From contig CAMQYZ010000001.1 in NCBI GenBank assembly GCA_947039505.1, positions 1-64,000 on the forward strand: DNA of 64,000 bases, read 5' to 3'. Origin of the DNA: an uncultured Mycoplasma sp. (GTDB lineage: Bacteria; Bacillota_I; Bacilli_A; Mycoplasmatales; Metamycoplasmataceae). Made by a program: the position numbers and the translations under genes. Of this stretch, positions 1 through 64,000 are shown in pieces (the stretch's first letter is position 1; each line of letters starts with the position of its first letter). A model generated the notes under the pieces. The model saw only the letters and a list, made by a program, of their open reading frames with translations. It did no database searches and was not told the origin of the DNA.

Positions 1-326
1 AACAAGGTAAATTGGATGAAGCTATAGAGAAATATGAAAAAGCATTAAAGATTGAAGAGGGCGATATTTTTGCTCTAATTAATTTAGGTGCTTCTTTGGG
101 TCAACAATATAAATTAGATGAAGCTATAGAGAAATATGAAAAAGCTTTGAAGATTGACCCGACAAATATTTCTATTTATAATTTTTGAGCAATTACTTTA
201 GGTTTAAACGATAAATTAGATGAAGCCATTGATAAATGTGAAAAAGCCTTGAAGATTGACCAGAATGATTTAATAGCAAAAACATTAAAATCAACATTAT
301 TTGAATTAAAGAAAAAGAAACTTTAA
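1..326 (+). CDS. TPR-repeat protein, C-terminal part (5' end outside window)
   Basis: The reading frame is open from the left edge (frame 3) and ends in TAA at 324-326. It shows three consecutive tetratricopeptide-type repeats with the pattern KLDEAIEKYEKALKI, about 34 residues apart, one containing TGA read as Trp. TPR repeats are protein-interaction solenoids. The same repeat style forms the C-terminus of the FRG-domain gene at 11597-12606 (for example KFEEAIEKFEEAIRI), so this may be the end of a second FRG-TPR protein. That link is inference, because the N-terminal domain lies outside the window. It is followed by noncoding sequence and the defence-like genes downstream. Confidence 0.8.
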
Positions 327-743
327 CTAAAGAATGTATGTGGTTTATTTCTTTGTTAGATCACTTATTTAATTTATTATCTGATTTGTTTGCTAAATTA
401 ATGTCTTTTTAAAAAGAGCAACGAATGTTTATAAAAATATAATGATTGTATGAATCCACCAGAATTAAATAACTTTGAAATGGATTAATTTTATTTTGTA
501 GTAATGTTTCTTAAACATAGTAATATGTGCTATTGGAAGTTATTACAGGTAAACTTAACGGAAAGATAAGTAATAAATCATTTACAGATAAAAAAGCTAT
601 TATGAAAGACAAAACAGCTTTTGATATGAATAATAAATTAATGAGTACTCTGAATGAAAAGAATTTCAATTGAGAGATTGCGGAGATAAACCAACAAACC
701 TTATTGTTGGTTTGTTGAGGATTTAAAAGTTTAATAAAATAAA
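327..743. other. Gene-poor spacer with possible decayed coding sequence
   Basis: No convincing gene is seen. About 530-680 on the plus strand can be read as a short open stretch without a good start, possibly a relic. A hairpin lies at 689-712. Confidence 0.4.
689..712. terminator. Inverted repeat between convergent genes
   Basis: A perfect 9-bp inverted repeat (AACCAACAA at 689-697, TTGTTGGTT at 704-712) lies downstream of the TPR tail and just beyond the 3' end of the minus-strand HNH gene. No clear T run follows on the plus strand, so a terminator role is only possible. Confidence 0.3.
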
Positions 744-2018
744 CTATATTTTGTTAAATACATCATTTCTTTCTTGAATTAATTTTTTAATTTCTGAATC
801 TATTTCAATATTTAATCTTGCATCACAATCAATCTTGAATGATTCTAATAATTTTCTATTTTTCTCATCAAAACATATTTTTCCGTTTACATCAAAATAA
901 AAATAATTTTTGTTTCAAAATTGGCGATAATTAAACGGTAAAAGTAATCCATTTTTTGGATTAGTATATTTTTCAATTTTTTCATCACAATAAGCCACTT
1001 CACTAAAGTTATTTGGTTCATTAATATATTTTTCAATCAAACTTTCCACAATATTTTCTACTGGAACTATGTGGGTTGCTTCAATATATCAAGTGGGATT
1101 ATTTGGAGATATAATTGTTTTTTCATTATTTAAATTTAAATATAAATCATTATTAACATAACTTTTTTCTTCTTTCCTGGATTTAATCAATGTTTTTCTA
1201 AAATCTTTTTTAAGAATTTTGATTAATTTTTCTTTAATTATTTCTATATGTGATTTGTAGATATTCAATTTGTAAGTGTAATTAACATCTCCTGTATCTT
1301 CAAAAATATTGCTCTTCATGTCAAAAATATATTTATAATTATTTAATTCTTTATGAACAGATTGAATTATTTCTATTAGTTTGTCTTTTTTATTGATTTT
1401 CCCAGTAATTCCATCTACAAGAATATTTAAAAAATTATTTAATTCATCATTTAATATTCTTTTGTTATTAAATAATTTATCTTGATATTGATATCTATAA
1501 TAAAGCTTGTATAAAAAGGATTTTTCATTATTTCCAATATCTTCATTATAAAGCATATTCAAAAAAGTTCCGGAATCATTTTTATGATTAGATATATATT
1601 GGGACAAATTAAAGGCACTCATATTTTCTACATTTAAATCCTTGAAAATATCAAATAAAACATTGCAATTAATTTTTATCTTTATTTCGTATGTGTTAGA
1701 AGCATCTATTGACTTTAATTCTTTTGTAGTCACTTCTCTGTCAATTATATTTAAAATATAATATCCAATTAATCAATATCAAATAGTATTGATTGCTCAT
1801 TCAGTTTTTTTGAAATTTAATAACTTTTTTTGATCATCATAAACAACAAATGCAGCAAATCTATCAATAGATTTTCTTTTAATTATTAAATAGCAATCTT
1901 CGCAATTTGGTTTAGATTCATGATTTCTTTTAATGATTTCATAAATTAAAATTATATTTTTTGAAGCCAAAAAATTTCCTTGTATGCTGTTAATTATATT
2001 ATCGTTTTTAATTTTCAT
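744..2018 (-). CDS. HNH-type endonuclease, restriction-like (424 aa)
   Basis: Reading TGA as Trp joins one continuous frame from ATG at 2018 to TAG at 744-746. The last ~110 residues resemble the C-terminal HNH domain of type II restriction-like enzymes: ATHIVP (catalytic-His region), then a segment reading NPKNGLLLP, then a short aromatic stretch ending FDVNGKICFDE. The first ~300 residues are a Lys/Asn-rich helical region that I do not recognise and that may bind DNA. It is transcribed divergently from the KAP NTPase (325 bp apart) and sits in a nuclease-rich island. The role, cutting foreign or modified DNA, is inferred from family and context. No methyltransferase is visible, so it is either modification-dependent or partnered elsewhere. 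Confidence is high for a real gene and moderate for the nuclease call. Confidence 0.7.
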
Positions 2019-2343
2019 GTCGTATCGTAAATTCTAACCGATTTTTAATATAAAATTTTACTTTTTATCAATTAATTACATGAAGCATATTTGACGATAA
2101 AAACAAAATAAGCCAATAATCTAAACAAGAAGAAGAACAAATCTCGCTATTATTTTTTTATAATTTTAAATTAATCATATATTCAACTAAATACAAAAGT
2201 GCGAGGAATTTCTATTTCCATCTTGTGGTATAATTTTGAAACACTAATATTAAAAGAAATTTTAGTTAGTCTTTACCTTATTGAAGTGAATATAAAAAGA
2301 AGGGCAATAGTTTGTTTTTATTTAAAACAAACTTATTAAAAAA
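2019..2343. promoter_or_regulatory. Divergent intergenic region
   Basis: This 325-bp AT-rich gap lies between the divergent HNH (-) and KAP NTPase (+) genes and must hold both promoters. I could not pick unique -35/-10 pairs in such AT-rich sequence. No gene is seen. Confidence 0.4.
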
Positions 2344-4419
2344 ATGATAAAAAAAGAAATATTAATTACTGAAGATAATTTGGAATTACGAATCAAAGAA
2401 TTTTTGTCTTCATTAAAGGAAGATTACTTTAAATTCAATATGGAGTGAAGTGAAGAATTTACTGATTGAAGTAAAATTATTGAAGCTAAAACAGAAAAAA
2501 AGGTAGGTTTCATCCCTGAAAAAGTTCTTCTAAGATCTCCGATAACAATTTTAAATGCTCCCTGGGGAACTGGAAAAACTCATTTCATTGAAACAATGGG
2601 TAAAATGATTATTCAAGGAAAGATTACTGAAGAAGAATTATCACATACAAAAAATAATGAATTTAAATTTAAAATAAGTAATTTCATCATTATTGATATG
2701 TGAAAAATTTGTAATTATGAAAATGCTGTTGAGCAGATTTTTAAACAAATTATTTCTAAAATATTACCTTTGGATGAAGATGATTTAATGAAAGAAATTA
2801 GTGAGAAAAAATGGCCTAAAATTAAAAATTGATTTTGGGCTTTGCCTTCATTAATAAAGGGCAATATTGGGTTTTCTGACGAAGGATGAAAGTCAACTTT
2901 TGAGCTTGACATAATGAATTTTTCACAAACCCGAGATAAACTATCTGAAACTCAAATGCAAAATGATTTAAATGAAGTTAAAGATATAGTGAATATTTTA
3001 GTGGAAAATCACCTAAAAAAAGATAGTAAAGAAAAAACTTTAATTTTTTTTGATAACATTGAGAGACTCGGCCCTTTTGCGTGAGAAGTTATCAAAATAA
3101 TACAAAAACTTCAAGAATTAAATAACTTAATTATTATCTTTGCCATGAATAAAAATGGTCTTGTAAATCAAACTAATACAGCAACTAAAGACAAATACTT
3201 TGAGTCACATATGGAAAAATATTTAAATATGGATTATTATAATTTGCAACAAGATTATCTTGGTGTTTTATCAAAATCAAAAATTAAAAGTGAAAACTTG
3301 ATTATTTTAGATGAATTTTTTAACCATGAAATGTTAGGAAAGAAAAAATCAATTAGAGAGATGAAGAAGATAATTGAAAATGATGTTGTTATTAATAATT
3401 TTTCCAAAAATCAAATATTTGGAATACAGTCAATAATTAGAATTATTTCTTGAAATGACTCTTCAGCTGAAATGACCTCGGAAACATCTAGATATTTAGA
3501 ACAATTTATAATAGGGAAGTTTGGTGATTTTTTATTATTCATTAACAAGTTGGAAAACTGACAAAAAAATATGTTTGAACATGATGTTTGAAAAAAAGTC
3601 AAATTTACTCAACAAAAGGAAGATAACCCTTACAGCTATAATCTTCGGTATGATATTTACTATAATAGCTATATTCAACTTCATAAAAGTTCTCAAGATA
3701 TTTTTCAAAACATTAAACATTTCAATAGTTCTAATAATTTAAATATGAAATTATTGAAATATGTTATTTTTGATTGAATTGAGTTATTTAAAAGCACAGA
3801 AAATTTACTTGATTTACAGTTAAAAAATTGCTTAACATTATTTGAAAAAATTAATATTATTGCATTAGAAATAACGAAAATAAATCTTGAAATTGATATC
3901 TATAAGAAAAGCATTTTTAATAAAAATGAAAAAATAAATGATTTTAAGCAATTGCAATCTCCTACTGAAAATGAAATTTATGAAAATTCCATAAACAAAA
4001 ATACCATTGAATCAACACAAAAAATAATTTTTGATAAAAGTAATCTTTCACAACAAAAAAATCAACAAATCAAGAACATTCAAACAGAATTATTGACTAT
4101 GTGCTTATTTTGATCAAGTTTTAAAAATGAATGAACTAAAGAATTGTTTGAAAAAGAATTTTTAAACAATGTTAATGAAATCAAAACATTTTTTTCATAT
4201 GAAAAAACTGAATATTTGAAAATATTTGAAAATTTAAATAATGAAGATAAACTTATTTTTGATATTCTAAAAAACAATGAAGAGAATTTGAAGGACATAA
4301 TTATAGATGATTCTTTTATTAATAGCAAATGATTTGGTGGTGATGGTAATAAATTCAAAAATATTTTTGAATTTTTTGATATAGAATTTGAAAAATATGA
4401 AAAAAATCTTAGTTTTTAA
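2344..4419 (+). CDS. KAP-family P-loop NTPase (691 aa)
   Basis: One frame runs from ATG 2344 to TAA 4417-4419 with many TGA-Trp codons. A Walker A motif APWGTGKT is at residues 72-79, and a Walker B-like strand LIFFDNIERL has its Asp near residue 237. The wording NAPWGTGKT, a long insert, then FFDNIERL is typical of KAP P-loop NTPases, a family linked to phage exclusion (PifA) and found in defence loci. The C-terminal ~350 residues are Lys/Asn/Glu-rich and probably helical. I see no convincing membrane helices, although many KAP proteins have them. It stands alone on the plus strand, opposite the HNH gene, so the two may work as an NTPase-nuclease pair (inference). A STAND or other AAA-like ATPase is the main alternative. 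Confidence 0.72.
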
Positions 4420-4689
4420 AAGTAAAGAATGTCTTTAAGTAAGAGTCTACCCAAATTACCCAATTTAACCAATAATTACAAGCAAGTTTAATTATAAACT
4501 AGTAATTACTAATACGTTTGTCTACTGAGAAAAAAGTTATTGCCAAAAAAAGAAAAGAAAGAAAATAACTTTTAATATTTAAAATAAAATAAATAAATTT
4601 AAAATTTATCCTTAATATCTTGATCGGTTTAGTTAATTTAGTTTCAAAATTCTAATCACATGTTATTATTTCATAGTTAAGGAGAATAT

Positions 4690-5721
4690 ATGAAGCAAGA
4701 TACAAAATTTAGTAATGAAAATAAGGTTATTTTTTGCAGATTGGATTGATATAGTTATTATGATGGAAATGAACCGATAAATGAATCAAATAATACTGAA
4801 AGAGGATTGCAATATGAACGATTTAATTTCAAAAAATATAATGATGTACATTTAGGTTATGTAAACGTTCCTGGATCAGCAGGAATTAATATTAAAAAAT
4901 TAAAACCAAATTCAGATAATGCATTTGTAATATTTTTTGCCCAAAATCCAAATACTAAAAAGTTTGTAATAGTTGGATTTTATAAAAATGCAAAATGTTA
5001 TCCTAAACAAGAAAAGAAATTATCTTTAGAAGATGATGGAATTTTTTGCTTTAAAGCAGAAGTAAATGATAGTTTTCTTATCCCTATTAAAAAAAGAACT
5101 ATTGACATGATAGGTAGTTCTAGAAATGGAATTGAAGGCTCGTGAGGATATCAATCTTGAATTTGATATGCCGATAAACTCGAACCTGAAGGAAAAACAA
5201 CAAAATGAATTGACTCTACAGTGCAAAAGTTGCTATTAATGAAGGAAAATTATGATTCAACAAAGATTGAAGAAGATGATGCAAAATTTCAAATGTTAAT
5301 TAATGAAGAACCTATTGAAAATATTCCTCACAAAACACTTACATCTTCTAGAGAAGCATATACTAGATCTCCAAAAATTTCTAAGGAAGGGATTGTTGCA
5401 GCTAATTATTTATGTGAATATAACAAAAATCACATAACATTTATAAGTAAGACATCTAAAAAACAATTTGTAGAAGCTCATCATTTAATACCAATGTCTA
5501 AGCAAGAAATTATTTTAAATAAAGATATGCAGAATAACGGTAATATTGATATTGTTGAAAACATTGTTTCTTTATGTCCTAATTGTCATAAAAATATCCA
5601 TTTGGGAACTGATAATACTAAACTGATAGAAAAACTATATGAAAAGAAAATTCATAAACTAAGGAGTAAGGGTTTTGACTTAACTCTTATAGAACTTAAT
5701 TCTTTTTATAATATTAAATAA
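4690..5721 (+). CDS. HNH endonuclease with N-terminal sensor-like domain (343 aa)
   Basis: The start ATG at 4690 follows AAGGAG by a good spacing, and the frame ends in TAA at 5721. The C-terminus carries a clear HNH nuclease: EAHHLIPMS (H264, H265) and ENIVSLCPNCHKNIH (C296, C299, H300, H304), the McrA-like arrangement. The N-terminal ~110 residues form a small domain (FCRLDWYSYYDG near the start, then VIFFAQNPNTKKFVIVGFYKNA) that resembles domains placed in front of HNH in putative modification-dependent (type IV) enzymes. A role in cutting modified foreign DNA is inferred. The gene converges with the SIR2 gene with only one base between the two stop codons, so the pair may have moved together. 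Confidence 0.78.
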
Positions 5722-5722
5722 T

Positions 5723-8700
5723 TTAACTTGAATGTTCTTTGCATAAAAAATCATCTGAACCACTTGAAATATTTTCTATTATTTTTTCATAATTATTTGT
5801 GAAAAAGTGATTATCTTTCAAATTTTTAATTTCTTTTAGCAGTTGAGGTTTTGTCAATGAAAGCAAGCAAAATTTAAATTTATACAATTCTTCTTCAATG
5901 TTGCTTTGTTCTTTTTTTGTTCTATTTTTAAAATTTATAAAGTCATTGATAAGTTTTCTGTATTTTTCAGAAATTAATTTTTTTGGAATATTTTTATTCT
6001 TTAGTGAATTATGAATATTTTGCAACATTTTAATATTTTCGTTTTTCAAATCAAAATCTGATAATTTCATAAATATTTCTCATAAATATACGAAATCTTC
6101 ATCATTTATATTTACATTAAATTTATTTTTATCTTTGTTATAAAATTTCTTATATATTATTGTTAATTCAAATAATATAAAATCTTCTCTCCCTGATTCA
6201 ATAAGAGTCTTTTTGTCATTAAATATCATATTGTATAATAAATTAGTTCCATCATAATGCTTTGTAAGAAAAAGTCTTTTGTATCAATATCTAATCGAAA
6301 TAATTTGTGAATAATTATCCATCAAAATAATATTGCTATTTTCGGATTTATAATTTAGATTTTCTAAAAAATTATTTAAATTATCAAATTCATTGTCACG
6401 AAACTTTCATTCTCCTTCTTCGTAAAACTTTGTATTTTCAGGTGAAAAAGAATCAAAATGACAGTACAAACCTTTCTTTCAAGTGCTAATGTTGTTATCT
6501 AAAAAAACATTTTCAAATAATTTTCTTAAATTATTTTTATAGTTTTCATCACCATTTTTTATGCAATCAATTATTTTTTCTATCAGTTTTGGCAAATCTT
6601 TAGAATTATCAAAAATTTGTTGTCATATTTTTAAAAAATATAGAACTTGTGAACTATCTTCACCATTTGTTTTGAATGTATCTCCAAAAATATAAAATAT
6701 ATTTCCGGAATTTATATTTAATAGATCAAATAACTGATTAAATAAGAATAATGATTCAACGTTTTCTATTTTCGAAAAATCATCTCATTCAATCATTTCT
6801 AATTTTATTAAATTATTAAATTTTTCCATATGATGACCATTTAAATATTTTTCTTCAAAATAGGATACCAAGAATTTGTCTAATTCTAATATTGATATTT
6901 TTTTATTATCTTCAACATACTTTTCGATAACCATTTTTATGAAAAAATTTCATTCATTTCAAGGTGATTTTTGAATTGTTTCCTCAAATTCTAAGAATGT
7001 TTTTGATATATTATTCATCTTTGTTTTTCAATTTTCCATTTTAAAAATTTCAAAAAGCTTAGATTTAATAATTTTAATTTTTTCATTTTCGTTTTCAATA
7101 TAACCTTTTAAATCTTTTTCATTTTTTATCTGCTTAAATATTTCGCTAAAATCATTGTTCTTTCATTTTTTTTCATAATATTTTAAGTCGTCTTTAATAA
7201 TCTTATTTCCATCAAACGAACGAATAATTCCGCCAGTTGATTCAACAAATTTTCTTATTTTACCTCTGTATTTACGATTGATAAAAAGCTCATTAATTAT
7301 TGAGGAATAGTTATGAAAACCTGAATAATAATTTAACAAAAAATTTGTTGATAGTAAATCAAATTCATCATCTGGATTAAACTTCTCAAAACTTGATAAA
7401 GCAATATTCTTATTATTCTTAGCATAAGGACGAAATACATATTTCATAAAATCAAAATCATCAAGATACATCCTTACATTTTCATTTTTTAGGTTTTTAT
7501 TACTTCCTACAAAATCAATATTTGAAATGAGCTTTAAATCAGGGATTAATTTTTCAATTACATTAGTTAAATTATTTATTTCCAAAAAATGTGTTATGAA
7601 AATTATTAATTTTTTTCTATTTATAAAATCACCATATTTATAATTTGTTTCTTCAATTTCAAACTCTTTTATGAAACGTTCATAATCTATTTTAATTTTA
7701 AATTTATTTAATTTTTTTACAAAAAACACACCTTTATCAAAAAGGGAATCATCAGAATTAATTTGTTTAAAAAAATTATTAAGAATCAAATAACGTTCTT
7801 CTTCTTTGGAATTATTTAAATTTGAAAAAAAATCATTAAAAAGTTTCAACCATTTTTTTTCTTGACGTAAAAAATAAATATAGTTATTGGCAAAATTTTT
7901 AAATTTAAATTTATCATTAATTAAAATGTATTTTAAAAAATCTTTAAAATACATTTGTTTATTTTTATTAACATCTTCAGTTTGAAAAATATTTCAAAAA
8001 TCTTGATCTTTTTCATAATAATATAAATATATGTTTCTTGCGTATTTACCAATATTTTCATTATCTTTTTTTCATAATAAAATAGATAAGAAATGATTTT
8101 TATTATATATCTTAAAGGGGATATCTTCATTATTAACCCTCTTATTAATTATCTTATCTATTTGTTTAAATGTTTTTCCAAAAACATAGTTTTCTATTTT
8201 AGTAATTTCATTAATTATCTTATAATTTTCTTTATTATAATAATCTGATCAGTCAATAGGTTTTGGCGAATAATAACCACTTATGCTCTGCTCAATATTC
8301 ATAAAAAATAAATCATTACATTCATCAATGCAATCATTTTTTTTAGCTCTTTTAATGCATGTTGAAATATAATTGAAACCCCGAGATTTTAAAATAGAAT
8401 AAATTTTAGGATTAATTTTATTATGATTAATATAAAAGTTGTCATTGTTGCTCTCATAAGTATTGGTTATAAAACTAATGAGATGTTTTTCTTCCATGCT
8501 TGATCCAAATATAATAATAATATTTTGTTTTATATTATCTTCCATTTCTTTAAATAAATTAAAAAGATATTTATATTTGTCTAAAAATAATTCATGATAT
8601 TCATCTGTTTTTATTATTTGTGTTTTGCTCTCTAAAGACCCATGAAGGTTGATAACAACTTCTTCTTTGTTATAAATTTCTTTAAATTTATCTAAATCTA

Positions 8701-9127
8701 TATCTTTTACATCGAAACTAAAATTTTGATTTATATCAAAATATTTTTTGATACTTTGACAATGATTGGTGGTTATAAATTTTGTTAATATATTTCTATT
8801 TGTTATAATTTGATCATAAAATTTTTTTAGACCAAGTTTATGTAGATCTTTTTTTTGTTCATTAATTGATGTTGAATAAAATTGGTCATTTTCCTCTGCA
8901 TAATCTATAATTAATTGAATTTCAAAATTACTTAAATTAATATATTTATTCTTAAATTTATCTTTTATGTAATTTTCTGCTAACTCTTTCCATAATGGAA
9001 CATCATATACATGCTTAGAAAAACCAGCTCCAAGCATAAAAACAACTTGTGATTTTACATCTTTTCTTTTCATATCTTTTAATAAAGTGATTAAATATTT
9101 GATATTCTTTTGATTTTCTTTATTCAT
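5723..9127 (-). CDS. Large SIR2-domain protein, probable defence NADase (1134 aa)
   Basis: I followed the reverse frame codon by codon from ATG 9127 to TAA 5723-5725; only TGA (Trp) codons interrupt it. Residues ~25-230 show SIR2 signatures: MLGAGFS (G33-S37), ITTNHC (118-123, where TTN is usually followed by x-D), INLHGS with the likely catalytic His162, and IIIIFGSS (G208-S210). SIR2 domains in phage defence (ThsA, DSR1/DSR2, SIR2-APAZ) degrade NAD. The remaining ~850 residues are a helical, Lys/Asn/Phe-rich region with no domain I can name, as expected for the sensor part of a DSR-like protein. Single-gene abortive infection by NAD depletion is inferred. The length is close to DSR2 (~1000 aa). 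Confidence 0.8.
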
Positions 9128-9404
9128 AACTTTATTAAATTATATATAACTTAAATTAAATAATCTATATTTAAAATATTAGAAATATAAATAATTTGAA
9201 AAATATGACAAGACTTTAAAACATATTAACAATATCTAAAAACATACACATTAATTGATTTAACAATCATTATAAATAAATTTAATAGCAACACATTAGT
9301 CAGATTAAATCTCATCCTAAATCTTTCTAACAACATTGATTATAATTTGCAACCAAATAGAAAATGCTGCTTTATGTAACAAAATCAAGAACTTAATAAA
9401 TTAA
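9128..9404. other. Intergenic spacer upstream of the SIR2 gene
   Basis: No gene is seen. It should hold the promoter of the minus-strand SIR2 gene, and the sequence just upstream of its ATG has only a weak TAAAG-like ribosome site. Confidence 0.35.
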
Positions 9405-9906
9405 TGACTTAAAGAATGTTTAAAAATTAAATCTAAATCCAACAAGTGTAGTAGTGTATCAATTTCATATGAAGTTTTAAATATTAAGCCATTTGAAACA
9501 ACAATAAATGTAATGATAAAACTTTTCAAAAAAACTAAAAATAATTTTATTGAAAATGAAGAAATTTCTAATTTTATAACTATAGCCACAAAAGATGTTA
9601 CAGATGATGAGGTAGTTTCCGTTGTGTTGAATTATAGAAAAGATTCTACAATATTAAAAAATCAAATTAAGGAAAATAGATTTAATTTAACACTCTCTTT
9701 GTTTGAAGGAATAGAAAATAATGTTGATAAAGATAATATTGCAAAATATATTGTAAACTCAAGTCAAAAGACTACAAGAAACCCTGAATTGTAAAAACTA
9801 TTTAGAAATGAATTAAAAATTAAATTTATTGAAACTTGGGCATTTTGTTTATTAAAAGGAGACAAAAATAATTATTACCTCTCACATTAAAATTGTAAAA
9901 GAATAG
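9405..9906 (+). pseudogene. Decayed HNH endonuclease fragment
   Basis: A frame open from 9405, with ATG at 9513, reads to TAA at 9792-9794 just after KTTRNPEL. In the same frame the sequence continues KLFRNELKIKFIETWAFC and YYLSH, and a one-base shift then gives KIVKE. This order (RNPEL, FR..L...F...C, SHIK) is the usual lead-in to the His of HNH restriction proteins. The rest of the HNH core is missing. I read it as a dead, truncated HNH gene with one nonsense mutation and one frameshift. The alternative is an intact 93-aa hypothetical protein at 9513-9794. Confidence 0.4.
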
Positions 9907-10262
9907 TTTTTATTTTGCCTTATAGAATGTCATAATAAGTCTTTTTCTGAAGTTTCTGGATTTTTAAAGTGGTCTATAATAATTCCTTTATTAATTACTT
10001 ATACAAAAACATAACATCGATTTATTATTTTAATTTAGCTATCAAATATATTAATATTTGTTTGTTAAAATTTGTCATTTATAGATTCAAAAAGCTCTTT
10101 GCAAAAGACCATGCATTTTTTTGCTTGAATGGAAAATAATCAGAACTAAGAGATGGTGGAGATAAATTAACAAATTAGTGATTATTTAAATTAATTCTTA
10201 ATTACTCTTCTAATCAAAGATAATAACAAACCCTCAAACATAATAATGTATAATTATTTAAT
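9907..10262. other. Gene-free spacer
   Basis: Nothing coding is convincing here. The sequence TATAATTATTTAATATG immediately before the next gene gives it a very short leader, with no clear ribosome site. Confidence 0.4.
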
Positions 10263-10673
10263 ATGCAAAAAATTTCTCCGCAAAATAAAACAAATTTAAA
10301 ACAAAGAGTTTTAACATTGATGAACGGTTTGAAAGAAAGAGTTGATTTTTCTTTTAATTTTGAATACACAGGTTCTATAAAAAACCCTGGAGAAATGAAA
10401 ATAAACTCGGATGGTTTTTATGACATTGATATCGATATAAAAACTTCAACAACTATGAATGCACAAGATACTTATTCTAAAATTAAAACAGCTATTAATG
10501 ACTATAGTTTAAGATATCATGAATCAACTAAATCTAAAACTAATGCGGTTATTTGTATAATTGTTGATGAACCTGGTCATAAATATAAAATCGATATTGC
10601 TATTTTTAATTTGAATGGCGGAAAGAGTCAAAAAATGCAAAAATCTGGTCAATCATATGTTTGATCACAATAA
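10263..10673 (+). CDS. Nucleotidyltransferase of the Pol-beta/MNT or CD-NTase type (136 aa)
   Basis: The frame runs from ATG 10263 to TAA 10671-10673, with one TGA-Trp near the end. It has the nucleotidyltransferase pattern: YTGS (G37-S38), an acidic DIDID (D54, D56, D58) after a longer than usual linker, and a third carboxylate in KYKIDIAIF (D111). These are the metal-binding residues of the Pol-beta fold shared by MntA antitoxins, AbiEii and CD-NTases. The protein is short and lacks a helical C-terminal domain. The next gene begins inside it (17-nt overlap, +1 frame), so the two are probably translated as a coupled pair. A frameshift splitting one larger NTase is possible, because the start of the second frame also looks like an NTase continuation. 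Confidence 0.65.
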
Positions 10674-11346
10674 GAAGATATTGATTGGTGATATTGATTG
10701 TACTAATTTTCAAGAAAACTTTAAAATAAGAAGTTTAACAAGATATAGAAAATTATGAGATGCAGCTAAGAAAATTGGATATAAATTTGATAATTTTGAA
10801 GAAATGGAGAGTGTCTTCAAAGAAGATATTAGAGTTAAAAGACAAGTATTAAAATATTTGTTTTTTATTGAAAATAAGTTAGGTGCAGAAATAGTTTACT
10901 TTATTTTATTGGAAAAAGATTATATCTCAAAATTTTTAGACAAAAATAACAAGGAAATATCATTTATTCAAATTAATGAAAAAAATCCTAACAGTAATAT
11001 TAATGAAATTAATAAATCTTTAAATGGAGCAAGAACGAATGATGATATTAATTTATTAACTGATGAGTTAACTTTTTGAAAAAAAATTAATTTTGCAAAG
11101 GTCTTAGAATATTATTCAAAGTATAGTTCTAATAAAAAATCCTTTGACTTGTCATTTGAAATAAAAGATTTAAGAAAATTCAATACTCTCAGGAATAAAA
11201 TAGTGCATCATGATTTCATTTTGTTAGATAAAGAAAGTTTGATGATTACATTAAATTTATTAAAGAAATATATTTCACCAGAATATAAGAAAAAATATAA
11301 TTCTTTCATAAAAGAAACTGAATATTTTTTCAATAGTATATTCTAA
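10657..11346 (+). CDS. HEPN/Abi_2-like protein, probable RNase partner of the nucleotidyltransferase (229 aa)
   Basis: A continuous frame runs from ATG 10657, inside the preceding gene, to TAA 11344-11346. Around residues 50-75, VKRQVLKYLFFIENKLG resembles the conserved region of Abi_2 (AbiD/AbiF) proteins. Near the C-terminus LRNKIVHHDF contains an RX4H motif (R179, H184), the catalytic signature of HEPN ribonucleases. HEPN toxins paired with MNT-type nucleotidyltransferases (HepT/MntA) are a known toxin-antitoxin type in which the NTase silences the toxin, so this arrangement suggests an abortive-infection module. The Tyr of the RX4HXY motif is absent (Asp is there instead), which points to Abi_2 rather than HepT. 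Its N-terminal ~45 residues could belong to a split NTase. Confidence 0.6.
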
Positions 11347-11407
11347 AATATAATATAATAATAATGTCTAAAAAATACAAGTTGACTTGTTAGCGCGATG
11401 TTTTTTG

Positions 11408-11436
11408 AAAACACTTAATATCAAGTGTTTTTTTTG
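11408..11436 (+). terminator. Rho-independent terminator after the NTase-HEPN pair
   Basis: A 9-bp stem AAAACACTT/AAGTGTTTT (11408-11416 and 11423-11431) with a 6-nt loop runs into a T tract. It lies ~60 bp after the HEPN stop codon. Confidence 0.75.
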
Positions 11437-11596
11437 TCTAAATTACAAACTTATCTTTACTCAAGCAAAAGCACTAATAATTTTCCTCATTTTATGAAAT
11501 TTTCTCTTATTTTTAATCAATACATTAACACGATAAACTTACAAATATAATTCTTAGATATTTAGTTTTCATAATATTTATCATATAATTAAATGT

Positions 11597-12606
11597 ATGT
11601 CAAAAAAAGAAAATACAAAAATTTTTAAAACACTAGAAGAAGTTCAAGACTGAGCATTTAAAATGATGAAAAAAAAGGAATATTACATCTATAGAGGACA
11701 AGGTGATAGTTCATGGTCATTGAATTCTGGGTATTCACGAATACTAAATAGTAAAATGAAATATAAAGATGAAGTTGAAAAATTTGAATTTATTAAAAGA
11801 ACATTTATACAAAAAATTGAATTTCTTAAAAAACAAATAGATAATATGAAAGATTTGCACTATTAGGAGAAATGCAACATCATGGTCAAGTAACCCCTTT
11901 GATAGATTTTACTGAAGATATCTTAGTCGCTTTATGATTTGCAGCTTCACACATCGATGACATCGAAGATACATCTAAAGATAAAAAAAGTTTTCGAATT
12001 TATTACCTAAAACAAGAAGAGGGAAGCTATAAAAATGAGCTTGATATTGAAAAAATTAAAATAAATGAAATTCAAACTTTTAAATTTAATACTGGTCAAC
12101 AAATTGGAAGATCTATTAGTCAAAAGTCTATTTTTATTTTTGATAGTATAAACCTAGATACAAAAGTTGAATATATTGATGTAGAGAATAGCTTTGTTTT
12201 AAAATTAGATATTATTTCTTGATTAAAAAAATTAGGAATTGATTCTATGTCAATATATCCAGACATAGAGGGAGTTTTCAAAAGTTTTGATTTTGTAGGT
12301 CCTGATCAACTTTTAAAAAATGGATTGAAATTATTTGAATCAAAAAGATTTGAAGAGTCAATCGAAAAATTTAAAGAAGTTATAAAGATTGATCCAAATA
12401 ATATTAATGCTTATTTGTCTTGAGGGGGTGTTTTGGGTTTGTTAGAGAAATTTGAAGAAGCGATTGAGAAATTTGAAGAAGCTATAAGGATTGATTCAAA
12501 TTATGCTAGTGCTTATTTTGGTTGAGGGACTGCTTTAGATGCATTAGGAAAAACTAAAGAAGCAAAGGAGAAATTTGAAATAGCAAAAAAATTATCTAAA
12601 AATTAA
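11597..12606 (+). pseudogene. FRG-domain protein with C-terminal TPR repeats, frameshifted
   Basis: From ATG 11597 the frame encodes IYRGQGDSSWSLNSGYSR (from residue 31), the hallmark of the FRG domain, then stops at TAG 11864-11866. From about 11851 another frame continues the FRG domain (LLGEMQHHGQVTPLIDFT, then ILVALWFAA) and ends with two TPR repeats at TAA 12604-12606. The domain is therefore cut by a single indel near 11850. FRG domains occur in prophage and defence-island proteins; their activity is unclear. The break could be natural decay, a reversible slip, or a sequencing error. The downstream part alone could start at ATG 11872. The TPR tail resembles the one at the left edge of the window. 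Confidence 0.7.
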
Positions 12607-12700
12607 TCTCTATAATTTAAACATATAATATTTTAAACATCCTTAAATAGTTTTGGAACATACCTCAACAAATCAAACACAACACAAAATACTTTTTACG

Positions 12701-13369
12701 TTAATCTCTTTGGATTAAAGTTTGATCTTGTTCAACAAATTCATGATTATTATCTGAAATATTTTTATACATAGTAATAGCTAAAAACATTCCAACTCCA
12801 GGAACTGTAAAGTGTAATGATATAAAAATGTAAGTTTTAAATTTATTTTGGAAAAATCATGTATTCTTGCTTAAATTTGCTTCTTTGTCAAAATGTGGAG
12901 TTAAAAATATTTTAAACATTATTATTCTATTGATAATTGTTAAAACTATGAAGGGGATCATTGTTACAAAACCCAAAATCAAAACAATGGCTGGACCAGA
13001 TGCTAGATATTCTCAAATTGTTTCATATTCTTGTTTAGTGGTAATCGACATTATAAAATAAGTCATTACTAGAGCATAAAAAAGAACTTGAATAAGACTG
13101 GTTACAAAAGATAAAGACAAATATTTATCTTTTAACTTATTTCAAACTGGTAAATGACCATTTAGAACAAATCCTTTTTCTTTGTACTTTCAATTTAAAT
13201 TACTTAATATTCAAAAGAATCCTAAAAGGATAATTAATGTTATTGCATAGGAGCAAATTATTTGAATATTCATTTGAATATTGGGAATAACTCAAATGGC
13301 TATCATAGCTCCAATATATAAAACAAATGCCGCAATTAATAAGATGATACGCTTTTGCATTAAGATCAT
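12701..13369 (-). CDS. Integral membrane protein of unknown function (222 aa)
   Basis: Reading the minus strand with TGA as Trp gives one frame from ATG 13369, with AAGGTGG placed well upstream (MQKR at 13360 is the alternative start), to TAA 12701-12703. It has about four hydrophobic helices: near residues 8-22, 30-50, 85-110 and 135-160, with a possible fifth near 190-205. There is a Lys-rich cytoplasmic loop and a polar tail. I do not recognise a family. It sits in the island between the FRG gene and a divergent DUF262 gene. A mollicute-specific membrane protein is the safest description. Confidence 0.65.
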
Positions 13370-13543
13370 TAGATGCCACCTTTTATATTGAATAAAATAT
13401 ATTATACCCACATCTATTAGATATATGAATATTTGGTGTTAAAATTATATTACATGTATAGCGAAAAGAAAAAAGAAAAAGCAATGGTATTTTGCAAATT
13501 TAAACACTATGATATATAATTTTAAAACAAGGTTAGGTTATGT

Positions 13544-15589
13544 ATGAAAGCTGATATTACAAAAATATTCAATTTATTAAATGGAAATAAGCATTATGTG
13601 ATCCCGATGTATCAAAGACTTTATTCTTGAAATTTAGAAAATTGTAAAAAGTTGTTTTTAGATGTTGTTGATCTAGTAGATACGAATAAGACACACTTCA
13701 TGGGTTCTATCGTTGAAATCATTCATCCAGAAACTAATTCTGGAACTCTTTCATCAAATGTATTAATTGATGGGCAGCAAAGATTTACAACTTTTACCTT
13801 ATTTATTTTAGCTTTAATGCATCACTTTGAAATTGAAAACTGGGAAGAAATTGAAAACACTTACTTAGTTAATCAATATAAGAGTAATGATGAGCATTAT
13901 AAGTTACTATTGATTGAAAAAGATATGGAAGTTTTAAAGAAAATTATTAATAAAACTAAAATGAGTCAAGAAGATGAACAATCACAACTTTATATTAACT
14001 TTGTCTTCTTTAAGCAAGAAATTGTTAAAACTGAATTTACCTTTAACCAACTTCTCAAATCCTTAAAAAATTTAACAGTTGTTATTATTGATTTAGATAT
14101 TGATGATAAACCACAATTAATATTTGAATCCATTAACTCTACAGGACTAGATTTATCTGAAGGTGATTTAATTAAGAATTATATTTTAATGGGATTAAAT
14201 CCTGAAGAACAAAAAAATATTTATGATAAATTTTGAAAAGAGATTGAAGATGAATTAATTAGATTCAAACAACTAGATTCCTTCTTTAAACATTTTTTAA
14301 CTATTAAAACCGGGAAAATTCCAAACATCAAAAAAATATATGAAGAATTTAAAAAATACCACCGATCATTTAGCGATATTAATATTTTTGATTTTGTCCA
14401 AGAAATTTATGATTATTTTGAAATTTTTCACAAAATACTTACAAATAATTTTGAAGAAAAAAAACTCGCTAAATCAATGAAAAGTTTAAGTCTTTTAAAA
14501 ATAGAAGTAATTAATCCTTTATTAATAGAATTATTCAAACACAATAAAAATGATTTAATAAATTCAGAAGACTTAAATTACTTAATAGATATTTTCACAT
14601 CTTATATTGTTAGAAGACAATTTTGTTCATTGCCTTCAGCAGCTTTAAATAAAGCTTTTGTTTCTTTGATTAATAAATCTGAAAATACTAACAATATTAA
14701 AGAAAGTATTTTGGCAAGTTTATTGACTTTTGAAAATACTCAAAAATTTCCTACTGATACTGAATTCAAAGAATCATTTATTACCAGAAATTTTTATGAC
14801 ATGAAATCCAAAAATGCTATTTTAGAAATTATTGAAAATCATGCAAATAAAACTCAAATTGAATTCTCAAATTATACAGTTGAACACATATTGCCACAAG
14901 GAGATAATCTTCCAACCCCTTGAAAAGAAGCCTTGGGAGATGATTGAAAAAATAAATTTGAAACTTGAGTTCAAACAATCGGTAACATCACATTAACTCT
15001 TTATAATTCTGAATTAAGTAATCATACTTTTACAAAGAAAAAATCTATGGATGGTGGTTTTATTGAATCACAACTCAAATTAAATAAATTTGTTGTTAAC
15101 TGTGAAGAATGAAATCATCTAAAAATAAAAGCAAGGGCTCAAGATTTATTTAAATATTGTTTATCAGTATGAGAAAGACCGATTATGGAACAAAGTATTT
15201 TAGAAAAATATCACAAACATTTGAAGAATAGAAATGTCGAATACACCTTATCAGATTATAAATACTATAATGATTCACATATGAATAAGTTATATGATAA
15301 ATTAATTAACTTTTCTAAAAATATTAATCCAGACATTAGCATTAAAGCAAAGAAACTTTATATCAATATCTTAGAAGATGAAGATATATTGGCTTCATTT
15401 TCTATAAATAAAACAAATATTAAAATGTATTTTTACATTACAAAAGATTTAGTAGATGATCAGAAAATATGTAAAAATGTTGAAAATATTGGACACTGAG
15501 GCAATGGCGATACAGAAATAATTATAGATGAAAATAATTTTGATAAATGTTCAAAAATTATTGAACAAATTTTAGATACTGATAATTAA
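13544..15589 (+). CDS. DUF262-DUF1524(-DUF5655) protein, GmrSD-like restriction enzyme (681 aa)
   Basis: One frame runs from ATG 13544 (AAGG upstream) to TAA 15587-15589. The N-terminal DUF262 (ParB-like) domain shows VIPMYQRLYSW (19-29) and DGQQRFTTF (76-84). The DUF1524 HNH-like domain shows VEHILPQ (E447, H448) and GNITLTLYNS. The last ~130 residues, including YFYITKDLVDD and a GNGDTEIII segment, resemble the DUF5655 domain often fused to these proteins. GmrSD/BrxU-type enzymes hydrolyse nucleotides with DUF262 and cut modified (for example glucosylated) phage DNA with DUF1524. All key motifs look intact, so it is probably active. A defence role is inferred from family and neighbours. Confidence 0.85.
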
Positions 15590-15671
15590 TAATCAATGAA
15601 AAGATAAAACTTTGCATATTACAAGACAAGATCATAGTAGATTATATATTAAAAATTAACTTTTTATAAGT

Positions 15672-16127
15672 CTATTTATCAATTGCTATATCTTGTAAAA
15701 TTTTAGATCAAACTTCTCATGCTTTCTCAATATCAAAAGATTTATAGCATGCATAAATTAGAGCTTCAATGCAAGCGCTTTTAACATCTTTTCCAACCTG
15801 GTTTGAATCATTATGATCTGTAAAATTCGAAAAATTGTAATAATCAAAAATTTCCACAAAAAAATTATCAGATATTAAAGATTCTTTTTTATTTGTAAAA
15901 TTAGTTAATTTACGATCACTTGTTAATTCTTCATTATCCATGCTTTTATCACACACCATAAACGATATAAGCGGATCTCCTTTAAAAGCCAAAACATTAG
16001 AACAATAATTATTGTTACACAGATTCACTGCAATAACTCCATAAAAATATTTCTGGTTATTTTCAGTTATTTTAATATTGAATTTTTCTAATAATCATTT
16101 TGTATATTCTTCTTTTTTGTCATTCAT
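15672..16127 (-). CDS. Hypothetical protein (151 aa)
   Basis: A continuous minus-strand frame runs from ATG 16127, preceded by GAAGG, to TAG 15672-15674, with three TGA-Trp codons. The protein is acidic and soluble, has no signal peptide or membrane helix, and contains several Cys (LCNNNYCSN, MVCDKS, SACIEALIYACYKS). I do not recognise a family. It lies between the DUF262 gene (convergent) and the GIY-YIG gene (divergent), so it may belong to the island's cargo. Confidence 0.6.
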
Positions 16128-16298
16128 GAAAACCTTCTTTTATTAAAATTATAATTCATTTTAATAAAAGGGATTAAAGAATATTTATTTCTGTATATTA
16201 AAAATATTCTAACCTAACAAACTTTAATGATAATAATCAGGAATTGTTTTTTCAATTTTAATTAATGTATAATTTTAAATACTTATGTGAGGTTTTAT

Positions 16299-16766
16299 AT
16301 GGATTGATATTGAATTTTAATTATTATAGGATTTGTAATAATATTTCTTGGACTTGGATTATTTAATGCAAAAAAAGAGCGAGAACTTAAGAATAGAGTT
16401 AATAATATGATGCAAAACCAAGTTACAACAAATGCAACTATTTTTTTGCAAGATTATAAATTATTAGCTCAAAAAAGAAATGGTTCAATTAGTAGTATGG
16501 AGAATTCTGGAGTTTATGTTATTTTAAATTTAACAAAAAATTTATATTATGTAGGTCAATCTAAAAATGTTTTAAAAAGAGTAAAAAGTCATTTAACTGG
16601 AAGTGGAAATGGGGATGTTTATGCTGATTTTAAATATGGAGATAATTTTGAAGTAACTATTCACAATTGTTCCACAATTGATTTAAATAATATAGAAAGA
16701 ACATTTATCTCCAAATACAATGCCTCTGGTTCTAATGGATATAATAAAAATAACGGAGTTAGGTAA
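16299..16766 (+). CDS. Membrane-anchored GIY-YIG nuclease (155 aa)
   Basis: ATG 16299 opens a frame with two early TGA-Trp codons (MDWYW), then one hydrophobic helix (residues ~5-23) and a charged KKERELKNR stretch that would leave the rest in the cytoplasm. The domain from residue 68 is GIY-YIG: GVY (71-73), YYVG (83-86), R94, H98 and the metal-binding E133 in NNIERTF. All catalytic residues are present. It ends in TAA at 16764-16766, three bases before the next ATG, so the pair is an operon. Single-pass GIY-YIG proteins are uncommon; cutting DNA at the membrane during entry is an inference. Confidence 0.75.
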
Positions 16767-16769
16767 AGC

Positions 16770-17435
16770 ATGTTCGATTTAATTTTAGAAATAAAAAAAA
16801 TAGAGAAATATTTATATGGAGAAATGTCGCAAGAAAAGATTCTAACAAATTTGCCAGAATTCAATAAAATATCACGTATTTTAAATACCATAGGATTTGA
16901 TAGACTGAAATGTAACTACATTATTTTTTTGAAAGAAGAACACTCCAAAGATTTAAAAATAATAATTGATTTATATACTTTTAACGAAAGTGTTTCTTCA
17001 TCAATTATTAAGCAACTTTGGAAGATTGAAAATTTATTAACTAGTAGATTAGCAATCATGAACGATAATAATAATTTATGAAAAAATAAAATGTTAGATG
17101 ATAAAATCAAAATATTTCAAAATTTAACTAAGAATGAACAACTTAACTTAATTGAAACAATAAATAAAAAATGTTCTATAAATAATTATAAAAAAGGGCT
17201 TATTTATGCAAAGTCTTTAAGAAACAAAATATCTCATATCGATTGAAGTATAATTGGCAAAATTGAGATTAATAAAAATGATCAAGAAAAAGTTGGTGGT
17301 ACAAAATACTTTTATCTAAAAGATGCTGTCAATATTTTGGATGAAATATCTGGTAATGAAAAATATATAAGTGATATCTTTGCCAAAAAAGAAAATTTAG
17401 AAAAATTATTAATTGAAAATTATGATATAATTTAA
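16770..17435 (+). CDS. HEPN-like protein paired with the GIY-YIG nuclease (221 aa)
   Basis: ATG 16770 starts three bases after the GIY-YIG stop, and the frame ends in TAA 17433-17435 just before a strong terminator. The protein is helical and basic. The motif SLRNKISHIDW contains RX4H (R151, H156), the signature of HEPN RNases, in the same context (LRNK.xH) as the Abi-like protein at 10657-11346. KQLWKIENLLTSRLA near residues 75-90 also echoes the IENKLG region of that protein. I infer an Abi/HEPN-type toxin or effector. The motif is short and the family needs confirmation. Confidence 0.5.
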
Positions 17436-17440
17436 TTGTT

Positions 17441-17469
17441 AAAAAACCGAGTATTGTACTCGGTTTTTT
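17441..17469 (+). terminator. Rho-independent terminator closing the GIY-YIG/HEPN operon
   Basis: A perfect 13-bp stem (17441-17453 with 17457-17469, core CCGAGTA/TACTCGG) ends in a T run. It is one of the strongest terminators in the window. Confidence 0.9.
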
Positions 17470-17470
17470 C

Positions 17471-17829
17471 CCTTTTTATAGGACTTTTAAAAATTAACAA
17501 ACCAAAATAAATTTTTGAATATATACTCATAAATATTTTTATATTCTTTAAATTAGATAAGAGTGAAATTTTGCCAATAGAAGATTAAATAGAAATATGT
17601 CCAAATTATTCATCAATAAATCAATTAAGTCATTTTCTTGATTATAAAACAAACTATTGGACACGATTTAAGAAACAGAGTTTGTCACGGAAATATAAGA
17701 GTAAATATTGAAGAGTTTAACTTATGACTATTTGTTTTTATCTCGCTAATGAATGAAATTTCTATTAAACAACTAACTAGTTAAATTCATTAAATAAATA
17801 TTTTAATTCGTTAAATATATTTTCTAACC
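17471..17829. other. Intergenic spacer between island and surface region
   Basis: About 360 bp with no supported gene. A short open stretch near 17590-17730 is too degraded to name. Confidence 0.4.
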
Positions 17830-17864
17830 TTTTCAAAAAAAAAAAAAAAAATACATTATATAAT
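17830..17864 (+). promoter_or_regulatory. Promoter with a 17-A tract, possible phase-variation switch
   Basis: A run of 17 A residues (17835-17851) lies seven bases upstream of a consensus TATAAT (17859-17864), and a -35-like TTTTCA (17830-17835) sits on its other side. The spacer between the two boxes is therefore mostly poly-A, as in the vlp promoters of Mycoplasma hyorhinis, where tract length sets transcription on or off. With 17 A the spacer is about 23 bp, longer than the 17-bp optimum. The lipoprotein gene starts 44 bp after the -10 box. Confidence 0.6.
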
Positions 17865-17907
17865 GTTAATTGCAATTAATTATTAGATTAATTTAAAGGA
17901 TAATAAA

Positions 17908-19170
17908 ATGAAAAATAAATATAAAATTTTGCCACTAATGGCATTAACAATTCTGTCTGCACCACTAGTTGTATTAACATCATGTGAGACAGAAAATAAA
18001 GACCCTATTCCACCTATAGTAGATCCTATTCCGCCTGTAATTGACAATAAACCGACTCAAAAAACTTTAGAAGAAGCTGTTGCAAAGGCGAAAATACAAT
18101 ATACAAATGTTTCTCTTAATGCAGATAATATTTTTAGAACAAAGGATTATAATACTATTGAAAAATTAAATGCAAATCAAGATTTTATTGGAATGAAAAA
18201 TTTCAATAAAAATGACAGACAAATTGTCATTAATGAAAATGGAAATAATTTTATTTTCAATAGCACTATTACAAAAGTAGAAGTTGCTAAAGATTTATCA
18301 AGTTTAAAAGTGTTTTGAAAATTAAACAGTGAATTAGAAAACTTAGAAAGCAATGAAAGTTCTTTTGATATAAGTAACTTTAAGGTAATTTCTAAAAAAA
18401 TATCTTTATCAGCTACAGGAAATAATGTTGTTGGTGGAGTGATGAGTGCTGCAAGTATGAAATCCTTTAATGATTTCTACTTAACATCTGAAGAAAATAT
18501 ACCAACAGATGATTTTGATTTAAATGAATTAACTGTGGAAACAGATAAAAATGTTGGTTTAAACGGAGTGTTCACATTCACCAAAGAAGAAGTTGCTAAG
18601 ATAAAGTCTGCCAAAACAACTTTACTAGATAATTTCAAACCAATTGATATGTCTGAATTAAAAACATTTGCAGAGTTCAAAATATTTGCAGAACAAATGT
18701 TTCCTACAGGAGTTAAAGATGATGATTTACAAGAATTGTTTATTTTAAAAGAAAAAACAAATATCACTGGTTTAGAAGTATCTAATTCCACAGCCGTTGC
18801 AATGATTAAAAAAACATATTTTAACAATCAACTTCCATCATTTGTTGAAATTGTTTTAAATAACGGAAACCCTATTAAAGGATTATTTGGTGCAGCAAAC
18901 GATGTTACATTAGATTTTGTCGAAAAAACTAATCAAACAAATAAAATGGAATCAAAAATAAGAATTAACATTGATAGAGAAATTGATGGAACTGAAGGTC
19001 AAAATAAAATAACTGATGCCATGAATCAAGTTAAAACATTTGCGACCGATAAACTTGCAAGATTGGAAATGTTATTTTCAATTTTAGAAAAAAATATCAA
19101 GATCAAGATTTCCAAAAAATTTTCGTTCAATTTTCAACAGCCATGGTTACTAGTATGATTCATTTTGTAG
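17908..19170 (+). CDS. Surface lipoprotein (420 aa as read; C-terminus shifted)
   Basis: The gene has ATG 17908 with AAAGGA upstream, an N-terminal signal peptide and a lipobox VVLTSC (Cys26), so the protein should be lipid-anchored on the outer face. A Pro-rich linker (PIPPIVDPIPPV) follows, then ~380 residues without a family I recognise. In this frame the stop is TAG 19168-19170. After the A7 tract at 19088-19094 a different frame continues with good protein-like sequence to 19295, so the C-terminus is probably displaced by a 1-base deletion. The poly-A promoter suggests variable expression. Confidence 0.75.
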
Positions 19171-19295
19171 ATGATTATGTTCCAACTTTAAGAATAATTT
19201 ACAACATTCCTTTTATTGGAAAAACTGTAGAAAAATACGTGAACAAAACAATGGTTTTTATTGTCTCTAAAATGATTACTATACTTGTTAAATAA
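19088..19295 (+). other. Out-of-frame C-terminus of the lipoprotein gene (A7 slippage point)
   Basis: Adding one A to the A7 tract at 19088-19094 puts translation into the frame reading QDQDFQKIFVQFST and then a hydrophobic end to TAA 19293-19295, which would extend the protein from 420 to ~462 residues. The sequence in this frame has normal codon use. It may be a natural contingency tract, decay, or a sequencing error. Confidence 0.5.
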
Positions 19296-19389
19296 TCAAA
19301 GTAAAATTCTTGTACATTAAATCTCTAATTGTTACATATGTAAAAATTAATTAATTTGTAGTACAATTTTAATTAACAAGGCGGTCAAA

Positions 19390-20022
19390 ATGATTTATGA
19401 TGAAGAAACAAAAGAAAATGAAAAGGGACACAATCCCAAAGTAAGTAACCAAAGTATTGACGCTACTAAAAATCACACTTGATTGATTGTTTTACTCTCA
19501 ATTATAACTTTAGGTCTCTTTGGAATATATTTCATTATTTCTAAAAATGAACTTAACACACAACAAATTAAAGTTAATGAATGTGCTTCAAGTATTGATG
19601 TGCAATTAGCAAAAAGAAGAGATACATTAATTAAATTACTGGACACAACAAAATCTATGTGTAACTATGAAGCTTCATTATTAAAAGATATTACTAAATT
19701 AAGATCTTGAAAAATAGATGGAGAAAATAGAACTCAAATCGGAGAAAAAACAGATTCAGCACTTTCTCGTTTAATTGCTGTTTCAGAAAACTATCCTGAC
19801 ATCAAAGCATCAGAGTCATTTCAAAAATTAATGAATGCTGCCGACTATTCAGAAAGAGAAATTGCTGCTGCCAGAAGAACTTATAATAGTGCTGTTGCTA
19901 GATTTAATAATAGTTTGGTTTCTTGACCATCAAGTTATATTGCTGCCAAAAATAATATGCATACTATTAAAATGTTTGAAGCTTCAAAAGAACAAAAAGA
20001 AGATGTTAACTTAGCTTTTTAA
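19390..20022 (+). CDS. LemA-family membrane protein (210 aa)
   Basis: The frame runs from ATG 19390 to TAA 20020-20022. One N-terminal transmembrane helix lies at residues ~31-52, followed by a long coiled, alpha-helical domain with LemA features: NECASSIDVQLAKRRD, ENYPDIKASESFQKL and YNSAVARFNN. These match the family consensus for the four-helix cytoplasmic or extracellular domain. LemA function is not known. The DUF3137 gene follows nine bases later, a pairing commonly seen for LemA, so they form an operon and possibly a membrane complex. It is typical of mollicutes and low-GC Gram-positives. Confidence 0.85.
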
Positions 20023-20030
20023 TATTTATT

Positions 20031-21071
20031 ATGAAGAAATATTATCAAGATTTGGATGTTCAAAATCCTGAAAAAGTTCAAGCGAAAATCGAAGAATGAA
20101 AAAAAGATATTTTAAAAGAAATTAGACAAAAATCAAAAAACATTATCGCTTATTTTATAATAAGCATTTTTCTTTTATTGGCAGGAATTGGTTTTTTTCT
20201 AGGTTTTGTTATTGAATTAGCTGAAGCAGATCAAGGTTTTTTGTTTATTATTTTAGTTATTATTGCACTGATTTCTTTTGCCTTAAGTGGTTTATGTTTG
20301 TTTTTAGGTATTAGTAATCGAAAAAGAGCTTTAACTGACGCTATTGCAACTAAAAATATTAATCCCTACACTCATTGATTGCCTGAGATAAATGAAAACA
20401 TCATCATTAGAGAACCTCTAAAAGAAAAAAAATCACGCTTTGAGGATTACTCCCAATTAAAATATGTTATGAGTGGCAAGGAGTCTTTGGGTTTAGCTAG
20501 AGAATATGAGTTAAGCAACGGAATTATTTTTGACAACCCATATACCCTTTCGTGTGGCATTTGAGAATCGCGAACCCTTACTTCTCCAATCAAACAAACT
20601 TATCGAAAATACTTTGATTATTTGCCATTAATCAAAGTTAAAACTAATTTATTTTCTGGTAAGTCATTTTCTATTACTAATGCAAAAGATTTTGGTAACT
20701 TTATTAAAAAAGATATTAAAGTAGAAAATGATGAATTCAATAAAAAATTTTCTATTAGTGCAAGTGATGAAAATGCAGTTAGAATGATTTTGACACCATT
20801 GATCCAAAACAAATGACTAGATATAAAAAACTTAAAACCGTTTAATATGAATATTAAAAATGGATATATAAATGTTTTGCTTAAACCTAAATCTTCCTTT
20901 ATGGATGAAAGTTTAATTAAAAATAAAACTTTTAAAAATTTTGATAAAATAGATAAATTGATTTGAAATGACATTAGTGATTTTTTAAATGTTATGACCT
21001 TAATATTTTCAATATCTATTTTTCAATTTGAAGAAAATAATAAAAGTGATAAGCAAAATATAAAGCATTAA
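20031..21071 (+). CDS. DUF3137-family membrane protein (346 aa)
   Basis: ATG 20031 starts nine bases after lemA and the frame ends in TAA 21069-21071. Two transmembrane helices lie at about residues 42-65 and 77-100. The soluble C-terminal domain shows FDYLPLIKVKTNLFSGKSF, DDEFNKKFSI-type text (here NDEFNKKFSISASDEN) and AVRMILTPLIQNKW, characteristic of DUF3137. The paralogue at 44148-45263 shares these motifs almost word for word. Function is unknown; the family usually travels with LemA. Confidence 0.8.
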
Positions 21072-21116
21072 TCTTAAATAGATAATTTATTTAAAAAACA
21101 AAATGTTATTTGATTT

Positions 21117-21125
21117 TGATATAAT
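21117..21125 (+). promoter_or_regulatory. Extended -10 promoter of ptsH
   Basis: TGATATAAT (21117-21125) is an extended -10 (TGnTATAAT) about 80 bp before the ptsH start. No convincing -35 is seen. Confidence 0.5.
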
Positions 21126-21147
21126 TATAATTGATAACATTAATAAG

Positions 21148-21185
21148 AAACCAACTAAAGGATTAATAACCTATCTAGTTGGTTT
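21148..21185 (+). promoter_or_regulatory. Leader hairpin upstream of ptsH
   Basis: A perfect 10-bp inverted repeat AAACCAACTA/TAGTTGGTTT (21148-21157, 21176-21185), extended by an inner AAGG/CCT match, lies in the untranslated leader and ends ten bases before the AAGGAAA ribosome site. No T run follows, so it is more likely an mRNA-stability or regulatory structure than a terminator. Confidence 0.5.
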
Positions 21186-21206
21186 ACAAGAAAAGGAAAC
21201 ATCAAA

Positions 21207-21470
21207 ATGACATCATTTACAGCTAAAATTATAGATCCAGTAGGTTTACATGCAAGACCAGCTTCACTAACAGTGACAGTTGCGTCTAAATTTACATCAG
21301 ATATTAAAATACATGCAAATGGAAAATCAGGAAACTTAAAATCAATTATGAATATTATGGCTCTTGGAGTTAAAGGTGGCGAAGAAATTACTATTGAAGC
21401 TACCGGAGCAGATGAACAAGAAGCAATTCAAACCATTCAAGAAGAAATGAAAAAAAATAACCTAATCTAA
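21207..21470 (+). CDS. ptsH: Phosphocarrier protein HPr
   Basis: This is an 87-aa protein of normal HPr length. VGLHARPASL contains the active-site His15, which takes phosphate from enzyme I and passes it to sugar-specific EIIA domains; KSIMNIMALGV contains the regulatory Ser46 that HPr kinase can phosphorylate. The start ATG 21207 follows AAGGAAA. It is transcribed alone from its own promoter and leader and stops at a bidirectional terminator. Enzyme I, its phosphate donor, lies ~11.6 kb away at 33037-34746, separated by the surface-protein array. Confidence 0.96.
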   Translation: MTSFTAKIIDPVGLHARPASLTVTVASKFTSDIKIHANGKSGNLKSIMNIMALGVKGGEEITIEATGADEQEAIQTIQEEMKKNNLI

Positions 21471-21480
21471 GGTTATTTTT
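21453..21480. terminator. Bidirectional terminator between ptsH and the BspA array
   Basis: An 11-bp stem AAAAATAACCT/AGGTTATTTTT (21453-21463, 21470-21480) includes the ptsH stop region. T runs exist on both strands, so it should end ptsH and also the minus-strand BspA operon whose last gene stops at 21499. Confidence 0.85.
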
Positions 21481-21498
21481 TTTATTCATTTATATAAA

Positions 21499-24024
21499 TT
21501 AAACTGGGTAGATGTTTTGGGTAGTTGTGTCTTCATCATCTTTATTTCTTATTTTTTTAACTGTATAAACAAGAAGAAATATACTAGGTGGTATTATTAA
21601 AACAAATAAAACAGAAGATACAATAATTAATGTCAAAGAAAGGGTTGATTCAGTTTTTTCATATATTCATTGTATATTTTCATATTGATCACTAGAAAAA
21701 CCATAAAGTTCATAATTTGGTGTATCAAATTTATCATACATATATATTTCATTCAATAAAACAGTTGAAGCAAAAGCATTATGTTGAATAACTTCAACAG
21801 ACTCAGGGATTTCAATTTTTTTGATATTAGTTCCTTGGAAAGCACGAGTAGAAATAGTATGTAATTGAGAATCTTTGGCAAAGTATATTGATTGTAAAGT
21901 TGAATTTTCAAACAAATCATCTGATAATATTCTTATATTATCAGGAATATAAATTGTTTTAATAGATTTGTTATTTTGTCAAATTCCTGGTTCAATCTCT
22001 ACTACATTAGGAGCTTTTGCAGCTCAATCATCCAAAGTAATTACTTCCTTATTGGCTCATCCAATTTGTTTAAAAATATCTGGAGTTAATAAAGTAACAT
22101 CGGTTGTAGGGGGGTGAACTCAATTAATTTTATCTCATTGAAATTGTGTAAATCCAAAATTGATCAATTCTCTCTTAAAACGAAATGGAAGTGTTATATC
22201 CATTAATTTTCTTGTATTACTAAAAGCATTAGAAGCAATTTTTTCCATATTATTAGAAATATTTATTTTTTTAATAATTGTGTCACCAAAAGCCAATGCT
22301 TGTATTTCCACAACATTGTTAGGAATATTTACTTCTTCTAATCCACTATTTCTAAACAAAGAATCTTCAATAACTTGCAATTGCTCAGGAAGCGCTACAG
22401 AAGTTAATAATGAATTTTCAGCAAAAGCTCCACCATTTATAACAGAAACTCCAGGAGGAATAATTATAGAAGATATTGCAGTTTTTCTAAATGCATTAAA
22501 ACCAATACTAGTTAAATTTGAATTTGTTGCAAAAACTGCCTTTTTTAAATTTGATGCTTCAAAAAAACTACTATTACCAATAGATTTTATTTGACTAGGA
22601 ATTTCAATGAATGATAATTTTTTTTGATTTTGAAATGCACCAGAAATTATTGTTACATTTGGAGCATAAGTTGCTCAATCTGCCAAAGTTATTGTTGTTG
22701 ACTCATGTCAATTAATACTAGCTGCTGCCACTTTATCTAATTCGGTTCCTAAAAAAGGAGTAAATGCATAAGTTCAAACAATTGCATCTCATTGTGGTTG
22801 AGTAAAACCCAAATACTCCATACCCTTATCTCTGAAATCTACAGGTATTGAAATATTTACAAGTTTTCGAGCATTTTTAAAGGCATTTTCTCCAATAAAA
22901 CCAACACTTTCAGGAATTTTTATAGATTCTATTTGAGATTCTGAAAAAGCACCCGTACTTATAACAGAAACTGTAGAAGGAAGAACTATAGAAGATATCG
23001 CATTTCCTTTAAATGCATTAAAACCAATGGTACTTAACTTAGAATTTGGTTCAAAAATTATTGTTTTTAAATTTGTTGCTCCATCAAAACTATTATCACC
23101 AATTGTTTTTAATAAACCAGGGATTTCAATAGAAGTTAAAATTTGGTTGTTTAAAAAAGCACCTGAAATTACCGTCACATTTGGAGCAAAAGTTTCTCAA
23201 TCTGATAAAGTTATTACTGACTTCTTGTCTCAATCCAGATTTGAAATTTCTACTGTATCTAATTCAGTTCCTAAAAAAGGTGTGTAAATTCACTCAATTG
23301 AATTTCATTGAGTTTGAGTAAAACCAAAATATTGCATACCCTTAGCTTTAAAACGAATAGGCATTGAAATATCTACAAGTTTTGCAGTATTTTTAAATGC
23401 TTCTTTTCCAATATGCATAACACTTTTAGGTATTTTGACAGATTCTATTTGTGAATTATCAAAAACATTATCACCAATAGATTTCAATGTTGAATCTGGT
23501 TCAAATGTAAAACGCTTCAAATTAGAATGAGCAAACGCCATATCTCCAATATTTTCTAGTTGTTTTGGAATAATGAAATTTTCTATAATTCCTGTATTTA
23601 AAAATGCAATAGTTTCAATTGATTTTAATAAAGAACCAGGTTCAAAAGTTATAGAGGTTAAATGTAAATTTTGTTGAAAAGAAGATTGACCAATTATTTT
23701 GATAGATGCAGGAATTTCTATCGAAACCAATATAGAGTTAGCAAATCCTCAACTAATTTCTTCCACATTGGGAGCTTGAGCTTTTCAATCACTTAAAGTT
23801 ATATGTTGTTTTTCATGTCAACCAAGAGATTGAACAATTTCTTGTGTTAAAATTTTTGAAGTTGTAGTTGGGATGTTTTTTATACTTTCTTGTTCTTTAA
23901 AATTATTTTGAATATCATTATTATTATTCAATTTGATTGTTTCAATATTAACTAGTGCACTTGGAATTGCTAAAATTGCCAAAGATGACAAACCTACTAT
24001 TGATAATGGGATTATTTTTTTCAT
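21499..24024 (-). CDS. BspA-like leucine-rich-repeat surface protein A (841 aa)
   Basis: One minus-strand frame runs from ATG 24024 to TAA 21499-21501, with many TGA-Trp codons. A hydrophobic signal (MKKIIPLSIVGLSSLAILAIPS) without a lipobox Cys leads into four or five modules of ~150-170 residues. Each module begins like ITLSDW..APNV and contains LRR_5-type repeats (SIEIPASIKIIGQSSF, IKIPESVGFIGENAF). Most end in GFTQ.QW. A C-terminal transmembrane helix and a charged tail (RNKDDEDTTT) anchor it. BspA-type repeats bind host proteins in other bacteria; adhesion is inferred. It is last in a six-gene array and starts 5 bp after gene B. Confidence 0.88.
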
Positions 24025-24029
24025 TTTAA

Positions 24030-25760
24030 CTATACACTCGCTTCTGATGTTACATCATTATTTTTATTTTTTTTCACTTTAAAAACATAAACAACAACAC
24101 CCAAAATAGATATTAAAACCACTGCCGAGATAACAGAAGCTACTATAATACTTGTTGAAGAATTCATTTTTATTCATTTTATATTTTCTAATTGAGAATC
24201 AGAAATACCAATAAAACTATAATTTTGTTTAAATTTACCATCAATAATAATCTCACCTAACATAGAAGTTGAAGCAAAGGCATTTTCTTCAATAATTTCA
24301 ACAGACAAAGGAACTTTTATTTTTGTTATGTTACTTCCTTGGAAAGCACGAGTAGAAATGACATGTAATTGAGAATCTTCAGTAAAGTATATCGATTCTA
24401 AAGATGAATTTTCAAACAAATCATTTGACAATATCTTTATATGACTAGGTATAACAATTGATTTAATAATTTGATTATTTTGTCAAATTCCATCTTCAAT
24501 TGACACCACATTTGGGATATATTTATTTCAATCTTCTAAAGCAATTACTTCCTTATTGGTTCATCCAATTTGATAAGCCACTTCTTTAGTTAATGAAGTA
24601 ATCTCGTCTGGTTGTTCTGGTTCAGGATTTACAGGAGGATTAGATCAAGAAATTTTGCTTCATTGTTCTTGTGTAAAACCAAAATTTGGTAATTCAGTTT
24701 TAAGATGATATGGAAGTATAATATCTTTTAATTTAGTTGTATTGCTAAAAGCGTTTAATCCAATAGCACTTAATTTAGAACCAGGTTCAAAAGTTACTTT
24801 ATTTAAATTTATTGCTCCATTAAATGTATTATCACCAATTAATTCTACCTTATTAGGAATTTCAATTGAAGTTAAAACTTCGTTGTTTCAAAAAGCACCT
24901 GAAATTACCGTCACATTTGGAGCAAAATTTTCTCAATCTGATAAAGTTATTACTGACTTCTTGTCTCAATCCAGTTTTGAAATTTCCACCGCATCTAATT
25001 CAGTTCCTAAAAAAGGTGTGTAAATTCATTTGATTGAATTTCATTGAGTTTGAGTAAAACCAAAATATTGCATACCCTTATCTTTAAAATGAACAGGCAT
25101 TGAAATATCTACAAGTTTTGCAGTATTTTTAAATGCTTCTTTACCAATATGCATAACACTTTTAGGTATTTTGACAGATTCTATTTGTGAATTATCAAAA
25201 ACATTATCACCAATAGATTTCAATGTTGAATCTGGTTCAAATGTAAAACGCTTCAAATTAGAATGAGCAAACGCCATATCTCCAATATTTTCTAGTTGTT
25301 TTGGAATAATGAAATTTTCTATAATTCCTGTATTTAAAAATGCAATAGTTTCAATTGATTTTAATAAAGAACCAGGTTCAAAAGTTATAGAGGTTAAATG
25401 TAAATTTTGTTGAAAAGAAGATTGACCAATTATTTTGATAGATGCAGGAATTTCTATCGAAACCAATATAGAGTTAGCAAATCCTCAACTAATTTCTTCC
25501 ACATTGGGAGCTTGAGCTTTTCAATCACTTAAAGTTATATGTTGTTTTTCATGTCAACCAAGAGATTGAACAATTTCTTGTGTTAAAATTTTTGAAGTTG
25601 TAGTTGGGATGTTTTTTATACTTTCTTGTTCTTTAAAGTTATTTTGAACATCATCATTATTATTCAATTTCATTGCTTCAATATTAACTAATACACTTGG
25701 AATAGTTAAAATTGCCAAAGACGACAAACCTATTATTGATAATGGGATTATTTTTTTCAT
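24030..25760 (-). CDS. BspA-like LRR surface protein B, chimeric (576 aa)
   Basis: The frame runs from ATG 25760 to TAG 24030-24032. Layout is as in protein A: signal segment, two full LRR modules plus a C-terminal module, a short Pro/Glu linker (EPEQPD), then a transmembrane helix near the C-terminus and a K-rich tail. The N-terminal ~290 residues are almost identical to protein A (the segment ending GFTQTQ differs at only a few positions). The part from SIEIPNKVELIGDN onward matches protein C. This is the product expected if a tandem duplication fused the start of A to the end of C. It is cotranscribed with A and C (5-bp gaps). Confidence 0.88.
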
Positions 25761-25765
25761 TTTAA

Positions 25766-27526
25766 CTATACACTCACTACTGATGCTACATCATTGTTTT
25801 TATTTTTTTTCACTTTAAAAACATAAACAACAACACCCAAAATAGCTATTATAGCCACTACCGAGATAACAGAAGCTACTATAATACTTGCTGAAGAATT
25901 CATTATTATTCATTTTATATTTTCTAATTGAGAATCAGAAATACCAATAAAACTATAATTTTCTTTAAACTTATCATCAATAATAATTTCATTTAACATA
26001 GAAGTTGAAGCAAAGGCATTTTCTTCAATAACTTCAACAGACAAAGGAATTTCAATTTTTTTGATATTACTTCCTTGGAAAACACGAGTAGAAATGGCAT
26101 GTAATTGAGAATCTTCGGTAAAGGATATTGATTCTAAAGATGAATTTTCAAACAAATCATCTGACAATATCTTTATATGACTAGGTATAACAATTGATTT
26201 AACAATTTGATTATTTTGTCAAATTCCATCTTCAATTGACACCACATTTGGGATATATTTATTTCAATCTTCTAAAGCAATTACTTCCTTATTGGTTCAT
26301 CCAATTTGATAAGCCACTTCTTTAGTTAATGAAGTAATCTCGTTTGGTTGTTCTGGTTCGGGTTGTTCTGGTTCTGGTTGTTCTGGTTCAGGATTTACAG
26401 GAGCATTAGATCAAGAAATTTCGCTTCATTGTTCTTGTGTAAAACCAAAATTTGGTGATTCAGTTTTAAGATGATATGGAAGTATAATATCTTTTAATTT
26501 AGTTGTATTGCTAAAAGCGTTTAATCCAATAGCACTTAATTTAGAACCAGGTTCAAAAGTTACTTTATTTAAATTTATTGCTCCATTAAATGTATTATCA
26601 CCAATTAATTCTACCTTATTAGGAATTTCAATCGAAATTAAAGCTTTGTTGTTTAAAAAAGCATTTGAAATTGTTGTCACATTTGGGAGCATATTTTTTC
26701 AATCTGATAAAGTTATCACTGATTTCTTGTCTCAACCAAGTTTTAGAATTTCCTCTTGATTTAAATCAGTTCCTGAAAAAGATGCATCATCTCATTTTAT
26801 TGCGTCTCATTGAGTTTGATTAAAACCATATTTTGCAACATTATCACCCTTAAAACGAATAGGCATTGAAATGTTTGTAAGCTTGTTAGTATATTGAAAT
26901 GCATTTTCGCCAATACTTTTAGTAGATTCAGGAATATATATTGACTCTAATTCAGAATTTCCAAAAGCATTTTGACCAATACTTTCAAAAGTAGAATTTT
27001 CCTCAAATGATATATGTTTAATTTTAGAGTGAGAAAAGGCATTCTTTTGAATTCTGTCTAATAGTCTTGGGAAAACAATTGATTTTGTATTTCCTGAAAA
27101 TCAAAATGAACTATCACCAATAGTATTTAACTTAGAACCAGGTTCAAAAGTTACAGAAGCTAAAGAAGTAGCCATATAAAAAGAATGATAATCAATAACT
27201 CTTACAGATGCAGGTATTTCAATTGAAACTATTGCAGCACCAGCAAATGATCCGTCCATTACATCTACATTTGGTGCCATAGTTTTTCAATCATCTAATG
27301 TAATTGTTTCTTTAGTATGTCACCCTAAACTACGAACAATTTCATTTGTTAAAACTGTTGATTTAGTAAATTTAGACATTGAAGAATCTTTTTGATCTTG
27401 AATATTGTTTTTAACAACTGTGTTCAATGCATTGTTTTTTGTCACTTCACTATTTAATCCACTTGGAATCGCTAAAATTGCCAAAGATGACAAACCTACT
27501 ATTGATAATGGGATAATTTTCTTCAT
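25766..27526 (-). CDS. BspA-like LRR surface protein C (586 aa)
   Basis: The frame runs from ATG 27526 to TAG 25766-25768. The same signal (MKKIIPLSIVGLSSLAILAI) is followed by LRR modules starting ITLDDWKTMAPNV and ITLSDWKNMLPNV, a linker with three PEPEQ units encoded by a 15-bp tandem repeat, a third module (ITS..KEVAYQIGWTNKE) and a C-terminal transmembrane helix with a short basic tail. No lipobox is present, so anchoring is by the C-terminal helix. The 5' half is unique, while the 3' half is duplicated in protein B. The gap to B is 5 bp and to D is 81 bp. Confidence 0.88.
26348..26392. repeat. 15-bp tandem repeat (three units) in gene C
   Basis: Three units of TTGTTCTGGTTCNGG (26348-26362, 26363-26377, 26378-26392) encode PEPEQ units on the minus strand. 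The matching place in gene B has one unit. Copy number can change without a frameshift, so this is an in-frame VNTR in a surface-exposed linker. Confidence 0.85.
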
Positions 27527-27607
27527 ATTTTATATAACCTAATAAACTTTCTCTTAAATATTTCCTAAATTATAACAAAAAAAATATTTAAATATCAAAA
27601 TTGCAAA

Positions 27608-28933
27608 TTATTTTTTTAGTTTTTTAACAACATACACAACAACAATTGAAATAGGTATTATAGATACCAATAAAACAATCATTACTATAAAATTAGTTGA
27701 ATTTTTTTCATCAGAAGTTGGCGGAATTATTGGTGATGTTATTGATTCATTGATTCATTTTATATTTTTATATTGAACATCAGAAAAACCAAAAATTTTA
27801 TAAGACTCTTGAAATTTATAGTCCATAGAAATATCATTTAGCATCAAAGTTGAAGCAAAAGCATTTTTTTCAATAACTTCAACAGACAAAGGAATTTCAA
27901 TTTTTTTGATTTTACTTCCTTGGAAAACACGAAGAGAAATAGTATGTAATTGAGAATTTTCAGTAAAGTATATTGATTCTAAGGTTGAGTTTTCAAACAA
28001 ATCATTTGGCAATATCTTTATATTATCAGGAATAACAATTGATTTAATAAATGAATTTTGTTGCCAAATTCCTGGTTCAATATCCACTACATTTGGAGCA
28101 TATTTATTTCAATCTTCCAAAGTAATATTGTTTTTTTCATTTCATCCAATTTGCCCTACAATATCCTTAGTTAATAAAGTGGCATCAGTTTTGGAAGGAT
28201 GAAATCAATTAATGATGTTTCACTGTTCTTGTTTAAAACCTAAATATTCCATACCCATTTCTTTAAAACGAATAGGCATTGAAATATCTACAAGCTTTTC
28301 GGTATTCTTGAATGCATCTTGACCAATAATCTTAATAGATTCAGGCATTTTTATAGACTCTATCATATTGTTTTCAAATGCTAAATTCCCGATCTCAATC
28401 AATTTAGATTCTGACTCAAATGATAGTTGTTTAACACTACCACCACTAAATGATGATTGACCCAATCGTTCCACTTTTTTTGGAACAATAAATGTTTCTG
28501 TTATAAGACCAGTAAATGCAAAGTCATCAATAGTGTGCAACAAAGAATCAGGTTCGAAAGTTACAGAATTTAAATAACCAGTATGAAAGGATTTTTTTCC
28601 AATAAATTGAATAGATGAAGGTATTTCAATTGAAATTAAATTGCTTGCTCAAAAAGCATTATCATCAATAGAAATAATATTGGGCGCCATAGTTTTTCAA
28701 TCATTTAATGTAATATGTTGTGCATTAATTCATCCTAATTCATTAGCAATATCTCTAGTTAAAACTGTTGCTTCAGTTTTACGACTTGTAGAATGATTTT
28801 GTTTTTGAATACTATTTTCAACAATTAAATTTTGAATTTTGCTATTGTTTATTTGATTATTAATCAATACCATCGGAATTACTGAAATGCCTAAAAATGG
28901 TAAAATGATTAGAGATGCGATTGTTTTTTTCAT
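27608..28933 (-). CDS. BspA-like LRR surface protein D (441 aa)
   Basis: The frame runs from ATG 28933 to TAA 27608-27610. The signal segment differs (MKKTIASLIILPFLGISVIP). Two LRR modules follow: one starting ITLNDWKTMAPNI and ending GFKQEQW, and one starting ITLEDWNKYAPNV with SIYFTENSQLHTI and a final GFSDVQ. A linker rich in Ser/Pro, a transmembrane helix and a KKLKK tail end the protein. It is shorter than its neighbours. It lies upstream of C on the same strand, and a gene relic related to its 5' part lies ~120 bp upstream at 29055-29215. Confidence 0.88.
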
Positions 28934-29054
28934 TTTATAAAAATATTCTTTCTAATTTATTTTTCTAAATTTTAACACAAATATTAGAAAAATAAATTTA
29001 TATTAATCTAGCTAATCAATACTTCTAATCATAAAGAAAGTAAATAATAAATAT

Positions 29055-29215
29055 CAAAGGATTTGCTTCCAATAAATTAAATAAATGTAAATATTTAAGT
29101 TGAAATAAAATTGCTTTTCCAAAAATAGTTCTCATTAATAAAAAATAATATTTGGTGTCATGAAAATTTAATTATCTAATCTAATGTGTTGTCATTTATA
29201 ACAATTAATTTTGAT
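29055..29215 (-). pseudogene. Relic of a seventh BspA-like gene
   Basis: The sequence aligns by eye with the 5' part of gene D (~28585-28740): CCAATAAATT, TTTCAATTGAAAT-type text (here AAGTTGAAATAAAATTGCTT), ATTTGGTGTCAT and TCTAATGTGTTGT all have counterparts in the same order. The reading frame is destroyed by indels and stops. I read it as a decayed copy left between D and E. Confidence 0.6.
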
Positions 29216-29251
29216 CATCTACATTAGTAAATCACAAAACAAAAAATTATA

Positions 29252-31072
29252 CTAATCTAATTTACGAATTCCTTTAATAATAAAAATCATAACAATTCCT
29301 TGAAGCAAAATAAAAGCAGATAATGATGACATCAAAATAACAAATCCAGTACTAAAACCTGCATTAATTCAACTTATTTTATTTCATTGTTCATCAGATA
29401 AACCAAAATGAACAAGATAATCCTGAAATTTTAATGGCATTTTAATATTATTTAATATAGTATTTCTAAAAGAATTCTCATCCATAAAAATAACACTATC
29501 AGGTATTTTTATTGATTTCAAAGATGAACCAAAAAAAACATCTTCTTCAATAATTCTTAACTGAGAATTTTTTTCAAATACTACTTTTTCCAATGACTTA
29601 GTATTTTTAAAAGAATTTGTTTGAAAATTAAAAATATAATTTGGTATTTCAATAGATTTTAAAGTTTCATTATTGGCAAAACCAGCATTAATAGTTTCAA
29701 TATTTGGTGCCATGGCTCTTCAATCTGCTAAAGTTATTATTGTTTTTTCTTCTCAACCAATCAATGCTAAAATTGAATTATTAAATTCAGTTCCTCAAAA
29801 TGGTGCATAAACTCATTCAATTAAATTTCATTGAGCTTGTGTTCAACCATATTTTAACGAATTATCTCCCAAAAAGATTCTAGGCATAATAATATTTGTA
29901 AAATTTGATGATACAAAAGCAGTTGATGAAATTGTTTCAACAGTTAATGGAACAACTATTTCAGTGAGTTTAGTTGTTCCGTTAAAAACATTACTTCCGA
30001 TTTCTTTTAATCCAGAAGGCAGTATTAAATTCTCTAGATTTACAGAACCGCTAAATAACTGATCAGAAAGTTTTTTAATATTAGGAGGTATTGTTATTGA
30101 TGCAAGAGATAACATGTTTGAAAATGCAGCTTTATTAATTTCCAAAAGAGAACTTGGTAAATCAATAGTTGCTAATCCACTATTTTGAAAAGATCAAGCA
30201 CCAATGCGTGATAAAATACTATCGGCTTCAAATTTAATAATTTTTAAATTTGTTGTATTTTTAAAAGCTTCTTGTTCAATAGCAAAAATGGTTTTAGGAA
30301 TATCAATTCTAGTTAAAATTTCATTATTTTCAAATGCACTTCCGATAATCGTAACATTTGGCGCCATAATGTTTCAATCTTCTAAAGTTATAATTGCTTT
30401 TGTGTCAAAACCTATATTTCTAACTTCATTATTATCTAATTCAGTTCCTAAAAATGGATCAAAGACAAATTCAATTAAATTTCATTGTAGCTGTGTCAAG
30501 CCTCACCTATGTGTTCCATCTAAAAAAATTAAATCATGATTCATTTTAATTTTTGTTAAATTAGGAGTATTTGAAAATACTTGACTTCCATTAATAGATG
30601 TAACAGAAGGAGGAACAATAATAGATTCAATCTTACTATTTTTAAATGTAGCATTTTCTATAGAAGTCAATTTTGATTCATCTTGGAAAGTTATAACTTT
30701 TAGACTTGAATCAGAAAAAACACCCATATCCATAGTTGTTATTGAATTAGGTATAATTATCTCCTCTATAATAAGATTGCTTTTAAATGTATTTTCAGCT
30801 ATATGAACAACATTTGGAGCCATAGTTTTTCAATCATCCAAAGTTATTGATTGCTTTGCATTTCAACCCAATGCCTCAACTTCAACTTGACCTAATATAG
30901 TTCCTAAAAATGGCGTATTAAATAATTGAATTGAATCTGATTGAATCTGTGTTATTTTTTGGTTGTTTTTATTTTCTTCATCAATACTCAATATACTATT
31001 TGTTAACGAGATAAGCGGAATGGAAGCAATAACAACAATAGGGATATGGATAAATATTTTTTTCATTTTCAA
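29252..31072 (-). CDS. BspA-like LRR surface protein E (606 aa)
   Basis: The frame runs from ATG 31072 (an alternative ATG is two codons in) to TAG 29252-29254. A signal segment (KKIFIHIPIVVIASIPLISL) precedes three LRR modules, each opened by ITLDDWKTMAPNV-like text and containing repeats such as IPNSITTMDMGVFSDSSL and LPSSLLEINKAAF. A C-terminal helix (FVILMSSLSAFILLQGIVMI) and a short basic tail anchor it. The sequence is more diverged from A-C than they are from each other, although its last module is close to that of F (SLKSI.IPDSV.F..ENSFRNT). Confidence 0.86.
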
Positions 31073-31183
31073 AATTCACTTTCTTATTTAAAATTTGTTT
31101 TAAAATATTTTTAAATATTAACAAAAAATAACAATTAATTATAAATTTTAACAAAAAAATAACAATAATGAAATTATTATTTT

Positions 31184-32839
31184 TTATTGCTTAATTTTGT
31201 TGAGGGATTTAGTAACATAAATTAAAATAACGGTTTGAATTATTAAAAGTAAAACCAATGATGACATTACAGTAATAAATTTAATATTTACTGCATTATT
31301 ATTTCAAATAATATTATTGTATTGTTCATTAGATAAACCAAATTTAACAAGATAATTTTGAAATTTTAAAGGCATTTTAATATCATTTAATTCAGTATTT
31401 CTAAAAGAATTTTCATTTATAAAAACAACACTATTGGGTATTTGTATTGATTTTAAAGATGATTCTGAAAAAACATCCTCTTCAATAATTGTTAGTTGAG
31501 AATTTATTTCAAATATTATTTTTTTTAAAGATTTAGTATTTTTAAAGGAATTGTTTCCCAATTTTATAACACTATCAGGAATTTTAATATTAGCTAATTT
31601 AATCAGTCCTTCAAATGCATTATCATTTATTGAAATAACACTGTTCGGAATATTTATATTTTCTATTTCACTTGAATTAGAAAATAAACTTTTCTCAATG
31701 ACTTTTAATTCATTAGGTAAAGTTACATATTTCAACATATTATTATTAGCTAACCCAAAAGCACCAATAGTTTTTACTGAATCAGGAATGACAACTGATT
31801 CAATTAAGGTATTATTTATTCCGTAATCACCAATGCTAACAAGTTGTGAATTGTTTTGAAATTCTAAATAAGTTAATTTGCTAGCAGTAATGCCTCTTGC
31901 TCCAATGCTAGTAATTTTTGACGGAATAACTAAACTTTCTAAAATATTATTATTTTCAAAACCTCCTTGAATTGAAGTAACGTTTGGCAACATTGTTTGT
32001 CAATCTTCTAAAGATATTTTAGTTTTTTTGTCTCAACCTACATGCAAAAAAACTTCATTCGTTAAGATGGTTTCATCTGGTTTTTCTAAACCAAGTCATT
32101 TAACTATTTTTTCTTGTTCTGTTGTTAATCCGATGAAACTAGCTTTATCCTTAAAATTATAATATAGCGATATGTCTGTCAATTTAGTTGTACTAGAAAA
32201 TACTCCAGAACCCAAAGTGGTTGTTGATTTAGGAACAATTATTTTTGTAAGACTTGTATCATCAAATGCTTTGGATTCAATCGTTGTTAATTGAGAATCT
32301 GGTGCAAATGTAACTTCATTTATTGATTTAGAGTACCTAAATGCATTTTCTCCGATTATTTTTAGACTAGAAGGAAGTTGAATATTTACCAAAGAAGAAT
32401 AAGCAAAGCATTCTAGGTCAATTCGCTCCAATTGAGATCCAGCTTCAAAAATCATTTCTTTAATTCCTGTTTGTTGAAATGCTCCATGTTGAAATATTTT
32501 TATTTGAGCTGGAATTTCAATTTTTTTCACTTTACTAAATGTTATAAATGCAAATTGACCCACAATAGAAACATTTGGTGCCATTGTTGTTCAATCATTT
32601 AATGTAATTATCGGTTTAGTATCTCACCCTAGATTACGAACAATTTCATTTGTTAAAACTGTTGATTTAGTGAATTTAGACACTGAAGAATCTTTTTTAT
32701 CTTGAATATTATTTTCAACCATTGAATTTGATACATTATTTTTTGTTCTTTGAATATCAATAGATACACTTGCAATCGGTAAAATTACCATGGGTAATAA
32801 AGATAAATTAGAATACAATAAATATTTATTTATCTTCAA
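31184..32839 (-). CDS. BspA-like LRR surface protein F, TTG start (551 aa)
   Basis: This is the first gene of the minus-strand array. The start is TTG at 32839, chosen because GGAGGT lies six bases upstream and no in-frame ATG fits. The stop is TAA 31184-31186. A signal segment (LLPMVILPIASVSI) is followed by the NEIVRNLGW motif shared with protein C, one module ending GLTTEQ, and a longer module with about eight LRR_5 repeats (SIGARGI, SVKTIGAFGL, SVISINDNAF, SVIKLGNNSF). A transmembrane helix and KSLNKIKQ tail follow. Its promoter must lie in the ~200-bp gap shared with ptsI. Confidence 0.86.
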
Positions 32840-33036
32840 AAGAAACCTCCATTTAATGTTTAAAATATTATAATAAATTTATAGATTTATTTCATATTAA
32901 CATGAAAAAAATTCATAAATTAATAATGTAAATGAGAAAATTTAAAAAAGAATATTTGTATTTATCATATAATTAATATAAAATCAAGTTTTTTTGGATT
33001 ATTAAATTCAAATCAACAAAATTAAGGAGAATTTAA

Positions 33037-34746
33037 ATGAAAAAATTAAACGGAATAAGTGCATCTCAAGGAATAGCAATAGGTAAGGTTTTTGAGTTAA
33101 AACACATTGAAGTTAATATTGTTAAAAAAACATCAGAACCTACAGGAGAAATTTCAAATTTAGAATTAGCAATCAATGACTCAATAAAAGAAATTGAGAA
33201 AATTAAAAGTATTGCATTAACAAACTTAGGTGAAGAAGAAGCTTCAGTATTTGATGCTCACATACAAGTTGCTTCAGATCCATCAATTAAAGATGAAGTA
33301 ATTGCTTTAATAAATGCAGAAAAATGTGATGCAGCATTTGCTATGAATGCTATCTCACAAAATTATATAAGCATGTTTGAAAATATGGACGACGTTTATA
33401 TGAAAGAAAGAGCTGCAGATATTAAGGATGTTTCTAGAAGAATTATTTATAACATTTTAGGAATCAAAACACAAGATTTAACTTTAATTGATGAAGAAGT
33501 GATTATTGTTGCTTTTGATTTAACTCCTTCAGAAACTTCACAACTTAATAAAAAATTTGTTAAGGGATTTGCAACAGATATTGGTGGAAGAACTTCTCAC
33601 TCAGCAATTATGGCTAGAAGTTTGGAGATTCCAGCTGTTTTGGGGTTAAAAACAATTACTCAAGAAATCAAAGATGGTGATGTTATTGCAATAGATGGTG
33701 ACTCAGGAGAAGTATTTATTAATCCTGATCCAGAATTACTAAAAGAACTTTCTGCAAAACAAGCCAAAATTGAAGAAGCAAAAGAAAAACTAAAGAAATA
33801 TATAGATAAGCAATCTTTAACTAAAGATGGAAAGCACCTTGAATTAGCAGGAAATATCGGTTCTCCAGCAGATCTTGAAGGTGTCATTGAAAATGGTGGT
33901 GATGCAGTTGGACTTTTCAGAAGTGAATTTTTATATATGGATAGTCAAGATTGACCAACTGAAGAGGAACAATATGCTTCATATTCAAAAGTTATTAAAA
34001 ATATGAATGGTAAAAAAGTAATTATTAGAACTCTTGATATTGGTGGAGATAAAACTTTAAAATATTTTGATTTTCCAGAAGAAGCTAACCCATTTTTAGG
34101 TTATAGAGCAATTAGATTGTGTTTGGATAAACAAGATATTTTCATCACACAATTAAGAGCACTAATTAGAGCATCAGAATTTGGTAAATTAGGAATAATG
34201 TTCCCAATGATTGCGACTGTTGATGAATTTAGACAAGCAAGAGAAATTTATGACAAAGTATATAAAGATGTATTAAAAGAAAACCCTAAAATTTCCAAAG
34301 AAATTGAAGTAGGAATGATGGTTGAAATACCATCAGCTGCTGTTCATACAGAAGTATTTTGTAAATATGCAGACTTTGTTTCTATTGGAACAAATGATTT
34401 AATGCAATACTCAATGGCATCAGATAGAATGAATGAAAATGTAGCCTATTTATACCAACCTTTAAATCCATCAATTCTAAAATTAATTAAAATGACAATT
34501 GAAGGAGCACAAAAAGCTGGGAAATGAGCTGGAATGTGTGGAGAAATGGCCGGAGATATGAATGCTATTCCTTTGTTAGTTGGAATGGGTCTTGATGAAT
34601 TCTCTATGTCAGCATCAACAATCTTACAAGCTCGTGAATTTATTAGTAGAATTGATAGTAAAGAAGCTAAAAAAATGGTTGATGAAGCCTTGCTTGCTGA
34701 TAATGAAGAACAAGTAAAAATAATTTTGAAAAAATATAAATTTTAA
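33037..34746 (+). CDS. ptsI: PTS enzyme I (phosphoenolpyruvate-protein phosphotransferase)
   Basis: This 569-aa protein has the normal enzyme I length. ATG 33037 follows AAGGAG. The N-terminal HPr-binding domain leads to [13 protein letters not shown] with the phosphorylated His188. The C-terminal PEP-binding barrel shows [29 protein letters not shown] and GMCGEMAGD with the catalytic Cys501. It takes phosphate from PEP and gives it to HPr (ptsH, 21207-21470). Two TGA-Trp codons lie inside. It is transcribed away from the BspA array and followed by a tRNA gene. In many Firmicutes ptsH and ptsI are adjacent; here they are split. Confidence 0.97.
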
Positions 34747-34768
34747 TATATAATTTATATTAGTTATT

Positions 34769-34842
34769 GCGAGTGTAGTTTAATGGCAGAACTTCAGCCT
34801 TCCAAGCTGACTACGAGGGTTCGACTCCCTTCACTCGCTCCA
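34769..34842 (+). tRNA. tRNA-Gly (anticodon TCC)
   Basis: A 74-nt cloverleaf with acceptor GCGAGTG/CACTCGC, anticodon loop CTTCCAA (TCC), T-loop GGTTCGACTCC and an encoded CCA. It lies 22 bp after ptsI and is followed by a terminator. Confidence 0.95.
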
Positions 34843-34873
34843 AATCATTCTTATTTTAAGATTGACCAATAAT

Positions 34874-34907
34874 AAAAATAATTACATTAACTTGTAATTA
34901 TTTTTTT
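34874..34907 (+). terminator. Rho-independent terminator after tRNA-Gly
   Basis: A 13-bp stem (34874-34886 with 34893-34905) around a 6-nt loop, rich in A/T with a T tail, follows the tRNA by ~30 bp. Confidence 0.75.
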
Positions 34908-34987
34908 GCTTTTTTAAAGAAAAACGAAGTTTTTAACTAAATTAATTTATTTTTCTAAAATTATGATCTTTTAAAACATATAAGTTT

Positions 34988-37021
34988 ATGGAAATTAAAT
35001 TACAAAAAGATGCTCTAGATTGTGGAGTAGTAGTGATTCAATCATTACATAAATATTATTACAACAATTGAATACCACTAAATAAATTAAAGGAAAACGC
35101 AAATTATGGATTGACAGGCATTAGTGTACTTGAATTATCTAATATAGGCGATGATTATGGTCTTCGATTAGAAAGTTTTGAAGGTGAGTTTAATTCATTA
35201 AAAAATTTGAATATTGAAGAACCAATTATTTCTATAATTAAGCAAAATGATATTTATCATTATGTGATTATCACCAAAATTAAAGGAAATAGGATTTATT
35301 ATTATGATCCAATATTTGGCAAAGTCACACAAACATTATCCAGCTTTGAAAAAATATTTCAAAATATCATTATTCTTGTCACTAAAACATCATATCAACT
35401 AGATTATCAAAAAGAAAAAGAAAAACTTTTATATAGCAATATCAGAATCACTATTCTAATAATAATATTAAGTCTTATCTCTTTATCACTATCTTTTGTA
35501 TCAACATTTTATTTAAAGATTATTCTTGACAAAGTTATTCCCAGTGCCATGTGATATGGCTTAAATTATATAACATTATCTTTTGTATTTATTGCCCTCA
35601 TGAAAATTAGTGCCACTTGTTTCAAATCTCTAATGATTAAGAAAATTGAAAATAAAATTAGTCATCATTATTTTAATTTATATTTCAATAAACTATATTT
35701 TTGCAATATTTATCAATTAGAAAAAATAACTAAAACAGACCACCTTAGAAGATTAGGAACAATTCAAAATATTGCCTCATTTAAAGCTAATTTTATTTTT
35801 ACAATATCTAGTGAAATTATAGCTTTTTTATTTGCAACAGCAGTTCTTGTCTGAATATCACCAAAAGTTTTTGCAGTAATTGCAATAGTTTCTTTTTTAA
35901 TCACCTTAATTTCTTTTACTTTTCAAAAAAATATTAATCTTAAACATCAAAATGTTTTAAAAAACAATTTGGATTTTTCCACCAAAACTATTGATTTAAT
36001 TTATTCACAATTAGAAATGAAACAAGTTAATTTAAAAAATATTGTTCAAAAAAACTTAGATCAATCATTAAAAAATAGTTTTGAAACTAATTTTAAAATG
36101 TTTAATTTGAATGTTTTTCATAAAACTTTAATTGAATCAGTCAAAATTTTAATTCCTTTCATCATTATCTATATTTCAACCTTAGAAATATTTGGTTCAC
36201 AATTAAGTATTGGTAGTATGATTTTATTTATTTCCATCTTTACTTTTTTCATTAATCCATTAGATAGTTTTTTATCATTAATTTTAAGCGTGCCTATTAT
36301 CAAACAAGATATTCATTTACTCAATTTTGTCTTAAATTTTGAAGAAGAAAAAACAAATGCAGGTTTAGAAAATAATGATATCAAAAAATTAACTTTTAAA
36401 AATTTGTCTTTTGAATATGAAAGAAAACAACCATTATTTAAAATTCATGAATTAAACATTGAAAACAACATACAACTTATTGGAGAAAATGGTTGTGGTA
36501 AATCAACATTTATGAAAATAGTTGCCACTTATTTAAATTGCCAAGGAAATTATAAAATTAATGGAATTGATTTAAGCTCATATAATGTTGATAGCATTAG
36601 AAAAAATACCTACTATGGATCAAACAAAACCTTTTTACCCAATGTTACCATTTTGCAATATATCACCAATAACGAAAAGAAAAATATTGAAAAATTACAC
36701 ACAAACATTAATAAATATCATTTACAAAATATCTTTGATGAATTTGGCATAAAGCTTGAAAATCAAATTATTAATAACGGGAATAATTTTTCATCAGGAC
36801 AAAAACAATTAATCGTTTTATTGCCCTTATTAATAAATGATTATCAATTAATTTTGCTGGATGAAGTATTTGATAATATTGATTACACAAATTTCAATAA
36901 ACTAAAAAATATAATCATAAATATTCATAAAGAAAAAATGTTTATCGAAATTTCACACAATAATAAATATTTATTTCATGAAGGAGAAATTAATTTTGAG
37001 AAATTTAACACACATAAATAA
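34988..37021 (+). CDS. Peptidase-C39 ABC exporter (bacteriocin/double-Gly peptide type, 677 aa)
   Basis: The N-terminal domain is a C39 cysteine protease: LQKDALDCGVVVIQ with Cys12, YHYVII with the His, and YYYDPIFGK with the Asp. Such domains cut leader peptides after a double Gly. A six-helix membrane domain spans residues ~150-440. The ATPase has Walker A GENGCGKST (from 499), signature SSGQKQ, Walker B LILLDEVFDN and H-loop ISHNN. ATG 34988 to TAA 37019-37021, with several TGA-Trp. A small membrane protein overlaps its end. The exported peptide is not visible nearby. A self-contained export unit for a peptide or small bacteriocin is inferred. Confidence 0.88.
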
Positions 37022-37385
37022 CAAGTTTATTAATTACATCATAATTTTATTAATAGCATGTTGTGGTATTCTATTTTTAATTTCACAAATAAAAATAGAA
37101 AAAAATATTAGTGGTTTAATGAGTGTAGATGAAGAAAAAGATATTACCTTAATCATTAATTCTGCAGATGCTTTCTTTATCAAAGATCAAAATAATATTA
37201 ATTTTATTCTTAACAATAAATTATATATTATTAATGATATATCGCTAATACCTTTGCCTAATAATAAATTTTCCATCAATATCAACGATAAAAATTTAGA
37301 AACTGTTTTACAACAAAATACACTTTTAAAAATAAATATTAATTTAGGATTTCAAAAATTATATGAGTTATTATTTAAAGATTAA
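36996..37385 (+). CDS. Small membrane accessory protein of the C39 exporter (129 aa)
   Basis: I start at TTG 36996 because AAGGAG (36981-36986) lies nine bases upstream; an in-frame ATG at 36978 overlaps that site. The gene overlaps the exporter by 26 bp, which implies translational coupling. One transmembrane helix (INYIIILLIACCGILFLISQI) is followed by an ~85-residue outer domain rich in Ile/Asn. The position and layout resemble a shortened HlyD/bacteriocin-secretion accessory protein, but I cannot assign the family. It ends in TAA 37383-37385. Confidence 0.7.
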   Translation: MRNLTHINNKFINYIIILLIACCGILFLISQIKIEKNISGLMSVDEEKDITLIINSADAFFIKDQNNINFILNNKLYIINDISLIPLPNNKFSININDKNLETVLQQNTLLKININLGFQKLYELLFKD

Positions 37386-37408
37386 CATTATTGTTTATAA
37401 TTAAAAAA

Positions 37409-37864
37409 ATGAAACACTTATTAAATATTGAAATCAATAATGACTATAAATTTAAATACTCAAAAGAATTTAAAAAAATTGTGAAATACTTTTGTAAGGA
37501 ATTTAATATTAAAGAAAAAATTTCCATCGATCTTTTAATCACTAACAACACAGAAATTCAAGAAATTAATAGAGAATATAGAAATATTGATAAAAATACT
37601 GACATTTTATCTTTTCCATTTGACAATTTTATAGATTCTAAAATAATGAAAATAAGACCTATGGGAGAAATCATTATGTCATATGAAAAATTAATTTCTC
37701 AAGCAAAAGAATTTGGACATTCTGAATTAAGAGAATTTTGTTATATGTTTTCTCACGGTTTAGTTCACTTGAATGGTATGGACCACAAAAAAAATAAAGA
37801 AGAAGAAATTGAATTTAATCTTCATGTTGATAATATAATTAACTTAATGGAAATAAATAGGTAA
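37409..37864 (+). CDS. ybeY: Endoribonuclease YbeY (rRNA maturation factor, 151 aa)
   Basis: ATG 37409 is preferred over an upstream in-frame TTG at 37391. The metal-binding signature HGLVHLNGMDH (H116, H120, H126) matches the HxxxHxxxxxH motif of YbeY, and TDILSFPFD and MGEIIMS are family hallmarks. The single-strand endoribonuclease takes part in 16S rRNA 3' processing and ribosome quality control. It begins the ybeY-cdd-era operon, with cdd six bases downstream, a widely conserved order in low-GC bacteria. Confidence 0.93.
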   Translation: MKHLLNIEINNDYKFKYSKEFKKIVKYFCKEFNIKEKISIDLLITNNTEIQEINREYRNIDKNTDILSFPFDNFIDSKIMKIRPMGEIIMSYEKLISQAKEFGHSELREFCYMFSHGLVHLNGMDHKKNKEEEIEFNLHVDNIINLMEINR

Positions 37865-37869
37865 TCAAA

Positions 37870-38268
37870 ATGATAAAAAAATTAAAAGAAATAGCAAATA
37901 AATCATACTCGCCATATTCTAGCTTTAAAGTTGCAGCAATTTTAGAAGAAAAAAATGGCAAAATTCATTGTGGAACTAATATTGAAAATATGGCTTTCCC
38001 TTCTTCTATGTGTGCTGAAAGAGTGGCTATTGGAGTTGCTCGAATAAATGAAGCGAATTTTAGCGAAGTTGTTAATGTCCACATATTTAGTCCTAATGCA
38101 GATTTTTTTCTATCTCCTTGCGGAAGTTGTAGACAAGTCTTAACTGAACACTTAAATTTAAAAACCAAGGTATATATGTATTCTCAAGATGGTCAACACA
38201 ACATAATGACATTAGGAGAATTAGTTCCTGAAGCAATTCTTCCCCAAAGTTTGGAAGGTGGCAAATAA
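37870..38268 (+). CDS. cdd: Cytidine deaminase
   Basis: A 132-aa homotetrameric-type cytidine deaminase. Zinc ligands Cys48 (MCAERVAI, with catalytic Glu50), Cys84 and Cys87 (SPCGSCRQ) are all present, and YSSFKVAA and NIENMAFP match the substrate pocket. It converts cytidine or deoxycytidine to uridine or deoxyuridine in pyrimidine salvage, important for organisms without de novo synthesis. ATG 37870 follows ybeY by 5 bp. Its stop TAA (38266-38268) shares a base with the era start. Confidence 0.96.
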   Translation: MIKKLKEIANKSYSPYSSFKVAAILEEKNGKIHCGTNIENMAFPSSMCAERVAIGVARINEANFSEVVNVHIFSPNADFFLSPCGSCRQVLTEHLNLKTKVYMYSQDGQHNIMTLGELVPEAILPQSLEGGK

Positions 38269-39137
38269 TGAAGGTTTGTTTTATAGCAATTATTGGAAGA
38301 CCTAATGTTGGTAAAAGTAGTTTAATGAATACCATTTTAGATTATGATTTATCAATCATATCTCCTAAACCACAAACAACTAGAGATCAAATCCTAGGAA
38401 TTTATAATGATGGTGAATATCAATTTATTTTTACAGATACTCCAGGTATCCATAAATCAGAATCACAATTTGGTGAAGTTTTAAATGAAAAATCTTATCA
38501 AAGTATGAAAGACATTGATTTGGTTTTATTCTTACAACCAGCTGATGATGAAATATCTGTTGGTGATAATTTTGTGATTGACAAAATTAAAAATCAAAAA
38601 AACAAGTTAGCAATCATTACCAAAATAGACAAAATATCTGATCCTAGTGTTATTGAAGAAAAAGTTGTCTTTTTCAAAGAAAAAAACTTTGATGCAGTTT
38701 TAGGAACATCAATCACAATTCCACAATCAGTAGATGCTTTAATTGATGAAATTAAAAAATACTCATATGAATCAGCACCTTTTTATGAAATGGATGATAT
38801 TACAGATAAATCATCTGCATTTTTAGCCAAAGAAACAATCAGAGAAGCTGCCATTAATTTATTAAAAGAAGAGTTGCCTCATGCAATTGTTATTGAAATT
38901 AACGAATATAAAGAATCAGATGATGAAGATGAAATCTCAGCAACAATTTATGTTCAAAAGGAATCACAAAAAGGAATTTTAATAGGAGCTAACGGCAGTA
39001 TGATTAAAGCTATAGGAACTAATGCAAGAATTAATTTATCCAAAAAATTTGATAAAAATATTAAACTATGAACTAAGGTTAAAGTCCAAAAAAATTGAAC
39101 TAATGATCCTAAACAAATCAAAAAATTTGGTTATTAA
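38268..39137 (+). CDS. era: GTPase Era (289 aa)
   Basis: ATG 38268 overlaps the cdd stop by one base (TAATG). The N-terminal GTPase has GRPNVGKSS (10-18), DTPGIH and TKIDK; the C-terminal KH domain has the GXXG-type GANGSMIKAIGTNAR. Era binds the 3' end of 16S rRNA and helps 30S assembly, fitting its operon partner ybeY. Three TGA-Trp codons near the end are needed to reach TAA 39135-39137. The end overlaps the convergent DUF2779 gene by 4 bp. Confidence 0.96.
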
Positions 39138-40903
39138 ATTATTTTCTCTTTTAATATTTTTTTAGCAAAATGATAAACCATCAACATAGCTTTAACATCG
39201 TTTTCACAATATTTTTCAAGGTCTTTGACTACTTCTAATCATTCAGTATCACCAATACCATTCAAACGCCTATCAATGGCTTTACTCATTGCCATCAAAC
39301 CGTTTTGCACAGCTAATTCTGAATATGGTTCAATCATAACTTCTAAATCTAAGTCACTTTTAGTAATGTATTTTTCAATTTTCTTAATACTTGAAAAACC
39401 ATATAACTCTCATAAAAAGATTGGCGGTAATGCTCCTTTAAGTGATGATAACTTAAATAAGTCAAGTAGGTCAATTGTTTTGGCAATAATACTTTGAATT
39501 TTTTGGTAATAACTATCTCAATTCACAGATGCATCAATGCTATTCTGCATTAACTGATGTTTATAAAAAATATCGGCCATTGATTGCAACTTAGAATTTT
39601 CATAAGATTTGTTATACACCACATAAGCATCTGCTTCTTCTACATATATCGAATCTATAATTTTGAAAAAATCAGTATATGAAATTTCTTTAGGATCAAT
39701 AACTACATTGTTAATGTCACTAATTTTATCTTCAATAGTTTTAATAACAGAAACTTGAAAAATTAATTGTTGATAAGGAAGAGTAAAAGCCATTAAGGGA
39801 TAAGGTAATGAAAAACCTTCAAAATCATATCAAACTACATTTTTGCCGTCCAAAGAATTAATTATTTTTTCTAGAAATTCATAATCTATTTGATTTTGAT
39901 GATTCTTCATATAGTTAGTTGTTTTATTGCTTTTATAAAAATCTTCAAGAAAGGTAGTATCTCCTTCTGATTCTAATATTTTCTTTTTGTTCATCAACGT
40001 TCCACTTAAAGGCAACATATGCGGGAAATCTTCTTGCGCTATTTCATTAAAAAATTTATTAGTTCCTCATAGCGTATTATCTTGATTGCTAACAACCTTT
40101 CTTGGAACACCTTGAGCACCCTTGATTCTATTAAGATAAAAATCAATACCAAATAACGGCAATTGCTCTTTTTTACTATTTTTTCCTAAATTAAGAATTA
40201 ATCTAGAGACTATTTTTTGGAAAATTGTCTCAACCATTTTTTCTTCAGTACCAAGAGCTGCTTCTTTTAATGCGGGAATTGTTTTACTTTTAGCTTTGGG
40301 TTTTGAATTAGTAGTATTTGCATAAAGGGTTTCTTCAAAGGTTATAGTATCACCTTCTTGAAAATCTTTAATCTCAATTGTAAGAATAGAAATATCTAAG
40401 ATTTTGTAGTTATTTTTAAAAATAACTTCATAATCAAAAAAAGCTCTAATGTAATCAACTCTTTTAGTTGAAGTATTAAAGTTTAAATTAGATATTTTTG
40501 CTTCTACTTTGTTATATAAGGTTGGTTTACTAACTGCACCATTGTATTCAAAAACAGGATATAAAATAGCATCAATGTTTGGATCATTCATAGCTTCTTT
40601 GGTTTTTTGGATTCCAATTTTATAATCTTTTTCTTTTATTATAAATAAACGAAGATTTTCATTAGCGCATTTTTTTTCGATTCAATCATGAAAACTATTT
40701 TGCACAATATTGAAACCAGTTTTGTGAACTTCAACATAATTTACTTCATTTTCATCATTTTCATCAAAGTCTAATGATCAAAAATTGTCTTCCTTATCAT
40801 CTTCAATAATTTTTTTTCCTTGAAAATCATTTCAAACAAAATATGGTTGGCAAGTTAAGTATTTTTGTAAATGCTTTCAAGTAATTTTATCTTCTTTATT
40901 CAT
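39134..40903 (-). CDS. DUF2779-domain protein (589 aa)
   Basis: The minus frame runs from ATG 40903 to TAA 39134-39136 with many TGA-Trp codons. The central and C-terminal part shows VVWYDFEGFSLPYPLMAF, YVVYNKSYENSKLQ, SYYQKIQSIIAKTIDLLD and YCENDVKAMLMVYHF. These acidic blocks (D.E, N..YE, D...D and C-terminal YC..D) are the layout of DUF2779, predicted to be a DEDD/RNase H-like 3'-5' exonuclease. The N-terminal half reads DAILYPVFEYNG and resembles a PD-(D/E)XK-like nuclease region. It overlaps the upstream YqaJ-like gene by 8 bp. It is common in Mycoplasma, and the function is untested. Confidence 0.72.
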
Positions 40904-41729
40904 AATCTAACTTTAACTTACCTTCCAAAGATCATTTATCTAATAGTGTTTTGTATTCTGTGACATTTCTACATCTTAAGTATTCAATTAAATCAGCATC
41001 TTTAACGACGTCATATTGTGGCGATATTCCTGATGTTGTGTATTCTTTATATCAACTCTTAATGGTGGTAATATCATCCATAATTTGTGCTTTATTTATT
41101 TTGTATTTATAATTCTTAATTTGTCTTTGATTAATTGGGAAAGATTTTGCATCTGCATAATCAGTTTCTTTTAAAAAAGTTGCTACAATTCAAAAATCTT
41201 CTACACCCATTAAATATGAATAAAGTTGTGCTTGCTTTAAATAAGCGATTGGCACGCCATATTTATTTCAATTATCATAATTTTTTTCACCAGTGGTTTT
41301 AATTTCAATAATTATTTTTTTATCTTCAATAAATCCATCAGGTAATCCGCCAATTACATCATCTTTATCTGCAAAGTAATCAAAATTATATTCCACAGGA
41401 TCATATGTTTGGACCTTTAGATTCAATTTTTTTTCAATTGCATCCACAACCATTGGTTCAATATCAATTCCGGCATCTACATATTTACGATCTAAAATAG
41501 GAAGACCTATTCAGGCCATTCTTGCAAAAGCTGCAAATTGAGATTTAAAATCATCTGTTTCTAGGACATCTCCAACTGATGATCCACCTATTTTTTTAAA
41601 ACCGAATTTATTTCATAATTTTTTAGCCAAAAGCTTTTGGTGGAAACCAGGTTCTAGAACCACATTTTTATTTATTTCATCTAATTTATAATCTACACCA
41701 TTGTAAAAATGTCTTTTGCTTAATTTCAT
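40896..41729 (-). CDS. YqaJ/PD-(D/E)XK-type nuclease of the mycoplasma MAGa7180-like family (277 aa)
   Basis: The frame runs from ATG 41729 to TAA 40896-40898. The core GGSSVGDVLE, ARMAWIGLPILDRKYVDAG, DVIGGLPDGFIEDKKIIIEIKTT and KYGVPIAYLKQAQLYSYLMG contains the PD...ExK nuclease signature (D of LPDG, E-I-K of IEIKTT) and the following QAQ.Y motif of YqaJ/RecB/Cas4-like exonucleases. I infer a DNA exonuclease. It is translationally coupled to the DUF2779 gene by an 8-bp overlap, suggesting a two-protein nuclease complex for recombination or DNA uptake/degradation. Confidence 0.72.
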
Positions 41730-41887
41730 ATTTTTAATTATATACTATTTAAAGTGACAAAATAGTGCCATATTGTTTGAAATTAATTAAAAATAACCTT
41801 TATTTTAAAATATTAAAAAAAAGTAAAATAAATATTAAACGAAGAAGAATGTTTAGTATATAATTAATTATGCACAATTAACAACGT

Positions 41888-41962
41888 GCCGATTTAGCTC
41901 AGTGGTAGAGCAGCTGGCTGTTAACCAGTTGGTCACAGGTTCAAATCCTGTAATCGGCGCCA
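41888..41962 (+). tRNA. tRNA-Asn (anticodon GTT)
   Basis: Acceptor GCCGATT/AATCGGC, anticodon loop TGTTAAC (GTT), T-arm GGTTCAAATCC and encoded CCA. First of six clustered tRNAs. Confidence 0.95.
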
Positions 41963-41967
41963 GTTTT

Positions 41968-42043
41968 GGCCTATTGGTGAAGCGGTTAACACACATGGTT
42001 TTCATCCATGGATTCACGGGTTCGAGCCCCGTATAGGTCACCA
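41968..42043 (+). tRNA. tRNA-Glu (anticodon TTC)
   Basis: Acceptor GGCCTAT/ATAGGTC, anticodon loop TTTTCAT (TTC), T-arm GGTTCGAGCC and encoded CCA. Confidence 0.95.
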
Positions 42044-42047
42044 AAAT

Positions 42048-42123
42048 GGAAGATTAGCTCAGTTGGGAGAGCACCGCCCTTACAAGGCGGGGGTCATGGG
42101 TTCGAGCCCCCTATCTTCTACCA
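42048..42123 (+). tRNA. tRNA-Val (anticodon TAC)
   Basis: Acceptor GGAAGAT/ATCTTCT, anticodon loop CTTACAA (TAC), T-arm GGTTCGAGCC and encoded CCA. Confidence 0.95.
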
Positions 42124-42127
42124 TTAT

Positions 42128-42203
<76 letters not shown>

Positions 42204-42208
42204 TTAAT

Positions 42209-42284
42209 GCGCCCTTAGCTCAGCTGGTAGAGCAAATGGCTTTTAACCATTGGGTCAGAGGTTCAAATCCTCTAGGGCGTACCA
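42209..42284 (+). tRNA. tRNA-Lys (anticodon TTT)
   Basis: Acceptor GCGCCCT/AGGGCGT, anticodon loop CTTTTAA (TTT), T-arm GGTTCAAATCC and encoded CCA. Confidence 0.95.
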
Positions 42285-42322
42285 ATATGTCAATAAAGAC
42301 TCCTATTATATTTAGATGTAAT

Positions 42323-42407
42323 GCGCGAGTGGTGGAATTGGCAGACACGCTAGATTTAGGCTCTAGTGCCTCACGGTGTGAGGGTTCGAGTCCCTCTTCG
42401 CGCACCA
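42323..42407 (+). tRNA. tRNA-Leu (anticodon TAG)
   Basis: An 85-nt class II tRNA with a long variable arm (GCCTCACGGTGTGAGG region), anticodon loop TTTAGGC (TAG), acceptor GCGCGAG/TTCGCGC and encoded CCA. Confidence 0.95.
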
Positions 42408-42444
42408 ATTCATTTTATATGACCAAGATATATAAATATAAAAC

Positions 42445-42467
42445 AAAAAGCTGAATTAGCTTTTTTA
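42445..42467 (+). terminator. Terminator of the tRNA cluster
   Basis: An 8-bp stem AAAAAGCT/AGCTTTTT with a 5-nt loop and a T tract ends the tRNA operon. Confidence 0.75.
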
Positions 42468-42511
42468 TTATATTTTTTTAGACTTAGCTTTTTTATTATA
42501 TTTTTTTAGAC
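42456..42511. repeat. Direct tandem repeat, two 28-bp units
   Basis: Two identical 28-bp units (42456-42483 and 42484-42511), starting TTAGCTTTTTTATTA and ending TTTAGAC, duplicate the 3' arm and T tract of the tRNA terminator. This looks like a recent slippage duplication. Confidence 0.9.
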
Positions 42512-42523
42512 ATTAAATTGCAT

Positions 42524-42555
42524 AAAAAAATCTTATAATATAAATACTTATAAGA
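42524..42555 (-). terminator. Terminator of ldh
   Basis: On the minus strand an 8-bp stem TCTTATAA/TTATAAGA (42531-42538, 42548-42555 on the plus strand) is followed by seven T. It lies ~25 bp beyond the ldh stop codon. Confidence 0.7.
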
Positions 42556-42579
42556 AAATTTTGAATTTAAATTATTTAA

Positions 42580-43527
42580 TTACTTAATTACTTCATTAGC
42601 TTTTTTAACAACTTCAGTAAGTAATTGACATGATTTATCAAATTGTGCTTGTTCTGCTGGAGAAAGACAAACTTCAATAATTTCTTCCACACCTTTTGAT
42701 CCAATAATTGCAGGAACTCCAGTATAAATACCTTTATTTTTGTATTCACCCTCTAAATAAGCACCTACAGTTAAAACTCTTTTTGAATCAATCAAAATAT
42801 TTTCACATATATTTGCTAATGCTGAACCAATTCCGTAAAATGTAGCACCTTTTCTATCAATAATTTCATAAGCTTTTCTATAAACTGTTTCATGGAATTT
42901 TGTATAGTTTGCAGGATTAATTTTACCTTCTTTTTCACATGTTGTTAATGGTTTTCCATTAATTGAAGCTGATGAAAATACTGACACTGATGAATCTCCA
43001 TGTTCTCCAAGAACATAAGCTTGAATTGATTGTGGAGCAACATTTAATTCTTTTGACAAAATTCTTACAAATCTTGCAGTATCTAGCGATGTTCCAGAAC
43101 CAACAACTCTATTTTTTTCAAATCCTGTTACTGTTTGGTAAACTGATGTTAGAACATCAACTGGGTTTGAAGCAATAACTGTTATTCCTTTAAATCCTGA
43201 TTTTTTAATTTCAGTTGCAATAGTTTTCATAATTTTAGCATTACCTTCAACCATATCAATACGTGTTTCACCAGGTAGTTGTGGTCTTCCAGCTGTAATA
43301 ACAACAATGTTTGCATCTTTACAGTCACTATATTTAGCATGAAAAATATTAAATGGGTGTGGTGAAGTTGCGATTGCATCTTCCATATCCAAAACATTTC
43401 CTTCTGCTACTTTATCATTTACATCAATAATTCCGTACTCTTGAGCAATTCCTCTATTTATTGCAGAATAAAGAAATGAGTTTCCTACAGCTCCTGATCC
43501 TACTAAAATAATTTTTTTAACTTTCAT
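42580..43527 (-). CDS. ldh: L-lactate dehydrogenase (315 aa)
   Basis: I start at ATG 43527 because AAAAGGAT lies just upstream, between it and an earlier in-frame ATG at 43542. The Rossmann motif VGSGAVGNSF, VITAGRPQLPGETR with the mobile-loop Arg, VASNPVDVLT, GSGTSLDTARF and GEHGDSSV with catalytic His176 identify NAD-dependent L-lactate dehydrogenase. It turns pyruvate to lactate and regenerates NAD+ in sugar fermentation. It is monocistronic, ends at its own terminator, and runs toward the tRNA cluster. Confidence 0.97.
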   Translation of the reverse strand: MKVKKIILVGSGAVGNSFLYSAINRGIAQEYGIIDVNDKVAEGNVLDMEDAIATSPHPFNIFHAKYSDCKDANIVVITAGRPQLPGETRIDMVEGNAKIMKTIATEIKKSGFKGITVIASNPVDVLTSVYQTVTGFEKNRVVGSGTSLDTARFVRILSKELNVAPQSIQAYVLGEHGDSSVSVFSSASINGKPLTTCEKEGKINPANYTKFHETVYRKAYEIIDRKGATFYGIGSALANICENILIDSKRVLTVGAYLEGEYKNKGIYTGVPAIIGSKGVEEIIEVCLSPAEQAQFDKSCQLLTEVVKKANEVIK

Positions 43528-43593
43528 ATATATCCTTTTCATAATTAATAATTTTATTAAAATAATTATATAACTAATTGATTGATAATAATT

Positions 43594-43622
43594 AAAAAAA
43601 ACACCTAAAAGAAAGTGTTTTT
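43594..43622 (-). terminator. Terminator of the 73-aa membrane protein gene
   Basis: A stem AAAACAC/GTGTTTT (43598-43604, 43615-43621), with T tracts on the minus strand, lies 25-50 bp after the minus-strand stop at 43646. Confidence 0.65.
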
Positions 43623-43645
43623 AAATATTTTACTTAAATTTAAAA

Positions 43646-43867
43646 TTATTTTATATTAATGATACCAATTGCGTTTAAAAGCAAAATAACCCCTGGTATA
43701 ACAGGTATAAAACATGCTAAAATACATACAACTAATTCTAAACCCTTCGGTTTAATCATAAATAAATATAATAAAGCTCCAATGAATCAAGTAAAAATAG
43801 TAATAATTATTAATATTATTCTTGAATTATCAGAGCTTGAGTTTTTTCCTAGATTGTTATTTGACAT
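43646..43867 (-). CDS. Small two-helix membrane protein (73 aa)
   Basis: ATG 43867 has a perfect AAGGAG seven bases upstream, and the frame ends in TAA 43646-43648. It begins with a polar stretch (SNNNLGKNSSSDNS). Two transmembrane helices follow (IILIIITIFTWFIGALLYLFM and LVVCILACFIPVIPGVILLL), joined by a short basic loop (IKPKG). The family is unknown. A plus-strand frame over the same bases lacks a ribosome site and is a shadow. Confidence 0.75.
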
Positions 43868-44147
43868 TGCATCTCCTTAAAATATGATGGATTAAAATAA
43901 ATTAATTCACATTATTATTATACATCCATTTAATTCAATGAACTTCAATATGATAAAAATGTTATCAAAACAGTTTATTTTTCTCCAATTTAATTGCTAA
44001 AAAAAATTCAGAGAAATATTTTAGACGCAACACTCTTGAAAAAAATATATTAAAATACAAGCATTTACTAATTAAAAATTTAATTTTTCATTATAATTTT
44101 AATTAGTAATTCATTAAATTAGGTTATATGAAAAAATAAGGAGCTAT

Positions 44148-45263
44148 ATGAAAAAATATGTTGAACATTTAGAAATTCAAAACTTTAATGAAATAGACCA
44201 AAAGATTAATGATTGAAAAAAAACAGTTTTAAAAAATGCTAATGTGGGTTCTCAATTATGAAAAAAACATCTAGCGAAAATTTTTTATATTATCGGTTCT
44301 TTATTTTTAGTAATTGGAATAATTATTTCTATAGTTACTGCATTTTCCAACACTCCATTTGAAGAACAAAATTATATCACGCCACAAATTTTATGAGTGT
44401 TAGGTGTTGTTGTATTTTTGATTGGAATTTTCATAAATTACTTATATAAAAAAAGTTTGAGTAAAAGACTACAAAGTGCAATTTTAGAATCAAATATCAA
44501 TCCTTACACTTTATGAATTAATGAAACAAATCAAAATATTTCCGGAAAAGATGTTTCCAAATTGTTTCCTAAAAATTATGAATCTGCATCTAATGTGGAT
44601 GAATTTGCAGCTGGCCTTAAAAAGTATAACGATAACTTATCACCTTCAAATATAAATGATTATAAGGATTTGAAATACAATATGAGCGGGGCAAATTCAG
44701 TTGGGTTGTCCAAAGAGTATGATTTATATAATGGAGTTATTTTTAACAATCCTTTTTCATTATTTTGTGGTGTGTGACATTCAAAAACTACAATACAAAC
44801 AAAAGACACTTACAATGTTGTAGATTATTATGACTATTTACCATTATTAAAAATTGAAACAAACTTATTCACAAATAATGTGGTGAGAATTACCAATTCT
44901 AAATATTTTAGTGATTTTACAAAAAAAGATATTCAGTTAGAAGATGATGAATTTAATAAAAAATTTTCCATAACATCAAATGATGAAAATGCTGTTAGAA
45001 TGATTTTGACACCAATTGTTCAAAATAAGTGAAAAGAAATAGAGCATTTACCACCTTTTAATATGGTGATTAAAAATGGTTATATAACTATTCTTTTTAA
45101 AACTAACTCAAATTTTATGGATATGGATAAAATTGCTGAATTGTCTGCACAAAAATTTAAAAATGTGAATGTAACTATTTGAAATGACATTAAAGCATTT
45201 CTCAATATTTTAACTTTAATATTTTCCGTTTCTATTTTTCAATTTGAAGAAATCCAAAAATAG
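44148..45263 (+). CDS. DUF3137-family membrane protein, paralogue (371 aa)
   Basis: ATG 44148 has AAGGAG upstream and the frame ends in TAG 45261-45263. Two transmembrane helices lie near residues 48-70 and 85-105, and the C-terminal domain (YDYLPLLKIETNLF, DDEFNKKFSITSNDEN, AVRMILTPIVQNKW) is nearly the same as that of 20031-21071. An extra ~25-residue insert follows residue 138. Unlike that copy it has no lemA neighbour. The function is unknown. The 3' end converges with a minus-strand membrane protein gene 31 bp away. Confidence 0.8.
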
Positions 45264-45294
45264 ATTTTAAGTATTTTATTAAAGATAATTCCAA

Positions 45295-45897
45295 TTATTT
45301 ATTTAGAGTTTTTTTACTTATCAATATCTTTCATTTTGTAGATATTATAAAAATCATAACAAACAAGGAATTTCCTATTAGTTCGGGAATGCTAATAAAG
45401 GCACCAACTCCTCATGTTCCTGAAAAATCTACAAACCCCATTATCAAAGAAAACATCAATGCAATGGTAAAAAGCACACTTATGATTATTCATAATGTTT
45501 TTTTAGTTGATAACTCATTTATTAAATTTGTTTTCTTTTCAGTTAAGAAAATGGTAGGAGATCATTTCATAAATATTACAGAAAAAACCAACATCAATAT
45601 TGGTGTTATAAAACTAATGAAAAATCAAAAGAAAAAAGCTAGATATCCAATATTTTCACTTTTTGTTAAATAAGGTGATATTAGGTATAAATCACTTAAT
45701 AATAAAACTCTAGCAATTCATCCTATTCCAATACCTGCATAAAATATATAAGATGAGTTAAATGGTATTTCTTTATTATTGTTTATTATATAAATAATGG
45801 TAATTAAAAGTCACGAGACATTTAAACATATAGAAAAAACGCTAAACACCATTGCTGTCAAAGTTAGTATTTTATGTTTCTTGCTTAAACGTTTCAT
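45295..45897 (-). CDS. Multi-pass membrane protein of unknown function (200 aa)
   Basis: The minus-strand frame runs from ATG 45897 to TAA 45295-45297 with six or so TGA-Trp codons. About five hydrophobic helices can be traced: residues ~10-38, 50-68, 78-105, 125-150 and 160-185. The loops are basic (MKRLSKKHK, EKKTNLINELSTKK, KKTLNK). I do not recognise a family, and there are no catalytic motifs. It is separated by 54 bp from the YbjQ-like gene upstream on the same strand, so they may be cotranscribed. Confidence 0.7.
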
Positions 45898-45951
45898 TCA
45901 CTATATATTTAACCCTATAATTTAATTATATGCTTAATAAAAAAATATTAA

Positions 45952-46182
45952 CTATTTAAATTTAACTGCTGTTCCATAGATTCCTGTTCCATTATTTGCT
46001 GTAGTAAAAACTCTCATGCAAACAATGGCATCAGCTCCCATTTGCTTTGCTTCATCAATCATTTTAATTTCTGCCTTAGCAAGTTCTGTTTTTGCAAAAA
46101 AACTCATTGTTCTATTTGAATATACCGACCCAATTATTTCATATGTTTTTCCTGGTATATTTTCTGTCGTTGTTACGATCAT
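45952..46182 (-). CDS. YbjQ/UPF0145-family protein (76 aa)
   Basis: I use the ATG at 46182 (MIVTTTENIPG), because this is the usual family start and AGAAGTGA lies upstream; an ATG six codons earlier is possible. Motifs VTTTENIPGKTYEIIG and EAKQMGADAIVCMRVFTT match the YbjQ-like putative heavy-metal-binding fold, although it is shorter than the usual ~105 aa. Oligomeric, cytoplasmic and of unknown role. Confidence 0.8.
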   Translation of the reverse strand: MIVTTTENIPGKTYEIIGSVYSNRTMSFFAKTELAKAEIKMIDEAKQMGADAIVCMRVFTTANNGTGIYGTAVKFK

Positions 46183-46380
46183 ATATTCACTTCTTTTCAT
46201 TTTAATATTTTATTTTCAAATAATATTACTTAAATAATTCTTTTGGTAACTATTTCAAATTATCATTATTTATTCTGATTAGTAATTAAAGCATTTATTA
46301 AAAAATTAATATTTTTAATAAATAGTATAAAATAGTATAATTATTTATAAAATAAGTATAGCATGAAGGGATAAAATTGT

Positions 46381-46779
46381 ATGAATATTAAAAAAATATC
46401 TTTATCTATTGGAATGGCAACTTTGTCAATAGCTCCCTTATATTTAATTGCCTCATGTTCCTCAACTCCTTTTTCAATAGTAATCCCTAAAATTTTAGAA
46501 GATAAAATAACACAAATCAAAAGCGAAATTGCAACAGAATCTCTTGATACTTGAATTTTAACGAGGCAAAATTGAACTACAGAATGACTTATGATCAACA
46601 ATCCTCAAGTGGGTTATATAAGTGGTGGTAATGTCACTAATGAAACTATCAAGAATATAAAAGTATCTGTTAATGCAGATGGTAATCTTAATTTTTTTCT
46701 AGAAGTTGATAAAAATTCACTAAATAGATTTCTAAATGATAAAACTGAAATAAATCTTGTAATTTCAATTGCTGCATAA
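46381..46779 (+). CDS. Small lipoprotein (132 aa)
   Basis: ATG 46381 with AAGGGA upstream; TAA at 46777-46779. The signal peptide ends in a lipobox LIASC (Cys26), so it is a membrane-anchored lipoprotein. The mature part is ~107 residues with a C-terminal beta-rich stretch (IKVSVNADGNLNFFLEV). No family was recognised. A tandem AATAGTATAA motif upstream (~46320-46340) contains TATAAT and is a likely -10. It stands alone before potABCD. Confidence 0.75.
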
Positions 46780-46896
46780 AATATTTTGCACCAATTCTAT
46801 ATATTAAATATTAAATAATTATTGACTAAAAAAATAATGTATTTGAAAATTTAAAACAAATAATAATAAAACAACATAGAAAGTAGGTGAACCACT

Positions 46897-48255
46897 TTGT
46901 CTAAACCCATAATTGAATTACAAAATGTTACCAAAGAATTTGATCAAAAAGTTATTTTAGATAATATTGATTTATCTATTAATGAAGGTGAGTTCATTAC
47001 TCTTTTAGGACCATCAGGATCTGGTAAAACAACTATTTTAAGAATCCTAGGGGGCTTTGAATGAGCCACTAGAGGAGAAATTAAATTTAATGGTGTAGAT
47101 ATTAAAGATTTGCCGGCTCACTTAAGAGATACTTCCACAATTTTCCAAGATTATGCATTATTTCCACACTTAAGTGTTGAAAATAATATTAAGTATGGTT
47201 TAAGAATTAAGCGTTTCCCCAAACCAAAAGAAGACTTAAAAGAAAATATTAATAAATTATTAAAAATTAAAATTAAACAATGAAAGAAAAAATCTGAAAT
47301 TGAAATGAAAAAATTGGATAAAATCCAAAATGAATATATCCATAATTTAGAAAATAAAAAAATGCCCTCCAAACAAAAGGCTAAAATTCAGAATTGATTA
47401 GATGATTCTGATTTTAAATATTCATATTGAGAAACATATGTTAATCAAGAAACAAATAAATTTAATAAAAAACACTTATTAAGAAAAATAACCAAAGAAG
47501 AGTTAGACACTAAAATGTTTGAAGCTTTAAAGTTAGTTGAATTAGAAGGTCATGAAAAAAAATCCATTGATAAACTTTCTGGTGGACAAAGACAAAGAGT
47601 AGCCTTGGCTAGAGCTATTGCAGTTAAACCAAAGATTTTATTATTAGATGAACCTCTTTCTTCTTTAGATGCTAAAATAAGAGAAAAAATGCAAGTACTT
47701 TTATCGGATTTACAAAGACAATTAAATATTACCTTTATTTTTGTCACCCATGATCGAGAAGAAGCTTTGCAATTATCTGATCGAATTGCCATTATCAGAA
47801 ACGGTAAAATTGATCAATTTGATACACCAAAAGAAATATATGATTACCCTAAAAACAAATGAGTTGCTCAATTCATTGGTGATTACAATATGTTTGACGG
47901 AATCATTGTTGATGATTCAACAGTTACTTTTTTAAATAAAGAACATAAATTTTGAAAACAAAAATATGTATTTCAAAAGAACGACAAAGTAGATGTTTTA
48001 ATAAGACCAGAAGATATTGTTATCAAAAAATCAGGCGGTTTAATTAGTGGAAAAGTTATTTCTTCTACTTATAAAGGAAGTTATTACATCACTATTGTTA
48101 AAACTAAAAAATGCAACTTTATTGTTGAATCAACAAATGATTATGATGAAGGAGATAAGGTTTATTTAGATTGAACAATAACCTCAATGCACTTGATGCT
48201 TAAGGAAGAAATTTCAACTAAGGAGGTGAGCATTGAAATATCTGAAGAATCTTAA
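46897..48255 (+). CDS. potA: Spermidine/putrescine ABC transporter ATP-binding protein PotA (452 aa)
   Basis: The start is TTG 46897, six bases after AGGTGA. Walker A GPSGSGKT (38-45), Q-loop [11 protein letters not shown], signature LSGGQRQR (from 227), Walker [11 protein letters not shown] and H-loop VTHDREEA are clear, followed by a TOBE-like C-terminal domain (VLIRPEDIV). About 190 residues separate Walker A from the signature, roughly 95 more than in typical PotA; the insert is Lys-rich and coiled, as seen in other mollicute PotA proteins. Energises polyamine uptake. potB begins inside its end (23-bp overlap). Confidence 0.93.
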
Positions 48256-49060
48256 TAGACAGTCATTTTTATTTGTTCCATATGCAATCTTTTTTATCTT
48301 ATTTATTTTTGTCCCATTACTCTTTATTTGCATAACATCTTTTTTGATACCTCAAGGAGCAAGTCCTGATTATGACAATACTGAAATTTTAAAAGACTTT
48401 ACTTTTTGAGTTATTTTTTTTAGGTCTCTTGGTATTGGTATTGTAAGCTCCCTTATTTGCTTACTAATTGCTTTGCCTTTTGTTTATATTATTTTATCAA
48501 TCAAAAATAAAAGTTTAAAATTAGGTGTACTATCTTTAATATTGGCGCCATTGTTTATTTTTACTTTAGTCAAAATATTGGCTTTAAAGGGATTTTTCAC
48601 ATATGTTTTCGATGAAAGATCTCTAGACAATTCAGGTATTTTGATTATCGGGTTAGTTTATTTAAATTTACCATTTATGATTATCCCTTTGTATGTTGTT
48701 TTTTCTAATATGCCCAAAAATATAATTGATGCCTCGGAAGATTTAGGATATACCAAAATACAAACTTTTATCAAAGTTGTTATTCCTTATGGAATGAAAG
48801 CAATTTGTTCTGGTATTACCATTGTATTTTTAATGAGTGTTTTAAGTGTTGCGGTCAGTGATAAATTAATAATTAATTCTGAACAAAATAAGTTGTTAGG
48901 AAATATTATTAATGATTTGGCAAATCCTTCAAATGGTTTTGATATGCAAAAAGCATCTACCGTTGTTATGATAACTATTTTTTCAGTAGGAGCCATCTAT
49001 GTATTCATCAATTCGATTCCTTGATTGTATCAAAAAATAAAGGGTGGTATTAATGACTAA
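48233..49060 (+). CDS. potB: Spermidine/putrescine ABC transporter permease PotB (275 aa)
   Basis: The start is TTG 48233, placed six bases after AGGAGGTG inside the end of potA; TAA at 49058-49060. Six transmembrane helices and the permease EAA-like loop (IDASEDLGYTKIQTFIKVVIP) identify a binding-protein-dependent permease. The first helix follows a short N-terminus (KYLKNLNRQ). It overlaps potC by 8 bp, so the operon is tightly coupled. Confidence 0.92.
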
Positions 49061-49865
49061 ATTTAAAGAATTTTCTAAATACTTTTATGTATTAATTATA
49101 TTAGTAATATTTTATATTCCACTTTTTTTTGCAGCTGTATTTAGCTTTAATCAAACTAGTGATAAAGGCTTTATTACTTTTACACATTGAAATGGGTTTA
49201 CATGAGAAGCTTACCAAAACTTATTTTCTAACAAAGTTATAGCAGCCTTTATGAGTTCTTTGTTATTAGGAACTTTATCAAGTTTTATTGTTATTGTTTT
49301 TTCATTATTAACTGTTTTTAGTATTTGAAAACAAAAAAGTAAAACTATAAAAATTGTCAAAAATGTTTCCACCAATATTTCGATTATTAATCCTGATGTT
49401 ATCATCGGCGTTTCTCTTGCTTTATTCTTTTCAATCGCTTTTGGAGTTTTATCATCTGAATCTGAAGGTTTTTTTCGAGCTGTGATGGGTCATGTAGTTA
49501 TGATATTGCCTTACGGTATTTTGATCATGTATCCTAAAAGTGAAAAATTTAATAAATCAATTTTTGAAGCAAGTTATGATTTAGGTTATCCCAAAGTAAA
49601 AACTTGATTTAAAACTTATTTCATATATATGTTGCCTTCAATTTCATTTACATTAATTGTTTCCATGGTCTTAAGTTTTGATGATTTTATCATTACTTCA
49701 ATAGCTTCTAATTCTGAAACAATCGGAACTGAATTGTATCAGGGAAGATTCCAATCTTGAGCACTTGCTATTGGTTCTATTTTATTAATTTCAGTTATCT
49801 CTGTCAACATCGGATTATTCATTAAAAGCTCAAGAAAGAAAAAGGAAAAAAAATATGAACATTAA
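49053..49865 (+). CDS. potC: Spermidine/putrescine ABC transporter permease PotC (270 aa)
   Basis: ATG 49053 lies eight bases before the potB stop, with GGGTGG upstream; TAA at 49863-49865. It has six hydrophobic helices and the EAA loop (FEASYDLGYPKVKTWFKTYF), and the usual FDDFIITSIAS segment of PotC. It forms the membrane channel together with PotB. It overlaps potD by 11 bp. Confidence 0.92.
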
Positions 49866-51156
49866 AAAAATATTATCTTGAATAGTTGCTCCCATTGCTT
49901 TCTTTGGAGTTTTAACTGGTGCCATCATATATAAAAGTGTTAATCCATACAAACCAGCAATATATAATTACCAATCATATGTCAATCCTGATATGATTCC
50001 TAAAATACAAAAAAACTATTCTTATAAAGAGTATAAAAATAATTCTGAATTCAATAATGCCATTGATAATAATAAAGCTGTTGGTGGAATATCAACAGAT
50101 TATATGTTGGTTGACTTAATAAACTCTCAAAAAATTTCTAAAATTCCTTTTAAAGAAGCTTTTGAAATTACCGACCCCAAAGCATTTTATTCCGACCAAA
50201 CAATTAAGCAGTTGGATTTTTTCGATAAATTCTTAGGAGTTGATTCAGAAATCAAAGGTGATGTTGATGGAGATGGTTTAATTGATCATTTTTATGAATA
50301 CCTAATTCCTATTTGATTAAATAACAAAGTTTTTATGTATAACTCAAATAAAATAGATCATAAAATTCCTGATTTTAATAATGATTTTTCATACATCAAT
50401 ATATTAAAAGAATTAAGCAACAAAGGCGTAGATGTTTGATCATGAACAAATGCAGCAATTGAAAATAGTGTTATAGGATCGGAAATTAGCAATGATCATA
50501 CATTCAATACTGAATTGACTAATGAAAACTATGTTCAAAGAATTGATGAATTTGCCCAAATTGTAGAAAGAGGTACTGGTTTTACAATGAACAATACCAA
50601 AGTTAATATCTTTGAAGATGATTCAGATATTGTTTTACAATCAACAATAGATAGCAAATCATCTATAAAGGGTTCATATTTATTTAATGGCGATGCTTTA
50701 GATGCATATTGATCAGAAGATAATTTCTCAAATGTACCAAACGGAACTATTAAAATAGTAAAACCTAAGCATTCTCCATCATTCATTGATGGATTTGTGG
50801 TTTCATCATCAATCTCAGAAGAAAATCAAGTTAAACTTTTAAAAGAAATGAATGAAGTTTTTTTTCGTGGTAAATTTATGACAAAAGAAGAAATTAGTGC
50901 TGAAATTGTTACAAATGAAGGAATTGACTGAAATATGTTGCCTTCACTAAGTAATTTTGATTACGTTAACTATACACCAACTTCTAAGGGAGAATATGAT
51001 TTTATTTTAGAAAATTATTTTCAAGATGAAGATGAACCAGAAGTTGTTAAATCATTTTATGAAATCAAAGCAAATAGCATTGTTCCGATTCATCCCCTAA
51101 ATGAAGAATTACAATCTAAAATTGTAATCGAATTCAAAAGAAGATTAAGATTATAA
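49855..51156 (+). CDS. potD: Spermidine/putrescine-binding protein PotD (433 aa)
   Basis: ATG 49855 lies within the end of potC; TAA at 51154-51156. An N-terminal membrane helix (SWIVAPIAFFGVLTGAII) has no Cys, so the protein is anchored by that helix rather than by lipid. The outer domain shows NYQSYVNPDMI, KAVGGISTDYML, YLIPIWLNNKVFMYN and FIDGFVVSSS, the layout of PotD/PotF solute-binding proteins, with a region DGDGLIDHFYE resembling a metal-binding loop. It captures polyamines and delivers them to PotBC. Confidence 0.85.
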
Positions 51157-51205
51157 TATTATTAAATTAATCATAAAATCAAGATAATTTTATATAATTA
51201 ATTTT

Positions 51206-53128
51206 ATGATTAATAAAAAAATGAAAATTCTATCTTTGACAGCAATGATAAGTTGTTCTGTAATTGGTGTTGGATTAGGTGTTGGATTAAGTTTTGTAGA
51301 CAAAATACAAATTCCAAACAGTGTAAAAATGGAGAATTCCAAAATCCTTTCTTCCTTTATTTCCGATATAGGAAAAGAAGATTTTTTTACTAATTCTGAC
51401 TTTGATAAATCAATTAAATTAATGAATGGTGAAACTGAAATAACTGATTACAAAGATATTTTAATTATAGATGCTTATAAAAATGATTACTTTAAATTTG
51501 AAGTACCTAATAAGGTTGCCTTTTTTGCCAAAAAACAAGGAATTGATGTTTTTCTAAAAACATATAATGAAAGTGATAGTAGTTATAGTGTATTTCCTAG
51601 TTATTATAATTCTTCTGTACCTGAATTCAACATATGATTCGGTAAGGGAGAAGGGGCAAATAGAGTAGAAGAAAAAATTACTCTTACTGGCTTAAACTTT
51701 TATGGCTTCAAGAAAACACAATTAGAACATGATGTACTTAATGTTAAGGCTCTTTTTAAAACTTCTATAAAGTTAAAACGTGAATTTTATACAGATGATA
51801 GTCAAACGAAAATAAAGGCAGGAATTTTTGCTAAAAATATTAAAAAAGAAGATATTGTCTCAGATTTAACGCCTGATCAACTAAATAATGTTAATTGAAG
51901 TGTAGCTAGTCAAAAACAAGACCCTATAGATCCTAGCAAATTAATTGTTCACATTGATTTTAATAAAGGTGAATTAGATAAAGATTATTTCCAACAAACA
52001 TACCAATCATTTACAATAGAAGGTTTTTCTATTGCATTTGGTGTTGATGACAATGTATCTAAGGTAAAAAATTTTATTGCAAAAAGTGAAAATCAAACAG
52101 GTTTAGGGGAAGCTTTCAAATATACAAAACCGGAAAAAACAAATAAAGTCGGGACTGTATTAGAAAATTATAAAGCTGGCGCTTTTGCTTTAGAACTTCC
52201 TTTTTCTTTTAAAAATAGAGCTACAACAGCTGGTGTAGAGTATATTTTCAAACCATGAGTTAGTGATGAAGAATCTGATTCAGTTTTTCCAGACGAACAA
52301 GACTCTTCTATTCCAAAATTCAAAATATATATTAGATCGGGTTCAGGAACTCCTTTACAATATGAGGAATTTTTTGTCATCAAAGGAAATGGTCAAGTTA
52401 CAAACATTCCCTTTGATCAAACTCCAAATGATATTGCTATGACAGAGATAAGAGAAATGAGTCAAGGATCTAATGATATTTTTAAAGATAAGATAACTTT
52501 GACATTAATTAATGAATTTGCTGAATTTGACTCAACAAGAAATATGATAACAGCAAAAATTATAGCTGATCAACCAGATGCTATAGATAATTTATCATTA
52601 ACATTATTGCCGATAGTTTTAGATCCAGCAATATTACCTGAAGGAGTTAATTTTAAATTAAACATTAAAGAAACAACTAGTGATAAAAACAAATTAAAAG
52701 TGAAGGTAGAAATTTTTATTGGAACAGAATTTAATGACAAAGCTTCTTTTATCAAAACAATTTACTTTCCTGACTTTGAACTAGAAAATGTTTTTGAAGA
52801 AAAGCTAATCAAACTTTTTACTGATGAAATTGCATTAGATTCATCCCAAGAAAAAGTGGCTTTAATCTCAAAACCAGTCACAAATAAAGAAGCTTTCATT
52901 AATTCTATTAAAAAAGGTGATGGTTATTATTTTAACAGCGAAGTTATTGTTGGTTATGACAATATTATGGAGAAAAAAGAATATAAATGAACGAATAAAC
53001 CATCTTTCAAAATTGATTTTACTAGAACCTCAATTATAGGGGAAAATATTAACTTCAAAATATCAATAAAAACCAAAATTACAACTAGCGTTATCGATGT
53101 TGACAGGCCCATAAATAGTTTTTTATAA
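51206..53128 (+). CDS. Large surface protein, possible lipoprotein (640 aa)
   Basis: ATG 51206 to TAA 53126-53128. The N-terminus is a signal segment (KILSLTAMISCSVIGVGLG); Cys17 in MISC could be a weak lipobox, otherwise the helix itself anchors the protein. The outer part is a long, Asp/Lys-rich, beta-looking sequence with repeated patterns around KKEDIVSDLTPDQL and FDKSIKL but no family I recognise. It follows potD by 49 bp on the same strand and may share its transcript. A 40-aa membrane protein follows. Confidence 0.7.
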
Positions 53129-53158
53129 AAAAATAACATATTTAAGGGAGAAATAATC

Positions 53159-53281
53159 ATGAAGACCAAAAAAAATAAAATAAAGAAAAAAATTGAATTA
53201 AATAAACCTACTATTTTTTTTATGTGCTTGTTTTTGGCGTTTTGTCTTGGAATTGTTTTAGGATTAATCTTAAAAAATTAA
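53159..53281 (+). CDS. Tiny membrane protein (40 aa)
   Basis: ATG 53159 has AAGGGAG placed eight bases upstream, and TAA at 53279-53281. A basic N-terminus (KTKKNKIKKKIELNK) is followed by one helix (IFFMCLFLAFCLGIVLGLIL) and a KN tail. It starts 30 bp after the large surface protein and its stop overlaps the end of the convergent lipoprotein gene. The good ribosome site makes it a real gene rather than noise. Function unknown. Confidence 0.6.
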   Translation: MKTKKNKIKKKIELNKPTIFFMCLFLAFCLGIVLGLILKN

Positions 53282-55128
53282 ATTTTATTAAACTCTATTA
53301 CAAAATCAAATTTAAAGTTTGGTTTAGGATTCAAATTATTAATATTTAAAAATTCATATTCATATTCTGTAAATATAGAATTGACAGATGCTTGAACACT
53401 TACTCATTTATAAATTTTATTACCTGATACAGAAGAAGAGATGTTGTTAGAGATTGTATATTTAATTTTAAAAATATCATTAATAATTTCAATACCTAAA
53501 GGATCTAATAATTCTGTATATAAATTTAATCAAAGAGCTGGAAAATCTACATTTTCAAATTCTGAAAAATCTTTAGCCGTTGTCATTACAACATTATTTA
53601 AAGTTGTAATTCTATTATTTAATTTTTCATATAAATCATTAACATTTTTGAGCTGTGTAGTAAGAAAACCAGTGATGTAAAAATTGGTTTCATTTTTGGC
53701 ATTCCCAAAAACTGGTTTCCCATTATTATCTCTAACAGATGAAGGTGGCTTTATTTTGATTCACTTAGCTTCTGCTCCATCGCCAATTTTTAATTCTAAA
53801 ACAACTTCAGAAGAAATAAGGCCAGTTGCATCATTTGTTTGTAATGTAAATGTTTGTGGTCTAAAGATAAATGTTTGTACTGTACTTTCAGGAACTTCTT
53901 CTGTTGGATAAGAATCAACACTAATAGAAAATTCACCAACATACTTTGGATCTATATTTGAAATGGTAGAAATATCTAAAACATCATTGTGAGTGCTAGG
54001 GAGAGTTGTTTCAAATTCTTTTTTTGCCTGAAATTGTTTATATTTATCATAAGCATCCATGGTTGCTTTCAACATTTCATATGATGGCTTTGTAAAATTT
54101 GAAATATTTCTCGAGCGAGAAATTCCTGGGCTAGGATTAACTAATTCTTTAGTTACTTTGTCATAAAAGTTAATTGTAATATCTAATCTTTGATTATAGT
54201 CAAATGATTCTAAAATAATTTTTGAATCAAATTTACAATCACAATCAGGTTTATGTTCTAAAAAACAAGGTATATTTATTTCTCCTGGTTGCAGTGGTTG
54301 TAATATTTTGTAAAATGCCACAAGATCTTTTGTGGTGTTTATTCCAGAGGCAAAGTATTTTCCTTCAATTGATAGAAAGTTAGCATTAGCAAGATTAATA
54401 CTTTTAATTTCATTTGCACCTTTATAAAGATTGTCAATGCTCTCTTGATAACTTTTTTCAGACATAAAACCAGTTACTTTTTTATCTGTAGAAATAATGG
54501 TTTGCTTTGGGTTTAGGGGGTATCCTGATTTTGTAGTTAATTTTAAAGATATACCCAAATTTCCTTCAGCATTATTTGGTGTAAATTCAAAATAATAATT
54601 ATATTTAATTAGATTTTCTTGATAAAGATTAGAACCTGTGACATCGTTAAAGTTATTTATTGAAGAAGGTAATGTTTGTGGATTACCCGTTAGCACTAAT
54701 GAATTAAAGTTGATATATTGTGCATCAATTTCTTCTTGTTCCATGGCAGGCAACTCTTGAAAATTTATAATTTTTGTTATTTCTTTTCTATCTGATTGAT
54801 CAGAGTATTTAACAACTTGACCTTGGTAATTATAAATTTGGACATATAATGTTAAAGACTTCTCTTTTTCATCTTTATCAAAAGAAAAAGAGAAATCAAT
54901 TTCTGGAAAAATATTTATAGGCGTAGAATAAATGTTACTAATATTGTTATTATCAATTGATAAAAGTAAATTTTTAGAAACTTGATCTTGTTTAACTAAA
55001 TCAGGTGTAAATAAAGCATATTGCGATTGAAAATCAGTTTCTGAAATTGTTGTGGAACAAGAAGATATGGCAACTATAGGTAATGATACAAAGGGAATCG
55101 AACTAATAAAAAAAAGTGACTTTTTCAT
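53278..55128 (-). CDS. Surface lipoprotein (616 aa)
   Basis: The frame runs from ATG 55128 (GGAGGG-like site upstream) to TAA 53278-53280, with TGA-Trp codons needed in the last 160 residues. Signal peptide and lipobox VAISSC (Cys24) mark a lipoprotein. The mature part alternates YTISN- and YNYYFEFTPN-like blocks and has a Cys pair (PCFLEHKPDCDCKF) which is unusual for the mostly Cys-free mollicute surface proteins. No family recognised. It converges with the 40-aa membrane gene (3-bp overlap) and is divergent from the TIR-like gene. Confidence 0.75.
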
Positions 55129-55237
55129 AACCCTCCAATATCATATTTAGATAATTATATAATAAAAAGTATTTAAATTTTAATATTTTTTTGTGTATAA
55201 TAAATAAAATACATTATAAATTTAAAAAGGAAATATT

Positions 55238-55816
55238 ATGATTACAGATAGAATTTTTATTTCATCTTCAAAGAGTGATGAAGGTAGATATGCAGTTAGA
55301 GAATTAACTGAAGGACTTCGTAAAATAAAAAGAACACACGATTCTTTTCCTATAGATGATAAATTTGATTTCCCTACAATACAAGATAAAGAAGAAATTT
55401 TAAATAAGATTAGTGATTGTGGTGTTACCATTCTTTTATTGTCAAGTGATTTTTTGGAATACAATAGTTTTTTGCTAAAAAGAAATGACTTGAATCAATC
55501 TGCTTGAAATTATGAAGAGTTAAAAAGTTCTTTAATTTGAAACAAGGAAAAAATGCATAATTCAATAATTGTTGCTTATACTGATGAATTCTTCAAAAAA
55601 TATTTAGAAAAGCCACACTTATTTTCTTTTCCAATTATTCATGACAACATCAACAACATCAACAAACTAAGATCAAGTACTGTGGATAGCGACCATTATT
55701 TAGAAGTTTTAAGTTTAAATGAATTTTTATCTAAACCAAAACTATATTTAAATCGTGTTGATACAAGAAAAGTAAAACAATCAAAAATTGGTTTATACAA
55801 TTTAAAATTTTTATAA
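55238..55816 (+). CDS. Possible TIR/ThsB-like (DUF1863-type) protein (192 aa)
   Basis: ATG 55238 follows AAAGGAAA; TAA at 55814-55816. The start RIFISSSKSDEGRYA, the middle EEILNKISDCGVTILLLSSDFL and the following NQSAWNYEELKSS run in the order seen in TIR-like domains: beta-strand A, strand D with the LL(I/S)S, and the helix with W.YE. This resembles the TIR proteins of the Thoeris system (ThsB), which make a cADPR-like signal. The catalytic Glu would be in WNYEE. No ThsA neighbour is visible, but a SIR2 gene lies far away in the window. This call is weak and unproven. Confidence 0.4.
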
Positions 55817-55820
55817 AACT

Positions 55821-56231
55821 TTATTTAATATTAATAGTTGCCATTTTATTAGTGGCTTTTTTAAGTAATAATTCATTTCTGATAGTTTCAGAAGCAGATA
55901 TTTTTGCTTTTAGTTTTTTCTCAGTTTCAATTATTACATTTTTAATTAACATTTCGTCAAGATCTTCTTTGTAAACTATATCATCAGTAAAAATATCTAC
56001 ATATTCTCTTTCCACATAAATAAGTCCGCCACCAATAGCACATATTTTTTCTTTATTTGATGCTTTAGAATTAATATACATTGTAGAAATTTCAATATTA
56101 CTTATAAAAGGTAATCTATTTTTTTGAATACCAATGAATCCTTCTGCTGTTTTAACGGTAATTATATCCACTTCACCATCAAAAAATATCCCTTTGGGAG
56201 TTGATATTTTTAAATGTGTAGTATTGGCCAT
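55821..56231 (-). CDS. atpC: ATP synthase epsilon subunit
   Basis: The 136-aa epsilon subunit has the N-terminal beta-sandwich (HLKISTPKGIFFDGEVDIITVKT, GFIGIQKNRLPFIS) and the C-terminal helical part. It forms the central stalk of F1 with gamma and can inhibit ATP hydrolysis. Last gene of the operon, 12 bp after atpD. It converges with the TIR-like gene (4 bp apart). Confidence 0.93.
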   Translation of the reverse strand: MANTTHLKISTPKGIFFDGEVDIITVKTAEGFIGIQKNRLPFISNIEISTMYINSKASNKEKICAIGGGLIYVEREYVDIFTDDIVYKEDLDEMLIKNVIIETEKKLKAKISASETIRNELLLKKATNKMATINIK

Positions 56232-56243
56232 AAAGAATCCTTT

Positions 56244-57645
<1,402 letters not shown>

Positions 57646-57653
<8 letters not shown>

Positions 57654-58503
57654 TTCCTGCCCCCGCTATTATTTCTGTAATTTCTTGTGTTATTTTTGAT
57701 TGTCTCTCCTTATTATATTCTTTTTCTAAATAATCTATGATATCTGTGGCATTATCTGTGGCATTTTCCATCGCAATTCTTCGCGCAGATACTTCTGAAA
57801 CTTTAGAAGATGCAATTGAAGAATAAATGAGTGCACCCAAATACAAAGGCAGTGATTTCTTAATAACTATTTGTGGGTTTGGTTCAAACTCTATTGAGTC
57901 ATTAATTATATTTTGCTTTGAAAGAAGTTCTTTTGGCCTTTGTGAAAAGGGATATATTTTTCTATCTTCTGCCTCATAAGTCAAACTATTTATATATTTT
58001 GTATCCAATAAATGAATTGAGTGGATTTTATTTCCAAACAACAAAGAAGATACTTTATTAGTAATTAATGTGACAACACTATAATCAGGTTCATCACCAA
58101 TATGTGAAAATTTCAACAAAATATTTTCTTCTTTAAAATTTTTAGAAATATATCTAACTCCCTTATTTCCCAAAACAATAACAAAATCATTTTCAGTGAC
58201 ATTTTCTCTAAATAACTTAAAAATATTGTTATTATATCCACCACATAATCCCAAGTCAGAAGTAACAACAATGAATGCTCTTGGTAATGAAGGATCTAGT
58301 TTAATTATGTCATTTCAATCTTTTATTTTGGTATTTAAGTTATGAAAAATATCTTCAATTCTTGAAGAATAAGTAGCAACTTCTTCATAATTTTTTTTAG
58401 CTTTTCTTAATTTAGATGTTGAAACAAGTTCCATTGCTTTTGTTATTTTTCTAGTTGTATTAACCGAAGAAATACGAGATTTTACCTCTTGCAATGATGC
58501 CAT
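57646..58503 (-). CDS. atpG: ATP synthase gamma subunit
   Basis: The 285-aa gamma subunit runs from ATG 58503 to TAA 57646-57648 with TGA-Trp near residue 63. N-terminal [19 protein letters not shown] and [10 protein letters not shown], and C-terminal [13 protein letters not shown] with a coiled helix, are the family signatures. It forms the rotating stalk. Three bases separate it from atpA. Confidence 0.97.
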
Positions 58504-58506
58504 TTA

Positions 58507-60108
58507 TTACTCCTTACCTTTTAATTCTGAATTTTTATTTTCAGAATTATCAGTATTTTCAACAACATCAGATTCCACATTAGAAATTACACCAAGTAAA
58601 AATTTTTCATTGAATTTTGTAATTGATGCTATTAATCCATCTTCTGTAATTTGTGAAATTTCTTTTGAATTTTTGATTGATTGTTTCAAAGCGCTTGCTT
58701 CAGAATCTATTTTAAAAAAATCAATAAGTTCGTTTTTATATTTTTTAATTTCAACTAAAGGAATTGTTTCTATCAATTTATGTTTAATAGCAAATAAAAC
58801 TATTGTTTGAGATATTTGAGAAATTGGTTCATATTGTTTTTGAATCAACATTTCATAAACTTTTTTTCCATGAGTCAAAATATTTTTTGTAGAATCATCT
58901 AAATCAGATGAAAACTGAGCAAAAGATTGCATTTCATTATATTGAGATAATTCTAACTTCAACGATGAAGTTACTTGTTTAATTGCCTTTATTTGTGCAG
59001 CCGAACCAACTCTAGATACAGAAAAACCAATATCTACTGCCGGACGTTGTCCAGAATTAAATAAACTTTCTCTAGTAAAAATTTGTCCATCAGTAATAGA
59101 AATTACATTTGTAGGAATATAAGCTGAAATATCTCCTGATTGTGTCTCAATAATTGGCAACGCAGTTATTGATCCACCACCATTTTTTTCATTAACTCTA
59201 GCAGCTCTTTCTAATAATTGTGAATGTAAATAAAACACATCGCCTGGATAAGCTTCACGACCAGGTGGTCTTCTCAATAATAAAGATAGTGTCCGATAAG
59301 CAACCGCGTGTTTCGATAGATCATCATAAACAATTAAAACATCTTTTCCTTGTTCCATAAATTCTTCAGCCATTGTCACAGCGCTATATGGTGCAAGATA
59401 TTGTAGTGGAGCAAATTCAGAAGCGCCTGCCGAAACTACTATCGAATATTCCATTGCTTCTTTGATTTCTAAACTTTTTACAATTTGTGCAACTGTTGAA
59501 TTTTTTTGACCAATAGCTACATATATACAAATAACATTTTTACCTTTTTGATTCAAAATTGCATCAATTGCTATGGCTGTTTTTCCTGTTTGACGATCTC
59601 CAATGATTAATTCTCTTTGACCTTTTCCTATTGGAATTAAAGAGTCAATAACAATCAGTCCTGTTTCAAGAGGTTGATTAACAGTTTCTCTTGTCATAAC
59701 TCCTGGAGCAACTCTAAAAATAGTTCGTGATTTTTCAGAAACTATTTCACCCTTCCCATCAATAGATTGACCCAAAGCATTAACAACACGACCAATTAAA
59801 GCATTACCAACAGGAACTGATACTACTTTTTGGGTTCTTTTAACTTGATCACCTTCCACAATGTCATCATTTTCTCCCATTAAAACAACTCCAACAGATT
59901 CTTCTTCTAAATTTAGTGCCATTCCAAATGTGCCAGATCCAAAATCTAATAATTCACCCAATTTAACATTATCTAATCCTGAAACCAAGGCAATTCCATC
60001 TCCTATAGATAAAATTTCTCCCACTTCAGTTGTTTTGGTAAGTAATAATGAGTATTCTTTTATTTGTTTTTTTATGACTGCTGATATGTCGCTTGCTTTT
60101 ATTCCCAT
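58507..60108 (-). CDS. atpA: ATP synthase alpha subunit
   Basis: The 533-aa alpha subunit has Walker A GDRQTGKT, the crown domain [30 protein letters not shown] and the signature [12 protein letters not shown]. The C-terminus carries an Asn/Ser/Glu-rich extension ([17 protein letters not shown]). Its non-catalytic sites regulate the F1 head. It overlaps the end of atpH by 10 bp. Confidence 0.98.
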
Positions 60109-60653
60109 TTTCTAACCCCTTTTAACATTTTTTTCATTTCTTCTAAATCTGAAATTACCGAATTTTCAATTATATTATTATCTATAACTATTTTAATACC
60201 CGATATTAACTCTTTATCTATCAAATTATTTAAACTTATCTTGACCCCTTGTTCAAGTGAAATCTTTTTTTCAATCTTCCGAATTTTTGAAATATCCAAC
60301 AAAGAAACTGAATATATAATTCCTTCTTTTATTCCCAAATTTTCAGAACAATATTTAACAAATATTTCTAGAATATGAATGATAGATTTTGCTTTATTTT
60401 TTAAAATTATTAATTTTAAAAAATTAGAAAAATATTTTTCTACATTTTTAAAAGTCTCATCAATTATTTGGTCTTTTTGAGCAGTTGTTAAGTTTTTTGA
60501 ATTAAGAATATCGATCAATGGTAAATAACTATTATCAGAAAACACTTCAAGTATTGTCTTGGCATTCTGAAAATATTTGTTAACCTTATTTTCTTCTTCA
60601 GCAATAGAAAATAAAGCTAAGGAATATCCAATTATTTTTTTATCTTTATTCAT
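60099..60653 (-). CDS. atpH: ATP synthase delta subunit
   Basis: The 184-aa delta subunit, which joins F1 to the b-stalk, is identified by position between atpF and atpA and by [18 protein letters not shown] at the N-terminus and [18 protein letters not shown] near the C-terminus, the helical and C-terminal parts of the family. The sequence is poorly conserved, as usual. Its start (60653) shares a base with the atpF stop. Confidence 0.9.
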
Positions 60654-61219
60654 TATTCACCTTTGATATAAGAATCTAAATATTCTTTAACCAAATTTTC
60701 ATCAACATTTTTAGAAATAATTTTTTTAGAAATTAAAATTGCCATATCAATTATTTCATTATTTTTATTTTCTTCCATTTTTAGCATTTTATAATTAATT
60801 GAAACATTTGCTTCATCAATTAATCTTTTAGCTTCTTGTTTACCTTCATCAATATAATTTTGTTTTAATATTTCTGATTCTTTTTTAGTTTTAGAAATAA
60901 TTTCTTCTGCAATTATTTTAGATTGAACTAATTCATTTTTTGCTTTAGACTTAATTTTTATAGAATCATTTTTTGAATTAATTGAATCATCAATATTTTG
61001 CTGAATAAAATCATGTCTTTTTTTCATCATTTTTTTGACAGGTCCATAAAGTAATTTAGACAAAATAATAAGTGTGACTAAAAATGCACCAATTGTTGCA
61101 ATCATAATATATATAGACGGAAATAATCCATCCACCATATCATTGATGTCTCCTGGATTGGGTTTTGCTGTTTCTTTTGAAACAATTTCTTTTATCACTA
61201 TTACTATATCTTCGTTCAT
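60653..61219 (-). CDS. atpF: ATP synthase b subunit
   Basis: A 188-aa peripheral-stalk subunit with a single N-terminal membrane helix (SIYIMIATIGAFLVTLIILSKLLYGPVKKMM) and a long charged coiled coil (SIKIKSKAKNELVQSK, KQEAKRLIDEANVSI). The sequence before the helix is ~35 residues longer than in typical b subunits, as in other mollicutes. 18 bp separate it from atpE. Confidence 0.92.
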   Translation of the reverse strand: MNEDIVIVIKEIVSKETAKPNPGDINDMVDGLFPSIYIMIATIGAFLVTLIILSKLLYGPVKKMMKKRHDFIQQNIDDSINSKNDSIKIKSKAKNELVQSKIIAEEIISKTKKESEILKQNYIDEGKQEAKRLIDEANVSINYKMLKMEENKNNEIIDMAILISKKIISKNVDENLVKEYLDSYIKGE

Positions 61220-61237
61220 AAATTTCCTAGTTTAGTT

Positions 61238-62254
<1,017 letters not shown>

Positions 62255-62274
<20 letters not shown>

Positions 62275-62719
62275 GTTGTTCCTTTTTCTTTTTTCATTTT
62301 TGAATCAAATAATCTAAAATATGATAAATTAATATACTTATTTGAAATGTCAATAATCCTACAAATACTGTAAAAAAATTGAAAATTCCATCTATATTTA
62401 GCGAAGAATCATTACTATTATTAAAAGCTTTGTTAATAAAGATAATAGATATCAAAGTTCCTATCAATAAACAAGATGTTAATAAAAATTTTATAAATGA
62501 AATAATGAATGTTTTTTTGAATGTTTTTTTAGTACTTAATAACTTTCCTAAAAAAAATCTATTAGCAAAAAAAATTGATATTGATACTAATGAACCTAAC
62601 AAAAAACCTGTTAAATATGTATAACTAACAATCGAAGCAATAGCAAGCGCTATAGAAATCGTTATTACTAGTATTAATCATACTTTTAAGATGTTTTTTT
62701 CAAGATTAATATACTTCAT
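62255..62719 (-). CDS. atpI: ATP synthase subunit I-like membrane protein (154 aa)
   Basis: ATG 62719 to TAA 62255-62257, extended at both ends by TGA-Trp. Four hydrophobic helices (including ILVITISIALAIASIVSYTY and FFTVFVGLLTFQISILIYHI) and its place as the first gene of the F1Fo operon fit AtpI, which helps assemble the c-ring. The sequence is weakly conserved in all bacteria, so the name rests mainly on position and topology. The 3' end overlaps atpB by 20 bp. Confidence 0.7.
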
Positions 62720-62727
62720 AAATATCC

Positions 62728-62746
62728 TAGGTAAATAAATTACCTA
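62728..62746 (-). promoter_or_regulatory. Hairpin in the leader of the ATP synthase operon
   Basis: A perfect 7-bp inverted repeat TAGGTAA/TTACCTA with a 5-nt loop lies directly beside the GGA ribosome site of atpI on the mRNA. It could modulate translation or mark mRNA processing. Farther upstream (~62765-62775) an ATTATAAAG-like -10 is possible. Confidence 0.4.
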
Positions 62747-62813
62747 TTATTATTTTACTCTTACTTTATAATATTTTTTAAATAATATTTATATTAAAAA
62801 TCAAAAGATAAAT

Positions 62814-63359
62814 TTAGGCAAATAATCTGGCTCTCACTTCATCACTTTTATTTTTTGAAATTAAAATTTCAATAACTTTTAAGCCTAATTCCAAAGACGA
62901 AGAAGGTCCTCTTCCTGTTATATATTTACCATCAACAGTTATTGGCGCTTGATTTTCTCTATTAGAACATGCTTTTAATTCAATTCCTTCAATAGGGTAA
63001 GAAGAATATTTTTTATCACATAATAATTTGGCATCACAAATAGCATTTCCAGCATCACAAATGGCAATAATATATTTATTATTATTGATGAAATTTTGTA
63101 TTACTTCAATAGCTTTTTGATTAACACGCAATTCTAATGCTGATTTTCCTCCAGGAATGAAAATTGCATCATAATCCTCAACATTATATATAGATGTTGT
63201 TGTAATTGAACCAATATTATTAGAACCAAAAATATTTGTTTTCCCATCAGGATTAAAATATGTATTTTGCTCTAGTTGTCCAGAACTATTAATTGCACCA
63301 AGAACGCCTGATAATTCAATGTCTTGGTAACCATCCAAGATTAATGTTAATATTTTCAT
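62814..63359 (-). CDS. DJ-1/PfpI-family protein (181 aa)
   Basis: ATG 63359 (AAGGAG upstream) to TAA 62814-62816. The family core YDAIFIPGGKSALELR and the nucleophile elbow YIIAICDAGNAI (Cys101) are clear, and Glu15 in YQDIELSG occupies the usual acidic-partner position. DJ-1 proteins act as redox-responsive chaperones or deglycase/glyoxalase-type enzymes; the exact activity here is not known. It is monocistronic and not part of the atp operon. Confidence 0.85.
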   Translation of the reverse strand: MKILTLILDGYQDIELSGVLGAINSSGQLEQNTYFNPDGKTNIFGSNNIGSITTTSIYNVEDYDAIFIPGGKSALELRVNQKAIEVIQNFINNNKYIIAICDAGNAICDAKLLCDKKYSSYPIEGIELKACSNRENQAPITVDGKYITGRGPSSSLELGLKVIEILISKNKSDEVRARLFA

Positions 63360-63446
63360 AATAACTCCTTTAAAAAAATAAAATATTTTTATAATTCTTA
63401 ATATCTAAATAATACTATATTTACTTTATTTTGCATTAAAAATAAG

Positions 63447-64000
63447 TTACATCAAGGGAGCAAAAATTTTTATTAAGAAAACTTCAATAATTTTAATTGG
63501 TGATTTGCTTTTTTTCAATTTAGGCAACAAAATTGTAGAATATTGTTTATATTCATCAAATATTTCATCCAATTCTAAAACAACGCTTCCGGAAACAAAA
63601 TTTAATAACTCATAGTTAGAATAAAGTGTTCTCATGTCTCAATTTATTGTTCCTAAATATCCATAAGAATTATCGAATGTTCCGATTTTAGAATGAAGAA
63701 ACATATCTTTTAATTCATACACTTTTGCGCCAAGCAAAATAAGTTCATTCAAAAATAAATGAGTTGCTTTCAAAATATATTTTTTATCAGCTTTTCCTGG
63801 AATAAAAATTTCTACTTCAACACCCTCTAATAAAGCAAACTTAAATTGTTCAATAATTTTCTTTGAAGGTACAAAATAAGGCGTAGCAATTCTAATTTTT
63901 TTATTAGCAAAAGAAACGCAATTAATTAATGTTTTTTCCAATATATATTCAGATACATTTGGTCCTTCTTCAAACATTAATGATTTTGAATTGGTGACTA
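63447..64000 (-). CDS. Phospholipase-D/cardiolipin synthase-family protein, C-terminal part
   Basis: The minus frame enters from the right edge and ends in TAA 63447-63449, with TGA-Trp in GTINWDMRT. It shows the second HKD motif HSKIGTFDNSYGYLGTIN, preceded by IRIATPYFVPSKKI and EVEIFIPGKADKKY, and a C-terminal hydrophobic stretch (IIEVFLIKIFAPLM). These match cardiolipin synthase, which joins two phosphatidylglycerols. The 5' half, including the first HKD and membrane helices, is outside the window, so the exact substrate is not certain. Confidence 0.85.

What the first reader, a model, noticed from the sequence alone, without database searches (positions are those of the whole stretch)
5723..9127. 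A 1134-aa SIR2-domain protein with an unclassified ~850-aa C-terminal half
The SIR2 core (GAGFS, TTN, INLHGS, GSS) is at the N-terminus and followed by a long Lys/Asn/Phe-rich region without a recognisable domain. The size and order resemble the DSR1/DSR2 defence proteins, but TTNHC replaces the usual TTNxD. This could be an unclassified single-gene abortive-infection protein adapted to mollicute phages. It is hidden from standard-code gene callers by many TGA codons.
Basis: partly seen in the sequence, partly recalled or inferred. Interest (0 to 1): 0.82.

Follow-up and report, generated by a model that had tools for sequence, protein, structure and literature searches.

The report
Orphan SIR2-domain protein in defence island
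A wall-less bacterium carries a large single-gene protein whose front end is a SIR2 (NAD-binding) domain like those bacteria use against viruses, but whose long back half resembles nothing found so far and whose active site lacks one normally fixed residue; it probably acts as a phage-triggered NAD-destroying switch, which remains untested.

Summary
Window 5723-9127, minus strand, code 4, is one intact 1134-codon frame. Its first ~260 residues are a genuine SIR2_2 domain: Pfam 24.5 bits, exactly at cut-off; own profile 49.5 bits, no shuffle significant. It keeps G33, G35, W46, N121, H162, G208 and S210. The one invariant family position it loses is the nicotinamide-pocket Asp (DSR2 D135), here Cys123, a two-base change.

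The C-terminal ~850 residues have no detectable relative: none in 135 family genomes, 382 phylum genomes, plasmids, phages, IMG/VR or the pattern scans of GTDB contigs, and no Pfam, PADLOC, NCBIfam, PHROG or PDB match. It is not DSR1 or DSR2 by profile. AlphaFold without relatives failed for this half (pLDDT 38); only 'mostly helical' can be said.

The gene stands alone inside a hypervariable defence island. In one sister species the same slot holds restriction-modification genes, plus a small relic of a related SIR2 gene's 3' end. Best reading: a stand-alone SIR2 effector with its own sensor half, working like DSR2 but not a member, with reduced, altered or possibly lost NADase activity. 'Hidden from gene callers' is merely ordinary mollicute code 4. 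New variant of a known kind; moderate interest.

The parts
5723..9127 (-). Single-gene SIR2-domain protein, 1134 aa, code 4
8273..9127 (-). SIR2_2 domain, aa 1-285
   Evidence: Pfam PF13289; own profile 49.5 bits; alignments; weak AF2 model whose best PDB fold matches are DSR2 and ThsA
9017..9031 (-). GAGFS motif (aa 33-37), NAD-binding loop
   Evidence: G33 and G35 invariant in 22 aligned relatives
8990..8992 (-). W46, equivalent by alignment to DSR2 W59 (nicotinamide stacking)
   Evidence: DSR2 role from PMC10981675
8759..8773 (-). TTNHC (aa 119-123): N121 kept, Asp replaced by C123
   Evidence: Asp is 23/23 in relatives; codons AAT CAT TGT
8636..8653 (-). INLHGS (aa 159-164): catalytic-type H162
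   Evidence: H162 and G163 invariant
8498..8506 (-). GSS (aa 208-210)
   Evidence: G208 and S210 23/23
5726..8272 (-). C-terminal half, aa 286-1134, no detectable relative, predicted mostly helical
4690..5721 (+). Convergent HNH_2 endonuclease gene; stop codon 1 base from the SIR2 stop; not an operon partner
9293..9957 (+). Broken copy of an HNH gene upstream of the SIR2 gene; intact as L013 12673-13872

Best explanation
A stand-alone defence protein: an N-terminal SIR2 NAD-handling effector fused to its own long, fast-diverging, mostly helical C-terminal half. The C-terminal half most likely holds the SIR2 domain silent and senses an invader protein. On sensing, the SIR2 pocket opens and destroys or converts NAD+, stopping the infected cell, as in DSR2. 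Shown here: the SIR2 domain, retention of the Asn and His catalytic residues, loss of the pocket Asp, single-gene layout, and a slot in a variable defence island. Inferred: NADase activity, the sensing role, phage as trigger. The Asp-to-Cys change predicts weaker, altered or more tightly gated NADase activity than DSR2.
For: SIR2 homology (N-terminus versus another mollicute long SIR2 protein z=9). Catalytic N121, H162 and pocket W46 kept. Best fold matches of the weak N-terminal model are DSR2, ThsA and KomC (partly expected, since SIR2 relatives guided the model). Architecture of SIR2 plus a long helical half in one gene. Neighbours are HNH, AAA/KAP-like NTPase, SMODS fragment, GmrSD/DUF262, FRG, Abi_2. 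Sister genome G074 has restriction-modification genes in the same slot plus a relic of a related SIR2 gene.
Against: Pocket Asp, 23/23 in relatives, is Cys; D135A in DSR2 impaired activity (PMC10981675). No sequence or fold evidence that the C-terminal half is a sensor; its model failed (pLDDT 38). No PADLOC match. No experiment.
Confidence: 0.5

Rival explanations
1. Catalytically dead or repurposed SIR2 domain: it binds NAD+ or another ligand as a sensor or scaffold, and the C-terminal half is the effector.
For: The one otherwise invariant column it departs from is the nicotinamide-pocket Asp; Y122 is also His and the common Glu at 127 is Lys. Other Asp exceptions are rare in the survey (TTNYE in L089, TTNYT in L092).
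Against: All other invariant residues, including Asn121 and His162 and the pocket Trp, are kept; a dead domain free of selection would be expected to lose these too.
Confidence: 0.23
2. An NAD-consuming or ADP-ribosylating enzyme unrelated to phage, which happens to lie in a variable region.
For: No direct phage link; no relatives in phages or plasmids.
Against: Setting among restriction and abortive-infection type genes; slot exchanged with restriction-modification genes in a sister species; nearest characterised SIR2 relatives are antiphage.
Confidence: 0.12
3. A recently acquired gene now drifting toward loss, with no current function; the Asp-to-Cys change is an early inactivation.
For: Only 1 of 12 genus genomes has it; G074 shows a relic of a related copy; neighbouring HNH and FRG genes are broken.
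Against: 1134 codons stay open with intact motifs; two bases changed in one codon while the rest of the pocket is conserved.
Confidence: 0.1

Closest known systems
DSR2 (defence-associated sirtuin 2, Bacillus subtilis 29R, 1005 aa; PDB 8k98 and others)
   Same: One gene; N-terminal SIR2 with Asn (N133/N121), His (H171/H162) and Trp (W59/W46); long mostly helical C-terminal half
   Different: No profile match to Dsr2 at E<=10; C-terminal halves unrelated by sequence; D135 is Cys123 here; tail-tube sensing unknown
DSR1 (PADLOC models of 1227-1275 aa)
   Same: Size and SIR2-first order
   Different: No profile match in the window's genome at E<=10 with the one Dsr1 model run there; no PADLOC match at all
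ThsA of Thoeris (SIR2-SLOG)
   Same: SIR2 fold, pocket Asn and His
   Different: No SLOG domain detected, no ThsB-type neighbour found; twice as long
Unclassified 1330-aa SIR2 protein of another mollicute (L045 1988-5980)
   Same: SIR2 N-terminus clearly related (z=9), long C-terminal half
   Different: C-terminal half not significantly similar (z=1.2); keeps the Asp (TINYD)

Membership tests
SIR2_2 domain (Pfam PF13289) | Profile match at or over the curated cut-off | tested here: met
   24.5 bits at cut-off 24.5; own profile 49.5 bits
SIR2_2 domain (Pfam PF13289) | Conserved TTN-x-D with pocket Asp | tested here: not met
   TTNHC; Asp 23/23 in relatives
DSR2 | Match to the Dsr2 full-length profile | tested here: not met
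DSR2 | Homologous C-terminal tail-tube-sensing region | tested here: not met
   hhalign of aa 285-1134 against C-terminal halves of DSR2-like L053/L054, L055 and L096 at noise level; single-sequence query, so only detectable homology is excluded
DSR2 | Catalytic N133, D135, H171 and W59 | tested here: inconclusive
   N, H and W kept, D is C
DSR2 | NAD+ depletion triggered by phage tail tube protein | not testable with these tools
   needs biochemistry
DSR1 | Match to a Dsr1 full-length profile | tested here: not met
   all PADLOC models; one model, PDLC04166
ThsA (Thoeris) | C-terminal SLOG domain and ThsB partner | tested here: not met
   no SLOG match in Pfam or PADLOC; no TIR/ThsB gene among the neighbours scanned
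SPARSA (SIR2-APAZ), SIR2-HerA, Avs5 | APAZ domain plus pAgo; HerA partner; STAND ATPase | tested here: not met
   no such match in the protein or among the neighbours scanned

The most novel reading that the evidence does not exclude
A new stand-alone SIR2 immune protein with a sensor half unrelated to any described one, and a pocket in which Cys replaces the nicotinamide-binding Asp, giving changed NAD chemistry or a different product or gating.
Probability: 0.2. Interest if true: 0.7.

Novelty: new variant of a known kind. Interest (0 to 1): 0.42.

Why it matters
SIR2 effectors recur in many antiphage systems with different sensing parts. An orphan sensor half in a mollicute, together with a natural change at a residue thought needed for NAD cleavage, gives a direct test of how far SIR2 immune enzymes can vary, and points to an unsampled stock of SIR2-fused proteins (at least two other unrelated long forms in the same order).

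Tried and rejected
DUF4020 as the C-terminal domain: no match at E<=10 in the own genome. DSR1/DSR2 membership: no profile match. Weak hits of the genome search in the class and phylum (L002, L003, L004, L095): the three that were read lie in unrelated proteins (a radical-SAM-type protein, a metallophosphoesterase-type protein, PriA-like helicase); L095 was not read. Full-length tblastn alignment to L045 (E=4e-17 without composition correction) is carried by the SIR2 domain; the C-terminal part is at noise (z=1.2). AlphaFold on the full protein alone: pLDDT 38; its PDB matches (CRM1, FANCI, DSR2; none at E<=0.001) lean to helical solenoids but mean nothing firm. AlphaFold on the SIR2 part with 14 viral relatives: pLDDT 51, enough for the fold, not for pocket geometry. 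Promoter and terminator scans no better than shuffles. Chance-frame and single-sequencing-error explanations rejected.

Full report
What is there. The frame at 5723-9127 lies on the minus strand, starts with ATG and runs 1134 codons under code 4 with 13 TGA codons. Random sequences of the same composition and length (64 kb) give at most 181 open codons. The plus strand of the same stretch is full of stops in the frame read.

The front end is SIR2. Pfam SIR2_2 matches aa 116-230 with 24.5 bits, exactly its cut-off. A profile made here from 37 other SIR2 domains, with this protein left out, gives 49.5 bits (E 1e-14), and 500 locally shuffled copies give nothing significant. Against the SIR2 part of a 1330-aa protein from another mollicute (L045), the local alignment score lies 9 standard deviations above shuffles. 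In an alignment with 23 SIR2_2 domains of the phylum, the protein keeps G33, G35, T119, N121, H162, G163, G208 and S210. W46, common but not fixed, is also kept. A profile of this domain together with five relatives finds DSR2 in the PDB, which places N121, H162 and W46 opposite DSR2 N133, H171 and W59. That profile is dominated by its DSR2-like members, so it gives the correspondence of positions, not kinship to DSR2.

The active pocket departs from the family. The Asp two residues after Asn is found in 23 of 23 relatives, but here it is Cys123 (TGT; Asp would be GAT or GAC, at least two base changes). Tyr before it is His, and the common Glu at 127 is Lys. In DSR2 this Asp (D135) contacts nicotinamide, and D135A and W59A both impaired activity (PMC10981675). 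So the chemistry cannot be taken for granted. Among motifs surveyed, other departures were TTNYE and TTNYT. The viral relatives were fetched with a pattern that asks for Asp, so they do not add to this count.

The back half is an orphan. Residues 286-1134 match nothing in Pfam, PADLOC, NCBIfam, PHROGs or PDB sequences. The whole protein finds nothing by tblastn in plasmids or phages, and nothing in IMG/VR or GTDB contigs by pattern scan. The back half finds no true relative in 135 family genomes or 382 phylum genomes. Dsr1, Dsr2 and DUF4020 profiles give nothing in the genome at E<=10. Profile comparison with C-terminal halves of DSR2-like and other long SIR2 proteins is at noise. Prediction from the single sequence failed (pLDDT 38, pTM 0.31); the secondary structure is mainly helical, and the unsafe Foldseek matches are mostly helical solenoids. 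I conclude only 'probably helical'.

Setting. The gene is alone: its stop lies one base from the stop of a convergent HNH gene, and upstream lies a broken HNH gene. Around it are an AAA/KAP-like NTPase, two HNH_2 genes, a SMODS-like fragment, a GmrSD/DUF262 gene, an FRG-TPR gene and an Abi_2-like gene. In sister genome G074 both flanks are present (97% on one side, 84-93% on the other), but the slot carries a C5-type methyltransferase, an N6-type methyltransferase-like protein and an intact HNH gene (types read from motifs in the translations; no family search was run on the two methyltransferases). It also keeps a relic that matches this protein's last 9 residues exactly and 31 residues near the end at 68%. 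The gene is found in 1 of 12 genus genomes. This is the behaviour of exchangeable defence cargo.

How it probably works. By analogy with DSR2 (PMC10973363), the C-terminal half senses and restrains, and the SIR2 part cuts NAD+. For this protein the SIR2 part and its Asn/His are shown; the sensing role, NADase activity and phage trigger are inferred. The Cys replacement lowers confidence and makes a dead or repurposed SIR2 the main rival.

Membership. It belongs to the SIR2_2 domain family with one defining residue missing. It is not a member of DSR1 or DSR2 by the tests available, nor of Thoeris, SPARSA, SIR2-HerA or Avs5. It may still work like DSR2.

Noticed in passing
L045 1988-5980: Another unclassified long SIR2 protein (1330 aa) in a different mollicute, no PADLOC match, C-terminal half unrelated to the window protein.
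   Followed up: partly
L046 1860-6124: A 529-aa SIR2 protein followed 35 bases later by an 879-aa protein without a convincing family match: a two-gene system or a split long SIR2 gene.
   Followed up: partly
L051 2597-5708 and L052 1404-3845: SIR2 next to HerA-like ATPase genes in two other order genomes, looking like SIR2-HerA systems.
   Followed up: no
window 2344-4419: AAA/KAP-like NTPase without a Pfam match over cut-off; a clear relative lies in sister genome G638 (L017 8849-10840).
   Followed up: partly
window 11497-12606: FRG-TPR gene broken in the window but intact (472 aa) in G074 (L013 15556-16974).
   Followed up: partly
window 21499-32839: Row of large paralogous leucine-rich-repeat-like surface proteins with signal-like N-termini and C-terminal membrane segments.
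   Followed up: no
window 55238-55816: 192-aa protein starting ITDRIFISSSKSDEGR, reminiscent of TIR/DUF4062 proteins, but no Pfam match at E<=0.01.
   Followed up: partly
L015 2208-3011: AbiH gene beside a methyltransferase on a short contig of genus member G640 that matches the window's 9911-9987.
   Followed up: no
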